Source: Microlunatus phosphovorus NM-1
GTDB taxonomy: Bacteria > Actinomycetota > Actinomycetes > Propionibacteriales > Propionibacteriaceae
DNA: 64,000 bases
Assembly: GCF_000270245.1 (NCBI RefSeq)
Contig: NC_015635.1
Coordinates: forward strand, 434,001-498,000
Direction of reading: 5' to 3'
Of this stretch, positions 1 to 64,000 are shown one piece after another. Every line of letters begins with the position of its first letter. Position 1 is the first letter of the stretch. The notes under the pieces were generated by a model, which was not told where the DNA came from, did not search any database, and saw only the letters and a list, made by a program, of their open reading frames with translations. Position numbers and translations under genes: made by a program.

Positions 1-454
1 CGTACTCCGTGAGTTCGGCGTGTGTCTGCGCGTCCAGTTCCGAGCCTCGGGTCGCGGCCTCTGCCTCGCGTCGGGCGACGATGCGCTGTCGTACGGTTTC
101 GGGAGCCGCGGTCAGCCGGCAGAAGGTGAACTCGGCGGCAGGGATGGCGGCGGTGAACAGGTCGCGATCCTCGGAAGTGACAACGATGCCGGATACGACC
201 AGGGTGTTGACGCCCCGGGCGTGGTAGACCGCCCAGATGGCGCGGAGGTTGTCGGCCACGACCTCGGCAGGATTGTTCGGTGCCGGATGGCAGAAGCTCA
301 AATAGTCGGTGTCGACGTAGGCAACCTGGCCAGGCTGCTGCGTGAGCAGCGTGTACGCCTCCCAGCCGATCGTGGACTTGCCGACGGCATCGGCGCCGTA
401 GAACCACAGCACGCGAGGCTGGTCCACGGCAGGTGCAGAGGAGTGTGTGGTCAC
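1..454 (-). CDS. P-loop nucleotide kinase-like ATPase, 3' end beyond the window
   Basis: Translating the minus strand from the GTG at 454 gives an open frame of 151 codons running off the window. The N-terminus holds a Walker A loop, GADAVGKST, at about residues 20-28, after a hydrophobic beta strand (VLWFY). A second strand-acid motif (VAYVDTDYL) follows near residue 45 and a third strand (NTLVVSGIV) near residue 87. This is the layout of small AAA/NMP-kinase-like proteins common in actinomycetes, whose substrate is generally unknown. A weak AGGAA lies about 7 nt before the GTG. The gene is divergent from the HTH-SAICAR-synthetase fusion and shares with it a 188-bp spacer carrying a large inverted repeat, so joint control is plausible. 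The usual proline in the loop (PGVGKST) is here an alanine. The C-terminus is not visible. The product is an inference. Confidence 0.7.
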   Translation of the reverse strand, partial: MTTHSSAPAVDQPRVLWFYGADAVGKSTIGWEAYTLLTQQPGQVAYVDTDYLSFCHPAPNNPAEVVADNLRAIWAVYHARGVNTLVVSGIVVTSEDRDLFTAAIPAAEFTFCRLTAAPETVRQRIVARREAEAATRGSELDAQTHAELTEY

Positions 455-556
455 CGAGTGTTCCTACCAGGATCGATTGGCCAACGCACCACGATTTGTC
501 GACTCGGCTCAAGACTGGAGCTCACTGCCGAGGTGCGTAGGGACTCGGTCGGTCAC

Positions 557-586
557 TTGACTTCCCTCCAAGCGTCAGAAGATACT
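557..586 (+). promoter_or_regulatory. Candidate promoter of the HTH-SAICAR-synthetase gene
   Basis: TTGACT at 557-562 and GATACT at 581-586 are separated by 18 bp, a reasonable housekeeping-type promoter. The -10 box lies inside the left arm of the inverted repeat at 573-622, so a protein bound there would block transcription. A start site would fall near 592, leaving a leader of about 50 nt before the ATG at 643. Identified by eye only. Confidence 0.45.
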
Positions 587-622
587 GACGTCAGTTAATC
601 CTGACGTCAGTATCTTCTGACG
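573..622. promoter_or_regulatory. Perfect 22-bp inverted repeat, likely operator
   Basis: Arms 573-594 and 601-622 are exact reverse complements around the 6-nt centre TTAATC. Each arm also contains the self-palindrome CTGACGTCAG (585-594 and 601-610), so the site offers two palindromic boxes as well as one large dyad. It lies between divergent genes, overlaps the candidate -10 of the rightward gene and ends 6 bp before the AAGGAA ribosome site at 629. It has no T-run and is not placed as a terminator. The downstream protein carries an HTH, so autoregulation is the simplest reading. Confidence 0.6.
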
Positions 623-642
623 ATTTAGCAAGGAATCGATGC

Positions 643-1785
643 ATGGCGCAGGACGCCCCGTCCGCCAAGGCGAAGCCGGTTCACCCTGACTGGGTCCTGG
701 AACTGGAGGGCGCAGACATCCTGTTCGGACGCGCCGCGCTGCCAGAGTTCAAGAGCGAGCCGTGGACGATCCACTTCTCGCTGCCATCCGACCTCTCCGA
801 GCTGGACGGCGTGGCCGACCCGTTGGTACTCATCCATGCCGGATCGGGATTCGTTCGTGACATCGAGTCGAAGATGGATCTCCTCGTCGCAATGGCGCGT
901 GAGCAAGGGCGCTCGTGGACCGAGATCGGTCGGGCTCTGGGTGTCACCAAGCAGACCGCATGGGCGCGGTTGGCGCGTGTGGTGGCAGAAGGCAAGACCA
1001 AGATCGTCGAGGAAGTTGGCAACGGTGAGGTGCTGGTCCGCAGCAAGGACGACATCACCGCCGGCGACGGAGCCAAGCACGATGTGATCGATGGCAAGGC
1101 TGCCGCGTCCACGCGTACGACAGGCAACATCTTCCGACTCCTCGAGCGCCACGGCATCCCAACGCACTTCGTGAACGGTGTCGACGACGTCACCTTCCGG
1201 GCGCGCGAAGTGGAGATGATTCCGCTGGAGTTGGTGGCGCGTCGGTACGCCACCGCCAGCTTCAAAGATCGCTTTCCTGACCTGGTTGATGGCGCACTCC
1301 TCGACGAGGTGGTCTTTGAGGTCTTCGAGAAGGACGATGCCAACCACGACCCGCTGCTGGAGTTCGATTTCGACGCCAGCGTCCTACGACGGTACGTGCC
1401 CAACGACAAGGCGGCCGAGGCGATTGGCCCAGTTGCCAGAGCTGGTGACTTCATCAGCGAAGAGCCGCTGGGTGAGAGCCGCTACGCCGATGTTTCGCCG
1501 GAACTCATCGCCAGACTTCGGAGCCGTACCGTTTCGACTTTCGAGGTCATCGAGAACGCTTGGAAGCAACAAGGTGGGGTCTACATCGACGTCAAGATCG
1601 AATGCGGCTTCGATCGTGAGAGTGGTGAACTCCTGGTAGCCGACGTCATCGACAGCGACTCCGGCAGATTGCGCTTCGGCGAGATTGACATGTCCAAGCA
1701 GTCGTATCGAGACGGCACGGCCACCTTGCCGGAGATCAAGAGGAAGTTCGACGAGGTGGCTGCTCTCACAGATCGTTTCGTGTGA
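643..1785 (+). CDS. HTH DNA-binding domain fused to SAICAR synthetase (PurC-like)
   Basis: The protein has 380 residues. Residues 1-70 are an unrecognised N-terminal region. Residues about 84-108 form a helix-turn-helix (SWTEIGRALGVTKQTAW) of the kind seen in actinobacterial regulators. From about residue 114 to the end it matches SAICAR synthetase, the ATP-dependent ligase joining CAIR and aspartate in purine synthesis: VAEGKTKIV at the glycine-rich start, DGAKHDVIDGK, HGIPTHFV, VEMIPLELVARRY, and near the C-terminus VIDSDSGRLRF and SKQSYRDG. Ordinary PurC is about 240-300 aa and starts near the glycine-rich strand, so the first ~110 residues are extra. AAGGAA lies 8 nt before the ATG. It may be an enzyme-regulator that senses purine intermediates or a PurC paralogue turned regulator. 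I cannot tell whether it is catalytically active, but the main motifs look intact. Confidence 0.8.
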   Translation: MAQDAPSAKAKPVHPDWVLELEGADILFGRAALPEFKSEPWTIHFSLPSDLSELDGVADPLVLIHAGSGFVRDIESKMDLLVAMAREQGRSWTEIGRALGVTKQTAWARLARVVAEGKTKIVEEVGNGEVLVRSKDDITAGDGAKHDVIDGKAAASTRTTGNIFRLLERHGIPTHFVNGVDDVTFRAREVEMIPLELVARRYATASFKDRFPDLVDGALLDEVVFEVFEKDDANHDPLLEFDFDASVLRRYVPNDKAAEAIGPVARAGDFISEEPLGESRYADVSPELIARLRSRTVSTFEVIENAWKQQGGVYIDVKIECGFDRESGELLVADVIDSDSGRLRFGEIDMSKQSYRDGTATLPEIKRKFDEVAALTDRFV

Positions 1786-1793
1786 TTCATCGA

Positions 1794-1844
1794 CTGGTGC
1801 GCTGTGGTGGCTTCGATTGCGTTGAAGCCACCCTGGCGCACCAG
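1794..1844. terminator. Hairpin after the PurC-like gene
   Basis: Arms 1794-1814 and 1824-1844 pair at 19 of 21 positions around a 9-nt loop, beginning 8 nt after the stop codon. There is no T-tract, so termination is only probable. The right arm runs into a separate palindrome at 1843-1860. Confidence 0.45.
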
Positions 1845-1860
1845 TGAGTGCGCACTCACT
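1843..1860. promoter_or_regulatory. 18-bp perfect palindrome upstream of the protease gene
   Basis: AGTGAGTGCGCACTCACT is its own reverse complement. Palindromes of this length and composition are typical TetR-family operators, and it lies 108 bp before the protease start. No TetR gene is visible nearby, so its partner is unknown. Confidence 0.4.
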
Positions 1861-1967
1861 TCGGCGCGAGGGACTGAGATGTATCTCCCTGGCCGCTTCA
1901 AGGCTCATCCAGGTCCATCAAAGGCGGCTCCATCGGGGAGGTCGCCGGAACTCAGGAGGACCTGACC

Positions 1968-2894
1968 ATGAGTGAGAACACACTCGAGAACCCGCACACA
2001 CCGGTCCAGCCGGAGGTCGATGACACCGACGAGCAGTTGGACGTCGAGGTTGTCGCCGAGGCGTCGAGCGGCGAAGGGGAGAGCGTCGCGGTCATAGGCG
2101 AGGTGGAGCCCGTCATTGCCGTCTCCGCGGAGGCAGTGGTGGCCGAGACCGCACCGGACACGTCAGCCTTGCGGCCCATCGGCGAGGCGACGTACGGCGC
2201 GGCGATCACCACCGAGTCGGTGCTCGGACCTGACACCCGGATCCAGATCAACAACACCGCCGACTACCCGTGGCGGGTGCACTGCTCGTTGCTGATCACT
2301 GCCAACGACGGGTCGCAGTGGATCGGCACCGGCTGGTTCATCGGCCCGAAGACCGTGGTCACCGCCGGCCACTGCGTCTTCATCCACGCGCCGGGCACCC
2401 CGCGGCATGGCTGGGTGCAGAGCATCCGGGTGATGCCGGGACGCAATGGCGCCACCCTGCCGTACGGGTCGGTCACGGTCCCGCGGGCCAATCTGCGCAG
2501 CGTCACCGGCTGGACCGTCAACGGCCCGAACGAGGAGTACGACTACGGGGCCATGGTGCTGCCGACCCCACTCGGGAACACCACCGGCTGGTTCGGCTTC
2601 GCCAACTACTCCGACGCCACCCTGCAGCCGATGACGGTGAACCTGTCCGGATATCCCGGGGATAAGCCGGCCGGCACCCAGTGGTACCAGTCGAGTGCGA
2701 TCGCAGCCCTCGGCCCGCGGAAGGTCTACTACACGATCGACACCTTCGGCGGACAGAGCGGCAGCGCCGTCTACGTGATCAAGGACGGCAGCCGGTACGG
2801 GGTCGCTGTGCACGCGTACGGTGGGGCCAGCAGCAACAGCGGCACCCGGATCACCAAGCCGGTGTTCGACAACTTCCAGCTCTGGAAGTCCTGA
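1968..2894 (+). CDS. Trypsin/V8-like serine protease
   Basis: The protein has 308 residues and a clear chymotrypsin-fold triad: His in VVTAGHC near residue 137, Asp in EEYDYGAM near 190, and Ser in GGQSGSAV near 264. The layout resembles glutamyl endopeptidase/V8-type proteases (S1B). The N-terminal ~90 residues are acidic and low-complexity, rich in E, V and A. No standard hydrophobic signal peptide follows the ATG, so export by Sec is not evident and the acidic part may act as a pro-region. AGGAGGA lies 7 nt before the ATG, fixing the start. A small beta-sandwich protein gene follows 38 bp downstream. Target substrate is unknown. Confidence 0.85.
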   Translation: MSENTLENPHTPVQPEVDDTDEQLDVEVVAEASSGEGESVAVIGEVEPVIAVSAEAVVAETAPDTSALRPIGEATYGAAITTESVLGPDTRIQINNTADYPWRVHCSLLITANDGSQWIGTGWFIGPKTVVTAGHCVFIHAPGTPRHGWVQSIRVMPGRNGATLPYGSVTVPRANLRSVTGWTVNGPNEEYDYGAMVLPTPLGNTTGWFGFANYSDATLQPMTVNLSGYPGDKPAGTQWYQSSAIAALGPRKVYYTIDTFGGQSGSAVYVIKDGSRYGVAVHAYGGASSNSGTRITKPVFDNFQLWKS

Positions 2895-2932
2895 TCGAGA
2901 AGGACGAGATCGAGAGGGTCGGTGGCGCCACC

Positions 2933-3181
2933 ATGATCATTCAAGGAGTCGTCGCCGACCCGTCGGGCCAGCCGGTACCTGGGGCCGTGGTCATGGTGGC
3001 TGCGGCCCCGGTGCCGGTGCCCGACATCGCGGCGTTGACCGATGCGACAGGCCGGTTCTCGATCATGGTGTCGGCGCCCGGGACCTATCGTCTGCTGATC
3101 CGGGGAGCGAACGCGATGACCGAGACCACCGTCTCGGTGCACACCGAGGCCGTCGAGGTCAGGGCCGAGCTGCCGGGATGA
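2933..3181 (+). CDS. Small carboxypeptidase-regulatory-like (beta-sandwich) protein
   Basis: This 82-aa protein starts IIQGVVADPSGQPVPGAVV and continues with TDATGRFSIMVSAPGTYRL. That is the pattern of the carboxypeptidase regulatory-like domain (CarboxypepD_reg), a small beta sandwich, usually found as part of secreted or surface proteins. Here it stands alone with no signal peptide. It follows the serine protease by 38 bp on the same strand, so co-transcription is likely and it could be a partner, inhibitor or substrate adaptor of that protease. That role is inference. The ribosome site is weak (GAGAGG about 15 nt upstream). Confidence 0.7.
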   Translation: MIIQGVVADPSGQPVPGAVVMVAAAPVPVPDIAALTDATGRFSIMVSAPGTYRLLIRGANAMTETTVSVHTEAVEVRAELPG

Positions 3182-3203
3182 TCTAGCCGCGCAGGGTGTG
3201 GCA

Positions 3204-3974
3204 CTACCAGAGCAGGGCGTAGACGTCCATCACCCAGCCGCGACGGGCCCGGATCGCGGTCCGGAGCTCGGCGATCTCGTCAACGACGTCGGCCAGCCGG
3301 CCGCGGACCAGTGCTTCATCGGGCAGTCCGAGTTGGGCGCCCCACGCGATCTTCAGGTCGGGATGATCGTCAACCAATCCGCGACAGGTCAGCTGGCCGT
3401 CGAGCATCACGACAACAGTCCCCAGTTCCGGGCTGAACTCCTCCAGCAGCCGACGACCAGTGGTCACGTGGATCGGACCGCCGATCGTGTTCAGAATGAG
3501 CTGGTGCCGGGCGGCCAGCAACTGGAAGCTGCTGATCCCCGGAAACACCTCGATGGTGAGGTCGACACCGGCATCGCGGATCTGGGAGACGATCCGCAGC
3601 GTGCTGTCGTAGAACGCCGGATCTCCCCAGACCAGGAAGCCGAGAGTGCCACCGTCGGGCAGCTCACGATCGATCACCTCGCGGTAGATGCGTGCGCGGC
3701 GGGCGTGCCAGTCGGTCACCGCCTCGCGATAGCCCGAGGTCTCTCGATCTCGCGGCGGGTCGACCACCTCGATCACTCGGTAGTCATCGTGACTGATCAC
3801 TGCCTGGCACAGCTCGCTGCGCAGCGCGGCCAGATCGCGGGCGACCGGGTCGTCGGTCCTGGCCCGTTTGTCGGCGACCAGGAAGACGTCGACCCGATTG
3901 AGCGCGGCCACGGCCTCCCTGGTCAGGTGGCCCGGACTGCTGCTGCCGATGCCGATGACCAGCACCGTGATCAT
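3204..3974 (-). CDS. cobF: Precorrin-6A synthase (deacetylating), CobF-like
   Basis: The 256-aa product is a SAM-dependent tetrapyrrole methylase. It begins MITVLVIGIGSSSPGHLT, contains the family loop FLVWGDPAFYDS near residue 115 and the FPGISSFQLLAA stretch near 150. CobF methylates C-1 of precorrin-5 and releases acetate in the aerobic cobalamin pathway. I chose ATG 3974 because it overlaps the stop of cobQ as ATGA, implying translational coupling; an upstream in-frame Met would lie deep inside cobQ. CobF is normally about 250 aa, matching this start. The cobQ-cobF order puts a ring-contraction-stage enzyme with a late amidation enzyme. No other cob gene is visible here. Confidence 0.85.
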   Translation of the reverse strand: MITVLVIGIGSSSPGHLTREAVAALNRVDVFLVADKRARTDDPVARDLAALRSELCQAVISHDDYRVIEVVDPPRDRETSGYREAVTDWHARRARIYREVIDRELPDGGTLGFLVWGDPAFYDSTLRIVSQIRDAGVDLTIEVFPGISSFQLLAARHQLILNTIGGPIHVTTGRRLLEEFSPELGTVVVMLDGQLTCRGLVDDHPDLKIAWGAQLGLPDEALVRGRLADVVDEIAELRTAIRARRGWVMDVYALLW

Positions 3975-5566
3975 GCGTCTCCTCCCGATCCTGCTTGGTC
4001 CTCCGACCGGGCTCCGGTGCCGCCCTTCGGCGGAGTTTTGGTCCGAAATCCACCTGCAGCGGGGGTTTTGCGCCAAAAGTTCGGTTTGGTGGGGCGGGCA
4101 GTGGTCCAGCTCAGCAACCGGTCGAGGTCGAGATGCTCCTCGACCGCGTCGGCCATGGTCGTGATCATGGTCTCGCGCCGCTCGGCGAACGCCGGGGCAT
4201 CCTGCCGCGGACGCCAGTCAGAACCGGACGCTGCGGCGACCTCGGTCAGCCATGCCCTACGGAAGTCGTCGTTCTCCAGCGTGCCGTGCCACATCGTGCC
4301 CCAGGTCTGCCTTGACCGCCAGCCATCCAGGAATTGCTCGGCATCGGTCCCGTCGATCGGTTCGGCGACCCCGTGATGGATCTCGTACGCCGCCACGGGG
4401 TGACCGCGCCAGGAGCCAACGGGTCGACCGAGCACTTTGTCGTCGCTGAAGGTGACGTGGATGGGAAGCAGACCCAGCCCCGACGTCGCACCGTCGCCTG
4501 ACTCCAATTTGTCGTCGATCTCGCGGGCCAACAGTTGGTAGCCGCCACAGATCCCCAGCACGGGTCGCCCTTGGCTGGCCCGCCCCATCACCGCCTCTGC
4601 GATCTCGGTTTCGCGCAGCCAGGTCAGATCCGACACCGTCGTCCTCGTCCCCGGCAGCACCACCAGGTCAGCATCGGCCACCACCCGAGGGTCGGTGGTC
4701 ACCAGGACATCCACCCCCGGCTCGGCAGCGAGAGCCTCGACATCGGTGATGTTGGAGACCCGTGGCAGCCGGACCACGGCCACCCGCAGCCGATCACGAT
4801 CACCACTCGCTCTGGGCGACGAACGCCAGGCGCCGACCTCCAGAGTGTCCTCGGCATCCAGCCAGACATTCGGTAGCCAGGGCAGCACTCCGAGACCGAC
4901 CAGCCCGGTCCGCTCTGTGAGCATCTCTAATCCTGGCTGCAGAATCGACTGATCACCGCGGAACTTGTTGATCACGTAACCGCGCAATGTCGCTCGATCG
5001 GCGTCGTCCAGCAAGGCGTACGTCCCGTACAGGGAGGCGAACACCCCACCTCGGTCGATGTCACCGACGATGATCATCGGTAGCTTGAATCGACGTGCGA
5101 GCCCGAGATTGACGTAGTCGCCGGTACGCAGGTTGATCTCCGCCGGGGAACCGGCGCCTTCGCAGATGACCAGGTCGTGCGCTGCGGCCAGTTCCTGGTA
5201 CGCGGCGAACGCCGCCTCCGCCAGTGCAGCCCGGCCGGTGGCGTACTGGCCGGCTTCCAACGTCCCGTACGGCTTTCCGCGGAGCACCACGAAACTGCGC
5301 CGATCCGACCCTGGCTTCAACAGCACCGGGTTCATCGCCGAGGTCGGCTCGGCGCCGGCGGCCTGCGCCTGCAGATGCTGCGCGCGCCCTATCTCCGACC
5401 CGTCGGCGCAGACCATCGAGTTGTTGGACATGTTCTGCGCCTTGAACGGCGCGACGTTGATCCCGCGCCGCGCCAGCGCCCGGCACAACCCGGTGACCAC
5501 CAAAGACTTGCCCGCGTCGGAGGACGTGCCCGCGATCAGAACTCCGCTGGCGGCTTGGTGGGGCAC
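3971..5566 (-). CDS. cobQ: Cobyric acid synthase CobQ
   Basis: CobQ carries out four glutamine-dependent amidations of adenosylcobyrinic acid diamide. The protein (531 aa) has the N-terminal dethiobiotin-synthetase-like ATP domain with GTSSDAGKSLVVTGLCRAL, FKAQNMSNNSMV and CEGAGSPAEINL, then a class I glutamine amidotransferase domain. The nucleophile Cys sits in PVLGICGGYQLL near residue 343 and the His in AYEIHHG near 390. The last ~45 residues are an unusual tail carrying a tandem motif (FWRKTPAAGG then FRTKTPPKGG) that is not part of the family. The 3' end overlaps cobF by ATGA. A divergent nucleotidyltransferase gene lies upstream. Confidence 0.93.
   Translation of the reverse strand: MPHQAASGVLIAGTSSDAGKSLVVTGLCRALARRGINVAPFKAQNMSNNSMVCADGSEIGRAQHLQAQAAGAEPTSAMNPVLLKPGSDRRSFVVLRGKPYGTLEAGQYATGRAALAEAAFAAYQELAAAHDLVICEGAGSPAEINLRTGDYVNLGLARRFKLPMIIVGDIDRGGVFASLYGTYALLDDADRATLRGYVINKFRGDQSILQPGLEMLTERTGLVGLGVLPWLPNVWLDAEDTLEVGAWRSSPRASGDRDRLRVAVVRLPRVSNITDVEALAAEPGVDVLVTTDPRVVADADLVVLPGTRTTVSDLTWLRETEIAEAVMGRASQGRPVLGICGGYQLLAREIDDKLESGDGATSGLGLLPIHVTFSDDKVLGRPVGSWRGHPVAAYEIHHGVAEPIDGTDAEQFLDGWRSRQTWGTMWHGTLENDDFRRAWLTEVAAASGSDWRPRQDAPAFAERRETMITTMADAVEEHLDLDRLLSWTTARPTKPNFWRKTPAAGGFRTKTPPKGGTGARSEDQAGSGGDA
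4022..4078. repeat. Imperfect tandem repeat in the cobQ 3' end
   Basis: Two imperfect copies of a roughly 30-bp unit, related as GGnGTTTTGGTCCGAAAT and GGGGTTTTGCGCCAAAAG on the plus strand, encode residues 497-515 of CobQ. They sit in a tail beyond the conserved domain, which suggests a repeat element captured by the reading frame. Confidence 0.4.
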
Positions 5567-5636
5567 TGGAGAAGTCTATTGGCGTCTGGTGTAGGTCGAC
5601 CGATGCGACGCTGACCCGAGGCGACCCTCCAGCAAG

Positions 5637-5678
5637 TGATCCAACTATAGTTGACTCATGCCAATGATAGTTGGATCA
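5637..5678. promoter_or_regulatory. Inverted repeat at the start of the MNT-HEPN operon
   Basis: TGATCCAACTAT (5637-5648) and ATAGTTGGATCA (5667-5678) are perfect 12-bp inverted copies 18 bp apart. The left copy also forms the palindrome CAACTATAGTTG (5642-5653). The right copy ends 7 bp before the GTG start. This fits an autoregulatory operator for the encoded winged-HTH antitoxin. Confidence 0.6.
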
Positions 5679-5685
5679 TTGAGCC

Positions 5686-6312
5686 GTGGATCTGTCCTTC
5701 CCGCTCGCTACTGTCACGCCGACTCTGGATGCCGGAGTCCTGCAGGTGCTGGCTGCCACGACCACGGGCTGCACCGCGGCAGAGGTGCACCGCCGCCTTG
5801 GGCGCGGGAGTGATGAGGGCGTCCGCAAGGTATTGGCGCGGCTGGCCACGCAGGGTGTGGTGCTCGTCGAGACATTGGCGCGCTACCCCGTCTATCGGCT
5901 GAACCGTGACCATGTGGCCGTTCCCCACATTGCGGCACTGACCGGGATTAGGGATCAGATCGTGACCAACATTCGCGAGGAGGTTGCGCACTGGGAGATC
6001 AAGCCGAGCTTTGCTGGATTGTTCGGCTCGTTCGCTAGGGGAACTGCGGGTACGGACAGCGACATCGACATTCTGCTGGTGCGCCCCGAACCGGTGTCCG
6101 GTTTCGACGAGGACCGATGGCTGGAGCAACTCGACCACCTCGATCGCCGGATCCGAGCGTGGACCGGCAACGCCGCGCAGATCATCGACCTGGATTCCAC
6201 CACGCTGGCTCGGATGGCCAGCGACGGTGACCCTCTCGTCGGCTCCTGGCGCGGCGAGACCATCCAGGTCTACGGTGAGCGTCTTCTCGACCTGTTGGCG
6301 AGGCTGCGGTGA
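5686..6312 (+). CDS. Winged-HTH fused to MNT-type nucleotidyltransferase (antitoxin)
   Basis: The 208-aa protein has an N-terminal winged helix (about residues 14-75, with CTAAEVHRRLGRGSDEGVRK) and a minimal nucleotidyltransferase domain with the signature GSFARGTAGTDSDIDIL at about 114-130, retaining both acidic metal ligands. MNT proteins paired with HEPN toxins act as antitoxins, in some systems by adenylylating the HEPN partner. The HEPN-like gene overlaps its 3' end as GTGA. The fused DNA-binding domain suggests it represses its own operon through the inverted repeat immediately upstream. GTG 5686 is used as start; the operator abuts it, so the mRNA may be nearly leaderless. Pairing as a toxin-antitoxin system is inferred from family and layout. 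Confidence 0.75.
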   Translation: MDLSFPLATVTPTLDAGVLQVLAATTTGCTAAEVHRRLGRGSDEGVRKVLARLATQGVVLVETLARYPVYRLNRDHVAVPHIAALTGIRDQIVTNIREEVAHWEIKPSFAGLFGSFARGTAGTDSDIDILLVRPEPVSGFDEDRWLEQLDHLDRRIRAWTGNAAQIIDLDSTTLARMASDGDPLVGSWRGETIQVYGERLLDLLARLR

Positions 6313-6713
6313 GCCCGCGTCATTCGGGTCGCATCGTCGACTGCACGCCGTCCGAGAGCCGGACGCGGCGCGACCACGCGCGAGCGTTTCTCGAAGTCGC
6401 CGAACTGGTTCTGACCGAAGAACGCCGCGAGGCGCACGTCGCCGCGGCACTGGCTGTTCTGGCAGGAATCGCTGCGGCTGACGCCATCTGCGGACTGAAT
6501 CTCGGCAAGTGGAGCCGTGGTCAGGACCATCGCCAGGCGGTGGATCTGCTGAACGAAGTCGCACTGCATGATCACTCTCTGCCCACCAAACTCGGTCGCC
6601 TGGTCGCGGACAAGGATGCCGTCCACTATTCCCCGAACCTCATCACGGTCGACAGGGCCAAGACCATGGTGCGCCTGGCAACTGCACTGCTAGCTGAGGC
6701 AGACCGGCGCTAG
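6309..6713 (+). CDS. HEPN-like protein, probable toxin partner of the MNT gene
   Basis: This 134-aa, mostly helical protein contains ARAFLEVAELVL and AALAVLAGIAAADAICG, the two-helix pattern of HEPN proteins. It also has RGQDHRQAVDLL near residue 74 and DKDAVHYSPNLI near residue 100. HEPN RNases usually show an R-x4-6-H motif. Here RGQDH gives a close R-x3-H spacing, and the His in DAVHYSP is preceded by Arg only at longer distance, so nuclease activity is not certain. GTG 6309 overlaps the stop of the upstream nucleotidyltransferase gene by GTGA, so the two are translationally coupled. There is no transmembrane segment. Confidence 0.65.
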   Translation: MSPRHSGRIVDCTPSESRTRRDHARAFLEVAELVLTEERREAHVAAALAVLAGIAAADAICGLNLGKWSRGQDHRQAVDLLNEVALHDHSLPTKLGRLVADKDAVHYSPNLITVDRAKTMVRLATALLAEADRR

Positions 6714-6785
6714 CCAGAGCTTTGGGCGACGTGGCGGTCAGCCGAGCCCTCGACGACACCGCCCAACAGAACAGAATGCCGCCGA

Positions 6786-6842
6786 CGAGAAGGAGATTCG
6801 GCACCTGATCTGGCCGAAATCAGGTGCCAATACTCCTTCTCG
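6786..6842. repeat. 57-bp palindromic element, copy A
   Basis: The outer 10 bp, CGAGAAGGAG and CTCCTTCTCG, are exact inverted repeats. The inner part pairs through GGCACCTGAT/ATCAGGTGCC around a short loop, with about 21 of 24 positions paired in total. Copies of exactly the same length and ends occur at 40596-40652 and 56815-56871. Confidence 0.65.
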
Positions 6843-7110
6843 CAGGCTTCCCATCGCCAGCTTCGACGGACTTGTTGAGGCGGGCAGATGCACGCCCCGG
6901 GAAGGCGAGAACCACGAAACTGCTGATGACTCGGACCCTCGTTCGTGGTCTGCGTAGCTCACGCGCCGGAACGGGGAACTCGGGGATCGAATCCCAATGC
7001 GTTTCTCCCGTCATCTCGCAAGGCCAATGTCAAGGGCCACAGGGTTCTGCCCGGTGTCCGAGGTGGCACCGGTAGCGGAAGGAAGCTGCCGGATCGGTGC
7101 CGAGCCGGGG

Positions 7111-7133
7111 GAGACGTCCCGCGGGAACGTCTC
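7111..7133. repeat. CCCGCGGG-centred palindromic repeat, copy 1
   Basis: GAGACGT-CCCGCGGG-AACGTCTC, one T short of a perfect 24-bp palindrome. It shares its core with 8467-8486 and 16770-16805. As at 16.8 kb, it is followed a few bases later by GATTCGGC. It lies 43 bp before the next start codon. Confidence 0.6.
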
Positions 7134-7175
7134 GGGTGATTCGGCCGAGTCGAGGAGAGTAGGCAGCTCCGCAGC

Positions 7176-7754
7176 ATGCAAGCTGCTGGGCCTAGGGTGG
7201 CGCTGGTGGAGGACCTCGCCAAGGTGCAGTTGGTTGCGATCGCCGAACTGGTCGACGCAGCCGGTGAACTGAATGCACCAGTCTGGCTTCGGGGCGGTTG
7301 GGCGATGGACTTCTTCCTCGGTCGCGTGACACGGGAACATCTGGATATTGACTGGTTCGTGCTCGTCGAGGATGCGGCCCGGCTGCGCGAGCAACTGCTG
7401 CAACACGGCTTTGTTGATGTCACTACGGCCGACCCGGAACAACAGATCGATCTGCGTCGCGGTCGAGTCGACCATGGGATCGCGATCATCCGGCTGGATG
7501 ATCAGGGAAACGCGGTCGTCGCTGGCGGGACCTGGGCCGGCGAACCGTGGCCGGTCGGGATGCTCGACGGCCGCATCGGTCGGATCGGTGACACCAGGGC
7601 CCCGGTGATCAGCCCAGGAGCTCAGATCGAGATCAAGACGATGCTGCCGGTGTGGAACCCGACTCTTCGGCGGCGTCAGAAGGACCTCGACGACGTCGCC
7701 GCACTTCAGGCCCACTGCGACCGAAGCAATGCCGAGAGACGTTCAGCCCAGTAG
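7176..7754 (+). CDS. Nucleotidyltransferase of the aminoglycoside/lincosamide adenylyltransferase type
   Basis: The 192-aa protein carries VWLRGGWAMDFFLGRVTREH near residue 36, followed by HLDIDWFVL. This is the GGW...D-x-D catalytic pattern of ANT(2'')- and LinA-like nucleotidyltransferases that adenylylate antibiotics. Many chromosomal homologues are uncharacterised, so resistance should not be assumed. Length fits the family (about 170-200 aa). ATG 7176 is used; an internal GTG at 7206 (VALVEDL) is an alternative start closer to the conserved part. It is a separate transcription unit from the MNT-HEPN pair. A hydrolase gene follows 23 bp downstream on the same strand. Confidence 0.7.
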   Translation: MQAAGPRVALVEDLAKVQLVAIAELVDAAGELNAPVWLRGGWAMDFFLGRVTREHLDIDWFVLVEDAARLREQLLQHGFVDVTTADPEQQIDLRRGRVDHGIAIIRLDDQGNAVVAGGTWAGEPWPVGMLDGRIGRIGDTRAPVISPGAQIEIKTMLPVWNPTLRRRQKDLDDVAALQAHCDRSNAERRSAQ

Positions 7755-7777
7755 GCGAGACTCGGAGTGTGTAAGAC

Positions 7778-8458
7778 ATGCGTTTGATCTTCGTGCACGG
7801 CTCGACGAGCCGGAGCCCGGCTGATGCCTGGCCGCGCCAAGTCGATCTACCGAACGCCGTCTTCACGACGATGCCGGGCTATGGTGACGAGTCACCAGTC
7901 GCTTTCGCGCAGGTTGCCTGGGAGCAACGGATCATCGACGCTTGCGATGGCCCGGCTTGCGTGATCGCACACTCCTTCGGCGGACCTATCGCCATGGCGG
8001 TTGCCAGCAGGAGACCTGACTTGATCCAAGCGCTCGTGTTGATCGAGCCTGCCGCCTACGCTCTCGCTCGTGGCGTGCCAGCAATCGAAGGTCACATTGC
8101 CCGCATGTCTCCCGTCCTCGACAGAGCCGCCGATCTCGAGCCGGGAGAGTTCTGGTCGCAGTTCCTGGCCGCGATCAGTCAGCGGCAGCCTCGCCCGGCT
8201 GAACCGTCGGAGCTCCCTCGAGCTGAGCGGCAGCGTCTGTTACCAGGAGCGTGGACACTGTCGACGCCCGCCGACGTTGCGTTGAAGGTCCCGACACTCG
8301 TTCTCACCGGCGGCTGGAACGACGAGTACGAAGAGATCGCTCGTCGAATCGTCGGTGCTGAACACCGGGTCTTGGCCGGCTTTGCTCATCGGCCCCAGGA
8401 TCATCCGGCGGCCACCGAGCTGATATGCGCTCACGCCGCCAAGGGCGGGCAATCCTGA
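7778..8458 (+). CDS. Alpha/beta hydrolase
   Basis: The 226-aa protein begins MRLIFVHGSTSRSP, which supplies the oxyanion-loop HG motif. It has the nucleophile elbow CVIAHSFGG near residue 65 (Ser), an acidic residue in the strand TLVLTGGWNDEY and a terminal His in FAHRPQDHP. This completes a hydrolase triad of the RBBP9/carboxylesterase size class. No signal peptide is seen. Substrate is unknown. It lies 23 bp after the adenylyltransferase gene, probably in one operon. A CCCGCGGG-centred palindrome begins 8 bp after its stop. Confidence 0.8.
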   Translation: MRLIFVHGSTSRSPADAWPRQVDLPNAVFTTMPGYGDESPVAFAQVAWEQRIIDACDGPACVIAHSFGGPIAMAVASRRPDLIQALVLIEPAAYALARGVPAIEGHIARMSPVLDRAADLEPGEFWSQFLAAISQRQPRPAEPSELPRAERQRLLPGAWTLSTPADVALKVPTLVLTGGWNDEYEEIARRIVGAEHRVLAGFAHRPQDHPAATELICAHAAKGGQS

Positions 8459-8466
8459 CTGCTGAG

Positions 8467-8486
8467 GACGTTCCCGCGGGAACGTC
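8467..8486. repeat. CCCGCGGG-centred palindromic repeat, copy 2
   Basis: GACGTTCCCGCGGGAACGTC is a perfect 20-bp palindrome just after the hydrolase stop codon. It has the same core as copies at 7111 and 16770. It could act as a hairpin terminator, though no T-run follows. Confidence 0.6.
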
Positions 8487-8494
8487 TCCGGTAG

Positions 8495-8943
8495 CTAGTT
8501 GAGCGATTCTGCCGGGATGTCACGGCAAGATCGCACAGCTTGGCTCTGGATCCATGCAACGTTGGAATGACTTGCTCGGCCCGCCCGGGTAGGGCGCCTG
8601 GTCGCGTCGATGATGGTGCGGATCCAGGTGCCGTCGTCATCGAACACGAACGATTCACGGCCGGCGTCGATCGTCACCCGCACGTGATGCGGCGGGGTCA
8701 CGAGACACACGTCCGCGGTGAGCGTATCGCCGGTCCAGCCGCCGATAGCGCTCGCCCATGCCGTCGGACGTGCGCGCGCGTACGCCGCGACCGCTCGCCA
8801 GTGTGCGCAGTGTCCGTTGACGAACATCCTGTCCCAGGGCTACAGGCCTTCTTGGTGCGAGCGTTCGAGCATGCGGGCATCGCCTCAGGACGCAGGGCTA
8901 CAACGGCATCACGCGAGGGCTGGAAATGGAACTCGAACGGCAT
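8495..8943 (-). pseudogene. Decayed ORF downstream of the toxin gene, possible immunity gene remnant
   Basis: Reading leftward from ATG 8943 gives MPFEFHFQPSRDAVVALRPE, after which the frame degenerates. The adjacent frame then reads MLERSHQEGL, a TAG, and PWDRMFVNGHCAHWRAVAAY onward to a stop at 8495. One frameshift and one nonsense codon would join these into a single protein of about 150 aa. The ATG is 13 bp after the end of the toxin's continued frame, the position expected for an immunity gene in a polymorphic-toxin cassette. I do not recognise the family. Both the frameshift and the role are inferences. Confidence 0.4.
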
Positions 8944-8956
8944 GGCACTCCCGTTC

Positions 8957-9175
8957 TCACGGGATGATGATCGGGCGGTGACCGGCCTCTCCCCACAGAT
9001 TCATCAAGAACTTGAGTTCGGCCTCGGTCGGCGGTCGGCCGGTGACTCCGCGGAACCAATCGCTCAGACCGACGGTGGCCGCTTTGGTCCCGGCGGGGAT
9101 CAGCTGCCCACCTTCGGCAACCTTGGCGATGATGTCCTTCTTGCCGCCGAACCGGTTCGGTTTGTCCGAAATCTC
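8957..9175 (-). pseudogene. In-frame continuation of the toxin gene past its TAG codon
   Basis: Directly after the TAG at 9178-9176 the same frame stays open for 72 codons to a TGA at 8959-8957. It reads EISDKPNRFGGKKDIIAKVA and later LSDWFRGVTGRPPTEAELKF and LWGEAGHRPIIIP. Composition and codon use are protein-like and continue the C-terminal toxin domain without a break. The simplest explanation is a nonsense mutation (for example CAG to TAG) that removes the end of the domain. Readthrough cannot be excluded. Confidence 0.6.
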
Positions 9176-12034
9176 CTAGACCAGATGCGGTAGCGCGGAG
9201 CGTTCCTTGAGGGCGGGCGGGGCGACCTTGATGCGCACCACGGACCCATCGGCATGCGTCCAGATCCGCATGCCGCGTTCGATCACCGGGCCCTGCATGC
9301 CTGCACGGCTCAGCTCAGTTTCGATGGTGGTGAGCGTGCGACCGGTCAGGCGGGGGAGGGCACGGACGACTGCGCCACTGCCGGCTTCCACGAGCCGCTG
9401 GAGTGTGGGATAGACCGAGAACATCGTCCAGCGGCGGAACTCGTCGAGAACGTTGCCGGTGAACCTGGTGCCCAGCATCGTCCCGAGCCCCACCAATGTC
9501 GGAGCGCCGAACTGCACCAGAGCTTCCTCGACCACGTTGGCGGACACCTTCGCGCTGCCCTCTCGGAAACGAGTGAGCATGTTTGCCGGGAGCTCGCTCA
9601 GCAGCGTACGAGCCTGGGCTGCCTTCAGCCCGCCATCGCCGACCCAGCGGATCGTGTCCCGGCCGTGTTGGGCGATGAGTTGGCGCATCTCGGGTCCGGT
9701 CAGCTGATCCAGTTCGTGCACGGCCTTCGGGCCCAGATCGCGCACCAGCTGGACGTATCCTTCCGCTCCGAGTTCGGCCGTCAATCGTCGGACAGTGTCC
9801 TCGCCGATGATCGTCACCGCCTCCGTGGTGCCTGCCATCCAAGTCCGGAAGAACACCAGTCCCTCGATGTCGGCATGTCGTGCCGACAGCTCCGACAGAC
9901 GGGTGGCGAGGTCGTTGGTCTCGCGCAATAGCCGGGGACTCTTGATGGCACCGGCCGTGAACCTGCCTTGCACCGATTGTGCGGTCGCCAGGATCGTGGT
10001 GAGGTCGTCGCGAACAGGGTGAGCGGCCGGCATGCGTTCGAGAATCGCCTGGACGTGTTCGATCAGCATGATGCAGTCCGAGCACAGCCACAACGTGAGC
10101 CGCCCGGCAACCTCGATGATCTTGAGCCGGTGGCCTCCCTTGCCGATCTGAACGGGCACTTCGTGCAGTACGGAGCTGCCGGTCCCTGCTGCCACTTGCC
10201 GCCCCGCGGCGGCTCCGGCCCGCTGCTCCGACGCTTGCGCGATCTCCGCCGCCTCGCGCCGTGCTAGCGCCGCGACCTCGCGTTCGGCCTGCTCGGCGGC
10301 CTCTTTGCTCGCGACACGTTCCGTCGTGCCGGCGGCGGCTCGCGCGCCCTTGGCTCCCACCTGGTAGGCGTCGAGGAACAGGAACGCGGTGTCCAACACC
10401 GCCGCGAGCAGCGCTCCCGACGCCTGACCCCGGCTCAACACGCTGCGGTCGTCGCGTACGGTGGCTCGGGCCGCGGTGGCCATGTCGAAGTACTTCTCCC
10501 AGCTTCGTCCGGCTTGCACAGCCCCGGCGCCGAGACCGACCCCGGCGGCGACGAAGAAGGTGGCCGAGCCGAAGGTCGCCAGCTCAGCCACGATGAACGC
10601 TGCCGCGGCGAGGCTGCCCAGCCCGAGGGCGATCCAGAACTCACTGGCCTGGTGATCGGCCAGCACCTTCTTGCCGATCGACTTTCCGAACGGAGTCGAC
10701 CAGTCCGTCTGGGACGGTCCGCGGGTGATGCCACCGAACAGCTGCTGATGGATGGGCACCAGATCCCGGTAGTCGAGATCGCCGGAGGAGATCTTGGGAC
10801 CGGTGGCGTTGATGTCGGCCAGCACGGCGCGCAGCGACCTCCCGACCACGTTCAATACAGCCTGGGGATCGTCGCCGGCCAGCGCCGGGAGGTTCTCGTC
10901 GCGCATCGCGGCGTACACCGCGGGGTCGGCGTTGGTGATGCCCACGATCAGATCGCTCAGCGGACGGTAACGAGCATTGACGTCCTCCCACTTCGGCAGC
11001 GGCGGGTGCTCGGTGCCGCGCGGCCCCTGGAGCGGCCGGCCGGCAGGGTTGAACAGCGAGGGGAAGGGGCCGATCCGCCGCCAGCCGCCCCGCGGGCGTT
11101 CCTCGTAGTCGATCGCCCAGCCGACCTGCAGGGTCCGCAACTGCCGCTGCGCCTGCTGAGCCCGCGCGATGATCTTGGCGTGTTGACGGATCTCGGCCAG
11201 GGCGTCAGCCCGCCGCAGTGCGGCGTCCTGTGCCGTGCCGGTCGGGCCACCCGGCGCCAGGCCGAGCTGCTCCAGTTGCTGGGTCACGTATCCGCGGTTG
11301 TCGGACAGGAATCGGGCTGCCGTGCCCTTCACGTCCGTTTCGAAGGCCCGCCGATGACGCACCACGACGGGTAGGTCGTCGAGCTCGGCGCCGTAGTCGA
11401 TGCTGGCGTTGAACAAGGCGATGTTGTCACCCGCGATCTGTGGGAGCTGTTCCCCGAAGCTCCGCCAGATGCGTTCCAACGCCGACTCGTCGCCGGGTCC
11501 TACCCAGCGCTCCTGGTGAAGCCGAACCACGAACCCCAGCCGTTCGCCCACACTGTAGGTGGAGAAGTCCTCGATGTCCTTGATCTCGCTCTCGTCCAGC
11601 GTGGAGCGGATCGGTGCCGGAGTGGGTACGCGCGGAGTTGCCTTGGCCGGCGGTGCAGGCGCCGGGGCGGACGGAATCCGTTGGACGGGAGCGCCGAGTT
11701 CGTTCTCCTCGTTGCAGGGGCACACCTCGTGTGGGATGGGTCCGCAACGCTGGACGGGGACCGGACGCGTCCCCCTCCCGGCTGTCGCTGGGCGCTGCCG
11801 CAGGAGCTGACCGACCGCGCGGTTCCCGGCTGCGGACTGCAACCACGCCAGCTGCGCCACGCCGGGCGGCGCGGCCGGTGCCACCGGACCTGGTGCCACT
11901 GGCCTCACCGGAGCCGGAGTCGGCGCCTTCGGCCTCAGTGCAGCCGGCTCCGTCGGCCTCTCCGGAAGTTGTGCCTGCCAGGCCGGCGCAGGTCTGGCCC
12001 TGTTCCGCTCCATCTGGCCCTGTCCCGACTCCAT
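9176..12034 (-). CDS. Large polymorphic toxin / eCIS-cargo-like protein, C-terminally truncated
   Basis: The 952-aa product starts with a Pro/Ala-rich disordered region carrying LAWLQSAAGNRAVGQLLRQ at residues 62-80. This LQ-x-x-AGNRAV motif is typical of actinobacterial proteins linked to extracellular contractile injection systems and DUF4157-type toxins. A hydrophobic stretch lies at about 466-508 (FWIALGLGSLAAAAFIVAEL), then an Ala/Glu-rich helical part, a strand pair (HRLKIIEVAGRLTLWLCSDC) and helical segments to about 880. The last part (GMRIWTHADGSVVRIK) looks like the beginning of a nuclease- or toxin-type terminal domain cut by TAG at 9176-9178. The frame continues beyond it. It ends 4 bp after the neighbouring DUF4242 gene on the same strand. 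No eCIS structural genes are in the window. Role inferred. Confidence 0.6.
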   Translation of the reverse strand: MESGQGQMERNRARPAPAWQAQLPERPTEPAALRPKAPTPAPVRPVAPGPVAPAAPPGVAQLAWLQSAAGNRAVGQLLRQRPATAGRGTRPVPVQRCGPIPHEVCPCNEENELGAPVQRIPSAPAPAPPAKATPRVPTPAPIRSTLDESEIKDIEDFSTYSVGERLGFVVRLHQERWVGPGDESALERIWRSFGEQLPQIAGDNIALFNASIDYGAELDDLPVVVRHRRAFETDVKGTAARFLSDNRGYVTQQLEQLGLAPGGPTGTAQDAALRRADALAEIRQHAKIIARAQQAQRQLRTLQVGWAIDYEERPRGGWRRIGPFPSLFNPAGRPLQGPRGTEHPPLPKWEDVNARYRPLSDLIVGITNADPAVYAAMRDENLPALAGDDPQAVLNVVGRSLRAVLADINATGPKISSGDLDYRDLVPIHQQLFGGITRGPSQTDWSTPFGKSIGKKVLADHQASEFWIALGLGSLAAAAFIVAELATFGSATFFVAAGVGLGAGAVQAGRSWEKYFDMATAARATVRDDRSVLSRGQASGALLAAVLDTAFLFLDAYQVGAKGARAAAGTTERVASKEAAEQAEREVAALARREAAEIAQASEQRAGAAAGRQVAAGTGSSVLHEVPVQIGKGGHRLKIIEVAGRLTLWLCSDCIMLIEHVQAILERMPAAHPVRDDLTTILATAQSVQGRFTAGAIKSPRLLRETNDLATRLSELSARHADIEGLVFFRTWMAGTTEAVTIIGEDTVRRLTAELGAEGYVQLVRDLGPKAVHELDQLTGPEMRQLIAQHGRDTIRWVGDGGLKAAQARTLLSELPANMLTRFREGSAKVSANVVEEALVQFGAPTLVGLGTMLGTRFTGNVLDEFRRWTMFSVYPTLQRLVEAGSGAVVRALPRLTGRTLTTIETELSRAGMQGPVIERGMRIWTHADGSVVRIKVAPPALKERSALPHLV

Positions 12035-12038
12035 CGCC

Positions 12039-12311
12039 TCAGTGGTAGAAGTACGGGTCGAGCACCCGCACTTCGGTGATGGAGTCGACGGGAAGCCCGT
12101 TGGCCTCGGCGGCTCGCCGGATGGCCTCGGGGCTGGGAGCGTCGTAGATGCAGAAGGTCGTCATCTTGTCGTCGGTGACGAAGGACTGCACCCAGGTCAC
12201 ATCCTGGTCGGCATTGCGTTGCACGATTCCGGTGAGCCCTTCGGCTCCGCGATCGGTCATCGGAAGGTGCAGTCCATTCGGGAAGGTGCGCTGCACGAGG
12301 TAGCGGGTCAT
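12039..12311 (-). CDS. DUF4242 (SCO4226-like nickel-binding fold) protein
   Basis: This 90-aa protein (MTRYLVQRTFPNG at the start, VTWVQSFVTDDKMTTFCIYD in the middle, ITEVRVLDPYFYH at the end) matches the small ferredoxin-like DUF4242 family. One Streptomyces member, SCO4226, binds nickel. Function in this host is unknown. The gene lies immediately upstream of the large toxin gene (4-bp gap), so the two may share a transcript. A longer frame extends upstream but has no family support, and the start at 12311 gives the usual length of about 90 aa. Confidence 0.8.
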   Translation of the reverse strand: MTRYLVQRTFPNGLHLPMTDRGAEGLTGIVQRNADQDVTWVQSFVTDDKMTTFCIYDAPSPEAIRRAAEANGLPVDSITEVRVLDPYFYH

Positions 12312-12400
12312 GTCGGATCCTCTCGCTCTCGCCCGGACCACCCGGGCCGGCTGTGATCCAGACTCACCGACTCCGAAAGCCACGGAATCGGGACCGTTCC

Positions 12401-15040
12401 CTATCTCCTGGCGCGCGGCTCCCCATCTTCCGCGGCGGTCAACGCCGCAGCGACCTCGCGACGCGAGGCCACACCGAGCTTGGCCAGGATCGCCGAGACA
12501 TGATGGCCGGCGGTCTTCACCGAGATGTGCAGTCGAGCGCCGAGCTCGGCATCGGTGAGCCCCTCGCCCAGCAGCCGGGCCACCTCCAACTCGCGTACGG
12601 TTAGCCCGCCCGGGTTGGCGGCCGTCCGGCGCGATGGCCGCCGCGGGACGACGGCGGAGCCCACCGCACGCATCCGAGCGAGCAAGGCGTCTGCCGCGGG
12701 TGCGGCGCCCAGCCGGTCGAAGACCTCGAGAGCGCGCAGCAGGTCGGCAGCCTCGTGTCCGTCGGCAAGGGCAGCGGCCGCCTCGTACGGGCAGTCGAGC
12801 TCGTTCCACAGCGCCGCCGCACTCGACAACTCACCGCGGACATGCGCGGCGAAGGGCTCGGCGGCACCGGACGGCAACAGTTCGAGCTCACCCGCACGCC
12901 AGAGCCAGTAGCCGAGTTCGCCGATCGCCCAAGGCTGGCTCCGGAGCAGCGCGAGCTCGTACGTGTCGCGCACCAGCGCCGGAATCCGTTCCGGGTGTCC
13001 ATGAATCCAGGCCGACTCGGCACGGCCTGCCGCGGCACCGGAGAGTCGTTGCAGATCTCCGCTGCTCTCGGCGAGTCGCCAAGCCTCGTTCAACGGCTCG
13101 TCGGCGTCGTCTCGGCCTATCCGGACTCGTGCCCGTCCGATGACGGTGAGCGCCACTATCCGCGTCGTGATGGCGGGATCGTCCTTGACCTGCTCGGCGA
13201 TTGTCAGAGCGGTCGGCCAATCGGCGTGCTCGAAACTCAGCCGAGCCAGCCAGGCTGTCGCATAGCCGTTGTTGCGATCGAGATCGCGGTCTGCGCACCA
13301 GTCGCGAGCCGCACGTAGCCACCGGTCGGCTTGGGCATAGCGTCGGACATCCCCGGCTCCGGAGCCGAGATTGATCAGCGCCCCCGACACGGCGATGTCA
13401 TCGCCCATCTCCTCTGCCAGGCGCCGAGCCCGCAGCAGCGGCTCCTCGGCCTCGTCGGGCGCCAACAGCCACAATGACGAACCAACGGCATTGAGAGAGC
13501 GGACGAGCGTCCAGTTGTCGCCGTAGTCGGTGGCCAGCCGGGCCGCCTGCCGCCCCAATGCGACCGCCTCCTCCGACTCGTCGGCCAGCATCAGCAGCAC
13601 CGCCCCGCTCATCAGCGCGACTGCCTTGTCCCGGCTGTCCGGCCGGTTGTCGAAGTGCCGGATCGCCTCGCGTACCGCCTCGTGTGCCTCCGCACCATGC
13701 GCCATGTCCCACAGGACGCGGGCACGATTGGCCATCACGCGCCCCTCGTCGTCCGGCCGATCCAGCCGTTGCCACGCCAGCCGCGCCTTGTCGGAGGCCG
13801 CGAGAGCCCGGACGTCATCACCGAAGGTCGACGATTCACGAGCAAGGCATTCCCAGGTACGCGCCGCGTCCTCCGGTCCAAGGGCACCCGCCGCAAGCGC
13901 GCGCTCGTACTGTTGTGCCGCGGATCGATGCGCGCCGGCGCGGCTCGCGGCGTCCCCTGCGACCACCGCATACCGGGCTGTCCGTTCAATGTCGCCGGCA
14001 CGTTCGGCGTGGTGGGCGAGACTTGCCGGATCGGCCCCGCGCCGCTCCAGTTCCGCAAGCAGCCGCAGCTGGGCGGCCCGGGCGAGAGCCGGTGGCATCG
14101 CGTCCTCGATCGCGCGCCGGGCGAGCTCATGGCGAAACGACACCGTCGAGCCGCTGATCCGCAGCATTCCCGCAGTGACACACTCGTCAAGAACGTCCGC
14201 CGACACCGACGCCACGGTCAGTACGACGTCGATCGGCACCGCTCCCGCCGGTGCGAGCGACACGGCGTCGAGCACCTGCCGGGCCGCAGCCGACAGGGGC
14301 GCCGCCCGTGCCAAGACGGCGTCACGGACACTCACCGGCACACCGTGCACCGATCCGGCCGCAACCACCTCGGTCACAAAGAACGGGTTGCCCTCGGTGA
14401 CTTCGAAGAGTTCGGTGGCGTCCAGTCCGGCGCCCACCTTGGCGGCCAGGGCCGCAACCGAGGCCGGCCCGAGCCGGTCCAGCCTCAGCCGTGACACGCC
14501 ACCAAGAGTCGCCAGCCGCCCGAAGGTGGCGGTCAGCGGATGAGAGCGGTCCAGTTCGTCATCGCGACTGGTCACCACCACTGCTGCTCGGGTGCGTGCC
14601 ACCCGTCGGCCGAGGAACACCAGCAGGTCACGTGTTGCCTCATCGGCCCAATGGACATCCTCGATGATCACCAGTGTGGGCGGCCGAGGGGCCTGCAGCT
14701 CGGCAACCAGACCGGTGAAGCACTCATACCGTGGCCGCTCGTTGGCCAGCGCAGCCAGCAGGTCACCGCGGGTTTCGAACGCGATGTCATGCAACGGGCC
14801 GAGCGGACGGGGCGTGCTCAACGAGTCACACGCTCCCCACAGCAACCTGCTCCCGGTCGGTAGTTCCTCGGCGAGGGCGCGTACGAGTGAGGTTTTGCCC
14901 ACGCCCGACTCCCCGAGCACCAGCGTCAACGACCCGTGGCCGGCGGCGGCATCGAGGAGCTGGGCACGCAACGCGTCGAGCTGCGATGCCCGCTCCAACA
15001 GCCGCGTACCGCTCGACGTCATCGCGTCGATCTCGACCAT
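12401..15040 (-). CDS. LuxR-family regulator with AAA/STAND ATPase domain
   Basis: The protein is about 879 aa. The N-terminus has an ATPase with Walker A LGESGVGKTSLV near residue 44 and Walker B LVIIEDVHWADEAT near 120. A long helical repeat region (TPR-like, 330-780) follows. The C-terminus is a LuxR HTH: LTVRELEVARLLGEGLTDAE and HISVKTAGHHVSAILAKLG. These large regulators (LAL type) bind a ligand or protein through the repeat region and activate nearby promoters. I chose ATG 15040, preceded by CTGGGG; ATG 15022 is an alternative, and an upstream frame to 15163 lacks conserved sequence. The exported FG-GAP protein gene is divergent, 194 bp away, and is a candidate target. Confidence 0.85.
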   Translation of the reverse strand: MVEIDAMTSSGTRLLERASQLDALRAQLLDAAAGHGSLTLVLGESGVGKTSLVRALAEELPTGSRLLWGACDSLSTPRPLGPLHDIAFETRGDLLAALANERPRYECFTGLVAELQAPRPPTLVIIEDVHWADEATRDLLVFLGRRVARTRAAVVVTSRDDELDRSHPLTATFGRLATLGGVSRLRLDRLGPASVAALAAKVGAGLDATELFEVTEGNPFFVTEVVAAGSVHGVPVSVRDAVLARAAPLSAAARQVLDAVSLAPAGAVPIDVVLTVASVSADVLDECVTAGMLRISGSTVSFRHELARRAIEDAMPPALARAAQLRLLAELERRGADPASLAHHAERAGDIERTARYAVVAGDAASRAGAHRSAAQQYERALAAGALGPEDAARTWECLARESSTFGDDVRALAASDKARLAWQRLDRPDDEGRVMANRARVLWDMAHGAEAHEAVREAIRHFDNRPDSRDKAVALMSGAVLLMLADESEEAVALGRQAARLATDYGDNWTLVRSLNAVGSSLWLLAPDEAEEPLLRARRLAEEMGDDIAVSGALINLGSGAGDVRRYAQADRWLRAARDWCADRDLDRNNGYATAWLARLSFEHADWPTALTIAEQVKDDPAITTRIVALTVIGRARVRIGRDDADEPLNEAWRLAESSGDLQRLSGAAAGRAESAWIHGHPERIPALVRDTYELALLRSQPWAIGELGYWLWRAGELELLPSGAAEPFAAHVRGELSSAAALWNELDCPYEAAAALADGHEAADLLRALEVFDRLGAAPAADALLARMRAVGSAVVPRRPSRRTAANPGGLTVRELEVARLLGEGLTDAELGARLHISVKTAGHHVSAILAKLGVASRREVAAALTAAEDGEPRARR

Positions 15041-15200
15041 GGGCCCCAGGATGTCACTACGGCAGTCCACGAAAGGACCCGCCGGTACGGCGACCCTCCG
15101 ATATGTCCCACCGATATATGGGGAGTACGCCGACACAAATGGGGAGGCACTCCCGATGACCAAGTGCGCTCAATATTTCTAACGTCGAAGCTGTCATTTG

Positions 15201-15226
15201 GACCGATAGAAGCGACCGATAGAAGG
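15201..15226 (+). repeat. Tandem 13-bp repeat at the leader of the FG-GAP gene
   Basis: GACCGATAGAAGC (15201-15213) is followed directly by GACCGATAGAAGG (15214-15226). The second copy supplies part of the GAAGGAGA ribosome site just before ATG 15235. It could be a binding site for a regulator or a duplicated leader. Confidence 0.45.
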
Positions 15227-15234
15227 AGACAACA

Positions 15235-16674
15235 ATGCGAAGGCGCAGACGAATCCTGGGCGCGATCACCGCGATCGCCACCCTGGCCACGATCGGCATG
15301 ACCGGGCAAGCGCCCACGGCCGAGTCCGCCAGCGGATGCCGGACTCCCAGCTCCGACTTCGATGCGGACGGGGCGCCCGATGTCGCGGTCGGCATACCCG
15401 GACGATCCGGGAAGCCCGGTGCGGTGCAGGTCCGGCTCAGCAACAAGGGCAAGCCGCACACCACCACCATCGCCGGGCCCCACGGCTTCGGCACCGCACT
15501 CACCTCGTTGTCCTCGTACGAGGCTCCCGGCGACGAGGCACTGTGCTCCCAACTGGTCGTCGGCAGTCCCGAGGAAAGCACCCGGACCGACCTGCGGCGC
15601 AGCGGAGTGGTCTACACCTACTACTGGAGCAGCTCCGCCAAGCGGTTCGCGCTGCGCAACCTGTTCGAGCAGCCCGGCGAGTCCGGCGCCAGGTTCGGTG
15701 CCGCCCTGGCCACCGAACAACGCGGCGCCGGCCAGGTCACCTCTCGGCCGGGCACGCTGTACGTCGGCTCACCCGGCAGGGACATCGACGGTATCCCGGA
15801 CACCGGCCAAGTGACCTCGTTCTGGATCGATGCCGACGAGGACCCCGACGTCCACGACACCCACATCACTTGGCTCGGGGAGCCGGTGACCGACGCTCCC
15901 GAATCGAGAGCCGCTCTCGGATCGTCGCTCGCGGCCGCCGGTGGCCAGATCGCCATGGGCATGCCCGGCTTCCCGACTCGAGGCCGGGCGGGCGCGGGCG
16001 CCGTGCTGGTCGACATCGTGGGCACCGATCCCGACCGTCCGGGCCCCCTCCTGCTGTCCCAGGACACCGACGGTGTGCCGGGAACCGCGGAGAAGGGCGA
16101 CCGGTTCGGCGCAGCGGTGCACCTGGTGCCGGGCTCGACCCCTGGCACGACCACCCTGCTGGTGGGTTCGCCGGGGGAGGACGTCGGTAGCGCCGTGGAC
16201 GCGGGAGCCGTGACCATTGCCCGCATCTCGTCGGCCACCGCCGACCTCAGTGGAAAGGCCCGGACCGTGAACCAGAACTCAGCCGGGATGGCCGGCACCT
16301 CAGAACGGGGTGACCAGTTCGGGGCGGCCGTGTCGAGCATGCGATCCGGATCGCGCACGCTGTTCCTCGTCGGCGCCCCGGGTGAGGACGTCGGCAAGAA
16401 GCGCGACGCCGGCATGGTCCAGACGATCGGCACCGGGAAGGGCTGGACGCAGAACAGCAAAGGCGTTCCCGGTCACGCCGAGACCGGCGACCGAATGGGC
16501 GCCTCACTCGGCGGCTCGGTCGCCACCGGGGCGACCCGGTCGCTGATCGGGGTTCCCGGCGAGAACAAGAACACCGGTGGTGTGCTGATCGGACTCCCGA
16601 TCGACCGATACCGGCCGACCTTCGTGGTCGGGAAGAGCGCGGGAGCTCGGTACGGATTCAGCGTCGGCCCCTGA
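15235..16674 (+). CDS. Exported FG-GAP (integrin alpha-like) repeat protein
   Basis: The 479-aa product starts with MRRRRRILGAITAIATLATI and a probable signal peptidase site after about residue 32 (AESASG), so it should be secreted. The mature part holds repeated beta-propeller blades with DxDxDG-like calcium loops (SDFDADGAPDVAVGIPG) and repeated GDRFGAAV...LVGSPGEDVG and GDQFGAAVSS...LVGAPGEDVG units. FG-GAP propellers bind ligands or surfaces. GAAGGAGA precedes the ATG by about 6 nt. It is divergent from the LuxR/AAA regulator. Function beyond extracellular binding is unknown. Confidence 0.85.
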   Translation: MRRRRRILGAITAIATLATIGMTGQAPTAESASGCRTPSSDFDADGAPDVAVGIPGRSGKPGAVQVRLSNKGKPHTTTIAGPHGFGTALTSLSSYEAPGDEALCSQLVVGSPEESTRTDLRRSGVVYTYYWSSSAKRFALRNLFEQPGESGARFGAALATEQRGAGQVTSRPGTLYVGSPGRDIDGIPDTGQVTSFWIDADEDPDVHDTHITWLGEPVTDAPESRAALGSSLAAAGGQIAMGMPGFPTRGRAGAGAVLVDIVGTDPDRPGPLLLSQDTDGVPGTAEKGDRFGAAVHLVPGSTPGTTTLLVGSPGEDVGSAVDAGAVTIARISSATADLSGKARTVNQNSAGMAGTSERGDQFGAAVSSMRSGSRTLFLVGAPGEDVGKKRDAGMVQTIGTGKGWTQNSKGVPGHAETGDRMGASLGGSVATGATRSLIGVPGENKNTGGVLIGLPIDRYRPTFVVGKSAGARYGFSVGP

Positions 16675-16769
16675 CCCGCCGGTCGGCATCGCCAGTGTCT
16701 TGTGGTCCAGGAACCTGGGCGACACGGCTACACGGGCCTGAGCAATGTACGGCACAGGTCGTCGGACAG

Positions 16770-16805
16770 TCCTCCGAGACGTTCCCGCGGGAACGTCTCG
16801 GAGGA
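16770..16805. repeat. 36-bp perfect palindrome, CCCGCGGG-centred repeat copy 3
   Basis: The half-site TCCTCCGAGACGTTCCCG (16770-16787) is followed at once by its exact reverse complement (16788-16805). The core GACGTTCCCGCGGGAACGTC is identical to copy 2 at 8467. GATTCGGC follows, as at 7.1 kb. It sits in the 249-bp gap between the convergent FG-GAP and glycosyltransferase genes, so it may also end transcription from either side. Confidence 0.65.
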
Positions 16806-16923
16806 TTCGGCGATGATCCGGACAAGGCACGAGGACGCGGATCACGAGCGGACAGAACTCGAGTTGATTCCGTTTGCTCCGGTAGTCCAGAGCTGAGGTT
16901 CAGTCTTGTGACCAGCGCCGAGG

Positions 16924-18234
16924 TCAACGGCCTGCTCGACTTGGTCGAGAACCTCGATCGGTTGCGGCTCCGGACAGCAGCTTCTCCAGTTCCTCGGCAG
17001 CTGCCAACTCGCGACCGGTCGAGGCTATCTCCAGCTGCAGCTCCGCTGCTCTCCGGCGGAACCGCTCGTCGCCCAGCACCTGGCGGACGGCGGCGGTGAT
17101 GGCTTCCGGTCGCGGCGTTTGGGTCCGAAGGTTGATCCCGACGCCCGACCAGCCGACCCGGGCTGCGACCTCCACCTTGTCCTCGGTCTTCCCGGCCGCA
17201 ACGATCGGCACCCCGGCGGCCAGGGCGAGTTGAACCGCCCCGAAGCCGGCGTTGGTGACCAGTACGTCGGCCCGCGGCAGCAACCGGTCGAACGGGATGA
17301 ACCGCTCGACCCGGGCGTTCGCCGGCAGCGGGCCGAGTTCACGTGGATCCCGGCCGCCGGTGACCGCCACCACAAGGACGTCCTCGCCGGCCAGTGCGGC
17401 CAAACCAGGTTGGAGCAACTCGGTCGGGTCGGTCGCCACGGTGCCTTGGTTGAGAACGATCACCGGCTTGCCGGCATCCAGATCCGACCACCAGTCCGGC
17501 TCCGTCCAGCCCTGAACGGGCAGCGGCCTGACAGGTCCGACGAAGCGCACGTGCTCCGGGAGATTGCGTTGTGGGTACTCGAAGCCCTTCGCGCCCAACT
17601 GGAGATAGAGCGAAGCGTGCAACATGTACTCGAAGACGATCTCGTCGCGGGCAGGCAGGCCGAAATCGGCCCGGACCTCATTGACGGCGTCGGTCATCCC
17701 GGCGAACAAGGTCCGCCGCACCAATGTGTGCAGGACCTGGTTGCGGAGGGACCCAAGAGCACCGGTGGTCGGTCGGAGCCCCAGTCCGAACGGCGGTACG
17801 TCGCGACTCGGGAACCCGACCACGCTGACCCCGAACGCGGCGAACGGCGGCCCGCCGAGTTCGCTGAGCATGGGGCCCGCGATCAAGCCGGTGTCGCCGA
17901 CGATCAGATCGGCCGGCTCGTCCTCGAGGGCGGCCAGCAGATCGGCCAGGTGGGTCCGGGCGGGCTGGGAGAAGGCGACGGCCATGTCGAACTTCAGCTT
18001 GGCGAGACCGGACAGTTCTGCTCGCTGGGGAAAGAAGTCGTCCAGTCCAACCAGGCTGAAGTCGTGGTCGCTCATCGGCAGATACTCCGCGCCGATGGCT
18101 TGGATCCGGTCGGCGTACTTGCGGCCGGCGTACCACCGGACGCTGTGGCCGCGCTCGATCAGAGCGCGGACGATGGGCAACGCGGGGACAGTGTGGCCGT
18201 CGGCGGGCGTGGTGGCGAAAATGATGCGTGACAT
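16924..18234 (-). CDS. Family 1 (MGT/UGT-type) glycosyltransferase
   Basis: The 436-aa protein has the GT-B fold layout of macrolide- and erythromycin-type glycosyltransferases. The N-terminal acceptor domain begins MSRIIFATTPADGHTVPALP. The C-terminal nucleotide-sugar domain has VIVLNQGTVATDP, VERFIPFDRLLPRADVLVTN and the sugar-donor signature NAGFGAVQLALAAGVPIV. It would transfer an activated sugar to a small-molecule acceptor, but the acceptor is unknown and no biosynthetic cluster surrounds it. The gene stands alone, converging on the palindrome at 16.8 kb. It has no signal peptide. Confidence 0.85.
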   Translation of the reverse strand: MSRIIFATTPADGHTVPALPIVRALIERGHSVRWYAGRKYADRIQAIGAEYLPMSDHDFSLVGLDDFFPQRAELSGLAKLKFDMAVAFSQPARTHLADLLAALEDEPADLIVGDTGLIAGPMLSELGGPPFAAFGVSVVGFPSRDVPPFGLGLRPTTGALGSLRNQVLHTLVRRTLFAGMTDAVNEVRADFGLPARDEIVFEYMLHASLYLQLGAKGFEYPQRNLPEHVRFVGPVRPLPVQGWTEPDWWSDLDAGKPVIVLNQGTVATDPTELLQPGLAALAGEDVLVVAVTGGRDPRELGPLPANARVERFIPFDRLLPRADVLVTNAGFGAVQLALAAGVPIVAAGKTEDKVEVAARVGWSGVGINLRTQTPRPEAITAAVRQVLGDERFRRRAAELQLEIASTGRELAAAEELEKLLSGAATDRGSRPSRAGR

Positions 18235-18300
18235 GAAGTTCAGTCTTCAACTACCCGTTCTCGCGGACATCGGTAGCGACTACTGAGCCGCACTCCAGTA

Positions 18301-19509
18301 CTACCGAGATTCCATGCGCCGGGAGCGCGCGCTTAGCGCCGCGGGGCCTGAACGACCGTGAAGACGACCCGAAAGGTCACCGAGGCCCTCAGCCGCCAGA
18401 GCTGAAGCAGCGTCACGGGTGGCGCTGGCAAGGATCGCGCGGACCTCGGCGGCGTCGATGCCGGCGCGAATTGCTTCTTGGTCTCCGGGCTGCCATCCGC
18501 CTGAGCCGGCGAGTGGGATCTCGGTGAGATATCGCCGCTCGTGCTCCGGAATCCGCGCGACGACGAGATCCGGGTCTTCTGCGGCGGTCGCGTACAGGTC
18601 CGGTCCGTCGGCGTAGAACAGATCGGTCACGACAAGGTGCCCGTCGGACGCGCGCATGATGTTGCTGGGATTGTCGTCGAGCGGGCCGCACCAGGGCAGT
18701 TCTGCTTTCGCTCGTTCGTGGATGCGCTGGATCGTGTCAACGAGTTCCTCGTACTCGGGAGCTCGCTCCGCAATTGCCCGGTGGACGGCTGCGGCGACGT
18801 GTTCGGGGACGGGATCCAGCCACTCCATGATCTGAAGGTCACCTCCGCCAGCCAGCCTGCGGTGCGCATGCAGGATCGGAACCTGTCCGGTCGCCGTCGC
18901 CTCTCGGTACAGCGCAGCGGCGTAGGGACCGGTCGGATCGAACGGGCTGATCCTGGCCGCCATGGTTCCGTCGGGGGAGCGGAGTGCGATTGCCCAGTCC
19001 CCGGCCGCCACCTTGGTCCAACCGGTGGCCCGGAGCGCAGCCTCCACCATCCGGTGATTGGGGCGCTCACCCAGTGCTGCGAGAAGCGCTCCGAAATCGC
19101 TGTTGGACTGTGGGTCCGGGGTGGTGATCACGGTCAGATCGTCGTTTGGGGTCGTGGCCGCAACCGACCTCGAGAGCTCGAGGCCCCAGTGCTCCTCCAC
19201 GTGCTCGTCCTTGAGTCTGAGGATCTCGACCGTGCGGCGCTCTACGTGAGTGTCGTCGTCGGCCGTGCCAGCCCAGTGCAGGACGCCAGCTTCCACATCA
19301 CCCACTCGGACGACATCTGAGGCATGGACTCGAAGGTCGGCCAGCGACCGCCGTGCGCTCGATACGATCGCGATGAACTCCTCGGGGCCGTCGAACTCGA
19401 TCCACTCCGGTCGTTGATGATCCACATACCCGGCGGCGAACAAGATGGAGACAGTGCTCAGCTCACCGGAACTGAAGATTCCCGCGATCTGCGCGAGCAA
19501 GAACGTCAT
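18301..19509 (-). CDS. SnoaL-like domain fused to aminoglycoside-phosphotransferase-like kinase
   Basis: The 402-aa product has two parts. Residues about 1-120 resemble a SnoaL/NTF2-like fold (VSILFAAGYVDHQRPEWIEF, then HWAGTADDDTHVERRTVEI and HVEEHWGLE). Residues about 140-370 resemble the APH kinase-like fold: GDWAIALRSPDGTMAARI for the nucleotide lobe, LQIMEWLDPVP for the hinge, PLDDNPSNIM in place of the usual HGDxxxxN loop, and VVTDLFYADG in place of the DFG-like segment. The catalytic-loop His-Gly is not conserved, so kinase activity is uncertain. ATG 19509 is chosen because GGAGGAT lies 3 nt upstream; an in-frame ATG at 19542 lacks this. The ABM gene is divergent. No characterised homologue is recognised. 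Confidence 0.65.
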   Translation of the reverse strand: MTFLLAQIAGIFSSGELSTVSILFAAGYVDHQRPEWIEFDGPEEFIAIVSSARRSLADLRVHASDVVRVGDVEAGVLHWAGTADDDTHVERRTVEILRLKDEHVEEHWGLELSRSVAATTPNDDLTVITTPDPQSNSDFGALLAALGERPNHRMVEAALRATGWTKVAAGDWAIALRSPDGTMAARISPFDPTGPYAAALYREATATGQVPILHAHRRLAGGGDLQIMEWLDPVPEHVAAAVHRAIAERAPEYEELVDTIQRIHERAKAELPWCGPLDDNPSNIMRASDGHLVVTDLFYADGPDLYATAAEDPDLVVARIPEHERRYLTEIPLAGSGGWQPGDQEAIRAGIDAAEVRAILASATRDAASALAAEGLGDLSGRLHGRSGPAALSARSRRMESR

Positions 19510-19588
19510 CAGATCCTCCTCCGTATTCTTGGCGCTCGACATTCTCGGCGCTCGACGAGAACGGACCGCTCGAATAGTGTGAAAGACC

Positions 19589-19873
19589 ATGATTGCTGTG
19601 TTGGGTCATCTGGTCGTGGATCCCGAAAACCGTGACTCGTTCCTCGCGGTGTCGCTGGGGGCAATTCAAGCAGCCCGACGTACGCCCGGATGCCTGCATT
19701 TCACGGTCACGGCCGACCCTGTCGAGCCAGCCTGGGTGGCGATTGCCGAGCTGTGGTCGAGCCGAGCGGAGCTGGAGGCATTCCGAAGCAGTCCGTCTGG
19801 TGAGGACGACGCCAACCCATCCGCGTACGTCCGCGAGTTTCATGTCACGGAGTACGACGTCGCTGACCTTTGA
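19589..19873 (+). CDS. Antibiotic biosynthesis monooxygenase (ABM) domain protein
   Basis: The 94-aa protein begins MIAVLGHLVVDPENRDSFLA and continues ARRTPGCLHFTVTADP and ELWSSRAELEAFRSS, the standard dimeric ferredoxin-like ABM fold. Members include quinone-forming monooxygenases and heme-degrading enzymes, but many small stand-alone members have no known role. Its stop lies 45 bp before the leaderless-type start of the hydrolase. It is divergent from the SnoaL-kinase gene, separated by 79 bp. Confidence 0.8.
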   Translation: MIAVLGHLVVDPENRDSFLAVSLGAIQAARRTPGCLHFTVTADPVEPAWVAIAELWSSRAELEAFRSSPSGEDDANPSAYVREFHVTEYDVADL

Positions 19874-19904
19874 CGCTGAAGATCCGCGCGGGGGCGATGC
19901 CGGG

Positions 19905-19910
19905 TCATAA
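19905..19910 (+). promoter_or_regulatory. -10 box for a leaderless hydrolase transcript
   Basis: CATAAT is followed 7 bp later by GTG 19918. In actinomycetes this spacing puts the transcription start on the start codon itself. It decides the start choice for the next gene. Confidence 0.4.
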
Positions 19911-19917
19911 TCACGGG

Positions 19918-20721
19918 GTGACTGCCGAGCGAGCGCCCATGGTTCGGGAGTTGGGTCGTGGGCGTCCGATTCTTGTGGTCCACGGGGGGATGGGCAACGA
20001 GGTGCCGTGGCTGCGGGTCGCCAAGGCGATGAGTACGCGCTATCGGGTTGTGCTGATCCGTCGACGGCTGTATCGCTTGGAGATCCCGGTTCGACTGGAG
20101 CAGGCCATCGCGGACCAGGTGGCAGAGGTCTTGGACGTCGCCCGTGGGTTCGATGAGCCTTGCGTCATCGTCGGCCATTCATCTGGCGCACTCATTGCGC
20201 TCGAGGCGTTGGCTGCCGATTCGGGTCCCTTTGCGGGCGGGATCATCTACGAACCGCCGACCCCCTTGCCTGAGCTTCCTTTTGGTGAGCCAGGTCTCGG
20301 GCCACGGGCTCGCGCTGCCCTCGACGCTGGGCATGTCGGCCGCGCGTTGCAGATTTACCTCCGTGAGGGCTTCAGAGCACCCAACTGGTGGAGCGCCGTT
20401 GCGCCGGCGCTGGCACTGCTGCCGGTGGTTCGACAGTTCGTACCTCGTCAGATCGACGATTACGAGTCGATGGTCAGGCTCGGTGTCCGCTTAGATGCCT
20501 ACGCGACTATCGATTGTCCCCTGTGGGTCCTCGCTGGGGAGAAGAGCCCGGCTCACTTCCGGCAACGGTCCGCGCGGTTGGCCGCCACGCATCCCCGAGC
20601 CGACTTGGTCATGCTGCCGGGGGCTGGTCACAATGCAAACCAGTCGCAGCCGCGACGGTTGGGTGACCTCATCTGCGACTTCGCCAAACCACTGATCGGC
20701 GATTCTGCGGGACGCGCATGA
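19918..20721 (+). CDS. Alpha/beta hydrolase
   Basis: From GTG 19918 the protein is 267 aa. It has the HGG oxyanion loop (PILVVHGGMGNE), the nucleophile motif VIVGHSSGAL near residue 93, an acid after the strand PLWVLAGEKSP and the terminal His in LPGAGHNAN, so the triad is complete. Longer frames start at TTG 19870 or ATG 19897. I prefer GTG 19918 because CATAAT sits 7 bp before it, a leaderless arrangement, and because the extra residues are not conserved. Its 3' end overlaps the next gene as ATGA. Substrate is unknown. Confidence 0.8.
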   Translation: MTAERAPMVRELGRGRPILVVHGGMGNEVPWLRVAKAMSTRYRVVLIRRRLYRLEIPVRLEQAIADQVAEVLDVARGFDEPCVIVGHSSGALIALEALAADSGPFAGGIIYEPPTPLPELPFGEPGLGPRARAALDAGHVGRALQIYLREGFRAPNWWSAVAPALALLPVVRQFVPRQIDDYESMVRLGVRLDAYATIDCPLWVLAGEKSPAHFRQRSARLAATHPRADLVMLPGAGHNANQSQPRRLGDLICDFAKPLIGDSAGRA

Positions 20722-21437
20722 CAGACCGCAGTCGGAGAGATGCTGGGAAGAGCGCCGGGTCAGCGGCGTCGGGTGACAGTGGGGAGTCCTCTTCGGTGCT
20801 CACGTACGACGAGGTCGGGGCGACTGCAGCAGCTGAATTGCCGTCCGGCTACCGGCATCTGCACGAGTGGCGTCAGATCGGTTTCGGCCAGGAATGGTTC
20901 ATCGAGGCCTCGCAGCGGCTGCTCAGCTGGAACGCTCACCGGCGGGCTGGGGTCCGAGTTGATACTGCGTCGCCGGTATCGCTCGACCAGGCTGTGGTGT
21001 TGCGGCTCCGTTTCGGGCCGCTCAGGTTCACCGCTCCGGTACGCGTCGTCGACTACATCGACACCCCGACCGAGCGTGGGTTCGCCTACGGGACGCTGCC
21101 AGGGCACCCCGAGATCGGTGAGGAACGCTTCGCCGTTCAAATCGACGAGGACGACATCGTGTGGGCCGAGATCCGGGCGTTCTCCCGGCCCGGGCGGTGG
21201 TTCACCCGGTTGGGTGACCCGCTGGCGCGGAGCGTCCAAGACGCCGTTACCAGGAAGTACCTGCGCGCTCTCGAGGACGGTCGGCCGTTGCCCTGCCCCT
21301 GCTGTGGTGAGCGCACTCTGCCGGAGCGAAGCGCCTGCGAGTGGTGCCCCGTCTGCGACTGGGAAGACGACCCCAACCAGCTACGAGACCCGCATTCCCC
21401 TGAGCATTGGCTTTCGCCTGACCTCGGACCGGCGTGA
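20718..21437 (+). CDS. DUF1990 protein with C-terminal CPCC zinc-ribbon-like domain
   Basis: The 239-aa protein has an N-terminal DUF1990 part (about 27-180: LTYDEVGATAAAELPSGYRH, then GFAYGTLPGHPEIGEERFAV). This is a START/polyketide-cyclase-like fold found in plants and actinomycetes. It then ends with a cysteine-rich CPCC domain (LPCPCCGERTLPERSACEWC, then PVCDWEDDPNQ), which probably binds a metal. I know these as separate families, so the fusion is unusual. ATGA overlap with the upstream hydrolase implies coupling. The next small gene starts 4 bp after its stop. Confidence 0.8.
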   Translation: MTDRSRRDAGKSAGSAASGDSGESSSVLTYDEVGATAAAELPSGYRHLHEWRQIGFGQEWFIEASQRLLSWNAHRRAGVRVDTASPVSLDQAVVLRLRFGPLRFTAPVRVVDYIDTPTERGFAYGTLPGHPEIGEERFAVQIDEDDIVWAEIRAFSRPGRWFTRLGDPLARSVQDAVTRKYLRALEDGRPLPCPCCGERTLPERSACEWCPVCDWEDDPNQLRDPHSPEHWLSPDLGPA

Positions 21438-21440
21438 CTG

Positions 21441-21731
21441 ATGCGCCTCGAGCTGACCGTTTCCTACAGCCACTTGTTCCGTGGCGTCCGGTTACGCGGC
21501 CCGGCAGCGGTGGCACTCCCGGTGCGAGCGTCGGGTGTGGACCTGATGTTCAGTGATGGCGTCGAACTCGAAGCCGAGCTCGTGGAGTTGGACGATGCCG
21601 CGTTGGCGCTCGCCGTGCCGGCGTATGAGACCGCGACCGGTCATCAGATCAAGGCGGCACTCTGGTCGATCGGCGAGGTGATTGCAGATCAGGACGCGAT
21701 GACCATCAAACTGGGCCCACGGCTGCACTGA
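21441..21731 (+). CDS. Small protein of unknown function
   Basis: A 96-aa protein I do not recognise (begins MRLELTVSYSHLFRGVRL, middle DLMFSDGVELEAELVELDDA). It looks like an alternating beta-strand fold without cysteines, signal peptide or membrane segment. It starts 4 bp after the DUF1990-CPCC stop and closes this three-gene operon. It converges on the EamA gene 16 bp away. Its close spacing and low-entropy codon use support it as real. Confidence 0.6.
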   Translation: MRLELTVSYSHLFRGVRLRGPAAVALPVRASGVDLMFSDGVELEAELVELDDAALALAVPAYETATGHQIKAALWSIGEVIADQDAMTIKLGPRLH

Positions 21732-21746
21732 CCTGCCATCTCGCCG

Positions 21747-22745
21747 TCATCGCCGACCATGGTCAAGGCGGCGACGGGTACTACGCGGACCGACGAGCGT
21801 GCCCGGCGGCGTCTGCACCACCGCGATGCCGGTCAGGATCAAGATTCCGCCGACGACCTGGACGGGAGTGGGGATCTGGCCCAGCAGGATGGCCGCGAAG
21901 ACCACCGCCAAGATCACCTCCGACAATGCCACGAATGAGGCGATCGAACTCCCGAGCCGCCGGACTGCCTCGATGCCGCTGATGTATGCCAAAGCGGCGG
22001 ACACCAAGGCCAGGGCGAGCATCGGCACCCACCACGGCACCGGGTGTCCGGCGAAGAGCGCCGGAGCCGAAGCTGTTGTCAGTGGGACGATGCCGATTGC
22101 TCCGGCCAGCAGCAGGAGGACAGCCCCCACGCCGGTGCCGACGGTGGTCATCAGCAGTGGCGGTGGCGCCGCGGTGGTGCGCTCCGACATGAGGAAATAG
22201 CCGCACAGGCAGAGCGCGGCGCTCAGCCCCCAGGCCACGCCGACCAGGCTGATCCGTACCTCACCGGTCAGATCGAGCACCAGCGCGAGCCCGGCCAGCG
22301 ACAGCGCCGCTCCCACCAGCTTCGTCGCACTCGGCCGCTGGCCGCGACGCAACCAGAGCCAGCCGATCAACAGCACGGGCGCCAGATACTCCAGCAGCAG
22401 CGCCACGCCGACCGAGAGATGCTGAACGGCGTTGAAATAGCAGAGCTGGCCGCCGGCGACGGCCACGATCCCGTACGCGATCATCCGCCGGGTCTGCCGG
22501 CCGGACGGCAGTCCGGTACGGCGGAGCAGGAACAGGCATGGGATCAGCAGAACCAGGAAGGCTCCGCCCACTCGGCCGGCCACCACGGCGGCCGGTGACC
22601 ACCCGGTGACCAGCATCGTGCCGGCCAACGGTCCGGCAAGACCGAAGGCCGCGGCCGACACCAGCGCGATCGGCAAACCGGTCCGCAGGTCTACGGTGGT
22701 GCTGCCCACTGCCGTGGCGGCAGGCTGGCTGGCGGTGCTGGGCAC
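21747..22745 (-). CDS. EamA/DMT-family exporter
   Basis: The 332-aa protein has ten hydrophobic segments in two homologous halves (for example ALVSAAAFGLAGPLAGTMLV and LALVSAALAYISGIEAVRRL). This is the signature of drug/metabolite transporters of the EamA type, which export amino acids or small metabolites across the cytoplasmic membrane. GTG 22745 starts the conserved frame. It is divergent from a CGNR regulator across about 75 bp of AT-richer sequence, so the CGNR protein is a plausible regulator. The aminotransferase next to CGNR may make or use the exported compound. Confidence 0.85.
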   Translation of the reverse strand: MPSTASQPAATAVGSTTVDLRTGLPIALVSAAAFGLAGPLAGTMLVTGWSPAAVVAGRVGGAFLVLLIPCLFLLRRTGLPSGRQTRRMIAYGIVAVAGGQLCYFNAVQHLSVGVALLLEYLAPVLLIGWLWLRRGQRPSATKLVGAALSLAGLALVLDLTGEVRISLVGVAWGLSAALCLCGYFLMSERTTAAPPPLLMTTVGTGVGAVLLLLAGAIGIVPLTTASAPALFAGHPVPWWVPMLALALVSAALAYISGIEAVRRLGSSIASFVALSEVILAVVFAAILLGQIPTPVQVVGGILILTGIAVVQTPPGTLVGPRSTRRRLDHGRR

Positions 22746-22820
22746 AGTGCGAGGTCCTACTAGTAATGAGTAAATTGATCTACGCTAATGACACTACGAG
22801 GGGAGGTGTCAGGAGTCAAG

Positions 22821-23369
22821 ATGGTTTTCGCTTATGACACCGAGGTGTCGCTGGTCGAAGCGGCGATGCTGGTGAACACCGTGGACAGTGACGGTGTGGA
22901 TGCGCTCGCAGACCCGGCCGGGCTGCAGGTCTGGCTGGCGCAGCATCCCTTCACGGGCGTCATCCTGGGCAACGCGGACGAGGTTGCCGAGGTACGCGCC
23001 GTGCGGACCCAGCTCCGGCGGCTGTGGCAGGTCGCCGATCGCGATGCCGCAGTCCCGATCATCAATGACCTCCTCGCTGCCGCCGATGCGCGCCCCTTCT
23101 TGACCAGGCACGACGAGTGGGACTGGCACCTGCATGTGACCCCGCCGGATGCGCCGCTGGCTCAGCGGATGGCCGCCGAGGCCGCGATGGCGTTCCTGGA
23201 ATTGGTCCGCGCCGATGACTGGGGGCGGCTGAAGACCTGTGCCGCCGACGACTGCCACGACGTCCTCGTCGATCTCTCCAAGAACCGCTCGAAGCGCTAC
23301 TGCGACGACGGCAACTGCGGCAACAGGGCGGCGGTTGCCGCCTACCGAGCGCGGAAGCGAGCCAGATGA
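22821..23369 (+). CDS. CGNR zinc-finger (ABATE) transcriptional regulator
   Basis: From ATG 22821 the protein has 182 aa. The N-terminus (VSLVEAAMLVNTVDSDGVDA, ADPAGLQVWLA) is an ABATE-type stress/ligand-binding domain. The C-terminus holds the zinc finger LKTCAADDCHDVLVD and the signature YCDDGNCGNRAAVAAYRARK. CGNR proteins are DNA-binding regulators. AGGAG lies 5 nt before this ATG, which is why I prefer it to ATG 22788. The divergent EamA exporter is the likely target. The 3' end overlaps the aminotransferase start as ATGA. Confidence 0.88.
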   Translation: MVFAYDTEVSLVEAAMLVNTVDSDGVDALADPAGLQVWLAQHPFTGVILGNADEVAEVRAVRTQLRRLWQVADRDAAVPIINDLLAAADARPFLTRHDEWDWHLHVTPPDAPLAQRMAAEAAMAFLELVRADDWGRLKTCAADDCHDVLVDLSKNRSKRYCDDGNCGNRAAVAAYRARKRAR

Positions 23370-24571
23370 TCACTCCCTCCAAGCGGTCGGCTGTGCCGCC
23401 CTTCACCGTGATGACCGTCCTGCAGCGGGTTGCCGAACTCCGCGCCACCGGACGCGAGGTGATCTCGCTCTGCGCGGGTGAGCCGTCCCAGGGCGCTCCG
23501 TCGGACGTGAAACGACGGCTGGGTGAGCTGATGATCGACCGGACCCCACTCGGCTACAGCGAGACCTTCGGGATCCGTCCGCTGCGGGAGGCGATCGCCG
23601 GCCACTACCGACGCTGGTATGACCTCGACATCCCGGTCGAGCAGATCGCGATCACCACGGGTTCGTCCGGCGCCTTCGTGCTGAGCTTCCTGGCGGCCTT
23701 CGATCCCGGTGACCGGGTGCTGCTGGCGAGGCCCGGCTATCCGGCCTACCGGAACATCCTGACCAGCCTCGGCTGCCAGGTCGTCGAGCTCGGGTGCGGA
23801 CCGGCCGAGCGGTTCCAACCGACTCGCGCACTGCTGGACCAGGCTCTGGCCGAGGGACCGGTCGCCGGTCTGATGCTCGCGTCGCCGGCGAACCCGACCG
23901 GGACGATGGTCGGCCACGAGCAACTGGCCGAGCTGGTCGCCTGGTGTGCCGAGCACCACGTACGGCTGATCAGCGACGAGATCTACCACGGCATCGTCGA
24001 TGCCTCCCTGGCCGAGCGAGTCGGACCGGGCAGCTGTGCCTGGCAGCACGATCGAATGTCGGTGGTCATCTCCTCGTTCTCCAAGTTCTGGGGGATGACC
24101 GGCTGGCGGCTCGGCTGGGCCTTGGTCCCCGACGATCTCGTCGGTGCCGTGGACGCGCTCGCCGGCAACTACGCGCTCTGTGCGCCTGTGCCCGCACAGC
24201 ACGCTGCGATCGGGGCCTTCACCGAATGCTCCTACACCGAGGCCGAGGCGGCCGTACGGGAGTTCGCCGCAGCCCGGTCGCTGGTGTTGGACGCGGTCCC
24301 GGATCTCGGCTGGTCGAAGGTCGCACCCGCCGACGGCGCCTTCTACATCTGGGCCGATATCGCCGACCAGCTCGGTCCGTACACCGACAGCACTGCCTGG
24401 TGCGCGGCCCTGCTGGACGCCGAGGGGGTCGCGGTGACGCCCGGCGCCGACTTCGACACCGTCCACGGCGGGACGGCGATCAGGCTCTCGTTGGCGGCCG
24501 GGCCGGAGGCCATCGGCGCCGCGCTGCTGCGGATCCACCGTTTCCAGCAAAGGCTCGCGGATCCACGCTAG
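23366..24571 (+). CDS. Class I/II PLP-dependent aminotransferase
   Basis: The 401-aa protein matches aspartate/aromatic-type aminotransferases. GEPSQGAPSDVKRR and LGYSETFGIRPLREAI lie at the N-terminus, SPANPTGTMV contains the substrate/PLP Asn, DEIYHGI the Asp and Tyr, and SSFSKFWGMTGWRLGW the Schiff-base lysine and phosphate Arg. The conserved C-terminal Arg is in GTAIRLSLAAG. It uses an amino acid and a 2-oxoacid in the cytoplasm; specificity cannot be read. ATGA overlap with the CGNR gene implies translational coupling, so the regulator and enzyme likely share one job with the exporter. Confidence 0.9.
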   Translation: MITPSKRSAVPPFTVMTVLQRVAELRATGREVISLCAGEPSQGAPSDVKRRLGELMIDRTPLGYSETFGIRPLREAIAGHYRRWYDLDIPVEQIAITTGSSGAFVLSFLAAFDPGDRVLLARPGYPAYRNILTSLGCQVVELGCGPAERFQPTRALLDQALAEGPVAGLMLASPANPTGTMVGHEQLAELVAWCAEHHVRLISDEIYHGIVDASLAERVGPGSCAWQHDRMSVVISSFSKFWGMTGWRLGWALVPDDLVGAVDALAGNYALCAPVPAQHAAIGAFTECSYTEAEAAVREFAAARSLVLDAVPDLGWSKVAPADGAFYIWADIADQLGPYTDSTAWCAALLDAEGVAVTPGADFDTVHGGTAIRLSLAAGPEAIGAALLRIHRFQQRLADPR

Positions 24572-24640
24572 TCTCTCGCCTCGGACGCACACGGGGGCGT
24601 TCAGGGACCGACTCTGCGGCGTAGCGAAGGCAGGTATCCG

Positions 24641-25564
24641 ATGGGCGATGGACGTACGACGGTCGTCATGAGCTTCCACCGCGTGGGGGAGGAGGCCGAT
24701 TTCGCCGCCTTCGCCGAGCGAGTCGCCGCGGACGCGGCTGAGGATGCCGGTTTCTTCGGATGGCAGGCGTCGGTGCTGGCCTCACCGCTGCTGGACTGGG
24801 CGATCGCGGTGCGCTTCCGCGAGGAGTCGTCGGTGCATGACTGGCTGGATCGCGCCCGCGACCTGATCACCGGCTCCGGCTATCAGCGCGCCAGTATCGA
24901 GTTCATCATCGACGGCGCTCCCCGTACGCCGGGGGTCGTGGTGGTGAACGAGGCCGTGGAGTCCGGCCGCGAAGCGGCCTTCGTGGAGACCGCCGAGCAC
25001 CTGGCCCAACTGGAGCGAGCCCAGCCTGGTTGGGAGGGCTCTAGTGTCTTTCCGCCCGGCGGCATCCTGACATCTTGGTCATCGGTCATCCGGTTCCGGA
25101 CGGAGAGCCAACTCGAAGCATGGCTGGCGTCCCCGGCATTGACCGAAGCCCTGCCACGCTTCCAGGCACACCTGAGTGAGGAGGCCAAGGTCACCACCGC
25201 CACGACGTTTGGCTCCACGCTTCGCGTCACCGACGGAAAGGCCGTCGTCACGCCCGACTGGAAGACCGCGCTCGCGATCCTGCTGGTGCTCTATCCCACG
25301 GTGATGCTGCTGGCGAAGTTCGTCGGTCCGACACTCAGCGCCATCGCCCCTCAGCCCTGGCTGGGGACCTTCCTCAACCTGGCGATCAGCATCGTGCTGC
25401 TGACCTGGGTGCTGATGCCACTGTCCGCACGTCTGCTCAGGCGCTGGCTCGATCCCGTCGAGGGCGCCGGGGTCAAGGTGAGCCTGCTCGGCGCCGCAGG
25501 AGTCTGTGCCGGTTACCTGCTCCTCTTCCTGATCTTCGGCACCGTCGGCTTCCTGCAGCTCTGA
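24641..25564 (+). CDS. Membrane protein with two ABM-like domains
   Basis: The 307-aa protein holds two antibiotic-monooxygenase-like ferredoxin folds in tandem (about 5-95: VVMSFHRVGEEADFAAFAER; about 100-190: VVVNEAVESGREAAFVETAE). Three transmembrane segments follow (LAILLVLYPTVMLLAKFV, FLNLAISIVLLTWVLMPLSA, LGAAGVCAGYLLLFLIFG). Such ABM-membrane proteins are widespread in bacteria with no established function. The start follows AGGCAGG by about 6 nt. It stands between the aminotransferase and the YciI-sigma pair, without overlap. Confidence 0.8.
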   Translation: MGDGRTTVVMSFHRVGEEADFAAFAERVAADAAEDAGFFGWQASVLASPLLDWAIAVRFREESSVHDWLDRARDLITGSGYQRASIEFIIDGAPRTPGVVVVNEAVESGREAAFVETAEHLAQLERAQPGWEGSSVFPPGGILTSWSSVIRFRTESQLEAWLASPALTEALPRFQAHLSEEAKVTTATTFGSTLRVTDGKAVVTPDWKTALAILLVLYPTVMLLAKFVGPTLSAIAPQPWLGTFLNLAISIVLLTWVLMPLSARLLRRWLDPVEGAGVKVSLLGAAGVCAGYLLLFLIFGTVGFLQL

Positions 25565-25757
25565 CCGCGGCCCCGTTCGTCAGTTCCATCCGTGGATGGA
25601 GACCCGGACGAAGTGCGGCACATCGGCAACGGAATTCGCGCCGATGGATGGAAATTGCCGGACCGAATCTGCGTGCGGCTTGTCGGATCGGGCCCAGTCC
25701 GTTCGTAGCACGGTTGAGAGGGCGCCCGAACCGGGCCCGCAACGTGAGGAGACAGAG

Positions 25758-26114
25758 ATGACCCAGTACATGATGTCGGTCTACGGACCGGCCGACTACG
25801 CCGAGTACGGCACCTATCCCTCGGAGGAGGCGATGAAGCAAGCCATGGCCGACACCGGCAAGTTCAACGAGCGGCTGCAGGAGCAGGGCTACTGGGTGTT
25901 CGCGAACGGTCTGGCGCAGGCGACGACCGCGACGGTCGTCGACGGGCAGGGCGCTGAGCCGGTGATCACTGACGGCCCCTATCTGGAGTCCAAGGAATAC
26001 CTCGGCGGCTTCTGGATCATCGAAGCCCCTGACCTCGATGTCGCGCTGCGGCTTGCCGCAGAGGGCTCGAAGGCGTGCCGGGGCAAGGTCGAGGTGCGTC
26101 CCTTCCAGGGCTGA
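25758..26114 (+). CDS. YciI/DGPF-domain protein
   Basis: This 118-aa protein begins MTQYMMSVYGPADYAEYG and contains VITDGPYLESKEYLGGFWII, the DGPF-type motif (here DGPY) of the YCII-related family. GAGGAGAC lies 5 nt before ATG 25758, which fixes the start. Its stop overlaps the start of an ECF sigma factor by one base (TGATGA). DGPF proteins are the known genomic partners of ECF42 sigma factors, where they are proposed to be regulators or downstream targets. The ligand is unknown. Confidence 0.88.
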   Translation: MTQYMMSVYGPADYAEYGTYPSEEAMKQAMADTGKFNERLQEQGYWVFANGLAQATTATVVDGQGAEPVITDGPYLESKEYLGGFWIIEAPDLDVALRLAAEGSKACRGKVEVRPFQG

Positions 26115-27355
26115 TGACACTCATCGCCGACGCGATCACCCGGGTCTACCGTGAGGAGTGGGCCCGGGTGGTCGCCGGGCTGGCCAGGCGTCTTGGCGAC
26201 TTGGATCTCGCCGAAGAGATGGCGGCTGAGGCGTTCGCGGTTGCCGTCGAGCGCTGGCCCGCCGACGGCGTACCGCCCAATCCCGGCGCCTGGATCACCA
26301 CCACCGCCAACCGGCGCGCCATCGACCGGCTGCGCCGTGAGTCCCGCCGTGACGACAAGCAGCAGGAGGCTCAGATGCTGCTCGACGACAGTCCTCCCGA
26401 GCCGGTCGGCGTGATCGAGGACGATCGCCTCCGGCTGATCTTCATCTGCTGCCACCCCGCCCTGGGGGTGGACGCTCGGATCGCTTTGACTCTACGGCTG
26501 GTGGGCGGGCTGACCGTGGCCGAGATCGCCCGGGCCTTCCTGGTGCAGGAGGCGACCATGGGGCAGCGGATCACTCGTGCGAAGAGCAAGATCAAAGCTG
26601 CCGGGATCCCTTATCGGGTTCCGTCTTCCGAGGATCTCCCAGCCCGCACCTCCGGTGTCCTTGCTGTGCTTTTCCTGGTCTTCAACGAGGGCTACCTTGC
26701 CTCGGCACCCGACCAGGAGGCGGTGCGCAGCGACCTCACCAGTGAGGCGATCCGGCTCACTCGACTGCTGCGGGTCTTGCTGCCGGACGATGGTGAGGTG
26801 ACTGGTCTGCTGGCGCTGATGCTGCTCACCGAGGCCCGTCGGCCGGCGCGTGTCTCGGCGTCGGGTGAGCTGGTCACGCTCGACGAGCAGGACCGCGGTG
26901 CTTGGGATGCCGGGCTGATTGCCGAAGGACAGGCGCTGGTCCGAGAGCGGCTGGTTGCTGTCTCCTCCGGTCGCGCTCGCCCGGGGCGCTATCAGATCCT
27001 GGCCGCCATCAATGCCGTACACACCTCCGCCCGCGACATCCGCGACACCGACTGGTCTCAGATCGTCGCCCTCTATGACCAGCTGGCGGCGATCGACCCG
27101 TCGCCCATCGTGGTGCTCAATCGGTCCGTCGCGCTCGCTGAGCTCGACGGACCGGAGGTGGCGCTGGCGGTGGTCGAGGGACTGGAGCTGGACCAGTATC
27201 ACGCCTACCACGCCACCCGCGCGGACCTGCTCCGCCGACTCGGTCGCTCAGCTGCTGCCCATGCCGCTTACGAACGGGCCATCGAGCTGGCCGGCAACAC
27301 CGCCGAGATCGCGTACCTCACGCGGAGACGAGACCAGTTGGGTCGCCCTCGCTGA
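26114..27355 (+). CDS. ECF42-type RNA polymerase sigma factor with C-terminal extension
   Basis: The 413-aa protein has sigma region 2 (about 8-75: AITRVYREEWARVVAGLARR, NPGAWITTTANRRAIDRLRR) and region 4 (RIALTLRLVGGLTVAEIARA, EATMGQRITRAKSKIKAAG). It is followed by a 230-residue extension (SGVLAVLFLVFNEGYLAS, YHATRADLLRRLGRSAAAH) typical of ECF42, in which the extension carries TPR-like repeats and is needed for activity. No anti-sigma factor is present. ATG 26114 overlaps the stop of the DGPF gene, fixing the start. A small GC hairpin near 27400 may terminate the operon. Confidence 0.92.
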   Translation: MTLIADAITRVYREEWARVVAGLARRLGDLDLAEEMAAEAFAVAVERWPADGVPPNPGAWITTTANRRAIDRLRRESRRDDKQQEAQMLLDDSPPEPVGVIEDDRLRLIFICCHPALGVDARIALTLRLVGGLTVAEIARAFLVQEATMGQRITRAKSKIKAAGIPYRVPSSEDLPARTSGVLAVLFLVFNEGYLASAPDQEAVRSDLTSEAIRLTRLLRVLLPDDGEVTGLLALMLLTEARRPARVSASGELVTLDEQDRGAWDAGLIAEGQALVRERLVAVSSGRARPGRYQILAAINAVHTSARDIRDTDWSQIVALYDQLAAIDPSPIVVLNRSVALAELDGPEVALAVVEGLELDQYHAYHATRADLLRRLGRSAAAHAAYERAIELAGNTAEIAYLTRRRDQLGRPR

Positions 27356-27454
27356 CTTCTTCGTGATGGGAATTTGACTTTCAACGCGGCTGCTCACGGC
27401 GTGTCGGGCCTTCCGACGGGCGCGAGGTGCAAAATCCAGTCACTTGCTCCCGGA

Positions 27455-27460
27455 TACCCT
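27455..27460 (+). promoter_or_regulatory. -10 box for a leaderless STAND ATPase transcript
   Basis: TACCCT lies 7 bp before GTG 27468. The same TACCCT-7-GTG arrangement occurs before the pentapeptide gene at 63815. It supports GTG 27468 over the upstream TTG 27444. Confidence 0.45.
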
Positions 27461-27467
27461 GCATCGG

Positions 27468-30056
27468 GTGACCCCCGCCAGCCGATTGTTCATCGGGCGG
27501 ACAGCCGAGCTGGCGGCCCTGACCGACTGGTGGGAACAGGCCCGCAGCGGTGGCGGCGCGCAGCTGGGCATCGTCACGGCCGAGGCGGGCGGCGGCAAGA
27601 CCGCCCTCCTCGAGGAATGGGTGACTCGGCTCCAAACGCGTCACCAAGGGCCGGCGCCGGTGATCGGGTGGGGTCAGTGCGTCGAACTGTTTGACGCGGA
27701 TGAGCCCTACCTGCCGATCCTCGAAGCACTGAGCTCGATGTGCCACGGTCCGCACAGGGACGAGGTCATAGCGGTGCTGCGTCGTTGCGCCTCGAGTTGG
27801 CTGGTGCAGCTGCCGGGAGTGCTTGACGAGGCATCTCGCGCCGAGCTATGGCAGGCACTACCGCGCTCCTTCTCACGCCCAGGCATGTTTGCCGAGCTCG
27901 ACATCGCGCTGACCGAGCTGAGTTCCGCGTACCCGCTGCTGCTGGTGCTGGAGGATCTGCACCTTGCCGACCGACCGACCGTCGAGCTGGTCAGCTATCT
28001 GGCTCGACGCCGGAGCCGAGTAAACGTCCTGCTCCTCGGTAGCTGCCGGCCGGCGGAGGTGTTGACGAAGGCTCACCGGCTCCGCTCGGTGATCCAGGAT
28101 CTGGGGACCCGAGGTCTGTGCCAGCGTCTCAGGCTGGAGCCCTGGTCGGCGGTGGACGTCGCCACCTTCCTTGCCGACTGGCACTCCCCGCGGACCGTGA
28201 CCCCCGAACTGGCCATCGAGATCGCCGAGCGGACCGAGGGGAATCCCTTGTTCGTCGTGGCTCTCTGTCGTCATCTGGAGGGCCGCCATCTTGACGACGA
28301 AGGTCGGCTGGTGCTGGACGACCAGGTGGTGCGAGCAGCTGGCCGGCTCGGCGCGCTCGGCGTCCCTGACGAGGTGCGGCTGATGCTGCAGCGGCAGATC
28401 GACGATCTCGATCAGGCTGATCGCGCGATCCTTGCCGTCGCGGCAGCGGTGGGGGAGGAGTTCGCGATCGAGTCGGTGGGTGCTGGCCTGACCGGACAGC
28501 TGACGGTGGTGGAGGTGGAGGAGCGGTGCGCGGCACTCGCCCGCCAGGGCTCCCTGCTGCGCTCCTCGGAGCCCGTTGAGTGGCCGGACGGCACAGTGAC
28601 CGGTCGGTGCCGCTTCACCCACCAGATGTATCGGGAAGCGCTGTACGACCTGCTCGGCCCGGCCCGCCGGGTCCAGGTGCATCGAGCCATCGGAGCCCGT
28701 CTGACTGCTGGCTATGGCGGCGGCAGCGAGGAGATCGCGTCCGAGTTGGCCGGCCATCATGAGCGTGGCCGGGACTACCCGCAAGCGGTGGCCGAGCTGA
28801 CCACCGCGGCTCGGGTCGCCATGAGCCGCGCCGCGTACCCCGAGGCGCATGACCTTGTCCGGCGTGCACTGTCGCTGCTGGAGCAGGTTCCTGGTGGACC
28901 CGGACGGGAGCGGCTCGAATTGCAGCTGCGCCGCGCGTCGGTGGTGGCAGTGGCGTCGGTGTGGGGATGGCGGGAGCCGGACGCAATCGTCGACTGCCTC
29001 CGGCTGTCGGAGCTGGCGGTCGCCCACGAAGACGTGTCGGCGCAGGTCACGGCCTTGCTGGGTCTGCACAACATCGCCATGGTGCGTGGCGACGGCAAGG
29101 CACGGGAGGACGCCGCAGCCGAGGTGCTGAGTCTGGCTCAGCGGACCCGTGATCCCACCGCGGGACTCATCGCCCATCTTCTGCAGTGCTATATCGGCAG
29201 TCGAGTCGGTGACTGCGCGGCCATGTGGGAACACGCCCGGCGCATCCTCGAGCTTGCGCCTGGCCGGACGGACCCGGAGCTCGCGCTGGTCCTCGGTGAG
29301 CAGCCGGCTGTCGCCGCCCACCAGCTCGGCGCGATCGCGCTTTGGCAACTCGGCCATCCCGACCAGGCCCGTCGCCATGTCGCGGCGGCCCTGACGGACG
29401 CTCGTACGCTTGCGATCCCCGTCGACGTCGCGCGGGCACTGTGGTACGCGGCGGTCATCCACACCCTCTGCGGAGACGCCCCGCGGGTGGCGGAGCTGGC
29501 GATCGAGTTGGAAGACCTCAGCGTCGAGCATGACCTCCAGCTGTGGCGGGCGGGCGGTTCCGTGCTCGGTGGCTGGGCCGCCGCGACGCTGGGCGACGTC
29601 GAGGCGGGGCTTGCGCGGCTGCGTACGGGAGTTGCCGGCTGGGCGCGGTTCGCCCGGTTGGGCAGCACCTTCCATGCCTGCGTGGCGGCGGACGCCTTCC
29701 TCAGCATCGGCCACGTCGAGGAGGCACGGTCGGCCGTCGCTGCGGGACTGGCCGCAGTGGCAAGCGACGGAGAGCGGCAGAGCGAGCCCGAGTTGCTGCG
29801 GCTGCACGGCGAACTGCTTCTGGTGTCGGGTGAACCGGACAGCGCGGAACGCGAGCTGAACCGAGCCCTCGTTCTCACCAGGCAGCGGTCGGCGCGCGGG
29901 TGGCAGTTGCGTGCGGCTACCAGCCTGGCGCGGTTGTGGCGACAGCAGGGCCGGACCGCGGAGGCGGCAGAGCTGTTGGCCGGTGTCCTCGAGTGGTTCG
30001 ACGAAGGCCATGACACCCGCGATCTGCGTACCGCTGGGGTTATCGTCGCGTTGTGA
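27468..30056 (+). CDS. STAND/AAA ATPase with TPR-like repeats, no LuxR domain
   Basis: The 862-aa protein opens with a sensor-type ATPase: RLFIGRTAELAALTDWWEQA, Walker A TAEAGGGKTALLE near residue 41, Walker B LLLVLEDLHLADRPTVELV near 155. Helical repeats follow from about 420 to the end (for example LVRRALSLLEQVPGG, RELNRALVLTRQRSARGWQL). The architecture is that of the LuxR-LAL regulators at 12.4 and 46.9 kb, but the C-terminus ends in DTRDLRTAGVIVAL with no HTH. It may have lost its DNA-binding domain or signal through a partner. Its 3' end overlaps the dehydrogenase start by GTGA. Confidence 0.75.
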   Translation: MTPASRLFIGRTAELAALTDWWEQARSGGGAQLGIVTAEAGGGKTALLEEWVTRLQTRHQGPAPVIGWGQCVELFDADEPYLPILEALSSMCHGPHRDEVIAVLRRCASSWLVQLPGVLDEASRAELWQALPRSFSRPGMFAELDIALTELSSAYPLLLVLEDLHLADRPTVELVSYLARRRSRVNVLLLGSCRPAEVLTKAHRLRSVIQDLGTRGLCQRLRLEPWSAVDVATFLADWHSPRTVTPELAIEIAERTEGNPLFVVALCRHLEGRHLDDEGRLVLDDQVVRAAGRLGALGVPDEVRLMLQRQIDDLDQADRAILAVAAAVGEEFAIESVGAGLTGQLTVVEVEERCAALARQGSLLRSSEPVEWPDGTVTGRCRFTHQMYREALYDLLGPARRVQVHRAIGARLTAGYGGGSEEIASELAGHHERGRDYPQAVAELTTAARVAMSRAAYPEAHDLVRRALSLLEQVPGGPGRERLELQLRRASVVAVASVWGWREPDAIVDCLRLSELAVAHEDVSAQVTALLGLHNIAMVRGDGKAREDAAAEVLSLAQRTRDPTAGLIAHLLQCYIGSRVGDCAAMWEHARRILELAPGRTDPELALVLGEQPAVAAHQLGAIALWQLGHPDQARRHVAAALTDARTLAIPVDVARALWYAAVIHTLCGDAPRVAELAIELEDLSVEHDLQLWRAGGSVLGGWAAATLGDVEAGLARLRTGVAGWARFARLGSTFHACVAADAFLSIGHVEEARSAVAAGLAAVASDGERQSEPELLRLHGELLLVSGEPDSAERELNRALVLTRQRSARGWQLRAATSLARLWRQQGRTAEAAELLAGVLEWFDEGHDTRDLRTAGVIVAL

Positions 30057-31201
30057 CCCGTTTCGAGCTGGCGATCCCTGGCGACGTCCGATTCGGTGGT
30101 GGGCGGCTGTCCGAGGTGCCCGATGCCCTCGCCGGCTGGGGCGCCCGCCGAGTGCTGCTGGTCACCGGCCGCTCGCCTGATCGTGCCGCTGCCCTGGTCG
30201 AGGGGCTCCAGACGCGCGGACTGGTTGTCACTCGATATGCAGTGTCCGGCGAGCCCAGCATCCAGGTCGTCCGAGACGGGGTCGCTGCAGCTGCGGGGTG
30301 CGACGCGGTCGTGGGGTTCGGCGGCGGTAGTGCGATCGACGTGGCCAAGGCGGTGGCCGTGCTGGCTGTCCGCGGGGCGGATCCGCTGGAGCACTTGGAG
30401 GTCATCGGTGCGGGCCGGCCGATCACTGCGGCCGGCCTGCCATGTGTGGCGATCCCGACCACGGCCGGCACCGGGTCGGAGGTCACCCGCAACTCCGTGC
30501 TGTCCGGCGACGGGGTGAAGGCCAGCCTGCGCAGCCCGCTGATGCTGCCGCGACTCGCGGTGGTCGATCCGGATCTGTTGCTCGGTGTGCCGGTGGCGAC
30601 CATCGCCGCCAGCGGTATGGACGCGCTCGCTCAGCTGATCGAGCCTTTCCTGTCCCGCAAAGCCAATCCGGTCACCGATGCGCTCGCCCGGGACGGCATC
30701 GTCCGCTCCGCCCGCTCCCTACGTCGGGCTCGTAGAGACGGCATGGTCGATCCATCGGTGCGTGAGGATCTGGCGATCGCCAGCCTGTTCGGCGGGCTGT
30801 GCCTGGCGAACGCGGGCCTGGGCGCGGTGCATGGATTCGCGGCCGCCCTTGGTGCTCGGCTGGGCGCACCGCACGGCGCGGTATGCGCGGCGGTGCTGGC
30901 GCCGGCGATCAAGGTCAATCTGCGCGCGGCCCGCCGAGTGCGCGACCGATCGGCTGTCACTTGGTTCGCCGACCTGGCCGTCTTGCTGACCGGCAATCCC
31001 ACCGCACGGCCGGAGGCGGCGGCCGGCTGGCTGACCGAGCTGACCACGGCCCTGCAGATCCCGGGACTGCGGACGTACGGATTGACCGACGCCGACACTG
31101 CCGAGGTGGTGGCCGCAGCCCAGCGGGCCAGCAGCATGAAGGGCAACCCGATCGAGTTGACCGACGACGAGGTCGCGGAGATCCTGGCTCGGGCCACCTG
31201 A
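30053..31201 (+). CDS. Iron-containing alcohol dehydrogenase family enzyme
   Basis: The 382-aa protein has the family NAD-binding GFGGGSAIDVAKAVAVL near residue 89. PTTAGTGSEVTRNSVL lies near 140, the metal-site Asp/His region ASGMDALAQLIEPFLS near 190, and NAGLGAVHGFAAALGARLGA near 260 supplies two His ligands. It would oxidise an alcohol or reduce an aldehyde with NAD(P). GTG 30053 overlaps the stop of the STAND ATPase as GTGA, so the two are coupled, which is unusual for an ATPase and a dehydrogenase. Substrate is unknown. It lacks fusion domains. Confidence 0.88.
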   Translation: MTRFELAIPGDVRFGGGRLSEVPDALAGWGARRVLLVTGRSPDRAAALVEGLQTRGLVVTRYAVSGEPSIQVVRDGVAAAAGCDAVVGFGGGSAIDVAKAVAVLAVRGADPLEHLEVIGAGRPITAAGLPCVAIPTTAGTGSEVTRNSVLSGDGVKASLRSPLMLPRLAVVDPDLLLGVPVATIAASGMDALAQLIEPFLSRKANPVTDALARDGIVRSARSLRRARRDGMVDPSVREDLAIASLFGGLCLANAGLGAVHGFAAALGARLGAPHGAVCAAVLAPAIKVNLRAARRVRDRSAVTWFADLAVLLTGNPTARPEAAAGWLTELTTALQIPGLRTYGLTDADTAEVVAAAQRASSMKGNPIELTDDEVAEILARAT

Positions 31202-31361
31202 GGCTCATCCGTCCGGACTCACTCGGCGATCTCCGCCACGCGGAGCAGGTCACTCAACGGAACAACGGTCACCTTGTCATTGAGCCGGTAACCCGTTGTC
31301 CCTGGGCAGATGATGCTGACCCGATCAAGCTGCAGTCGATGACTGTGAACCCATCACGCAC
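31202..31361 (-). other. Intergenic DNA with a possible gene remnant
   Basis: On the minus strand this 160-bp gap reads DGFTVIDCSLI and then, one frame over, VSIICPGTTGYRLNDKVTVV ending in LLRVAEIAE and a stop near 31220. It resembles the end of a small protein interrupted by a frameshift. There is no ribosome site and I recognise no family. Confidence 0.2.
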
Positions 31362-32234
31362 TCACCAGCTCTGGGACGACCAGAGTTGGAAAGTGGCGTA
31401 CGCGCGCTCGGGACGCCAGGACTCCATCGCTGCCGGGACATCACGATCCTTGGCCAGGCCGAGCGCTCGGCGGAGCACCAGGTCGCCGATCGGTATCGCA
31501 TCCGGATCGCCGAACAGGCGCATTCGCAGGTAGTTGACCGTCCATGGGCCGATGCCCGGCACCGCGAGCAGCTGGGCGGCACGGTCGTCCCATTCCGCCT
31601 CCGGCAGCGGAACCGGCCAGTCGCCGGTCGCGGCGAACAGTTCCGCAACGGCCCGTACGGTGCGTGCCCGGGCGCCGGTGATCCCGACGGCACTCTGCAA
31701 CTGCGCGACCGGTGCATCGGACAGCCGCTCCGGCCCCGGGAAGGCGTTCAGTTCCTGAGGAGCGGCAGGACCGTACGCGGCCACGAACCGACCGGCAAAG
31801 GTGCGGGCTGCGGCGAGCGAGACCTGTTGTCCGAGCACCGTGGTCACCACTGCCTCGAAGGAGGCTGGGTAGCGGATCCGGCGCAGACCGGGCCGCATGT
31901 GGACGAGCGGACCCAGTATCGGGTCGGCGGCGAATCTGGTGATGGCGTCCATGGGATCGAGATCGAGGTCCAGCCAGTGCCTGACCTGGGCGGTCACCGC
32001 CACTGTGTCGTCATCTGTGACCGGGACCAGACCCCCGTCGAGCCAGACCGACAGGTGGCCGGGATAGGCCCGGATGGTCACCACCAGTGGTCCGAAGGTG
32101 CCGTTCAGCACCCGAGTGTAGGTATGGGACTCCGGATCCAGCCGTTCACCGCCAGGCACCGCATGCGCCCCGATCATTCGCAGCGTCAACGGCCAGTCGA
32201 ACGGCTCCACGACGGGCAGCCGGAGCATCACCAT
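31362..32234 (-). CDS. alkA: DNA-3-methyladenine glycosylase II (AlkA-like)
   Basis: The 290-aa protein has the AlkA N-terminal beta domain (about 1-110) and a helix-hairpin-helix glycosylase domain: FEAVVTTVLGQQVSLAAART near residue 132, then LLAVPGIGPWTVNYLRMRLF near 225, and the catalytic Asp in PIGDLVLRRALG near 252. It excises alkylated bases such as 3-methyladenine from DNA. Length matches AlkA (about 280-290 aa). The gene is not fused to an Ada domain, and no ada or ogt gene is next to it. It stands alone with its own start near a modest spacer. Confidence 0.9.
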   Translation of the reverse strand: MVMLRLPVVEPFDWPLTLRMIGAHAVPGGERLDPESHTYTRVLNGTFGPLVVTIRAYPGHLSVWLDGGLVPVTDDDTVAVTAQVRHWLDLDLDPMDAITRFAADPILGPLVHMRPGLRRIRYPASFEAVVTTVLGQQVSLAAARTFAGRFVAAYGPAAPQELNAFPGPERLSDAPVAQLQSAVGITGARARTVRAVAELFAATGDWPVPLPEAEWDDRAAQLLAVPGIGPWTVNYLRMRLFGDPDAIPIGDLVLRRALGLAKDRDVPAAMESWRPERAYATFQLWSSQSW

Positions 32235-32356
32235 GTGGATGTTCTACCCGGGGAAGTGACGGAAACCGGCCTCTCGCAGCCCTGTGAGCCCGGGACACGC
32301 CGGGGCGGCTCGATTGAGAGACAAATTCCCATCACGTATTAATCCCGCCAGGTGCG

Positions 32357-33475
32357 TTAGCTGGAACCGGAGATGGTGCGGGCGACGCGGCGTGCTTCGA
32401 TTCCGATCTCGCGGAGCAGCCCGGTCAGCTCGACGGTGATCCCGACGAAGTGCAACCCCGGCGCATGGGGGAGTGCCCGCCCGCCGCGTGCCCGTGGCAG
32501 ACCGTGTTCGTCCAAGACATCGAGGTGGCCGACCAGCGGTTCCAGTGCCGGCCGATATCCAGTGGCAGCGATGATCGTGTCGACCGCCACCGTGCTGCCG
32601 TCGGCCAGTCGGGCGCCGATATCGGTGAATCCCGCCATGGCGGGGACGATCCGGACGCCGCCGGAGCGGACGACATCGACGAATCCGGTGTCGAGGATCG
32701 GCACGGTCCGCGAGCGGACGAACTGGCTGTAGCTTGTGCCGCGCGGGGCGGGAAGCCCGTGGCCCGCTAGGTCCGGCACGGTGAGCCTGCGCGTCAGTCC
32801 CAGCAACGGGTTCAGCACCACCGTCGGCAGCTTGGCGGTGCTGATGCCGATCAGTTGACTGGGCACGCCGAACGACGCGCGCCGGACGATGGTGGGCGGC
32901 GTTCGCACCGACATGATCACCTCGTCAGCCACGCCGGCAAGATCGACGACCAGATCGGCGGCGGAATTGCCCGAACCGACCACCAGGACGCGCTGCCCGC
33001 GGTAGGGCGACGGCTCGCGATAGTCCGAGGTATGCATGACGGCTCCGGAGAACAGGTCGCGCTCCGGCCAGTCGGGAACCCACGGGGTGCGGCTGTAGCC
33101 GCTCGCGAACACGACCGCCGAAGCGTCGATCTCACCGGCGGAGGTCGTCACCCGCCAGCCCCGCGAGTCACGCCCGACCCCCGTCGCCGTGACGCCGAAC
33201 TCGGGGAACAGTTCGAACTCGGCTGCATAGGCCCGCAGGTAGGCGACCAGGTCGTCCCGTCGCACCCAGTCGCCGTACTGCTTCGGGATGGCCATGCCCG
33301 GCAAACCGGACAAGGACCGGACGGTGTGCAGGGTGAGGCTGTCGTAGCGAGTTCGCCAGGACTCGCCGATCTCCTGCCCGGCGTCGAGCAGCCGGAAGGG
33401 CAGTTCGTGCTTCCGAAGCTGAGCAGCCGTCGCCAGTCCCGCCGCACCGGCACCGATGATCACCGTCTGGGGCAT
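32357..33475 (-). CDS. FAD-dependent, NAD(P)H-binding monooxygenase
   Basis: The 372-aa protein begins MPQTVIIGAGAAGLATAAQL, a Rossmann FAD motif. It has a second nucleotide motif VLVVGSGNSAADLVVDLAG near residue 165, between which lies the flavin-monooxygenase linker with FASGYSRTPWVPDW. These are features of YczJ/CzcO-type flavin-containing monooxygenases and thioredoxin-reductase-like oxidoreductases. The final third has IIAATGYRPALEPLVGHLDV, the usual ATG-Y motif. It probably oxidises a small lipophilic substrate or metal-organic compound in the cytoplasm. Function is not further resolved. Confidence 0.85.
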   Translation of the reverse strand: MPQTVIIGAGAAGLATAAQLRKHELPFRLLDAGQEIGESWRTRYDSLTLHTVRSLSGLPGMAIPKQYGDWVRRDDLVAYLRAYAAEFELFPEFGVTATGVGRDSRGWRVTTSAGEIDASAVVFASGYSRTPWVPDWPERDLFSGAVMHTSDYREPSPYRGQRVLVVGSGNSAADLVVDLAGVADEVIMSVRTPPTIVRRASFGVPSQLIGISTAKLPTVVLNPLLGLTRRLTVPDLAGHGLPAPRGTSYSQFVRSRTVPILDTGFVDVVRSGGVRIVPAMAGFTDIGARLADGSTVAVDTIIAATGYRPALEPLVGHLDVLDEHGLPRARGGRALPHAPGLHFVGITVELTGLLREIGIEARRVARTISGSS

Positions 33476-33521
33476 GCTCGGACTGTAGCCGTGGCCGGCA
33501 ATCGAGTCCCGAGAAGGCCGC

Positions 33522-34625
33522 TCAGCGGGGCCAGCGTTGCTGGGCTGCCGGCAGCGCGGGGAAGGGTCGATGGGGAAGCGTCTGATACCAGTAGGCGGTC
33601 GTGGAGATATCGTCCACCCGCTCGAACAGGTCGTGATCCCAGGCGCCGATCTGTTGCACGGTCACCTTGAGCCGGCGCTGGAAGAAGATCGGATCGGGTA
33701 GGTGCCAGCGATAGAGGCCGTGCATGGGCGGCGTCGCGGTGGCGAACGGCGAGGCCTTGGTGGTGTCCCGCGCCGAGTAGAACGGATAGCCGCAGTACGG
33801 CGCGCTGAAGGTCAGCACCTGCGGCTCGGGGTCGGCGCGGAGCTCGTCCTGGAAAGCCCACGCGCCACCCGCGTAGTCCTCCAGCCCGGTGCTGCACAAC
33901 GTCGGCAGATCCTCGTCGTCATCGACGAAGAACTTGACCTCGCCCTCACCCCACCAGTAGCGCTGTAGCGCGGCTAGGGCGACGTAGCTGCCGACGTACG
34001 TTCCCGAGCCTTCGACGTCGTCCAGAATGACGTGGTCGACCCCGGGTGCCGTGGTCGCATTGGAGCGGCGCCACTGCGCGTGGAAGTAGCCGACATCATC
34101 GGCCAGCTCGTCCCCGGTGGTGTAGTCGATCTGGAAGAAGACATGCGGCAGATCGCCGGCATGCTGATTCTCCAGTGTGATCAGCGCTGAATGCCGGAAG
34201 GGCATCGGGAAGTAGCAGTTCATGCCGCCGGTGGGCGCGACCACGATCGGCGCTGAGGTGACCAGGGTCCGAGTGGCGAAGCCGTTGCAGAAGAAGTCGC
34301 CCAGCGGCACCTCGACCGAGGGCGAGTCGGATCCGTCCCAGTACGCCCGCAGCACCAGATCGCGGAGCACGAACGGCCCGGCCTCGGTCTTGTCGGCAAC
34401 GGTCAGCCAGATGTGCCGGATGACGCCCGGACCGTCGATCTGGGCCAATGTCAGGGTCTCCCCGGCAGGCAGCGGCAGGTACGCCGATCCTTTGCGGCCC
34501 GGTCCGAGATGGGAGGCGGCACGGGCCGCCGCACCGATCGCACCGGTGGGGTTCTCGGCATTGATCGATCGACTGCGGACGCCAGGCATCGGCTTGGGGA
34601 CACTCCAGGTGCTGAACACGACCAT
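33522..34625 (-). CDS. DUF2961 (GH172-like) protein
   Basis: The 367-aa protein contains DGPGVIRHIWLTVADKTE near residue 68, VEVPLGDFFCNGFATRT near 105, NCYFPMPFRHSALITLENQH near 130, and GLEDYAGGAWAFQ near 250. These are the conserved blocks of the DUF2961 family, now placed in glycoside hydrolase family 172, whose characterised members act on difructose dianhydride I and on arabinofuranosyl linkages. No signal peptide is evident from ATG 34625, so it would act in the cytoplasm. ATG 34625 is preferred to the upstream Met because conserved sequence starts near it. An 11-bp inverted repeat lies 42 bp upstream. Confidence 0.8.
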   Translation of the reverse strand: MVVFSTWSVPKPMPGVRSRSINAENPTGAIGAAARAASHLGPGRKGSAYLPLPAGETLTLAQIDGPGVIRHIWLTVADKTEAGPFVLRDLVLRAYWDGSDSPSVEVPLGDFFCNGFATRTLVTSAPIVVAPTGGMNCYFPMPFRHSALITLENQHAGDLPHVFFQIDYTTGDELADDVGYFHAQWRRSNATTAPGVDHVILDDVEGSGTYVGSYVALAALQRYWWGEGEVKFFVDDDEDLPTLCSTGLEDYAGGAWAFQDELRADPEPQVLTFSAPYCGYPFYSARDTTKASPFATATPPMHGLYRWHLPDPIFFQRRLKVTVQQIGAWDHDLFERVDDISTTAYWYQTLPHRPFPALPAAQQRWPR

Positions 34626-34666
34626 ATTCTGTCGCGAGCGGTCGTGAGATCGAGCGCGACTGCCGG

Positions 34667-34708
34667 TTGTGAAGGATGTGGTGCGTGGTCGCGCCAGATC
34701 CTTCACAA
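34667..34708. promoter_or_regulatory. 11-bp inverted repeat upstream of the DUF2961 gene
   Basis: TTGTGAAGGAT (34667-34677) and ATCCTTCACAA (34698-34708) are perfect inverted copies with a 20-bp centre, between the carbonic anhydrase stop and the DUF2961 start. Either an operator (centres 31 bp apart, about three helical turns) or a terminator without T-run. Confidence 0.45.
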
Positions 34709-34736
34709 GGAGCTCGCGCTCACCTGATCCCAGCGT

Positions 34737-35234
34737 CTATTTGATCCACTGAGTCAGCCGGCCGGTGTCGACGTCATAGAAGAAGCCGCCGATGGTGGCT
34801 TGGTCGGCGACCAGCGGGTTCTTGCGGAGCCGGTCCACATCGGTCTGCATGGTGCGGAGTTGGTCGGGGCAGGCGCCGAAGCGGATCTTGGAGGCATCGG
34901 CGCCGCTGGTGTCGCGGATCCGCTGGATGATCGCCGCGTCATCGCCGCTGGCCATCGCGCAGCGGCTGTGCTGGGTGACCATGATGCGACGTACACCCAG
35001 CAGTTGGACTGCCACGATGCACCCGGCGACGGTTGACCTGGCGACCCGGCCACCTGGGGTACGGATGATGTTGGCGTCACCGAAGGTCAATCCGAGAATC
35101 TCGTGGGTCAGGATGCGGGTGTCCATGCAGGTGATCATGAGTACGCCGGAGTGCGCAGCACTGTCGAGTCCTGGATGGTCGAAGGTCTCGGCGTAGGCCC
35201 GGTTGTTGGCTAGGAGGTCATCGAAGGCGCCCAT
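34737..35234 (-). CDS. Beta-class carbonic anhydrase
   Basis: The 165-aa protein has the zinc ligands of the beta class: Cys in MITCMDTRI with its dyad Asp-Arg, then His and Cys in TQHSRCAM. GDANIIRTPGGRV lies between them. It interconverts CO2 and bicarbonate in the cytoplasm. The frame extends upstream to 35420 but the added residues are Arg/Trp/Cys-rich and belong to a shadow frame; ATG 35234 gives the usual length of about 165 aa for the small Mycobacterium-type enzymes. Confidence 0.9.
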   Translation of the reverse strand: MGAFDDLLANNRAYAETFDHPGLDSAAHSGVLMITCMDTRILTHEILGLTFGDANIIRTPGGRVARSTVAGCIVAVQLLGVRRIMVTQHSRCAMASGDDAAIIQRIRDTSGADASKIRFGACPDQLRTMQTDVDRLRKNPLVADQATIGGFFYDVDTGRLTQWIK

Positions 35235-35283
35235 CGCGGCACGGTAGCGACAGCCCCGAACAGAATGGCCATCCCCGCATCGA

Positions 35284-35814
35284 TCAGGAGCGTTGCTCGT
35301 TGCGCCGGGCGTATGCGGCGGCGCTGCGGCTGGACAGCGCCAGCAGCACCAGGATGTCCAGCGCCACCGAGAACAGAGCGTTCTGGACCGAGATGTCCTG
35401 TCCTCGCGCCGACCAAGCAAAGAACGTGGTGCTGATGTCGAAGGTGGCGACCAGCATCACGAGGACCCGTGGCCAGTTGTAGCCCTTGAAGATCAACACC
35501 GCCAGCATCGCTTCGAACAGCAGCACAGCGGACCCTACGGCGACGACCAGGACCAGACCGGTGCGTCGATCGTCGGGCCCAGGGGTGAGCACCTCCACCG
35601 CGGAATCGACGGCTGCCAGCAGCCCGTCCCAGCCCGCCGCGATACCGGCGAGCACGATGACCCCGCCGAGAGTGCGCAACAGCACCAGGGCAGCGCCGGC
35701 GACGGTCGCGGCCGGCCGCGGCATCCGGGGGTCGTAGCCGGTCGGCTTGAGTAGGCCGGCAGCCGGCTCGAAGGCGGGTCGCTTCTCGGGCACCTTGCCT
35801 TGTGTCGCGGTCAT
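35284..35814 (-). CDS. Four-TM membrane protein of unknown function
   Basis: The 176-aa protein has about four hydrophobic segments: AALVLLRTLGGVIVLAGIAA, GLVLVVAVGSAVLLFEAMLA, VLVMLVATFDISTTFFAW and NALFSVALDILVLLALSS. Its first 38 residues are hydrophilic. ATG 35814 overlaps the stop of the LssY-like gene as ATGA, so the two are co-translated. I recognise no family; actinomycetes often have such proteins beside LssY-like genes. Function unknown. Confidence 0.75.
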   Translation of the reverse strand: MTATQGKVPEKRPAFEPAAGLLKPTGYDPRMPRPAATVAGAALVLLRTLGGVIVLAGIAAGWDGLLAAVDSAVEVLTPGPDDRRTGLVLVVAVGSAVLLFEAMLAVLIFKGYNWPRVLVMLVATFDISTTFFAWSARGQDISVQNALFSVALDILVLLALSSRSAAAYARRNEQRS

Positions 35815-36671
35815 CGCGGCGTCCCTTCCCGGACCGGTGCATCTTCTTCCCGGAGGGGGAGGGCGCGCACGTCGATGATCGGGAGATCGCCATCGGTGTG
35901 GATCGTGTCGCCGCCGCCGTTACGTGCGTGGTAGCCGCTGGAGAAGCCCTTGATGACATCGACCACCACCCGTGGATCGGCGTCCACCACGGTCTCCACG
36001 ATGTAGTCGCGCTCGATGTCGGTGTTCGCGTCGATGCGGTGCGTGACCTGGAAAGTGAACAGCGACAGGCCGACCGCAGTGTCGAAGGTGCCGGCGGCGA
36101 GCCAGTCGACGCGGTGACCGCCGGGTAGCAGCCAGCCCTCCGGGCACTCCCAGAACCGCACATGGTGACGCTGCGCCGGATTGCCGTCGACCTCCTGCTG
36201 GTACGCGAAGTCCTGCTGCCGCCCGAACAACAGCAACGGGCTCACCGGAGCTTCACGGTAGCTTTGCCGACGTACCGTCGAGGTGGCGATCCGCCAGGCC
36301 GAGGCCGCTGTGATCGGGTCGGCCTTGGTCCAGCCCGCCTGCTCCAGCGCCTGGGTGATCTGCTCGCCGGTGCCCATCAGGGCCAGATTGACCGGATCGC
36401 CCAGCAGGCCGTCACTGGTGCGGGCTCGTCCGATGAAATAGTCGGGGACGTAGATGGTGGTCAAGATGCTGTGCAATCGCGGTAGCACCAGGTAGGCCAG
36501 GAGACCCCAGAAGACCAGCGCGAACAGCAGGCCCCACCAGCCGAGGTCGAACGTCTCGGTCAGACTCAGGTACGCCAGCCAGATGGCGGCCAGACCCGCG
36601 AAGACGAAGAACAGCCAGTCCATCGCGATACCGATCGAGTATCGCCGACGTGACGCCCGAGCACTGCCCAC
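35811..36671 (-). CDS. LssY-C-terminal-like membrane protein
   Basis: The 286-aa protein has two N-terminal membrane segments (WLFFVFAGLAAIWLAYLSL and GLLFALVFWGLLAYLVL), then a soluble domain with NLALMGTGEQITQALEQAGW, RRQSYREAPVSPLLLFGRQQ and VTHRIDANTDIERDYIVETV. This matches the LssY C-terminal family, of unknown function, associated with phosphatase-like membrane proteins. GTG 36671 is given; ATG 36623 (MDWLFFVF), immediately before the first segment, is an equally good start. ATGA overlap links it to the downstream four-TM protein. Confidence 0.8.
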   Translation of the reverse strand: MGSARASRRRYSIGIAMDWLFFVFAGLAAIWLAYLSLTETFDLGWWGLLFALVFWGLLAYLVLPRLHSILTTIYVPDYFIGRARTSDGLLGDPVNLALMGTGEQITQALEQAGWTKADPITAASAWRIATSTVRRQSYREAPVSPLLLFGRQQDFAYQQEVDGNPAQRHHVRFWECPEGWLLPGGHRVDWLAAGTFDTAVGLSLFTFQVTHRIDANTDIERDYIVETVVDADPRVVVDVIKGFSSGYHARNGGGDTIHTDGDLPIIDVRALPLREEDAPVREGTPR

Positions 36672-36792
36672 AGTTCGCCCCTCTCACCGGCTGCGCCGGA
36701 CGCAGCACGTGTTCGCCGCCGTGGATTGGGTCCAAAGTCCCTGCGCCGAGGGGTGACTTCCATCCGGCCAGACCTGATGCTAGAGAGGAAGA

Positions 36793-38862
36793 GTGGCGAC
36801 CATCGATGGCTTCGGCGACCAGACTGTGTGGTTGGAGGCGATGGTCGATTTGGTGATCCCGGCGGACGACTTCCCGTCCGCTAGCAGGGCCGGTGCGCTC
36901 GCGTTCCTGGCGAGCTATCTGGGCGAACGCCCCGATCTCCGGTCGAGACTCGACCGGCTGATCAGCTCTTGCGCTACGACGGCGCTCGAAGTGGGGTCGG
37001 AGCTGTCCGCGGTGATCGTCGACAGCACGATCGTCGACAGTGAAGACTGGCGCTGGTTCGCCGAACTCGTCAGTGCGGGCTACTACAGCGACCCGGCCCA
37101 GGGCGGCAATGCCGATGCGGCTTCTTGGCGGATGGTCGACTGGTCGCCGGCTCCCGCCGGCGGCTGGCCTCAGGAGATCCCCGTGCCGGAGCCGCCGCCG
37201 CGTACGGTGCAGGTCGGGCAGTTGCGCGATCGCTATGACGCGATCGTCATCGGTTCGGGTCCCGGCGGCGGTGTGGCTGCCTGCCTGTTGGCCGGATCGG
37301 GCCGGCGCGTCCTGGTTGTCGAGGCCGGCGGCTGGCCGGCGACCGCCGAGCTTGCGATCGACCAGCTCCGCAACCCCCGTTCGGACTGGGGTCTGCTTCC
37401 GCTGACCGGACCAACGAACGGTGCCGACCTGCGGGTTCTCGAGGTTGGGCCTGACCAGCGCCGGCTGCGGTCGTACGAGCCGGGTTGGAACAACAATGCC
37501 GTCACTGCGGGCGGCGGCTCCCGGGTCTACGGTGCTCAGGCGTGGCGTTTCGAGCCTCGCGACTTTGCTATGGCCAGCATCTATGGGGTGCCCGACGGCT
37601 CCGCACTGGCGGATTGGCCGATCAGCTACGACGACCTGGAGCCGTACTACAGCCAGGCCGAGCAGGAGCTGGGGGTCTCCGGGTCTCGCTTGGGGGAGCG
37701 GTTTCGCCGGAGCCACTTTCCGATGCCGCCGGTCCGCAGCGGGCCTCGACACGAGTTGCTGCGGGCGGCGGCCGAGAAGCTGGGCTGGACCACCGTACGG
37801 GTTCCGCTGCTGGTGAACTCGCGGGAGCGGGATGGCCGTGCGGGCTGCCCAGGTTGCCGGATGTGCGTCGGATTCGCCTGTCCCGTCGACGCCAAGGCCG
37901 GATCGCAAAACACGGTCTTGCGACGGGCGTTCGCGACCGGGCGAGCCGAGATCCTGCTCGACACCCGAGCCGAGCGACTGGTGGTCGACTATCGCGGTCG
38001 GGTGTCGGAGGTGGCGCTGGTCGGCCGGCTGGCTGACGGTCGCGTCTGGCGGCGCAGCGTCGCCGCCAAGGAGTTCGTTGTTGCCGGTGGCGCGATCGAG
38101 TCCGCCCGATTGCTCCTGAACAGCGCTCATGACGGCGAGCCTGCTGGCATCGGGAACGGCGCCGATCAGGTCGGCCGCCATCTTCAGGGCCATGTGTACG
38201 GCGGAGCGGTCGGCATCTTCGACGACGAGGTGGAAGATCTCGTCGGACCAGGACCCAGCCTCGCCACCCACGACTTCCGGCATCAGATGCCCGGGATCGT
38301 GGGCGGCGGCATCCTGGTCGACGAGTTCGTGCCACTGCCGGCCAACGTCTACCGGATGCTGACCGAGGCGGGCCTGATCCCTCGCTGGGGACTGGCGAGC
38401 AAGCAGGGCATGCGTCGGCTGCTGCGTCGCGTCCTCCGGGTGATGGGACCCATTCAGGAAGTAACGAGCGCCGAATCGCGCGTTCGCGTCGATCCGCACA
38501 CGTACGACGCCTTGGGTGTTCCGGTGGCCCGGTTGAGCGGGACCGTGCACGCCAACGACTTGGCCGCTCAGTCCGTGATCGCGGCGAAGGCGTACGAGTG
38601 GCTGGTCACCGCCGGTGCTACCAGGACCGCGCTGTTGGAGGGTGCTGCACCGGGGCCGAGCGCCGGGCAGCACCAGGCAGGCACCTGCCGAATGGGAGAC
38701 GACCCACGCCGATCGGTCGTCGACCCGTGGTGCCGCGTATGGGGCCACGACAACCTCTGGGTCACCGATGCCTCCGTGCATGTGACCAACGGCGCGGCCA
38801 ACCCCGTCCTCACTGTCTTCGCCAACTCCTACCGCGCCATGAGCAGACTGGCCGGGACCTGA
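36793..38862 (+). CDS. GMC oxidoreductase with fused gluconate-dehydrogenase-type small subunit
   Basis: The 689-aa protein has an N-terminal part (about 1-135: MVDLVIPADDFPSASRAGAL, WRWFAELVSAGYYSDPAQGG) resembling gluconate 2-dehydrogenase subunit 3. A GMC flavoprotein follows: Rossmann motif DAIVIGSGPGGGVAACLLAG near 151, AGGGSRVYGAQAWRF near 237, a Cys-rich GCPGCRMCVGFACPVDAKAG near 350, and the C-terminal signature TDASVHVTNGAANPVLTV with catalytic His. GMC enzymes oxidise alcohols, sugars or sterols. In most bacteria the subunit-3 domain is a separate gene, so this is a natural fusion. GAGAGGAAGA precedes GTG 36793. No signal peptide. Confidence 0.88.
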   Translation: MATIDGFGDQTVWLEAMVDLVIPADDFPSASRAGALAFLASYLGERPDLRSRLDRLISSCATTALEVGSELSAVIVDSTIVDSEDWRWFAELVSAGYYSDPAQGGNADAASWRMVDWSPAPAGGWPQEIPVPEPPPRTVQVGQLRDRYDAIVIGSGPGGGVAACLLAGSGRRVLVVEAGGWPATAELAIDQLRNPRSDWGLLPLTGPTNGADLRVLEVGPDQRRLRSYEPGWNNNAVTAGGGSRVYGAQAWRFEPRDFAMASIYGVPDGSALADWPISYDDLEPYYSQAEQELGVSGSRLGERFRRSHFPMPPVRSGPRHELLRAAAEKLGWTTVRVPLLVNSRERDGRAGCPGCRMCVGFACPVDAKAGSQNTVLRRAFATGRAEILLDTRAERLVVDYRGRVSEVALVGRLADGRVWRRSVAAKEFVVAGGAIESARLLLNSAHDGEPAGIGNGADQVGRHLQGHVYGGAVGIFDDEVEDLVGPGPSLATHDFRHQMPGIVGGGILVDEFVPLPANVYRMLTEAGLIPRWGLASKQGMRRLLRRVLRVMGPIQEVTSAESRVRVDPHTYDALGVPVARLSGTVHANDLAAQSVIAAKAYEWLVTAGATRTALLEGAAPGPSAGQHQAGTCRMGDDPRRSVVDPWCRVWGHDNLWVTDASVHVTNGAANPVLTVFANSYRAMSRLAGT

Positions 38863-39014
38863 GCTGCGGCGCCGGCGCCAGTCTGCCTCGCCCGAGTGCG
38901 GCATGGCACGCCACCCCGTGCGGCTTGGCCGCCGCCGGAACCATCCAGGTGTGCCTGTAGCCGCCGCAGCGGAGGGTGCTGTGGCGGCTGGCATGTTTGG
39001 CTGCGTGTCCGTGT

Positions 39015-40547
39015 TCATGGCGCCTCGGTGGTTCGAGGCGCACGTTCGGGGCGCGGCCCGCCTGACGAGCTCGGCGGGTCCGACGGTCCTGGTGGTCCCA
39101 GTGGATCTGGGGGTTCTGGCAGATCCGGTGGGTCGGGCTCATCCGCGCCGTCGAGATCGAGGGTGTCTTGGGGATGCCAGTTGTTGATGGTGATCCGGTG
39201 GTTCAGGATCGGCCTTTGTAGCGGGTCGATCCATGTGGGTGGGATCCACTCGGGGAGTCCGTCGGCGTTGATCCGGCATTGCCAGCCGTGTTTGGCGAAC
39301 TGGTGATGATGAAAGCTGCACACCAGGGTGAGGTTTCCGATGTTGGTGTTGCCGCCGTCCTGCCAAGCGACAATATGGTGTCGTTCACACCATTGGGGTT
39401 GCACGTCGCACCCGGGGAACGAACAGCCGAGGTCGCGGGCGTACAACGCCAGCGTTTGGGCGTAGGAGGCGATCCGTCGGTCGCGGTACAGATCGAGGAC
39501 CGCCCCTTTCGGCGCTTTCACACACCACGCGATCTCGGCCTGATCCGCCAGGTCCCGCGCTGTCCGCGCCGACACCGGCGTGCCATCCGCGTAGGTGCCC
39601 ATGCCGAACTCGCGGCAGAACTCTTCCCAGCTGATGTTGATCAACACCGTCGCCGGTGTGCCACCGGACGCCGGGACGTCCTGGCCGCGGAGTAACGCGT
39701 CGAGCAGGGTTTCGAAGGCGTCATGTTTGCGTTGGGCCGGGGACCGCTCGTCTTCCAGCAGGTGCTTCTTGCCGGGTGTGCCGTCCTCGTTGTCGGGTTG
39801 CACGGTGTTTGACTGTGGTTTGGTCAACGGGCTGAGGAGGTTGGCGAGTTTCTGTCCGGCGGTACCGGTGAGGACGAATTCGCCGGCCCAGCACCCGTCA
39901 CCGCGTCGCCGCAACCGGAGATACCGTCGGTCTTGTTGTGCCTTCTCATCACACGGCAGGATCCCGTCGGGGTCGATCGCCTCCGCCAACCGAGCCGCGA
40001 ACACGGTGAGTTCCTGGTACCCGAGCTTGCCGGCTTGTTCGACCAGCAGTTCTTCGCCCATGGCGATCCGCTCCGGGTCGCAGTGGGAGACTTTCCGTAA
40101 CGTCTGATCGATCAGGCTGACCTGTTCCGGTGTCACCGTGCCGTCGCGTTGCGCCGCCGCCAGGTGTTCCCGGATCGGCGGCAGTGGTTCCCCGACCATC
40201 GAGGTCCGCTCGGCCAGATGCTCCGCGGCGCGAACCCGTCGTATCGCTTCACCGGCGGAGATCCGCAAGCCGTTCTTCAACACCCCGATCATGGTGCGTT
40301 CGGACAGGACGCCGGGGTGGCCTTGATCGACGCCGTGTTGGATCAGGGCCCGGTCGATCACGGGCATCGTGTTGCGCAGGTTTTCCCACTGTTGCAGGGT
40401 CTCGACCAGGCCGAACGCGCCGAGGTCGGTGTGGGCGCCGTCGTCGATCAGTTTGACCAGGTGTTCGAGTGAGGTGCGGACGGTATCGACCGCGGCATGC
40501 ACGGGATGACCGTCCACGCGCTCCTCGCTGGTCGAATACATGTTCAT
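39015..40547 (-). CDS. DUF222/HNH endonuclease (13E12 repeat family)
   Basis: The 510-aa protein carries the DUF222 domain (about 20-330: NLRNTMPVIDRALIQHGVDQ, then YLRLRRRGDGCWAGEFVLTG) and an HNH nuclease near 400: CSFPGCDVQPQWCERHHIVA followed by NTNIGNLTLVCSFHHHQ. The C-terminal 45 residues are a Pro/Asp-rich tail (DEPDPPDLPEPPDPL). Such proteins occur in many copies in actinomycete genomes and may behave as mobile or recombination-prone genes. All HNH metal and catalytic residues appear intact. No partner endonuclease or methylase is adjacent. Confidence 0.92.
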   Translation of the reverse strand: MNMYSTSEERVDGHPVHAAVDTVRTSLEHLVKLIDDGAHTDLGAFGLVETLQQWENLRNTMPVIDRALIQHGVDQGHPGVLSERTMIGVLKNGLRISAGEAIRRVRAAEHLAERTSMVGEPLPPIREHLAAAQRDGTVTPEQVSLIDQTLRKVSHCDPERIAMGEELLVEQAGKLGYQELTVFAARLAEAIDPDGILPCDEKAQQDRRYLRLRRRGDGCWAGEFVLTGTAGQKLANLLSPLTKPQSNTVQPDNEDGTPGKKHLLEDERSPAQRKHDAFETLLDALLRGQDVPASGGTPATVLINISWEEFCREFGMGTYADGTPVSARTARDLADQAEIAWCVKAPKGAVLDLYRDRRIASYAQTLALYARDLGCSFPGCDVQPQWCERHHIVAWQDGGNTNIGNLTLVCSFHHHQFAKHGWQCRINADGLPEWIPPTWIDPLQRPILNHRITINNWHPQDTLDLDGADEPDPPDLPEPPDPLGPPGPSDPPSSSGGPRPERAPRTTEAP

Positions 40548-40866
40548 ATTCTAATCGTGTACCTGTTCGATCACAAGCCTTTGGGTCGGGTTTATCGAGA
40601 AGGAGCAGTTGCAGGTCAATTCGCCCGATTGGCCTGCAATTGCGCCTTCTCGGGGACCGCTTCTCCTTCTCGGCGAACCAGGGAGGCGTGGATAGGGAGT
40701 CGCTGATTCTTCAACCTGGTAAGGGAGATGCGGATGTGACGAATGGGGTTCCAGCGTCCGACCCATTCACGAAGTTGCTCGATCTTGTAGGTGTTGCTCT
40801 ATCTGCAGATCGAGCAGAACCGACAATCCCGAGCAACATCGACGAACCCGAGCAACACCAAACCAG
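40548..40866. other. 319-bp gap with a 57-bp repeat
   Basis: No gene is supported. It holds the palindromic element at 40596-40652, an extra CTCCTTCTCG end at 40663-40672 that looks like a truncated copy, and two direct copies of CCCGAGCAACA near 40832 and 40849. The T/A-rich sequence just before 40547 may carry the HNH promoter. Confidence 0.4.
40596..40652. repeat. 57-bp palindromic element, copy B
   Basis: Ends CGAGAAGGAG and CGCCTTCTCG. The outer 20 bp of each arm pair at 18 of 20 positions (inner GTTGCAGG with CCTGCAAT). It shares with copy C the segments CAGTTnCAGGT and TGnAATTG. Same length as 6786-6842 and 56815-56871. Confidence 0.65.
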
Positions 40867-42555
40867 CTAAGGAGTGTCCCGGCTGGCCAGCCAGGAGCGC
40901 CCGGAGGCGTAGGCGGTCTCCAGAGCCTCCAGCAGGACGCCGGTGGCCGGCACGATGTTGTGCTCGCCGATCCGGTCAGCCAGTCCGGAGTGCTTCAGGG
41001 TCTCGACAAGGGCCGGGTCGACACCGGCGAGGATGAGCCGGGAGTCGCGCTCGGCGAGTCGATCGGCCCACCGGCCGAAGGCCTCGACCAGAGTCGCGGA
41101 AGGGACATCGGGGATGGTCCGCACCTCCAGAACCACGACCGCATGCCGGGTCTGGTCGATGCTCGGCCAATGCTGGTCGATGCGTTCCAGCTCGGCGAAG
41201 ATGCCGGCGCCGAGATAGCCCAGCACAGTGACCTGGTGGCTGGGAATCTGCTCGGGGAGCTTCGCGGACTGCCACCGGCCGTCGGGTCGCCGGACCAGCG
41301 CGACCAACCGGGCCTGGCGTTGAACCTGAACACAGAACAGCACCAGTGACAGCCCGGCTCCGAGGAAGATCGCCTGCTGCAGCGGCAGCGCGGTGGTGGC
41401 CACGAAGGTGACGATCATGGCCACCGCGGACAGCGGCGCGGTACGCAGCACCAGGGCGATGTCCTTGCGGCGGCCGGTGACGAGCTCGATGCCGATCACC
41501 ATCACCAGACCACCGATGACCGGCATCGGGATCAGCTCGGCCTGCTTGCCGACCAGAACCACGATCAGGGCGAGCCACAGACCCGCGAACACATTGCTCC
41601 ACCGGGTCCGGGCGCCGGCACTGGTCGCGACCCCGGTACGCGACAGTGAGCCGCCGGTCGGCAGCGCCTGGCTGACACCGCCGGCCAGGTTGGCCAGTCC
41701 CTGGGCGACGAAGTCCCGGGAGACGTTGGTGCGGCTGCCATCGGGGTTGGGCACCGCCGCACCGATCCCGGCTGCCTGGGCGAGGGCCACCAACGCCACC
41801 GCGATGGCCCCGGTGATCAGGTGTGGCGCCGCCTCGAGGTTCGGCAGCACCGGATGAGGGAGCGCGTTCGGGATGCTGGCGATGTCGGCAACGGTCTCGA
41901 CCTGGACCCCGAGCACCGCGACAGCGACAGTGACGACTGCCAACGAGATCAAGGTGGCCATCGCCTTGAGCGGTCGCACCAGCCGGGCCAGTGCCCAGAC
42001 CGCGATGGTCGCCACAGTCACCAGGGTCGGGGCGAGTTGCCACTGGCTGATGTGCACTGCCCAGTCGGCGATCTTGAGCAGGGTGTTGGACTGCTGACTG
42101 GCGTACGCGGTGGCGTCCTTCAGCACACCGGCGACGATCTGCAGGGCGATGCCGGTGGTGAAGCCCGTCATGACGGCGGTGGAGACGAAGCTCATCGCCG
42201 AGCCGAGCTTGAACAGCCCGAACAGGACCATCACCAGACCCACCAGTAGCGTCAGGGTCGCAATGTTGCCCGGGTCGCTCGGGTCCAGCCCGGCCTCGGC
42301 GAGCACACTGCGGCTGGACAACGCGATCGCGCTGGTCAGCGTGGTGGTCATCAGCACCGTCCGCGCGAACAGCGCGCCGACCACGGTTGGCGCCATCCCC
42401 GAATACAGTCCGAGCACCGGGTTGAACCCGCCGATGCTCGCGTACGCCATGCCCTCCGGAATGCTGAACAGCCCGGTGACAAAGCCGGAGACGACATCCT
42501 TGCCCGTCGGCCGGCCGAACCTCGATTGCCGGCCGGCGCGATGTGGAGTGGGCAA
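40867..42555 (-). CDS. SulP-family sulfate/anion transporter with STAS domain
   Basis: From TTG 42555 the protein has 562 aa. It has the SulP core: FSIPEGMAYASIGGFNPVLG near residue 27, about 10-12 membrane segments, and PTGGSLSRTGVATSAGARTR near 300. The C-terminal STAS domain ends with the Asp/Ser region VVVLEVRTIPDVPSATLVEA. SulP proteins move sulfate, bicarbonate or other anions across the cytoplasmic membrane. I chose TTG 42555 because GGAAGAG lies 7 nt upstream and the conserved frame begins there; longer frames lack support. Three tandem 16-bp repeats sit just upstream. The neighbouring alkylsulfatase makes sulfate a plausible substrate. Confidence 0.85.
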   Translation of the reverse strand: MPTPHRAGRQSRFGRPTGKDVVSGFVTGLFSIPEGMAYASIGGFNPVLGLYSGMAPTVVGALFARTVLMTTTLTSAIALSSRSVLAEAGLDPSDPGNIATLTLLVGLVMVLFGLFKLGSAMSFVSTAVMTGFTTGIALQIVAGVLKDATAYASQQSNTLLKIADWAVHISQWQLAPTLVTVATIAVWALARLVRPLKAMATLISLAVVTVAVAVLGVQVETVADIASIPNALPHPVLPNLEAAPHLITGAIAVALVALAQAAGIGAAVPNPDGSRTNVSRDFVAQGLANLAGGVSQALPTGGSLSRTGVATSAGARTRWSNVFAGLWLALIVVLVGKQAELIPMPVIGGLVMVIGIELVTGRRKDIALVLRTAPLSAVAMIVTFVATTALPLQQAIFLGAGLSLVLFCVQVQRQARLVALVRRPDGRWQSAKLPEQIPSHQVTVLGYLGAGIFAELERIDQHWPSIDQTRHAVVVLEVRTIPDVPSATLVEAFGRWADRLAERDSRLILAGVDPALVETLKHSGLADRIGEHNIVPATGVLLEALETAYASGRSWLASRDTP

Positions 42556-42575
42556 CGTGGGGCTCTTCCGTTCGG

Positions 42576-42623
42576 ATGACAGACCGCTCGAGTGACAGAT
42601 CGCACGAATGACAGCCCGCACGA
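42576..42623. repeat. Three tandem 16-bp repeats upstream of sulP
   Basis: ATGACAGACCGCTCGA (42576-42591), GTGACAGATCGCACGA (42592-42607) and ATGACAGCCCGCACGA (42608-42623) are contiguous and share xTGACAGxxCGCxCGA. The 16-bp period is not a multiple of three, which supports their being non-coding leader DNA rather than part of an N-terminal extension. Likely regulator binding sites for sulP. Confidence 0.5.
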
Positions 42624-42776
42624 CGTGCCCAGTCTCGCGGGCAGCGATCCTTCCGGGATCATCCAGAAGGGGTGATGACGCACCGCATCGACGCGGGTTG
42701 GCTGGCGGCATCAACGCCGCGACCAATGCTGCGTTGATCAATGCTGGGCTGACGGTGTGGAAGGCGAGGTGCGACG

Positions 42777-43448
42777 GTGGGAGAAGTGATCGGCGACATC
42801 CTGCCGTTGGCGCTGGGCATCACGATCAGCCCGATCCCGATCATCGCGGCGATCTTGCTGCTGCTCTCACCCAAGGCGAAAGGCACCAGCGTCGGGTTCC
42901 TCGTGGGCTGGATCCTCGGCATCCTGATCGTCCTGGCAGTGTTCATCCTGCTGGCCTCGGTGATCACACCAGCCGATCCCGATCAGCCGCAACCCATCTC
43001 CGGGGCGATCAAGCTGCTGCTCGGAGCCCTGATGCTGGTGCTGGCGATCAAACAATGGCGGGGACGACCGCGGGATGGGGCCGAGCCCAGCATGCCGGCC
43101 TGGATGTCGGCGATCGACCAATTGACCGCTGCCAAAGGGCTCGGCTTGGGACTGCTGCTCTCGGCCGTGAACCCGAAGAACCTGCTGATGGGGGCCAGTG
43201 CCGGCGTGACCATCGGCTCGGCCGGGCTGCCCTTCGGCTCGACGGTGGTCACCGTGGCGCTCTTCACGGCGATCGCTGCCGCTTCCGTCGCGGTGCCGGT
43301 GATCGGCTATCTGGCCGCGGCGGAGGCGATGTCCGGCCCGCTGGAAGAGTTGCGATGCTGGCTGACGAGCAACAACGCCACCGTGATGGCGGTGCTGCTG
43401 CTGGTCATCGGCGTCATGATGATCGGCAAGGGCATCGGCAGCTTCTGA
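42777..43448 (+). CDS. GAP-family (LysE-like) membrane protein
   Basis: The 223-aa protein has six hydrophobic segments, among them ILPLALGITISPIPIIAAIL, GFLVGWILGILIVLAVFILL and AVNPKNLLMGASAGVTIG. The pattern ISPIPIIAAILLLLSP with NPKNLL is that of GAP proteins (sulfolipid-1-addressing/GPL-transport family), distant relatives of LysE exporters. It may move a lipid or small molecule across the membrane. GTG 42777 starts the conserved frame. It is divergent from sulP and followed 70 bp later by the alkylsulfatase on the same strand. Confidence 0.8.
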   Translation: MGEVIGDILPLALGITISPIPIIAAILLLLSPKAKGTSVGFLVGWILGILIVLAVFILLASVITPADPDQPQPISGAIKLLLGALMLVLAIKQWRGRPRDGAEPSMPAWMSAIDQLTAAKGLGLGLLLSAVNPKNLLMGASAGVTIGSAGLPFGSTVVTVALFTAIAAASVAVPVIGYLAAAEAMSGPLEELRCWLTSNNATVMAVLLLVIGVMMIGKGIGSF

Positions 43449-43518
43449 GGCTCGTAACCAGCATGTTCACACCCCCAGGATGAGGAAGCGTGCTGCGACG
43501 GACGACAGACTAAGGGCC

Positions 43519-45420
43519 ATGGCCACTACACCGAAGCCCCCCGCCTCGTTCATCGTCGAACAGCAACATGCCTTGCGCGAGACGATGCCGTTCTCCGACA
43601 CCCAAGACTTCGAGGACGCCGATCGGGGGTTCATCGACAAGCTCATGCCCGGGGCGGTTCACGCCGACGATGGCCGGGTGGTGTGGGACAGCGACACCTA
43701 CGACTTCCTCGCCGGCGAGGCGCCGGACAGTGTCAACCCGAGCCTGTGGCGGCAGTCCACCCTGGCCGCCAAGCATGGTCTGTACGAGGTCGTCGAGGGG
43801 ATCTATCAGGTCCGTGGCATCGACCTGTCGAACACCACCTTCGTCGAGGGCGACACCGGGGTGATCGTCATCGACCCGTTGCTGACCATGGAGACCGGCG
43901 CCGCCGCGCTTGCGCTCTATCGCAAGCACCGCGGTGACCGCCCGGTCACCGGCATGATCTACACCCATTCGCACGTCGACCACTTCGGCGGGGTCCGGGG
44001 CATGATCACCGACGAGGACGTCGCCTCCGGCCGGGTGCCGGTGCTGGCTCCGGAGGGGTTCGTCGAGCACGCCGTGGCCGAGAACATCTACGCCGGCGTC
44101 GCGATGGCGCGTCGGGCGGGCTACATGTACGGGGCCGCACTCGCCCGCGGACCGCAGGGACAGGTCGGTGCGGGGCTCGGGCAGACCACCTCGACCGGAC
44201 TGGCCACCCTCATCCCACCGACCGTGGACATCGCCCGCACCGGCCAGGAAGAGGTCGTCGACGGCGTCCGGATCGTGTTCCAGATGGCTCCGGGCACCGA
44301 GGCGCCGGCCGAGATGCACTTCTACTTCCCCGACTACAAGGCACTGTGCCTGGCGGAGAACGCCACCCACACCCTGCACAACATCTTGACCCTCCGCGGT
44401 GCGGTCGTCCGGGATCCGCATGCCTGGTCGAACTACTTGACCGAGGCCATCGGCCTCTTCGGCGGCGAGGCCGAGGTCGCGTTTGCCTCACACCACTGGC
44501 CGACCTGGGGCGCCGACCGAGTGGTTGAGTTCCTGGCGGTGCAGCGCGATCTCTACGGCTACATCCACGATCAAACCCTGCGGATGCTCAACAAGGGCAT
44601 GGTCGGCCCCGAGATCGCGGAGGCGATCCAGCTGCCGCCGGCCCTGGAGCAGGCGTGGAGCACGCACGGCTACTACGGGTCGGTCAGCCACAACGTGAAG
44701 GCGATCTATCAGCGCTACATGGGCTGGTTCGACGGCAACCCCGCTCATCTGTGGCAGCATCCACCGGTCGAGGCGGCGCGCCGCTACGTCGAGTTCATGG
44801 GCGGTGCCGACGCCGTCGTAGAAAGGGCCCGGGCGTCGTACGAGGCGGGCGATCTGCGCTGGGTGGCCGAGGTGGTCAATCACGTGGTGTTCGCCGACCC
44901 CTCGCACGCCGCGGCCCGGGCGCTGCTCGCCGACACCTATGAGCAGCTGGGCTACGGCGCGGAGAACGGGACCTGGCGGAACTTCTATCTGTCCGGCGCC
45001 ACGGAACTGCGGGACGGCTCGTTCGGTACGCCGGTCGCCTCGTCGTCGCCGGATATGGTCGCCCAACTCAGCCCTCCGATGCTGCTGGATGCGCTGGCCA
45101 CCCAGGTCGACGGCCCCCGCGCCTGGGATGAGCAGCTGACCTTCGACATCGAGCTGACCGATGCCCCGGAGCGTTATCGGGTCGCGCTCCGGAACGGTGT
45201 CCTCACCTACACGACTGCCGACCAGTCTGACGCTGCCGACTTGATCATCACCGCCTCCCGGGCCGCGCTGCCGACCCTGGCGCTGGGCGCGGTGACACCG
45301 GAGGTGCTGGCTGAAGCCGGCATCCAGCTCAGCGGTGACGCCTCGGTGCTGCAGCGGCTGACGGCGGTGCTGGACGCTCCCGACCCGGACTTCGCCATCG
45401 TCACAGCCGAGAAGGAATAG
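43519..45420 (+). CDS. Alkyl sulfatase (SdsA1/BDS1-type metallo-beta-lactamase fold)
   Basis: The 633-aa protein has an MBL domain with the metal motif MIYTHSHVDHFGGVRGM near residue 152, further His/Glu ligands in GTEAPAEMHFYFP and ASHHWPTWG, a middle dimerisation domain, and a C-terminal SCP2-like domain (LTFDIELTDAPERYRVALRN). This is the organisation of class III alkylsulfatases, which hydrolyse primary alkyl sulfates such as SDS to alcohol and sulfate. No signal peptide from ATG 43519, so it would be cytoplasmic or released by other means. CTAAGGG precedes the ATG. Next to SulP, it suggests use of organosulfates as sulfur or carbon source. Confidence 0.9.
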   Translation: MATTPKPPASFIVEQQHALRETMPFSDTQDFEDADRGFIDKLMPGAVHADDGRVVWDSDTYDFLAGEAPDSVNPSLWRQSTLAAKHGLYEVVEGIYQVRGIDLSNTTFVEGDTGVIVIDPLLTMETGAAALALYRKHRGDRPVTGMIYTHSHVDHFGGVRGMITDEDVASGRVPVLAPEGFVEHAVAENIYAGVAMARRAGYMYGAALARGPQGQVGAGLGQTTSTGLATLIPPTVDIARTGQEEVVDGVRIVFQMAPGTEAPAEMHFYFPDYKALCLAENATHTLHNILTLRGAVVRDPHAWSNYLTEAIGLFGGEAEVAFASHHWPTWGADRVVEFLAVQRDLYGYIHDQTLRMLNKGMVGPEIAEAIQLPPALEQAWSTHGYYGSVSHNVKAIYQRYMGWFDGNPAHLWQHPPVEAARRYVEFMGGADAVVERARASYEAGDLRWVAEVVNHVVFADPSHAAARALLADTYEQLGYGAENGTWRNFYLSGATELRDGSFGTPVASSSPDMVAQLSPPMLLDALATQVDGPRAWDEQLTFDIELTDAPERYRVALRNGVLTYTTADQSDAADLIITASRAALPTLALGAVTPEVLAEAGIQLSGDASVLQRLTAVLDAPDPDFAIVTAEKE

Positions 45421-45431
45421 CCGGCAAGGAA

Positions 45432-46607
45432 GTGACCGAGCCGCCAGAGTCGTCGATCCCGGAGGGCCCACCGTCGGTAGTAGGCCCGGGAGCGCGCGCC
45501 GACTACGCGCAGCGGCATCCGACACGTGCTCTGGTCCTGCGACGGATCCAGCGCTGGGGAAGGACCAGCTGGGCTCTGGTCGGGATCGCCACGTTCGCGT
45601 TCATCGGATATTCGTTCGCATCGGCGCTGAGCGGGTTGGTGATCCCGTCGCTGTTCGCCGTGTTCGCCGGCACCTGTCTGGTGCCGGTGCTCGACGGGCT
45701 CGAAGCACGGCGAGTCCCACGGCGGCTCGGGGCTCTGGTGCTGATCGTGGCCTTGGGCGGCATCCTCGTGGCCGGCGCCGTCGTGCTGCTGCGTGGACTG
45801 GCTGCGGAGGGTGAGGCGATCCGTGCCACGGTCATCCGTGGCGTGACCACCGCAGCTGTCTGGTTGGACCGTGGTGACGAGGCCTCGAGTGCTGCCTGGG
45901 TCGATGCCGTGATCGGCAGCGCCTCGCCGCTGCTGACGGGTGCCGCGAGCTGGGCGACGGCGTTCGTGTCGACGACGATGACGCTGGCGGTCGGCGCCTT
46001 CCTGGCCGTCTTCATGCTCTACTACGTGCTCGTCGAGTGGGATCCGTTGCGGAGCTGGTGTGCCGGTCATCTGGGAGTGGCGCCCGAGCTGGGTTCGCAG
46101 ATCCTCGATGACGCGACGACCGTGGTGCGCCGCGCGATCGGTGTACTGACCATTCTCGGGGCCACGGACGCGGCGCTGATAGCGGTGACCATGCTGCTGC
46201 TCGATCTGCCGTTCGTGCTCGGCGTTGCCGTGGTGTTCTTCCTCGGCTGCTACGTGCCCTATCTGGGGAGCTTGATCGCCGGACTGTTCGCGGTGCTGAT
46301 CGCCCTCGGCGGTGGTGGGCCGACCGATGCCGCGATCATGTTCGTGGTGATTCTGCTGGTCGAGGTGGTCATTCGCACTCTGGTCGGCAATGTGGTGGCC
46401 AGCGGACGGCTTGCGCTACGGCCGCTGCCGAGCATCGCGTCGAGCGTGTTCGGCGTCGCTGTCGCCGGCCTGCTAGGTGCCGTGTTGTCTGCACCGGCTC
46501 TCGCCTTGGGCATTGCGATCTCACGCCGGGTCCGGGCTGCGCGTGCCACCTTGACCGAGGCCGGCCGAGACTCCGGCGGAGAGCTGCCGCAGGCCGACCA
46601 GCCGTAG
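45432..46607 (+). CDS. AI-2E/PerM-family permease
   Basis: The 391-aa protein has about seven to eight membrane segments in the AI-2E family pattern: LVGIATFAFIGYSFASALSG near 50, FLAVFMLYYVLVEWDPL near 185, VFFLGCYVPYLGSLIAGLFA near 270 and LVGNVVASGRLALRPLPSI near 320. The N-terminal 40 residues are hydrophilic. Family members export autoinducer-2-like or other small molecules, or act as Na+/H+ antiporters. CAAGGAA lies 5 nt before GTG 45432. It starts 11 bp after the alkylsulfatase stop, so the two are co-transcribed. Its last 87 bp overlap the opposite-strand small gene. Confidence 0.85.
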   Translation: MTEPPESSIPEGPPSVVGPGARADYAQRHPTRALVLRRIQRWGRTSWALVGIATFAFIGYSFASALSGLVIPSLFAVFAGTCLVPVLDGLEARRVPRRLGALVLIVALGGILVAGAVVLLRGLAAEGEAIRATVIRGVTTAAVWLDRGDEASSAAWVDAVIGSASPLLTGAASWATAFVSTTMTLAVGAFLAVFMLYYVLVEWDPLRSWCAGHLGVAPELGSQILDDATTVVRRAIGVLTILGATDAALIAVTMLLLDLPFVLGVAVVFFLGCYVPYLGSLIAGLFAVLIALGGGGPTDAAIMFVVILLVEVVIRTLVGNVVASGRLALRPLPSIASSVFGVAVAGLLGAVLSAPALALGIAISRRVRAARATLTEAGRDSGGELPQADQP

Positions 46608-46775
46608 CCCGAGGAGTTCACAACGAGCGATGACGCCGAACAGCTCACCGCTGTCCTCGATGAGGCGAACGAACACCGTCTCGTCCGCCTCGCACGAGCT
46701 CATCTGCGGTTCGAAGCTCGCCAGCAGGTCGTGGCTCAGTTGGCCACTGATCCTGAACTCATACGTGTCAGGCAC
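46521..46775 (-). CDS. Small protein, FRISGQLS-type, unknown function
   Basis: This 84-aa frame begins with GTG 46775: PDTYEFRISGQLSHDLLASF, continues ETVFVRLIEDSGELFGVIAR and LGLRLVGLRQL. Short proteins with this outline (FRISG-type strand, helix, glycine turn, GLRLVGLRQ end) are common beside LuxR-type regulators in actinomycetes; function is unknown. Its last 87 bp overlap the AI-2E gene on the other strand, and it is divergent from the MalT-like regulator 126 bp away. The tail after RQL (SAGVSAGLGQGG) is less protein-like, so the true stop may be as given but the end is poorly constrained. Confidence 0.55.
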   Translation of the reverse strand: MPDTYEFRISGQLSHDLLASFEPQMSSCEADETVFVRLIEDSGELFGVIARCELLGLRLVGLRQLSAGVSAGLGQGGTRSPDPA

Positions 46776-46901
46776 GTGGTCACCTCCCGGCGGTGGATCT
46801 GTCTTCGGATAGCGTCATGCCCAACTGGCACCATGTCGTCATCCCGGTCGGGTGAGATGTGGTCTTCGAGGACACCGGCTGGTCGAGACAGAGGGAACCG
46901 G

Positions 46902-49466
46902 GTGGCAGCAGATTCGGCGCGATCAGACGATGCCGCCCGCCAGGTGTCGGCACCGGTCGTACGGAACATCGTGCGACGGACGCGCTTGTTCGCTGCCTTG
47001 GATCGGGTGCAGACGACGCCTGGTCTGCTGGTGTGTGGACCGGCGGGCTACGGCAAGTCGCTGCTGGTGGCGTCGTGGTGGCGCGAGCGCGCGTTCCCGT
47101 ACGCGGCCTGGGTGAACCTCTCTTTCACCCGATCCAGCCCCGGTCAGACCTGGGCTGCTCTGGTTTCGGCGATCCGGACGACGGTCGCCGTCCCGGATGC
47201 CGAGCTGGACTCCTTGGAGGCGCTCGCCTTCACGGCCCCGCAGGATCTGCCCGCCAGGCTGGGCAGCTGGCTCACGCAGCAGGACCATGACACCTATCTG
47301 GTGGTGGACGAGCTGCACACGGTCACCGGGATCGGGGTGCATGAGCAGTTGGTCGAGTTGATCGCCGCTGCCGCCGCCCGCTTACGGCTGGTGGCGATCA
47401 CTCGTCACGATCCACTCTGGCCGCTGCACCGGATGAGGCTGGATGGGCTGCTGTGTGACCTCCGCGCCGAGGATCTCGCCTTCGACGACGTTGAGGCGGC
47501 GGAGCTGTTCAGTTCCCTCGGGCTTGCGGTGAGCGCCGAGCGGATCCACCAGGTGGTGGTCACCACGCAAGGGTGGGCAGCCGGGCTCCGGCTGGCTGCG
47601 ATCGGCGCCACGGCAACGGATGACCCGGACGCGTACCTGGCAACCATCTCCGGTCGCAACCGATATATCGCCGACTATCTGCTGCGGGAGGTCTTCGAGC
47701 GGCTCGGCGCCGAGTGGCAGGACTTCCTCGGTCGGATCGGCGTCGTCGATGAGATCTCTCCAGAGTTGGCTATCGCCCTCGGCTGCGGTGCCGACAGCGG
47801 GGCTCGACTCGCCGAGCTGGCCAGACGCAACGCGTTCACCCACCAGATCGGCGACCGTCTCGGTTGGTATCGGCTGCATCCGTTGCTGCTCGACTTTCTC
47901 CGTTCTCGAGCCACCGACGAGTCCCAACGGCGGACGTTGCATGGTCGGGCCGCCCGATGGTTCGAGGAGCAGGGTGAGCCCCGGCTGGCGATCGTCCACG
48001 CCTTGGCCGCTCAGGACTGGGAGCTTGCGGCTGACCTGGCGGGAACTCACGTGGTGAGCTGGACCGTTCGGCGCCCTCCTGGCGAGTTCAAGACGCTGCT
48101 CGCGCAGGTGCCGCGGGAGGAGATCCTCACCCACGCCGGACTGTCCGTCGGGTTGGCGGCAGCACTCGTCATGCGCGGTGAGCTCGCGGACATCGACGAA
48201 CTCCTCGAGGCCGCGCGGGCCAGGTTCGGCGGGCTCACCAAGGTGCAGCGGCGCCGTTGTGAGTTCCTGCTCGAGCTCATCACACTCGGCAAGTCGCGTT
48301 GGACGGGAGACCTCGAGGCCTTGCTGGCCAGCTGTCGCCGGATACCACGGGAGCCGGGCTTCCTCGCCGCCCTGGGTCTGGTCGATTGGCTGGCCGTCCC
48401 GACCTTGTTGATCAACAACGAGGGAACCGCCGAGCTGTGGACCGGTGACTACGCCGGCGCCCTGGAACACCTCACCGATGCCTCTCGGACGGGCCCGCTT
48501 CGCGTGGTCGCGCTGCCGACCCTCAACGCCCAGGCGCATCTGGCGTACCTGCACTGGTTGCGTGGCGAGCTGAACGAGGCCGACACGATCGGCCGATTGG
48601 CGCTGGACGGCTTCGTCAGGATGGGAGTCTCCCAAGCCATCCAGGCCAGGAGCGCCTATCTGGCCCTTGCGGGGGTCGCCATCGACCGCGACGATCCTGA
48701 CTCCGCCGAGACGTGGCTCAAGATCGCCCGCCGATCGGCGGGTGAGCCGCACACCGAGTTCCCTGCCGACCTGCTGGCCTCCCGCGTGGCGGCAGCCAGA
48801 GGTGACATCTTCCAGGCGGTCGCCACGATCCGGGACGCCCGCCAGCGGAACTGTGCGGCCCGACTGCCGACCGTGCTGGTCGCTCAGTCGCAACTCCTGG
48901 AGGCCGAGTTGCTCAGCCAAGCGGGCAATCATCAGACTGCCAGGGAGGTCGCCGCTGCGATCACCGTACCGATCAGCACACTGCTCCCGGGTGGGGACAC
49001 GGTCCGGGCACGGGTGGACAAGCATCTCGCGGCAGCTCGGCGTGCCCTTTCGAACGACTCGACCGAGGCTGCGCTGGAGGAACTGGAGGAGGCGCTGGTC
49101 GTGGCTGCCCCCCAGCTGCTCAGGCAGCCCTTCCTGGCTCGTCGGTCCATGGTTGCGGGGCTCCTCGGCACTCGGCTGGAACTGGGCACCCGCGAGCCGA
49201 GCTTTGCCGCCGATCTCCTCGACCGGACGGCCGAACAGGGCCCGCGAGCCAGCATGAAGCCCAATGCCATCTTCGTGCCGCTGACGGCCCGCGAGCTGAA
49301 CATCCTGCGCTACCTGGCGACGACGATGACTGGCCAGGAGATCGCCCAGACGCTCTATGTCTCGATCAACACCGTCAAGACCCATCAGCGGTCGATCCAT
49401 CGCAAGCTCGGCGCCAACGATGGCCGCGAGGCCGTGGCTCGAGCTCGGGCCCTCGGCCTGCTGTAA
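46902..49466 (+). CDS. MalT-like LuxR-family ATP-dependent regulator
   Basis: From GTG 46902 the protein has 854 aa. An N-terminal ATPase has Walker A LLVCGPAGYGKSLLVASWW near residue 38 and Walker B TYLVVDELHTVTG near 130. Winged-helix and helical-repeat modules follow (about 220-760). A C-terminal LuxR HTH reads PLTARELNILRYLATTMTGQ and YVSINTVKTHQRSIHRKLGA. The layout matches MalT. GAGGGAAC lies just before GTG 46902, which is why I chose it over the frame's first Met at 46731, whose added 57 residues are not conserved. The ligand is unknown. It is the second of three large STAND-type proteins here. Confidence 0.88.
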   Translation: MAADSARSDDAARQVSAPVVRNIVRRTRLFAALDRVQTTPGLLVCGPAGYGKSLLVASWWRERAFPYAAWVNLSFTRSSPGQTWAALVSAIRTTVAVPDAELDSLEALAFTAPQDLPARLGSWLTQQDHDTYLVVDELHTVTGIGVHEQLVELIAAAAARLRLVAITRHDPLWPLHRMRLDGLLCDLRAEDLAFDDVEAAELFSSLGLAVSAERIHQVVVTTQGWAAGLRLAAIGATATDDPDAYLATISGRNRYIADYLLREVFERLGAEWQDFLGRIGVVDEISPELAIALGCGADSGARLAELARRNAFTHQIGDRLGWYRLHPLLLDFLRSRATDESQRRTLHGRAARWFEEQGEPRLAIVHALAAQDWELAADLAGTHVVSWTVRRPPGEFKTLLAQVPREEILTHAGLSVGLAAALVMRGELADIDELLEAARARFGGLTKVQRRRCEFLLELITLGKSRWTGDLEALLASCRRIPREPGFLAALGLVDWLAVPTLLINNEGTAELWTGDYAGALEHLTDASRTGPLRVVALPTLNAQAHLAYLHWLRGELNEADTIGRLALDGFVRMGVSQAIQARSAYLALAGVAIDRDDPDSAETWLKIARRSAGEPHTEFPADLLASRVAAARGDIFQAVATIRDARQRNCAARLPTVLVAQSQLLEAELLSQAGNHQTAREVAAAITVPISTLLPGGDTVRARVDKHLAAARRALSNDSTEAALEELEEALVVAAPQLLRQPFLARRSMVAGLLGTRLELGTREPSFAADLLDRTAEQGPRASMKPNAIFVPLTARELNILRYLATTMTGQEIAQTLYVSINTVKTHQRSIHRKLGANDGREAVARARALGLL

Positions 49467-49530
49467 CGGCTGGGATCGTTTGCCGGCCGGCGCGTCAGGT
49501 GCGTCGGGCGAACGCAGTGCCGAGATCCGA

Positions 49531-50412
49531 CTACCAGGCGTACGCGGCGACCTCTCCCAACAGCGCCTCGCTGTCGACCTCCAGACCGCGCGAGGTGAAC
49601 CAGGTCGCGATGTTGCGGCAGTCGCGGGCCAAGAAGTCCATGCCCTGAGGATTGCCGATGAGGTCGACGGCTTGCGGCAGATCGATGATCACCACCCGGT
49701 CCCCGGTGGCCAGCACGTTGAACGCGGACAGGTCGCCGTGAGCCAGTCTCATTGAGGCCATCGTGCACATGGCGGCCCGTAGCTGATCGAAGTAGACCTC
49801 GAGCAGGTTGCGCGACGGTCGGCATTGGGCCAGCCGAGGCGCGCCCGCTCCTTCGGCGTCGGTGATGAACTCCATCAAGATCTCGGTCCCGTCCAACTGC
49901 ACGGGATAGGGCACCGGCAGTCCGGCCGACCAGAGATCACACAGGTAGGAGAACTCGGCCTGCGCCCAGTGACCGGCCTCGACCTGACGGCCCCAGTGGC
50001 TGCCTTTGGCGACGGCTCGCCGGTCACGGCTGTTGCGGATCTTGCGGCCCTCGGTGTAGCCGCTGTCGCGGTGGAACAGCCGATGGTCGGTCGACCGATA
50101 ACGCTTGGCGGCCATGATCACCGATTGGTCGTCGGTGGCCCGTTCGACCAGCGCGACATCGGCTTCCTTGCCGGTCTTGAGGATGCCGAGCTCGGTGTCG
50201 ATGGCCGCATCGGCGGTGATCACCCAATCGGGCCACGGTTCGGGTCCCGCGGAGATGCCGATGGCATCCCAGGTCGACCAGCGCTGCCCCGCTGGCAGTT
50301 CGTCAGCGACGGGTACGAAGGGGACGGGTGGCGGGGTGAAACTAGCGGCGGTGGGTGGCGGGGTGAAACTAGCGGCGACGTCGTCCGACGTCGAAGGAAA
50401 GAGTGCAGACAT
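49531..50412 (-). CDS. RIO1-type serine protein kinase
   Basis: The 293-aa protein has the RIO kinase fold: ILKTGKEADVALVERATDDQ as nucleotide loop near residue 90, MAAKRYRS with the ATP-binding Lys, the RIO insert TEGRKIRNSRDRRAVAKGS, the catalytic loop RLAHGDLSAFNVL (HGD...N) near 230 and the metal Asp in VVIIDLPQAV. RIO kinases are ATP-dependent and associated with ribosome maturation in other domains; bacterial roles are unclear. ATG 50412 is preferred, preceded by TTGGGAG. Its N-terminal ~35 residues contain a duplicated ASFTPPP motif that is encoded by a tandem repeat. Confidence 0.88.
   Translation of the reverse strand: MSALFPSTSDDVAASFTPPPTAASFTPPPVPFVPVADELPAGQRWSTWDAIGISAGPEPWPDWVITADAAIDTELGILKTGKEADVALVERATDDQSVIMAAKRYRSTDHRLFHRDSGYTEGRKIRNSRDRRAVAKGSHWGRQVEAGHWAQAEFSYLCDLWSAGLPVPYPVQLDGTEILMEFITDAEGAGAPRLAQCRPSRNLLEVYFDQLRAAMCTMASMRLAHGDLSAFNVLATGDRVVIIDLPQAVDLIGNPQGMDFLARDCRNIATWFTSRGLEVDSEALLGEVAAYAW
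50326..50377. repeat. Two-copy 27-bp tandem repeat in the RIO kinase N-terminus
   Basis: The same 25-bp sequence, starting GGGTGGCGGGGTGAAACTAG, occurs at 50326-50350 and 50353-50377 (period 27 bp, nine codons). It encodes ASFTPPPTA-ASFTPPPVP. The unit preserves the frame, so it may vary in copy number between strains. Confidence 0.6.
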
Positions 50413-50719
50413 GAGTGGTGATGACTCCCAAGGAGAGGGTGGACGAGGGCGCGTGGCACGCCCGGACAGTGGTGGACACCTCAACGCCTCCTCTGCTCCC
50501 TGGGGGTCGGCTCATCCGACCAGGTGAATCACAACTGTGCAGAAACACAACTAGGACATGCAAGTTGTTTTCCGTTCACCACAAGGGTGGCGGTACGTTG
50601 AACTCACTTCGCTCGGCATGACTCCACAAAGGCGGCGATCCCGCGAATGGAGGCGGCGGCGCCGACCGCCAGACATGGGTGGACGCAACTCCTGCGTCCC
50701 ACGATGAGAGGACGGATGC
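50413..50719. other. 307-bp divergent regulatory gap between RIO kinase and 2-oxoacid dehydrogenase
   Basis: No gene is supported. Around 50525-50610 the sequence is less G+C-rich and includes ACAACT/AGTTGT and a GTTCA...TGAAC dyad enclosing CCACAAGGGTGG. Both RIO kinase and E1alpha must be transcribed from here. I cannot assign -35/-10 boxes with confidence. Confidence 0.35.
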
Positions 50720-51844
50720 GTGGGCAATGAGGACCCCGAACTCGTTCAGCTGCTGACTCCTGAGGGGGTCCGGGTCGATCATCCGGACTATGCCTTCACC
50801 GGAGACGACGAGCAGATCAAGGGTTTCTACCGCGACATGGTGATGACCCGCAGACTGGACGCGGAGGCGACCGCACTGCAACGGCAAGGCGAGCTCGGTC
50901 TGTGGGCTTCCTGTCTGGGGCAGGAAGGCGCTCAGATCGGCTCCGGACGTGCGATGAACGGCCAGGACTACGTGTTCCCGACCTACCGGGAACATGGTGT
51001 GGCCTGGACACTGGGCGTCGACCCGTTGAAGCTGCTCGGTCTGTTCCGTGGTGTCGACCTGGGTGGCTGGGACTCCCTGGCGACCCGCTTCCATCTCTAC
51101 ACGATCGTGATCGGCGCGCAGGCGTTGCATGCGACCGGATATGCGATGGGCATCGAACGCGATGGCCAGGTCGGCACCGGAGATCCCGATCGCGATGCTG
51201 CAGTGATCGGCTATTTCGGCGATGGTGCGACCAGCCAGGGCGACGTCAACGAGGCGTTCATCTTCGCCTCCTCCTACAACGCGCCGATCGTGTTCTTCTG
51301 TCAGAACAACCAGTGGGCCATTTCCGAGCCGATCGAGCGGCAATCCCGCATTCCGCTCTATCGCCGAGCGTCGGGATTCGGCTTTCCGGGGGTGCGGGTC
51401 GACGGCAATGACGTGCTCGCCGTGCACGCGGTCACCAGTCGGGCGTTGGAGCGAGCCCGGTCCGGCAACGGCCCGACCTTCATCGAGGCCTACACCTATC
51501 GGATGGGTGCCCACACAACCTCCGATGATCCGTCGAAGTATCGGCTCGCCGATGAGCTGGAGCACTGGCGGCTGAAGGATCCGATCGCTCGGGTCCGCGC
51601 CCACCTGACCCGTACTGGCGCCGCCGACGATGCTTTCTTCGCCGACGTGGAGGCCGAAGCCGACGAGTTGGCCAAGCGGATCCGTACCGGCTTGTTGACG
51701 CTGCCGGACCCGGATCTGGTGCAGCTGTTCGACAACGTGTATGTCGAGCAGACCCCGTACGTGGCCGAGCAGCAGCGCTGGTATGCCGACTACCTGGCGA
51801 GCTTCGAGAACAGTGACGACGATGTCGCGACGGGGAGGCAGTGA
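50720..51844 (+). CDS. bkdA: 2-oxoacid (branched-chain/pyruvate) dehydrogenase E1 alpha subunit
   Basis: The 374-aa protein is a thiamine-diphosphate E1alpha. GEGLGLWASCLGQEGAQIGS-like region (GELGLWASCLGQEG) lies near 57, the ThDP-binding GDGATSQGDVNEAFIFASS near 165, followed by NNQWAISEPI, and FIEAYTYRMGAHTTSDDPSK with the catalytic/phosphorylation-loop His near 265. With E1beta it decarboxylates a 2-oxoacid and transfers the acyl group to E2. The E1alpha-E1beta-E2 order matches mycobacterial bkdABC, formerly called pdhABC, and motifs alone cannot separate branched-chain from pyruvate substrates. GTG 50720 is used; GAGAGGA is about 9 nt upstream. No E3 gene is adjacent. Confidence 0.88.
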   Translation: MGNEDPELVQLLTPEGVRVDHPDYAFTGDDEQIKGFYRDMVMTRRLDAEATALQRQGELGLWASCLGQEGAQIGSGRAMNGQDYVFPTYREHGVAWTLGVDPLKLLGLFRGVDLGGWDSLATRFHLYTIVIGAQALHATGYAMGIERDGQVGTGDPDRDAAVIGYFGDGATSQGDVNEAFIFASSYNAPIVFFCQNNQWAISEPIERQSRIPLYRRASGFGFPGVRVDGNDVLAVHAVTSRALERARSGNGPTFIEAYTYRMGAHTTSDDPSKYRLADELEHWRLKDPIARVRAHLTRTGAADDAFFADVEAEADELAKRIRTGLLTLPDPDLVQLFDNVYVEQTPYVAEQQRWYADYLASFENSDDDVATGRQ

Positions 51845-52836
51845 TGGCGGCCGAGGGCAAGACCAGCAAGATCACCCTGGCCAGGGCGCTCAACGCTGGG
51901 CTGCGGCGGGCGCTGGAGGCCGATCCGAAGGTGTTGCTGGCCGGCGAGGACATCGGCAAGCTGGGCGGGGTCTTCCGGGTGACCGAAGGGCTGCAGAAGG
52001 ATTTCGGGGAGCATCGGGTCATCGACTCGCCATTGGCCGAGTCCGGCATCATCGGCACCGCGGTCGGTCTGGCGCTGCGCGGCTATCGGCCAGTGTGTGA
52101 GATCCAGTTCGACGGTTTCGTCTATCCGGCCTTCGACCAGATCGTCAGTCAGGTCGCGAAGATGCACAATCGGTCGGCCGGTCGGCTGAAGATGCCGATA
52201 GTGATCCGCATTCCGTCCGGCGGTGGAATCGGCGCGGTCGAGCATCACAGCGAGTCGCCGGAGACCTATTTCGCACATACCCCCGGGCTCAAAGTGGTGA
52301 TCTGCTCGAATCCGGTGGATGCGTACTGGATGATTCAGCAGGCCATTGCCTCCGACGATCCAGTGATCTTCTTCGAGCCCAAGCGTCGCTATCACGAGAA
52401 GGCGGAACTGGACGTTTCCATCCCGCCGATCCCTTTGCACAGTGCGCGAGTCGTCCGGTCGGGCGAGGATGCCACGCTGCTCTGCTGGGGCCCGATGGTG
52501 AAGACCTGTCTCGATGCCGCCGGGGCTGCGGCGAGCGAGGGACGCTCGCTCGAGGTGATCGACCTGCGCACGCTGTCGCCGATCGACACCGCCACGATCG
52601 TCGCGTCGGTACGCAAGACCGGACATGCCGTGGTCGTGCACGAGGCGCCGGTCAACCTCGGGCTGGGAGCCGAGGTCGCGGCTCGGGTCACCGAGCAGTG
52701 CTTCTATTCGTTGGAGGCGCCGGTGCTGCGGGTCGGCGGGTTCGACATCCCGTATCCACCGAGCAGGGTCGAGGAAGACTATCTGCCAGATCTGGACCGG
52801 GTGCTCGACGCCGTCGACCGGTCCCTGGCTTACTGA
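51844..52836 (+). CDS. bkdB: 2-oxoacid dehydrogenase E1 beta subunit
   Basis: The 330-aa protein has the E1beta layout: LNAGLRRALEADPKVLLAGE, DIGKLGGVFRVTEGLQKDFG, the ESGIIGTAVGLALRGYRPV segment, and PIVIRIPSGGGIGAVEHHSE with the active-site His pair. The C-terminal transketolase domain has VIDLRTLSPIDTATIVASVR. It forms the heterotetramer with E1alpha. ATG 51844 shares its A with the E1alpha stop (TGATG), so the two are translationally coupled. It is followed 17 bp later by E2. Substrate ambiguity is as for E1alpha. Confidence 0.9.
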   Translation: MAAEGKTSKITLARALNAGLRRALEADPKVLLAGEDIGKLGGVFRVTEGLQKDFGEHRVIDSPLAESGIIGTAVGLALRGYRPVCEIQFDGFVYPAFDQIVSQVAKMHNRSAGRLKMPIVIRIPSGGGIGAVEHHSESPETYFAHTPGLKVVICSNPVDAYWMIQQAIASDDPVIFFEPKRRYHEKAELDVSIPPIPLHSARVVRSGEDATLLCWGPMVKTCLDAAGAAASEGRSLEVIDLRTLSPIDTATIVASVRKTGHAVVVHEAPVNLGLGAEVAARVTEQCFYSLEAPVLRVGGFDIPYPPSRVEEDYLPDLDRVLDAVDRSLAY

Positions 52837-52853
52837 GGCTCGGAGGGAGAGGC

Positions 52854-54290
52854 ATGGCGATCAAGGAGTTCCGGCTGCCCGATCCGGGCGAAGGGCTGGT
52901 CGAGGCCGACATCGTCACCTGGCGGGTCGCCGTCGGTGACCAGGTCAAGATCAACGACATCCTGGTGGAGATCGAGACCAGCAAGTCGCTGGTCGAGCTG
53001 CCGAGTCCGTACGAGGGCACAGTCACCGGTCTGCTGGTGAGCGAAGGCGACACGGTCGACGTCGGCGTACCGATCATCGCCATCGACGACGGCGTGGCGG
53101 CGCCCAGCGCTCCGGCTGCTCCGGCGGAGGCAGCGGATGGTGACCGGGTCGCGAACCTGGTCGGCTACGGGCCGAAGCAGACCGACAGCAGGCGCCGACC
53201 GCGCAAGGGTGCTGCCGGTGGCCCGGAAGCCGAGACACACGAGCAGGTCAACAGCACGTTCGCAGTCAGCGCGCCGGTCTCCAGGCGTGCGGATGAGCGG
53301 GAGCCGCTGCAGTCGACGGCCGCGCAGTCGCACGGTGGTCCGCTGCCGCAGCCAGGTCCGGCTGCCGCCGAGACGTCTCCGCCGTCGACCGGTCCGGTGC
53401 TCGCCAAACCGCCGGTACGCAAGCTGGCCCGCGACCTGGGCATCGATCTGGCCGCCGTCGCCGGAACCGGTTCGGGCGGCGTGATCACTCGCGCCGACGT
53501 CGAGGCGGCGGCTGCTGCTCCGGCCGCCGAGGTCGTTGCTGGGCCATCGTTCGCGGCACCGCCGGTCTCCGCGGCCGCCGAGGACCAGCGGATTCCGATC
53601 AAGGGTGTCCGCAAGGCGATGGCGGCCGCGATGGTGCAGTCGGCGTTCACCGCACCGCATGTCACGGTCTGGGTGGAGACCGATGTCACCGCCACCATGG
53701 ACCTGGTGCAGGCCATCCGGGCCCGTCGTGACTTCGCCGAGGTCAAGGTCTCGCCGCTGCTGATCGTCGCCAAGGCGGTGCTGATCGCGCTGAAGCGCAA
53801 TCCCGCGCTCAACTCATCGTGGGACGAGGTTGCCCAGGAGATTGTCCTCAAGGCCGGGGTGAACCTGGGGATCGCCGCCGCCACGCCGCGCGGGCTGATC
53901 GTGCCCAACATCAAGAACGCCGATCGGCTGAGCTTGCTGGAGTTGGCGCAGGCGTTCGCGGCCTTGATCAGTTCGGCTCGATCTGGCAAGACCACGCCCG
54001 AGGAGATGGCCCGCGGCAGCTTCACGATCACCAACATCGGCGTGTTCGGGGTCGATGGTGGCCTGCCGATCCTCAACCCGGGCGAGGCCGGGATCCTGGC
54101 CGTCGGTCAGATCGTCCGCAAGCCGTGGGTGGTCGGTTCCGGCGACGACGAGCGGATCGAACCGCGTTGGGTGACCACGATCGGACTGTCCTTCGACCAC
54201 CGCCTCGCCGATGGCCAGCAGGGCTCGACCTTCCTGGCCGACGTTGCGGCGATCCTGGCCGACCCAGGCATGGCACTGGTCTTGTCCTGA
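52854..54290 (+). CDS. bkdC: Dihydrolipoamide acyltransferase E2
   Basis: The 478-aa protein holds an N-terminal lipoyl domain with the modified Lys in IEIETSKSLVELPSPYEG (near residue 43). A long Ala/Pro-rich linker follows. The peripheral-subunit-binding domain is VRKLARDLGIDLAAVAGTG near 195, and the catalytic acyltransferase domain carries PIKGVRKAMAAAMVQSAFT and the active-site LSFDHRLADGQQ near 455. It forms the multimeric core and transfers acyl groups to CoA. GGAGGGAGA lies 5 nt before ATG 52854. It ends the three-gene operon without an E3 gene. Confidence 0.92.
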   Translation: MAIKEFRLPDPGEGLVEADIVTWRVAVGDQVKINDILVEIETSKSLVELPSPYEGTVTGLLVSEGDTVDVGVPIIAIDDGVAAPSAPAAPAEAADGDRVANLVGYGPKQTDSRRRPRKGAAGGPEAETHEQVNSTFAVSAPVSRRADEREPLQSTAAQSHGGPLPQPGPAAAETSPPSTGPVLAKPPVRKLARDLGIDLAAVAGTGSGGVITRADVEAAAAAPAAEVVAGPSFAAPPVSAAAEDQRIPIKGVRKAMAAAMVQSAFTAPHVTVWVETDVTATMDLVQAIRARRDFAEVKVSPLLIVAKAVLIALKRNPALNSSWDEVAQEIVLKAGVNLGIAAATPRGLIVPNIKNADRLSLLELAQAFAALISSARSGKTTPEEMARGSFTITNIGVFGVDGGLPILNPGEAGILAVGQIVRKPWVVGSGDDERIEPRWVTTIGLSFDHRLADGQQGSTFLADVAAILADPGMALVLS

Positions 54291-54371
54291 GCAGACCAGT
54301 TCGGCTGGTGGGTCGGACCAATCGTGCTGGTGGGCGTCGGAAACCCGTGATGAAGCACACCGTCGAAACTA

Positions 54372-54399
54372 TTGCCAGATATCTGCAACGTTCTAGACT
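54372..54399 (+). promoter_or_regulatory. Promoter of the 56-aa protein gene
   Basis: TTGCCA (54372-54377) and TAGACT (54394-54399) are separated by 16 bp, a reasonable promoter. Transcription from near 54406 would give a leader of about 70 nt containing the SD-masking hairpin. Confidence 0.5.
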
Positions 54400-54441
54400 A
54401 GTTATCGACAGCCCAGTAGAAGTGGCTGTCAGGCAATGGCG

Positions 54442-54466
54442 CCTCCATACGACATCTCTATGGAGG
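54442..54466 (+). promoter_or_regulatory. Leader hairpin masking the ribosome-binding site
   Basis: CCTCCATA (54442-54449) and TATGGAGG (54459-54466) form a perfect 8-bp stem with a 9-nt loop. The right arm contains GGAGG of the SD sequence GGAGGAG, 6 nt before ATG 54475. Folding would hide the SD, so translation could depend on temperature, a ligand, a protein or translation of an upstream frame from ATG 54436. Confidence 0.55.
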
Positions 54467-54474
54467 AGATAAAC

Positions 54475-54645
54475 ATGATGGAATCGATCGCCACTCCGCC
54501 GTTCCAATCGGCGAAGTCGTTGTTCCGGGACGGCCGGACGCGGCGCACCAACTCCCGTCACGGCGTAAAGCCGGTACGCGGTCAGGTGGACGACAACACC
54601 AAGGCGCTGCGCGGCATGCTCCGCGTGCAGACCTTCACCTACTGA
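54475..54645 (+). CDS. 56-aa basic protein of unknown function
   Basis: This frame reads MMESIATPPFQSAKSLFRDG at the start and RTRRTNSRHGVKPVRGQVDD in the middle, ending GMLRVQTFTY. It is rich in Arg and Lys, has no signal peptide and no cysteines. Its reality is supported by a promoter with good spacing (54372-54399), an excellent SD 6 nt before the ATG, and a strong terminator directly after it. It lies alone between the bkd operon and the oxidoreductase pair. I recognise no family. A second ATG directly follows at 54478. Confidence 0.6.
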   Translation: MMESIATPPFQSAKSLFRDGRTRRTNSRHGVKPVRGQVDDNTKALRGMLRVQTFTY

Positions 54646-54681
54646 TCAGAACTGAATCGGAGCTGACTGTTAGCTGACCGA

Positions 54682-54721
54682 CGGCCCCGACTGGCCCCCT
54701 TGCGGGTGCCGGTCGGGGCCG
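54682..54721 (+). terminator. Terminator-type hairpin after the 56-aa gene
   Basis: CGGCCCCGAC (54682-54691) pairs with GTCGGGGCCG (54712-54721), followed by CCTCATTGTTT. A strong 10-bp GC stem with a weak T-rich tail, 36 bp after the stop codon. Confidence 0.65.
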
Positions 54722-54783
54722 CCTCATTGTTTGGACATTTGGACAAGAGTTAGCATGAGCCCTCGGACCTGAGGAGGGCGAGC

Positions 54784-55770
54784 GTGGTCGTACGTATCGG
54801 AGTCATCGGCACGGGCAACATGGGTGCCGATCACATCCGCAATCTGCAACGTTTCGTGGCCGGCGCTGCAGTCACGGTGGTCGCGGACTACGACCAAGCC
54901 ACCGCTGAAGCGGTCGCCGCTGAGTCGGGAGCCCGAGTGGCCGAGAACGGGCACGCGCTGATCGCTGATCCCGATGTGGACGCGATCATCATCGCGTCGC
55001 ACGACTCCACCCACTACGAGTACGCGATGTCGGCAATCGCCGCAGGCAAGCCGACTTTGTGCGAGAAGCCGCTGGCGCCGACGCTGGCCGAGTGCGAGGA
55101 GATCGTCGCCGCGGAGGCCGCGGCCGGCGGAAACTTGTTGTCGTTGGGTTTCATGCGGCGGTTCGATCCGGGACACACCGAGCTGAAGGCGGCGATCGAT
55201 GCCGGTGTCATCGGCCCGGTGCTACGGATCACTGGGGCCAGCCGCAACGTGGTCAGCTATCCCGGCACGACCTCGGAGTCGATGATCACCAACTCGGTGA
55301 TCCACGAGTTGGACTCGATCCCATGGCTGCTCGGCTCGCCCGTGGTGGAGGCCGCCTGGCTGGCGGGTCGGGCCAGCAGCAAGGTGCCGGCCGGGGTGGC
55401 CGATCCGTCGCTCACCCTGCTGCGGACCGCCGATGGGGTGCTCACCTCGGTCGACATGTATGCCAACGCCGAGTACGGCTATGACCTGCGCTGCGAGGTG
55501 CTCGGGGAGAAGGGAACCCTCTCACTCACTGATCCGGCGTTGGTTGCGGTCGACCTCGGCCTGAAGCGATCGACCAGCTATCCGTTGGACTGGCGGCCGC
55601 GATTCGCTGCCGCGTACCGGTTGGAACTCGGAGCCTGGGTGAGCGCGGTCGCTGCTGGCGCGCCAACGCCATTGGCTACTGCTGTCGATGGACTGGCCGC
55701 CAGCCGGGTCGCGGACGCGGTGCTCACTTCCATGCACGAGAGTGGTCGCTGGGTGACGGTGGCCCGATGA
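54784..55770 (+). CDS. Gfo/Idh/MocA-family oxidoreductase
   Basis: The 328-aa protein begins VVRIGVIGTGNMGADHIRNL, a Rossmann NAD(P) motif. It has the family LCEKPLAPTLAECEEI with the catalytic-type Lys near residue 93, and SLGFMRRFDPGHTELKAAI. It resembles myo-inositol 2-dehydrogenases, and later NSVIHELDSIPWLLG carries the conserved His. Substrate is probably a sugar or cyclitol. The 3' end overlaps the next oxidoreductase gene as ATGA. Start GTG 54784 follows GAGGGCGA. Confidence 0.88.
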   Translation: MVVRIGVIGTGNMGADHIRNLQRFVAGAAVTVVADYDQATAEAVAAESGARVAENGHALIADPDVDAIIIASHDSTHYEYAMSAIAAGKPTLCEKPLAPTLAECEEIVAAEAAAGGNLLSLGFMRRFDPGHTELKAAIDAGVIGPVLRITGASRNVVSYPGTTSESMITNSVIHELDSIPWLLGSPVVEAAWLAGRASSKVPAGVADPSLTLLRTADGVLTSVDMYANAEYGYDLRCEVLGEKGTLSLTDPALVAVDLGLKRSTSYPLDWRPRFAAAYRLELGAWVSAVAAGAPTPLATAVDGLAASRVADAVLTSMHESGRWVTVAR

Positions 55771-56780
55771 GCTTCCCGACCTCGTTGCCGCGGGCTCGGA
55801 CCCTTGACCCGAAGGCTGCGCCGACGCTGCGCTGGGGCGTGCTCGGCACCGGCTGGATCGCCGACCGGTTCGTCGCCTCGCTGCGCAAGCACTCCAGTCA
55901 GCAGGTGGTCGCGGTGGGATCGCGTACCCAGTCCTCGGCCCAGGCCTTCGCCGACCGGCACGGGATCACGGCCGCGTACGGGTCGTACGAAGCGGTGGTG
56001 GGTGCTGCCGACGTCGACGTGGTCTACATCGCGACCCCGCACAATGCGCATCTGCCGAACGCGCTGCTGTCACTCGAGGCCGGCAAGCACACTCTGATCG
56101 AGAAGCCGCTCGGTACCACGGCGGTCGAGGCCCGGCAGATCGCCGCCGCAGCCGAAGAGGCCGGGGTGTTCTGCATGGAGGCGATGTGGACGGCATTCCT
56201 GCCCAAATACGACGTTCTGCGGCAGCTGCTGGCAGATAAGGCGCTCGGGGGACCGCTGAGCGTGGTTGCCGACTTCGGTGAGTGGTTCGCCGACGATCAC
56301 CGGATCATGCGGCCGGAGTTGGCCGGCGGGCCGCTGCTCGACCTGGCGACCTATCTGGTCACCTTTGCGCTGGGAGCGCTCGGTCCGGTCACCGATGTGG
56401 CGGCGCGTGGCCAGTCGGCGCCGAGCGGGGTGCTCGGCCAGGTAGGCGCGCTGCTGACCCACACCGGCGGCACTCAGTCCGTGCTGCACACGACGTTGCG
56501 TGGCAACACCCCGACCACCGCCGTGATCGCCGGCACCGAAGCGTCGCTGGTGGTCGACGGACCGTTCTACCAACCCGGCGGCTTCACCTTGACCTCGGCG
56601 CTGGGCCTGGGTTCGCTGCGCTACGACGAGGAGCCGATCGCCCACGAGGGTCTGCACTTCCAGGCCGCCGAGGTCGCCCGCCGCATCACCGCCGGCGAGA
56701 TGGGTTCCCCACTGCGCCCCCTGGCCGACTCGATAGCCACCCTCGACGTCCTGGACGCGATCGAGTCCGCCTGCCATTGA
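55767..56780 (+). CDS. Gfo/Idh/MocA-family oxidoreductase
   Basis: The 337-aa protein has LRWGVLGTGWIADRFVASL near residue 21, the EKPLGTTAVEARQIAAAA motif near 113, and CMEAMWTAFLPKYDVLRQLL after it. This is a typical Gfo/Idh/MocA dehydrogenase of the dimeric-dihydrodiol/trans-1,2-dihydrobenzene-diol type. GMAGGPLLDLATYLVTFALG-like segment (GGPLLDLATYLVTFALG) carries the conserved Asp. ATGA overlap with the upstream dehydrogenase implies coupled translation, probably of two steps in one sugar or cyclitol pathway. Substrate is unknown. Confidence 0.88.
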   Translation: MSFPTSLPRARTLDPKAAPTLRWGVLGTGWIADRFVASLRKHSSQQVVAVGSRTQSSAQAFADRHGITAAYGSYEAVVGAADVDVVYIATPHNAHLPNALLSLEAGKHTLIEKPLGTTAVEARQIAAAAEEAGVFCMEAMWTAFLPKYDVLRQLLADKALGGPLSVVADFGEWFADDHRIMRPELAGGPLLDLATYLVTFALGALGPVTDVAARGQSAPSGVLGQVGALLTHTGGTQSVLHTTLRGNTPTTAVIAGTEASLVVDGPFYQPGGFTLTSALGLGSLRYDEEPIAHEGLHFQAAEVARRITAGEMGSPLRPLADSIATLDVLDAIESACH

Positions 56781-56814
56781 GGCGGCGCGCGTCGCTGACT
56801 TGGGTCTTTTCCAT

Positions 56815-56871
56815 CGAAAAGGCGCAGTTACAGGTGAAACGGGCCGATTTGGGTGTAATTGCTCCTTCTCG
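56815..56871. repeat. 57-bp palindromic element, copy C
   Basis: Ends CGAAAAGGCG and CTCCTTCTCG, with about 15 of 20 arm positions paired (inner CAGTTACAGG against GTGTAATTG). Shares CAGTTnCAGGT, GGCCGAT-type centre and TGnAATTG with copy B. It lies 35 bp after the oxidoreductase stop and 23 bp before the vapB operator. Confidence 0.65.
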
Positions 56872-56893
56872 ATGGCCAAAGGTGCAGCCGGCC

Positions 56894-56923
56894 ATGAATG
56901 CAAGCACTGGTGCTAGCATTCAT
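56894..56923. promoter_or_regulatory. 30-bp dyad, operator of the VapBC-like pair
   Basis: ATGAATGCAAGCAC and GTGCTAGCATTCAT pair at 13 of 14 positions around a 2-bp centre. The dyad ends 3 bp before the antitoxin ATG at 56927. Ribbon-helix-helix antitoxins of this type repress through such sites. Confidence 0.6.
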
Positions 56924-56926
56924 CAC

Positions 56927-57160
56927 ATGACAGCAGTCCACATCCGCAATGTGCCCGAGGAGACGGTCGCGAGGCTCAAGCAGCGCGCTGCGGCTCGGGG
57001 ACATTCGTTAGAAGCAGAGTTGCGGATCGTGCTCGATGAGGCGGCGCTTGCCCCTCTCGCCAGGAGGCGCCGCAAGATCAACTGGCCGACCTATCGCAGC
57101 GGCGTTGTAGAGCCCTTCGATCGCGCTGACTTCTACCCTGATGAGGACGCAGATGACTGA
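56927..57160 (+). CDS. vapB: FitA/VapB-type ribbon-helix-helix antitoxin
   Basis: This 77-aa protein begins MTAVHIRNVPEETVARLKQR, an N-terminal ribbon-helix-helix DNA-binding motif, and continues AAARGHSLEAELRIVLDEA, as in FitA/StbC antitoxins. The C-terminal part (RSGVVEPFDRADFYPDEDAD) would wrap the PIN toxin. It overlaps the toxin gene by 8 nt (ATGACTGA) and is preceded by a 30-bp operator. The pair is a type II toxin-antitoxin module. Confidence 0.85.
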   Translation: MTAVHIRNVPEETVARLKQRAAARGHSLEAELRIVLDEAALAPLARRRRKINWPTYRSGVVEPFDRADFYPDEDADD

Positions 57161-57584
57161 CCGCGTTCTGCTGGACAGCAATGTCTTGATCGCAGCGATC
57201 GATTCGTCGAGGCAGGGGCATCTGCTGGCGCGGAGTCTGATCGAGTCGGATCCGCGTGCGCTCTCGGTGACGGGACAGAACCTGCGTGAGTTCCTTTCAG
57301 CCCTTACTCGTCCGACGTCTGCCAACGGCTATGGCGCTCCCGGTGATCGCGCGGTGGCTGATTGGGCCGAGATCACCAGCACGATGGAGTTCATGGATGA
57401 GACTCCCGGGTCGCGTCAGTTGCTCACGTCATTCGTGAGCGACGGCAAGGCCACCGGAAAGCAGGTCCACGATGCCAATCTGGTCGCGGTTGCCGTAGAG
57501 CATGGCGCGACGACCCTGATCACCGCGAACCGGTGTCACTTTGAGCGATTCGCGGAGTTCATTGAGGTCGAGGAACTGTTCTGA
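57153..57584 (+). CDS. vapC: PIN-domain toxin (VapC/FitB-type)
   Basis: The 143-aa protein has the PIN acidic residues: RVLLDSNVLIAAID (first Asp) near residue 8, NLREFLSALTRP (Glu) near 45, and VHDANLVAVAVEHGATTLIT (third Asp) near 108 with ANRCHFERF after it. PIN toxins cleave RNA with divalent metal. ATG 57153 is preferred because GAGGACGC lies before it and it overlaps the antitoxin stop; an upstream in-frame ATG is at 57141. All key acidic residues appear intact, so the toxin is probably active when not bound. Confidence 0.88.
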   Translation: MTDRVLLDSNVLIAAIDSSRQGHLLARSLIESDPRALSVTGQNLREFLSALTRPTSANGYGAPGDRAVADWAEITSTMEFMDETPGSRQLLTSFVSDGKATGKQVHDANLVAVAVEHGATTLITANRCHFERFAEFIEVEELF

Positions 57585-57589
57585 TCTCT

Positions 57590-57631
57590 TGTGAGTGAGA
57601 GCGATGGTGCGACCTCGCACCAAATCTCACA
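57590..57631. terminator. Bidirectional terminator-type hairpin after vapC
   Basis: TGGTGCGA (57605-57612) pairs with TCGCACCA (57615-57622), and TGTGAG (57590-57595) with CTCACA (57626-57631), forming a nested stem between convergent vapC and the membrane-protein gene. The stem overlaps the latter's stop. Confidence 0.5.
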
Positions 57632-58313
57632 CGTTTCGTACGAGGCGGGCGGCGAGGAAGGCCATGCCGAGGGCGGTCATGCCCCAGGCGAAGAGGTCGA
57701 GGACTGGCAGGCCGACGATGACCGAGACCAGGTGCAGTGGTTGGGAGACGATCAAGGCGATCGCGACCACGGTCGGCACCAGCTTCCCCTTCAGGGTGGC
57801 GACGCCGAGGAGGGTGGTGCCGACGATGTGGCCGATGACGAAGATGAGCAGGGTGATCGGGCCTGGTCCGACGGTTTCGGTGGCTGCGCTCAGGGCCTCG
57901 ACTTGGGACACGGTCATTCCGGCGGCGGGTGCCGCTGCCCACAGCATGTCGAAGAAGCCGAGCGTCACCATCGCCAGATAGCCGGGCAGCAGGAACCCGC
58001 CCGTCCACAGATACAGCCGTGGCGTCGGCCGACGGAGCAGGCCGAGGGCTGCGTACGCCCCGGGGATCAGGGTAAAGGTGGCGACGAAGCCGAGCCACAG
58101 CACGGCTTCCATGATGGCCGGGTTCGCCAGCGCCGTCGCCGCATCCGGCGGATACACCAGGCGGATGACAGCGACGCAGGCCGGCCCGATCGGCATCAGG
58201 ATGGCGGTGAGCCATCGCAGGGCGGCTGGCCGTCCGACTCGGTCGGCCGGACCTGGGTCGACGCCGCCGGCTGAGGCCGTGGCGGTATGGGTGGTAAGTG
58301 GTGAGGTTGTCAT
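57627..58313 (-). CDS. Multi-TM membrane protein of unknown function
   Basis: The 228-aa protein has about six hydrophobic segments: LTAILMPIGPACVAVIRLVY, AVLWLGFVATFTLIPGAYAA, LWTGGFLLPGYLAMVTLGFF, ITLLIFVIGHIVGTTLLGVA, VVAIALIVSQPLHLVSVIVG and LFAWGMTALGMAFLAARLV. I recognise no family; it resembles DUF4386-like proteins. ATG 58313 gives the conserved frame; a longer frame to 58436 adds residues that overlap the response-regulator promoter. It is divergent from the two-component system, separated by 140 bp. Confidence 0.75.
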   Translation of the reverse strand: MTTSPLTTHTATASAGGVDPGPADRVGRPAALRWLTAILMPIGPACVAVIRLVYPPDAATALANPAIMEAVLWLGFVATFTLIPGAYAALGLLRRPTPRLYLWTGGFLLPGYLAMVTLGFFDMLWAAAPAAGMTVSQVEALSAATETVGPGPITLLIFVIGHIVGTTLLGVATLKGKLVPTVVAIALIVSQPLHLVSVIVGLPVLDLFAWGMTALGMAFLAARLVRNV

Positions 58314-58441
58314 GGTTCGAGTGTTCGATGAGACGGCCCCACCCCGCATGAGGTAAACCGCCTCCGGCTGCCCAAACCAGGCGGGAGGAATCCCACCCGA
58401 ATCTGGGGTCTCGCCCCCAGGCGTCGGGTCGCGCACACCCT

Positions 58442-58447
58442 GATAAT
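58442..58447 (+). promoter_or_regulatory. -10 box of the two-component operon, leaderless type
   Basis: GATAAT lies 6 bp before ATG 58454, so transcription should start on or beside the start codon. Confidence 0.45.
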
Positions 58448-58453
58448 GACCGC

Positions 58454-59143
58454 ATGGCCATCGGCGCAGGACCGATCCGGGTGCTCGTCGCCGACGACCA
58501 TCCGATGGTCCGAGGCGGGCTGATCGCCCTGCTGGACACCTTGGAGGGTGTCCGGGTGATCGGCCAGGCCGGCACCGGTCGGGAGGCCGTCCGGCTGGCG
58601 GTCGCCCACCGTCCCGAGGTCGTGGTGATGGACCTGCGGATGCCTGATCTCGACGGCGTGGAGGCCACTCGGCAGATCCGTACTGCCGTACCTCAGGTCG
58701 CAGTGCTGGTCCTCACCATGTTCGACGAGGATGCGCTGGTCAGCCGAGCACTCGCGGCCGGGGCGCGCGGCTATCTGTTGAAGGGGGCTGAAGGTGCCGA
58801 GATCGAGCGAGCGCTGCGGGCCGTGGCCGCCGGTGAGGCGATCCTTGGCCGGCAGGTCGCCGAACGGGTGTTGGGTCGGGCGGGTGCTGAGCCAACCGCC
58901 AATCTGCCCGGTCTGACTCCGCGCGAGCACGAGGTGCTCGACCTGATCGCTCAAGGGCTGGGGAATGCCACCATCGCCGCGAAGCTGCATCTGGCACCCA
59001 AGACGGTCGGCAACCACATCTCCGCGATCTTCACCAAACTCGGTGTCGCGACCCGCGCCGAGGCGATCGTCCGAGCGCGGGATGCAGGTCTGGGCCGCGT
59101 CGAACCGTCGACGTTGCGGTCGAACGATGGTCCGCTGCGATGA
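58454..59143 (+). CDS. NarL/FixJ-family response regulator
   Basis: The 229-aa protein has a receiver domain: acidic pair and phospho-acceptor Asp in VVVMDLRMPDLDGVE near residue 58, the switch Thr/Ser in LVLTMFDE and Lys in GYLLKGAEG. A LuxR-type HTH follows: LTPREHEVLDLIAQGLGNAT and LAPKTVGNHISAIFTKLG. Phosphorylated by the histidine kinase encoded next to it, it binds promoter DNA. ATG 58454 sits 6 bp after GATAAT, a leaderless arrangement. The 3' end overlaps the kinase start as ATGA. Confidence 0.92.
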   Translation: MAIGAGPIRVLVADDHPMVRGGLIALLDTLEGVRVIGQAGTGREAVRLAVAHRPEVVVMDLRMPDLDGVEATRQIRTAVPQVAVLVLTMFDEDALVSRALAAGARGYLLKGAEGAEIERALRAVAAGEAILGRQVAERVLGRAGAEPTANLPGLTPREHEVLDLIAQGLGNATIAAKLHLAPKTVGNHISAIFTKLGVATRAEAIVRARDAGLGRVEPSTLRSNDGPLR

Positions 59144-61071
59144 GCGAGACACCCAGTCGCAGGACATCCAGTCACCGGGTCGCCCTGATCATTGCCGTGG
59201 TCGGTGGGCTGCTGCTGGTCTGCTGCCTCGGCTTGACCTGGCTGGCCTGGTCGGCCGGCGAGCCGCTGAACGCGTACGCGGTCACCAACCCATTCATCGG
59301 TGTCGGCTACCTGGTGCCGGCGGTGCTGATCGGCTGGCACCGGCCGCGCAATGCACTGGTGCTGGTGCTCGCCGTCGGGGCCATCGGGCATCTGCTCGCC
59401 GGGATCGGACTCGGCGGCTACATCTGGGGATCAGCGGTGGGCTGGCCGCCGTGGCTGGTGGGCACCTGCCTGCAACTCATGGGCATCGCGTGGAAGCTGG
59501 GACTCGGACCGCCGTTTGCCCTCCTGTTGCTGCTCTTTCCCGACGGTCGGCTGCCGTCGCCGCGCTGGTGGTGGCTGGTCTGGGCAACCCTCGGGGCGCT
59601 GCTCATCGGTGTGGTCGGCTGGTATGCCGCGCCCGACTCGTACGCCGTCAACACGGTCATCCAACTGGCCGATCTGACGGTCACGGTGGCCGCCGTCGTG
59701 TCGCTGGTGCAGCGCTACCGAGGCGGCACCGAGCAGGTGCGAGGGCAGATCCTCTGGCTGGTGCTGGCCGTCTTGGTGATCTTGGTCCTGAACATCCAGC
59801 GGGCCTTCACCGGACGAGGGCCCGAGCTCCTGTTGCTGAGTTTCGTCTGTATCCCGGTCGCCATCACCATCGCGATCCTGCGCTACCAGCTGCTCGACAT
59901 CCGACTCGTGGTGTCACGGGCGGTCCTTTACGGAACGTTGATCGCGATCGTCCTGGCCGGCTATGTCGGTCTCGTCGCGCTGACCGCGGTGCTGTTGCCG
60001 GTCGATCTGTCCCGCTGGGGTCCGGTGGCCTCGGCCATCGTGGTGGCCCTGGCCCTCAACCCGGTCCGGGTCGGCTTGCAGCGGGTCGTCACCCGCGCGT
60101 TCTACGGGAGACGGGCCGAGCCGCAGGCCGCGGCCGTGCTCATCGGGGAGCGGCTCGGGGATGCCGACGACCTCACCGAGGTGTTGGAGACGGCGCGGGG
60201 GAGTCTCCGGTTCCCGGCCTTGACCATCCGTGATCTTGCCGGCGATGTCGTCGCCGAGACCGGTACGGCACCGGAGGTCGGCAGTCGCGAGCTGATCCCA
60301 CTGACCAGCCGCGGCGAAGACCTCGGGTCGCTGGAAGTGAGCCTGCGCACCGGGGAGACCCGGCTGCATCCCAAGGACGCCGCCGCGATTGCCGTGTTGG
60401 CCGGGCCGCTGGCCTTGCTGCTGCGGGAACGGGCGTTGGCCGAGGCATTGCGCCGTTCGCGGGCTCAGGTGGTGCAGGCCAGGGAGAGCGAGCGCTCGCT
60501 GTTGCACCGAGACCTGCACGACGGGCTCGGGCCGACGCTGACCAATGCGGCGTTCCGGGCCGATGCCGCAGCCAACCGGCTCGAGAACGACCCGGCGGGT
60601 GCGGCGGCTCTGCTGAGCGAGACCAGGATCGGGATTCGCGAGGCCCTGGGCGACGTACGGCGGGTGGTCTACGGGCTGCGACCGCTGGCTCTGGAGGAGC
60701 TCGGCCTGCTTGGGGCCATCGAGGAGCAGGCGGCCAGGGCCGGCCGGCTGCCGGTGCAGGTCTCCGCGGATCCAGCGCTGGGATCGGTCGGTCCCGCGGT
60801 CGAGTTGGCGGCGTACCGCATTGTGTGCGAGGCGATCACCAACGCCCAACGCCACTCGACGGGCACCGAGGTCGGTGTCTGGCTGACGGTCGAGGACAGC
60901 CACCTGCTCGTGGTGGTCCAAGACGACGGCGCTCCGTCGGAGGGCTGGACGCCCGGCGTCGGGCTGCGGTCCGTGCTGGAACGCGCCGAGGAACTGGGGG
61001 GCCGTGCCGAGATCGTCGCCGGCGACGATGGCTGGCGGGTCAGCGCCTGGATTCCGTGCGAGTCCACATAA
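59140..61071 (+). CDS. NarL-type (HisKA_3) membrane histidine kinase
   Basis: The 643-aa protein has about eight membrane segments in its first 270 residues (ALIIAVVGGLLLVCCLGLTW, LVLVLAVGAIGHLLAGIGLG and others), then a GAF-like region (about 340-430). The HisKA_3 dimerisation domain carries the phospho-acceptor His in LLHRDLHDGLGPTLTNAAF near 462. The ATPase domain follows with the N box AYRIVCEAITNAQRHS near 570, then VVQDDGAPSEGW and GVGLRSVLERAEELGG. It phosphorylates the response regulator encoded upstream (ATGA overlap). The signal is unknown. The membrane part resembles those of actinobacterial NarL-type kinases. Confidence 0.9.
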   Translation: MSETPSRRTSSHRVALIIAVVGGLLLVCCLGLTWLAWSAGEPLNAYAVTNPFIGVGYLVPAVLIGWHRPRNALVLVLAVGAIGHLLAGIGLGGYIWGSAVGWPPWLVGTCLQLMGIAWKLGLGPPFALLLLLFPDGRLPSPRWWWLVWATLGALLIGVVGWYAAPDSYAVNTVIQLADLTVTVAAVVSLVQRYRGGTEQVRGQILWLVLAVLVILVLNIQRAFTGRGPELLLLSFVCIPVAITIAILRYQLLDIRLVVSRAVLYGTLIAIVLAGYVGLVALTAVLLPVDLSRWGPVASAIVVALALNPVRVGLQRVVTRAFYGRRAEPQAAAVLIGERLGDADDLTEVLETARGSLRFPALTIRDLAGDVVAETGTAPEVGSRELIPLTSRGEDLGSLEVSLRTGETRLHPKDAAAIAVLAGPLALLLRERALAEALRRSRAQVVQARESERSLLHRDLHDGLGPTLTNAAFRADAAANRLENDPAGAAALLSETRIGIREALGDVRRVVYGLRPLALEELGLLGAIEEQAARAGRLPVQVSADPALGSVGPAVELAAYRIVCEAITNAQRHSTGTEVGVWLTVEDSHLLVVVQDDGAPSEGWTPGVGLRSVLERAEELGGRAEIVAGDDGWRVSAWIPCEST

Positions 61072-61078
61072 TTATCCC

Positions 61079-61123
61079 CAGACCATGCAATTCCCTCTCT
61101 GGGAGACGGAATTGCATGGTCTG
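61079..61123. terminator. 16-bp perfect hairpin between convergent genes
   Basis: CAGACCATGCAATTCC (61079-61094) and its exact reverse complement (61108-61123) flank a 13-nt loop, 7 bp after the histidine kinase stop and 43 bp before the fadE5 stop. No long T-run, but position and stability point to a bidirectional terminator. Confidence 0.6.
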
Positions 61124-61166
61124 TGACGGACTGTTGGGCGAAGGGGAAGACCCGGGATCGCGTCTG

Positions 61167-63056
61167 TCAGAACGACTCTTCCGGCAGATCCATGATGGCC
61201 AGATCGGTGTGCTCGGCGATCTGTGCTTCGGCGGCCAGTCGGGGCAGCACGGTACGGGCGAACCAGCGGGCCGAGGCGACCTTGCCCTCGTAGAACGCCT
61301 TGTCCGCAGGGGGCAACTCGCCGTTCAGCCGCTCCAGTGCGACCTCGGCGCCGCGCAGCAGCAGCCAGGCGCAGATGACATCGCCCATCGCCATCAACAG
61401 CCGGGTGGTGTTGAGCCCGACCTTGTAGATGTTGCGGACATCGCCCTCAGGTGCCTTGGGATGCGCCGACTCCAACGTGTCGATCATGGTCGAGACGATC
61501 TCGCCGACGTGCTCCAAGCCTTGCTCCAGCAGATCCCGCTCCTCCTTCAGCTGCCCGTCCTCGTCGGAGGCACGCGAACCCACAGTGTCGGCCTGCGGTG
61601 AGAGCCAGGCGCCGATCTGCATCGACAGGTCGGTCAGCGCCTGACCCTGGTCCTTGACGATCTTGCGGAAGAACAGGTCCTGACCCTGGATCGCGGTGGT
61701 GCCCTCATACAGGGTGTCGATCTTGGCGTCGCGGACATATTGCTCCAGCGGATAGTCCTGCAGGAACCCGGAGCCGCCGAACGTCTGCAGCGACTCGGTG
61801 CCCAGCGTCACCCAGGACCGCTCCGAGCCGTAGCCCTTGACGATCGGCAGCAGCAGATCGTTCAGCCGCTCGGCCGCCTCATCGGTGCCGCCGGAAAGCC
61901 GGGCCGACCAGGTGCGGTCCTGCACGCTCGCGGTGTAGAGCACCAGCGCCCGCAGCCCTTCCGCGTACGCCTTCTGCGTCATCAATGAACGGCGGACATC
62001 GGGATGATGGGTGATGGTCACTCGCGGCGCGGTTCGGTCACCGCCCGCGGCCAGATCGGCGCCCTGGACGCGGGTCTTGGCGTACTCCAGAGCATTCAGA
62101 TAGCCGGTGGACAGGGTAGCGATGGCCTTGGTGCCGACCAGCATCCGAGCGTGCTCGATCACCTGGAACATCTGCGCGATGCCGTTGTGCACCTCGCCCA
62201 GCAGCCAGCCCTTCGCCGGTGCGCCGTCGCCGAAGGTGAGCTCACAGGTGGTGGACACCTTGATGCCCATCTTCTTCTCCACATTGGTGGCATAGACCCC
62301 GTTGCGTTCCCCGGTCAACTCCCCGGTCTGCAGGTCGAAGTCGTACTTGGGCACGATGAACAGCGACAGTCCCTTCGTGCCGGGCCCGCCCACCCCCTCG
62401 ACGCCGACCGGCCGGGCCAGCACCAGATGGATGATGTTCTCGGTCATGTCCTGCTCGCCCGAGGTGATGAACCGCTTGACGCCTTCGATGTGCCAGGAGC
62501 CGTCGGGTTGCGGGATGGCCCGGGTCACTCCGGCGCCGACGTCGGAGCCCGCCTCCGGCTCGGTGAGCACCATCGTCGCGCCCCACTGGCGCTCGACCAT
62601 GATCTCGGCGATCCGCCTGTCGCGCTCGGTGCCGTTGTACCAGAGCACGGTCGCGAACTTCGGACCCGCGGAGTACATGAACAGCGCCGGGTTGGCGCCC
62701 AGGTTCAACTCGTTGGCCGCCCACTGCAAAGACGGAGGAGTGGGCTGTCCACCCAGCTCGGCCGGCAGCTCGAGGCTGTAGAAGCCGGCCTTCATCAGCT
62801 CCGCGAATGACTGCTTGAACGACTCGGGCAAGACGACGGACTTGGTCGCCGGGTCGTAAACCGGCGGATTGCGGTCCCCGTCGACGTAGGAGGCAGCGAG
62901 CTTCGTCGACGCCAGATGCTCGATCTCGGTCAGGATCGCCACCGCGGTCTCGTGGTCCATGTCCTCGTACGGACCCTGTCCCAGCACCTCGTCGCGGCCC
63001 AGGACCTCGAACAGGTTGAAGAAGATGTCGCGCAAATTCGACTTGTAGTGGCTCAT
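61167..63056 (-). CDS. fadE5: FadE5-like acyl-CoA dehydrogenase
   Basis: The 629-aa protein begins [20 protein letters not shown], the same opening as mycobacterial FadE5. It has [59 protein letters not shown] and [33 protein letters not shown] and [19 protein letters not shown] carry the catalytic Glu and FAD-binding Arg/Gly region. FadE5 oxidises acyl-CoAs of wide chain length in fatty-acid beta-oxidation, with FAD and an electron-transfer flavoprotein. GGAGG lies 6 nt before ATG 63056, so this is preferred to the adjacent GTG 63059. A TetR-type operator-like array lies upstream. Confidence 0.92.
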
Positions 63057-63074
63057 CACGGACCTCCAGATGCC

Positions 63075-63109
63075 AAGTTACTCCCCAGTAACTTCCAGTA
63101 TGCTACTGG
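63075..63109. promoter_or_regulatory. Operator array upstream of fadE5
   Basis: AAGTTACT (63075-63082) and AGTAACTT (63087-63094) are perfect 8-bp inverted copies around CCCC. Directly next is CCAGTATGCTACTGG (63095-63109), perfect 6-bp arms around TGC. A further GTAACTT follows at 63113. Repeated TTACT/AGTAA half-sites next to a fatty-acid gene fit binding by a TetR-family fatty-acid regulator. Confidence 0.5.
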
Positions 63110-63140
63110 TCGGTAACTTCCTCAAGCGATCGCCGCAAAC

Positions 63141-63815
63141 TCAATGCTGGGCGACGTGGATGCCCAGATGGGCGGCGAGGGCGCCGGATAGGTCGTACAG
63201 CTGCTCCGGGGTGATCGTGCAGCCGGCCAGCCCAGCTAGTCCGGTCACCTCCCGCAATTCGGCGCTCCTCAGATCGACGGACCGGCAACTGGCCCGATCC
63301 AGGCCGAGTGAGCGGATCTGGCAGTCCTCGAAGCGCACCCGGGTGAGCTTTGCGCCCAGCAGATCGAGCTCGTCGATCACGCAACGCTGCATCAGCACGT
63401 CTGACCAGATGCTGCCGCGGCCGTTCAGATAGGAGATCTTGCTGTCGGAGACGACCAGCTGGTCGAGCGTCGCCTCGTACGCCTCCACCGCGCCCAGCCT
63501 CGATCGGGTCAACGTGTTGTGTCGCCACAGACTGCGCGGAGCTTTGAGATGGGCCGCCTCGATCTCGGTCAGCTCCGTCTCCACCAGGTGGGCACCGGTG
63601 AGATCGCTGCCGGTCAGGTCGACACCGGTGAAGCCGCACTCGGAGAACGTGGAGTGGCGAAGGTCCAGATCGGTCAGCTCGACCTGCTCGTAGCTCACCG
63701 TGGCATGACTGTCGCCGTCCAACAGTCGTTCGCCGTCCCATGGCGTTCGTGCGACCTGCTTCCGGGTCGCGATCTTCGGTGGGACCGGCTGAACCGGCTC
63801 GAGGGGGTTCGGCAC
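63141..63815 (-). CDS. Pentapeptide-repeat protein
   Basis: From GTG 63815 the protein has 224 aa. It carries pentapeptide-type repeats, A/S-(D/N)-L-x-x: LTDLDLRHSTFSECGFTGVD and LTGSDLTGAHLVETELTEIE near 50-90. A second block, LDQLVVSDSKISYLN, CVIDELDLLGAKLTRVRFED and CRSVDLRSAELREVTGLAG, occupies the C-terminal half. Such right-handed beta-helix proteins mimic DNA or bind proteins; some protect gyrase. The function here is unknown. TACCCT lies 7 bp before GTG 63815, so it is probably leaderless. An upstream frame to 63941 is not supported. Confidence 0.85.
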   Translation of the reverse strand: MPNPLEPVQPVPPKIATRKQVARTPWDGERLLDGDSHATVSYEQVELTDLDLRHSTFSECGFTGVDLTGSDLTGAHLVETELTEIEAAHLKAPRSLWRHNTLTRSRLGAVEAYEATLDQLVVSDSKISYLNGRGSIWSDVLMQRCVIDELDLLGAKLTRVRFEDCQIRSLGLDRASCRSVDLRSAELREVTGLAGLAGCTITPEQLYDLSGALAAHLGIHVAQH

Positions 63816-63857
63816 CCGACCGAGGGTAGACGTTCGATGTGGCCGCGGCGGATCCCG

Positions 63858-63979
63858 ACTCCGCACCAGCTGCATCAACTCCGCACCATTTCGTGCCTGC
63901 CCGATTCCGACTCCGCACCAACTGCTGCAACTGCGCACCACGCGTACCCGGTGCGCAGTCGCAGCAAATGGTGCGAAGT
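63858..63979. repeat. Cluster of ACTnCGCACCA repeats, both orientations
   Basis: GACTCCGCACCA near 63858, AACTCCGCACCA near 63877, GACTCCGCACCA near 63909 and AACTGCGCACCA near 63929 occur on the plus strand. GGTGCGCAGT near 63950 and GGTGCGAAGT near 63970 are inverted copies. ACTGCGCACC and GGTGCGCAGT form a perfect 10-bp dyad. The cluster lies upstream of the pentapeptide gene and runs to the window edge. Confidence 0.5.
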
Positions 63980-64000
63980 CGTGCCGGGGCTTGGCGGAAC

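Follow-up and report, generated by a model that had tools for sequence, protein, structure and literature searches.

Some metabolic enzymes also regulate genes and are then referred to as trigger enzymes. SAICAR synthetase, be it stand-alone PurC or the N-terminal half of PAICS (PF01259), has the same fold and the same ATP/Mg and CAIR/Asp residues as the protein considered here. TipA-class MerR regulators are described in PMC7762955 as minimal autoregulated resistance systems in which the binding of a ligand frees the DNA-binding head. The gene described below, from the 5,683,123-bp, one-contig genome of Microlunatus phosphovorus NM-1, joins a SAICAR synthetase domain to a predicted DNA-binding head, and a search of the open literature found no report of a DNA-binding PurC fusion. 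Hereafter, “the window” is the whole stretch of DNA that was analysed (64,000 nucleotides, C1:434001-498000), and the features of the locus are collected in Table 1.

Table 1. Features at the HTH-PurC fusion locus (window coordinates).
Feature	Position	Strand	Evidence
Divergent P-loop kinase-like frame	1-454, off left edge	-	193 aa in L070:13873-14454
Promoter-like TTGACT-N18-GATACT	557..586	+	Sole match within 440-700; 0.1 expected in shuffles
Operator copy 1, CGTCAGAAGATACTGACG	573..590	no strand	Repeat and genome scan
Operator copy 2, CGTCAGTTAATCCTGACG	589..606	no strand	Repeat and genome scan
Operator copy 3, CGTCAGTATCTTCTGACG	605..622	no strand	Repeat and genome scan
Ribosome-binding-like AAGGA, 8 bases 5' of ATG 643	630..634	+	Sequence
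HTH-PurC fusion gene	643..1785	+	Single 380-codon frame, 380 aa
N-terminal head, residues 1-113	643..981	+	Common to 71/152 proteins among the matches listed; weak matches to small HTH proteins of other genomes
Helix-turn-helix, residues 79-113	877..981	+	93% mean pairwise identity, 65 rows; sub-threshold Pfam HTH matches
PurC-like (SAICAR synthetase) domain, residues 114-380	982..1782	+	PF01259; PAICS active-site residues; Foldseek matches
Loop adjoining the CAIR/Asp site, residues 338-351	1654..1695	+	S338, G341, D349, M350, S351 fixed in fusion clade

The reading frame and its N-terminal head

The frame of the fusion gene is open from 589, and ATG 643 is the earliest start codon after the opening stop. 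In the protein database that was searched, the gene appears as a 297-aa version (P0062) with Met84 (window 892) as its start, which would remove most of the head; the conservation of residues 15-78 argues for the earlier start at 643. Relatives were collected as the union of the best 120 proteins from each of two protein searches, the latter queried with a sigma fusion's C-domain, which gave 152 distinct proteins (P0062 included) and is no census. The assembly frameshift joining two unrelated genes that the initial annotation had considered was not found: among the matches listed, 71 of the 152 proteins (three of them cut short) have this very head, which rules out a frameshift or a chimera as the source of the fusion.

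The extra N-terminal residues with a helix-turn-helix (HTH), which the initial annotation had placed before the PurC part, are borne out as well, with the HTH call resting on family conservation and on the operator described below, since the Pfam HTH matches at residues 79-117 stay below their cut-offs (HTH_23, 20.0 vs 24.6 bits). An AsnC/Lrp regulator was considered and rejected: the HTH_AsnC-type match is below its cut-off too (19.7 vs 27 bits), and no AsnC ligand-binding domain is among the Pfam matches of the fusion protein.

Homologues without the HTH and with a start near residue 114, which had been named as evidence against the fusion, turned up only in part, as seven of the 152 proteins among the matches listed are short. 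Three of these (P0072, P0097 and P0098) start part-way into a known head or at the junction and look mis-called or cut, and the other four (P0103, P0111, P0117 and P0143) may be truly headless. Such short clade members would suit a reading in which the protein works solely as an enzyme, its head being a functionless leftover of the fusion event; this reading is, nevertheless, highly improbable, as the HTH is the best conserved of four stretches of the protein (93% mean identity vs 84% for the C-domain in 65 rows), three of the seven short rows are accounted for by where they start, the heads exchanged for it are DNA binders or HTH-like, and their cognate promoter elements are kept (see below).

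A divergent PurC-like domain with an altered loop

The identification of the C-terminal part as a SAICAR synthetase stands, with PF01259 matching residues 114-360 at 138 bits (cut-off 20, E 4.6e-40, Pfam search), and the purC equivalog model TIGR00081 scoring 103 bits, i.e., below its cut-off of 189.9; judged by these scores, the C-domain is a divergent PurC. The suggestion of a PurC paralogue is thus supported, and the genome has an ordinary purC as well, at C1:750686, followed by a frame that we take to be purQ-like.

With the SAICAR-site residues of human PAICS as the reference (PMC9376930), 21 of the 24 active-site residues given there are identical in the C-domain of the fusion, and the positions that differ are N43D, M190V and W214G. 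An aspartate at the N43 position is also found in 51 of 52 comparison rows of plain PurC and PurCE (from which L053, L055, L058 and L059 were omitted). Y314, S338, G341, D349, M350 and S351 are invariant in 155 rows of the fusion clade, among which the window core equals that of P0062 and the L003 core that of P0091 (P0115 was omitted from the cores); in the 52 plain rows, these places are mostly taken by L (314), N (338), W (341) and D (351). Because of the PAICS comparison and these invariant residues, the ATP and Mg ligands are read as kept and the loop adjoining the CAIR/Asp site as altered, and then frozen, in the fusion clade, and such fixed changes beside the pocket may point to an altered ligand. 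The change of the tryptophan proves nothing by itself, since the ordinary PurC of the window's genome has a small residue near that position as well (DSSRFW).

The AlphaFold model of the fusion (mean pLDDT 72) is good over the larger part of the C-domain, whereas the head is poorly modelled, each ten-residue block within the first 120 residues being below 55. All 38 Foldseek matches at E <= 0.001 are PurC or PAICS chains, and the nearest solved relatives are PAICS chains. We infer that the C-domain still makes SAICAR.

A probable triple operator at the fusion's own promoter

The inverted repeat noticed earlier beside the gene is real (25-nt arms at 570-594 and 601-625, 96% complementary) and resolves into three 18-bp CGTCAG-N6-CTGACG palindromes set in 16-bp steps, neighbouring copies sharing a CG. 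The second hexamer of the promoter-like match (Table 1) sits within operator copy 1. Perfect CGTCAG-N6-CTGACG occurs at three places only in the 5.68 Mb genome, and all three are those at 573-622. Under a first-order model, 1.6 single sites would be expected per genome (one simulated genome had three) but only 8e-12 triple arrays, so that what counts is the array, an isolated site carrying little weight. The repeat is very likely the operator of the fusion protein.

The predicted target is the gene's own promoter, since the genome has no other perfect site. The interpretation of the initial annotation is partly supported: the DNA-binding head and the repeat as its very likely operator are upheld, whereas the predicted target is this one promoter and not a group of purine genes. 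A search for a purine regulon controlled through this operator gave no support: no further perfect site exists, and the sites with at most one mismatch, 28 in number with the three perfect ones included, do not exceed the 34 of the reversed control.

The operator was tested independently on stand-alone relatives of the head, which had been fetched from other genomes by protein with their promoters disregarded. In a first set, 4 of 11 loci have a perfect GTCA-N8-TGAC near the start, once paired, and in one of its members, L084, a further frame that looks HTH-like by eye is also preceded by a perfect CGTCAG-N6-CTGACG. Thirty loci made up a second set, taken from the class of G239; 28 of them were placed (L129 and L131 were not), and three (L105, L109 and L124) duplicate L086, L084 and L093 of the first set; at least one perfect site lies within 200 bp before the domain in 17 of the 28. 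These loci hold 25 palindromes in 5,510 upstream bases vs one in their 76,824 other bases, the lone exception being the second site of L084, and three control patterns were found 0 times in them. Loci that had been collected by other means than this HTH give a background of 23 palindromes in 1,065,024 bases. The perfect palindrome is absent from the remaining 11 of the 28 placed loci, several of which form a distinct subgroup (GRSWNQ...SRQAARQRF). These counts make a strong comparative case that the head would recognise the palindrome at its own gene.

As a side observation, (C/T)GTCA-N8-TGAC(G/A) is seen just 5' of the own gene in L084, L086, L087, L091, L105-L119, L121 and L126, often as a pair 27-29 bp apart, and is predicted to be the autoregulatory operator of a family of small actinobacterial HTH proteins. 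L089, L090 and L092, from other genomes, combine this kind of HTH with a longer C-terminus, which presumably resembles Clp N-terminal repeats.

Different heads on one C-domain

Among the matches listed, 60 of the 152 proteins have a MerR head (P0077 and P0115 are also MerR-type but cut or deleted), nine an ECF sigma factor head with regions 2 and 4, and three a fourth N-terminus, which in a scan of one member gave no Pfam match but by eye resembles an HTH. Across the heads, the C-domain is 72-85% identical to that of the window (eight relatives). The window's head is, on this comparison of proteins, one of several interchangeable N-termini on one C-domain.

In a tree of 87 C-domains, all of the fusions form one clade (support 100/97), separate from 10 plain PurC rows, and the heads change 11 times across seven groups when the short rows are counted in, vs a minimum of six, and seven times without the short rows. 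A single clade of sigma heads is rejected (p-AU 0.0002), and a single clade of MerR heads is not (p-AU 0.146), both tests having been chosen after the tree was seen. Since one MerR clade is not rejected, the nested position of P0109, a MerR protein, is unsure. One further locus, L053, groups with a sigma fusion. Its frame at L053:7563-8381 (Acidimicrobiales) has a second kind of MerR head, which we assume to be TipA-like, before a PurC domain without its middle, and is either a decayed gene or an assembly fault.

Promoter elements of the MerR and sigma fusions

The MerR fusion L003 (identical to L135) has TTGCAC-CTCACGCGACGTGACCTCT-TATGGT just 5' of its start, with a dyad in the 19-bp spacer, and the same promoter-dyad layout is found in five of six MerR relatives with other C-termini, which we take to be VOC-like or TipAS-like; it is absent in the sixth, L141. 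In other loci, of which 1,175,911 bases were scanned on one strand, the core of the MerR dyad was found 0 times.

Both sigma fusions read as DNA have CGCGAACC-GAAGTCGGGCTTG-nCGGTAA 5' of the start, and CGCGAACC lies upstream in 6 of 17 ECF loci, i.e., both sigma fusions and the 15 other relatives placed (the ECF set used 19 of 32 places; L167 was not placed, L164 was left out as the same stretch as L148, and L147 offers just 13 upstream bases). There are six occurrences in 1,773 upstream bases vs four in 52,247 bases elsewhere, and 0 for the control patterns, a count that is descriptive, as the motif was picked after the loci had been inspected. No element of this kind was seen by eye in the broken fusion L053. 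On the side, L144-L146, L163, L165 and L157 have CGCGAACC or a near form directly before their own start codons, and CGCGAACC before the genes of ECF relatives is possibly an autoregulatory promoter. The MerR and sigma fusions, as far as these motifs tell, keep the promoter elements of their head families.

A spare SAICAR synthetase, the head of which would provide simple negative autoregulation of its own level with no signal being sent from the pocket to the head, could explain both the retained active-site residues and a perfect operator found at the gene's own promoter only. It leaves unexplained, however, the fixed changes beside the pocket and the use of heads that usually answer signals (MerR and ECF sigma), and is considered unlikely, albeit not far-fetched.

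Distribution and gene neighbourhood

In three samples (57 relatives, 396 genomes of the phylum and 198 of the family), the C-domain turned up once each, and every time in the genome to which the window belongs. Of 395 genomes from the class of L004's genome, three have it, two of them known beforehand; the whole fusion protein was found in 0 of 396 genomes in the order of G141. The HTH fusion, the spread of which had been questioned by the initial annotation, is rare and scattered in these samples rather than widespread. In a scan of genome contigs (58 loci), the head fusions are L003 (MerR), L004 (sigma) and L053, and the remaining loci, at 33-50% identity, are plain PurC, partial, or longer frames taken as PurC-PurE (as judged from their length only). 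An ordinary purC also occurs in two of the three other fusion genomes checked (G452 and G453); none was seen in G451, an assembly that may be incomplete.

Carriage by phages or plasmids was rejected, as all matches to such records (44 plasmid, 188 phage) are below 60% identity, and the eight loci on viral contigs are at 24-48%. The nearest unfused relatives include, as a separate observation, plain PurC-like genes of Patescibacteria (L006, L008, L012 and others), Saccharimonadota among them. Saccharimonadota and other Patescibacteria often lack purine synthesis.

The divergent P-loop kinase mentioned by the initial annotation exists as a frame (with sub-threshold AAA_33 and Gar/GrdA-type matches and a start about 120 bp from the operator array), but no link to the fusion was found: inspection by eye showed no neighbours in common between the three fusion loci L003, L004 and L053, so that the kinase as a partner has no support. 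Downstream of the fusion, the window has a trypsin-like protease frame (1968-2894, PF00089).

A resistance-type system, in which the pocket binds a purine antimetabolite and the protein, TipA-like, induces itself as a sink or a tolerant enzyme, would fit this rare and scattered occurrence, the changed pocket loop and the presence of presumably TipAS-like C-termini in the MerR-head relatives. Against it stand the retained active-site residues and a context in which no inhibitor or producer genes were seen and the neighbours are not shared, and we regard it as distinctly unlikely.

Proposed mechanism and comparison with known systems

The reading that we favour, and hold to be moderately probable, is that of a self-contained loop in one gene: a PurC paralogue whose HTH head would sit on its own triple operator and control its own promoter only, likely according to the occupancy of its pocket, with the PurC-derived body as sensor-enzyme. 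The HTH head would bind the three tandem operator copies at 573-622, and this binding would change when the C-domain is occupied by ATP together with CAIR, SAICAR or a similar compound, so that a rising ligand would lead to more of the protein being made, as in the one-gene systems of the TipA class. A head and its cognate promoter would travel together as one 5' cassette: because both lie 5' of the body, promoter and head could be swapped at once by a single recombination with the loop staying closed, and, as such a cassette, even unrelated heads (HTH, MerR, ECF sigma) would be exchangeable without loss of control. A broader proposal, which we put forward tentatively and with its chances slightly below even, is that SAICAR synthetase serves as a portable sensor-enzyme module behind at least four unrelated heads with their own promoter elements, reading the state of the purine pathway or a purine antimetabolite and setting its own expression.

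If so, one enzyme part whose DNA-binding heads have changed several times, the promoter apparently along with them, would amount to a natural experiment in the wiring of self-regulation; in any case, one would not expect a SAICAR synthetase to carry a sigma factor or a MerR head, and a predicted operator, CGTCAr-N6-yTGACG, is gained for a group of small actinobacterial HTH proteins. The members of this group (L084, L086, L105-L119 and others) share the HTH with the window's head and have GTCA-N8-TGAC upstream, but no PurC domain.

Compared with SAICAR synthetase proper, the fusion differs in its DNA-binding head, its changed and fixed loop, a score below the purC equivalog cut-off and the ordinary purC alongside it. 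With the TipA class, it shares the layout of one gene for a head and a ligand-binding body (both functions being predicted for the fusion), and the MerR-PurC fusion has the same promoter layout as MerR relatives with other bodies; the body is, however, a PurC-like enzyme, and the MerR head that marks the class is found in the MerR-PurC relatives, whereas that of the window is another HTH. The likeness to trigger enzymes consists of an enzyme and a regulator being united in one protein (again, both activities are predicted), the difference being that the fusion's predicted target is its own gene only and that several unrelated heads occur on one enzyme part. Enzyme-regulator fusions as such are known, and it is the exchanged heads that are the unusual feature here.
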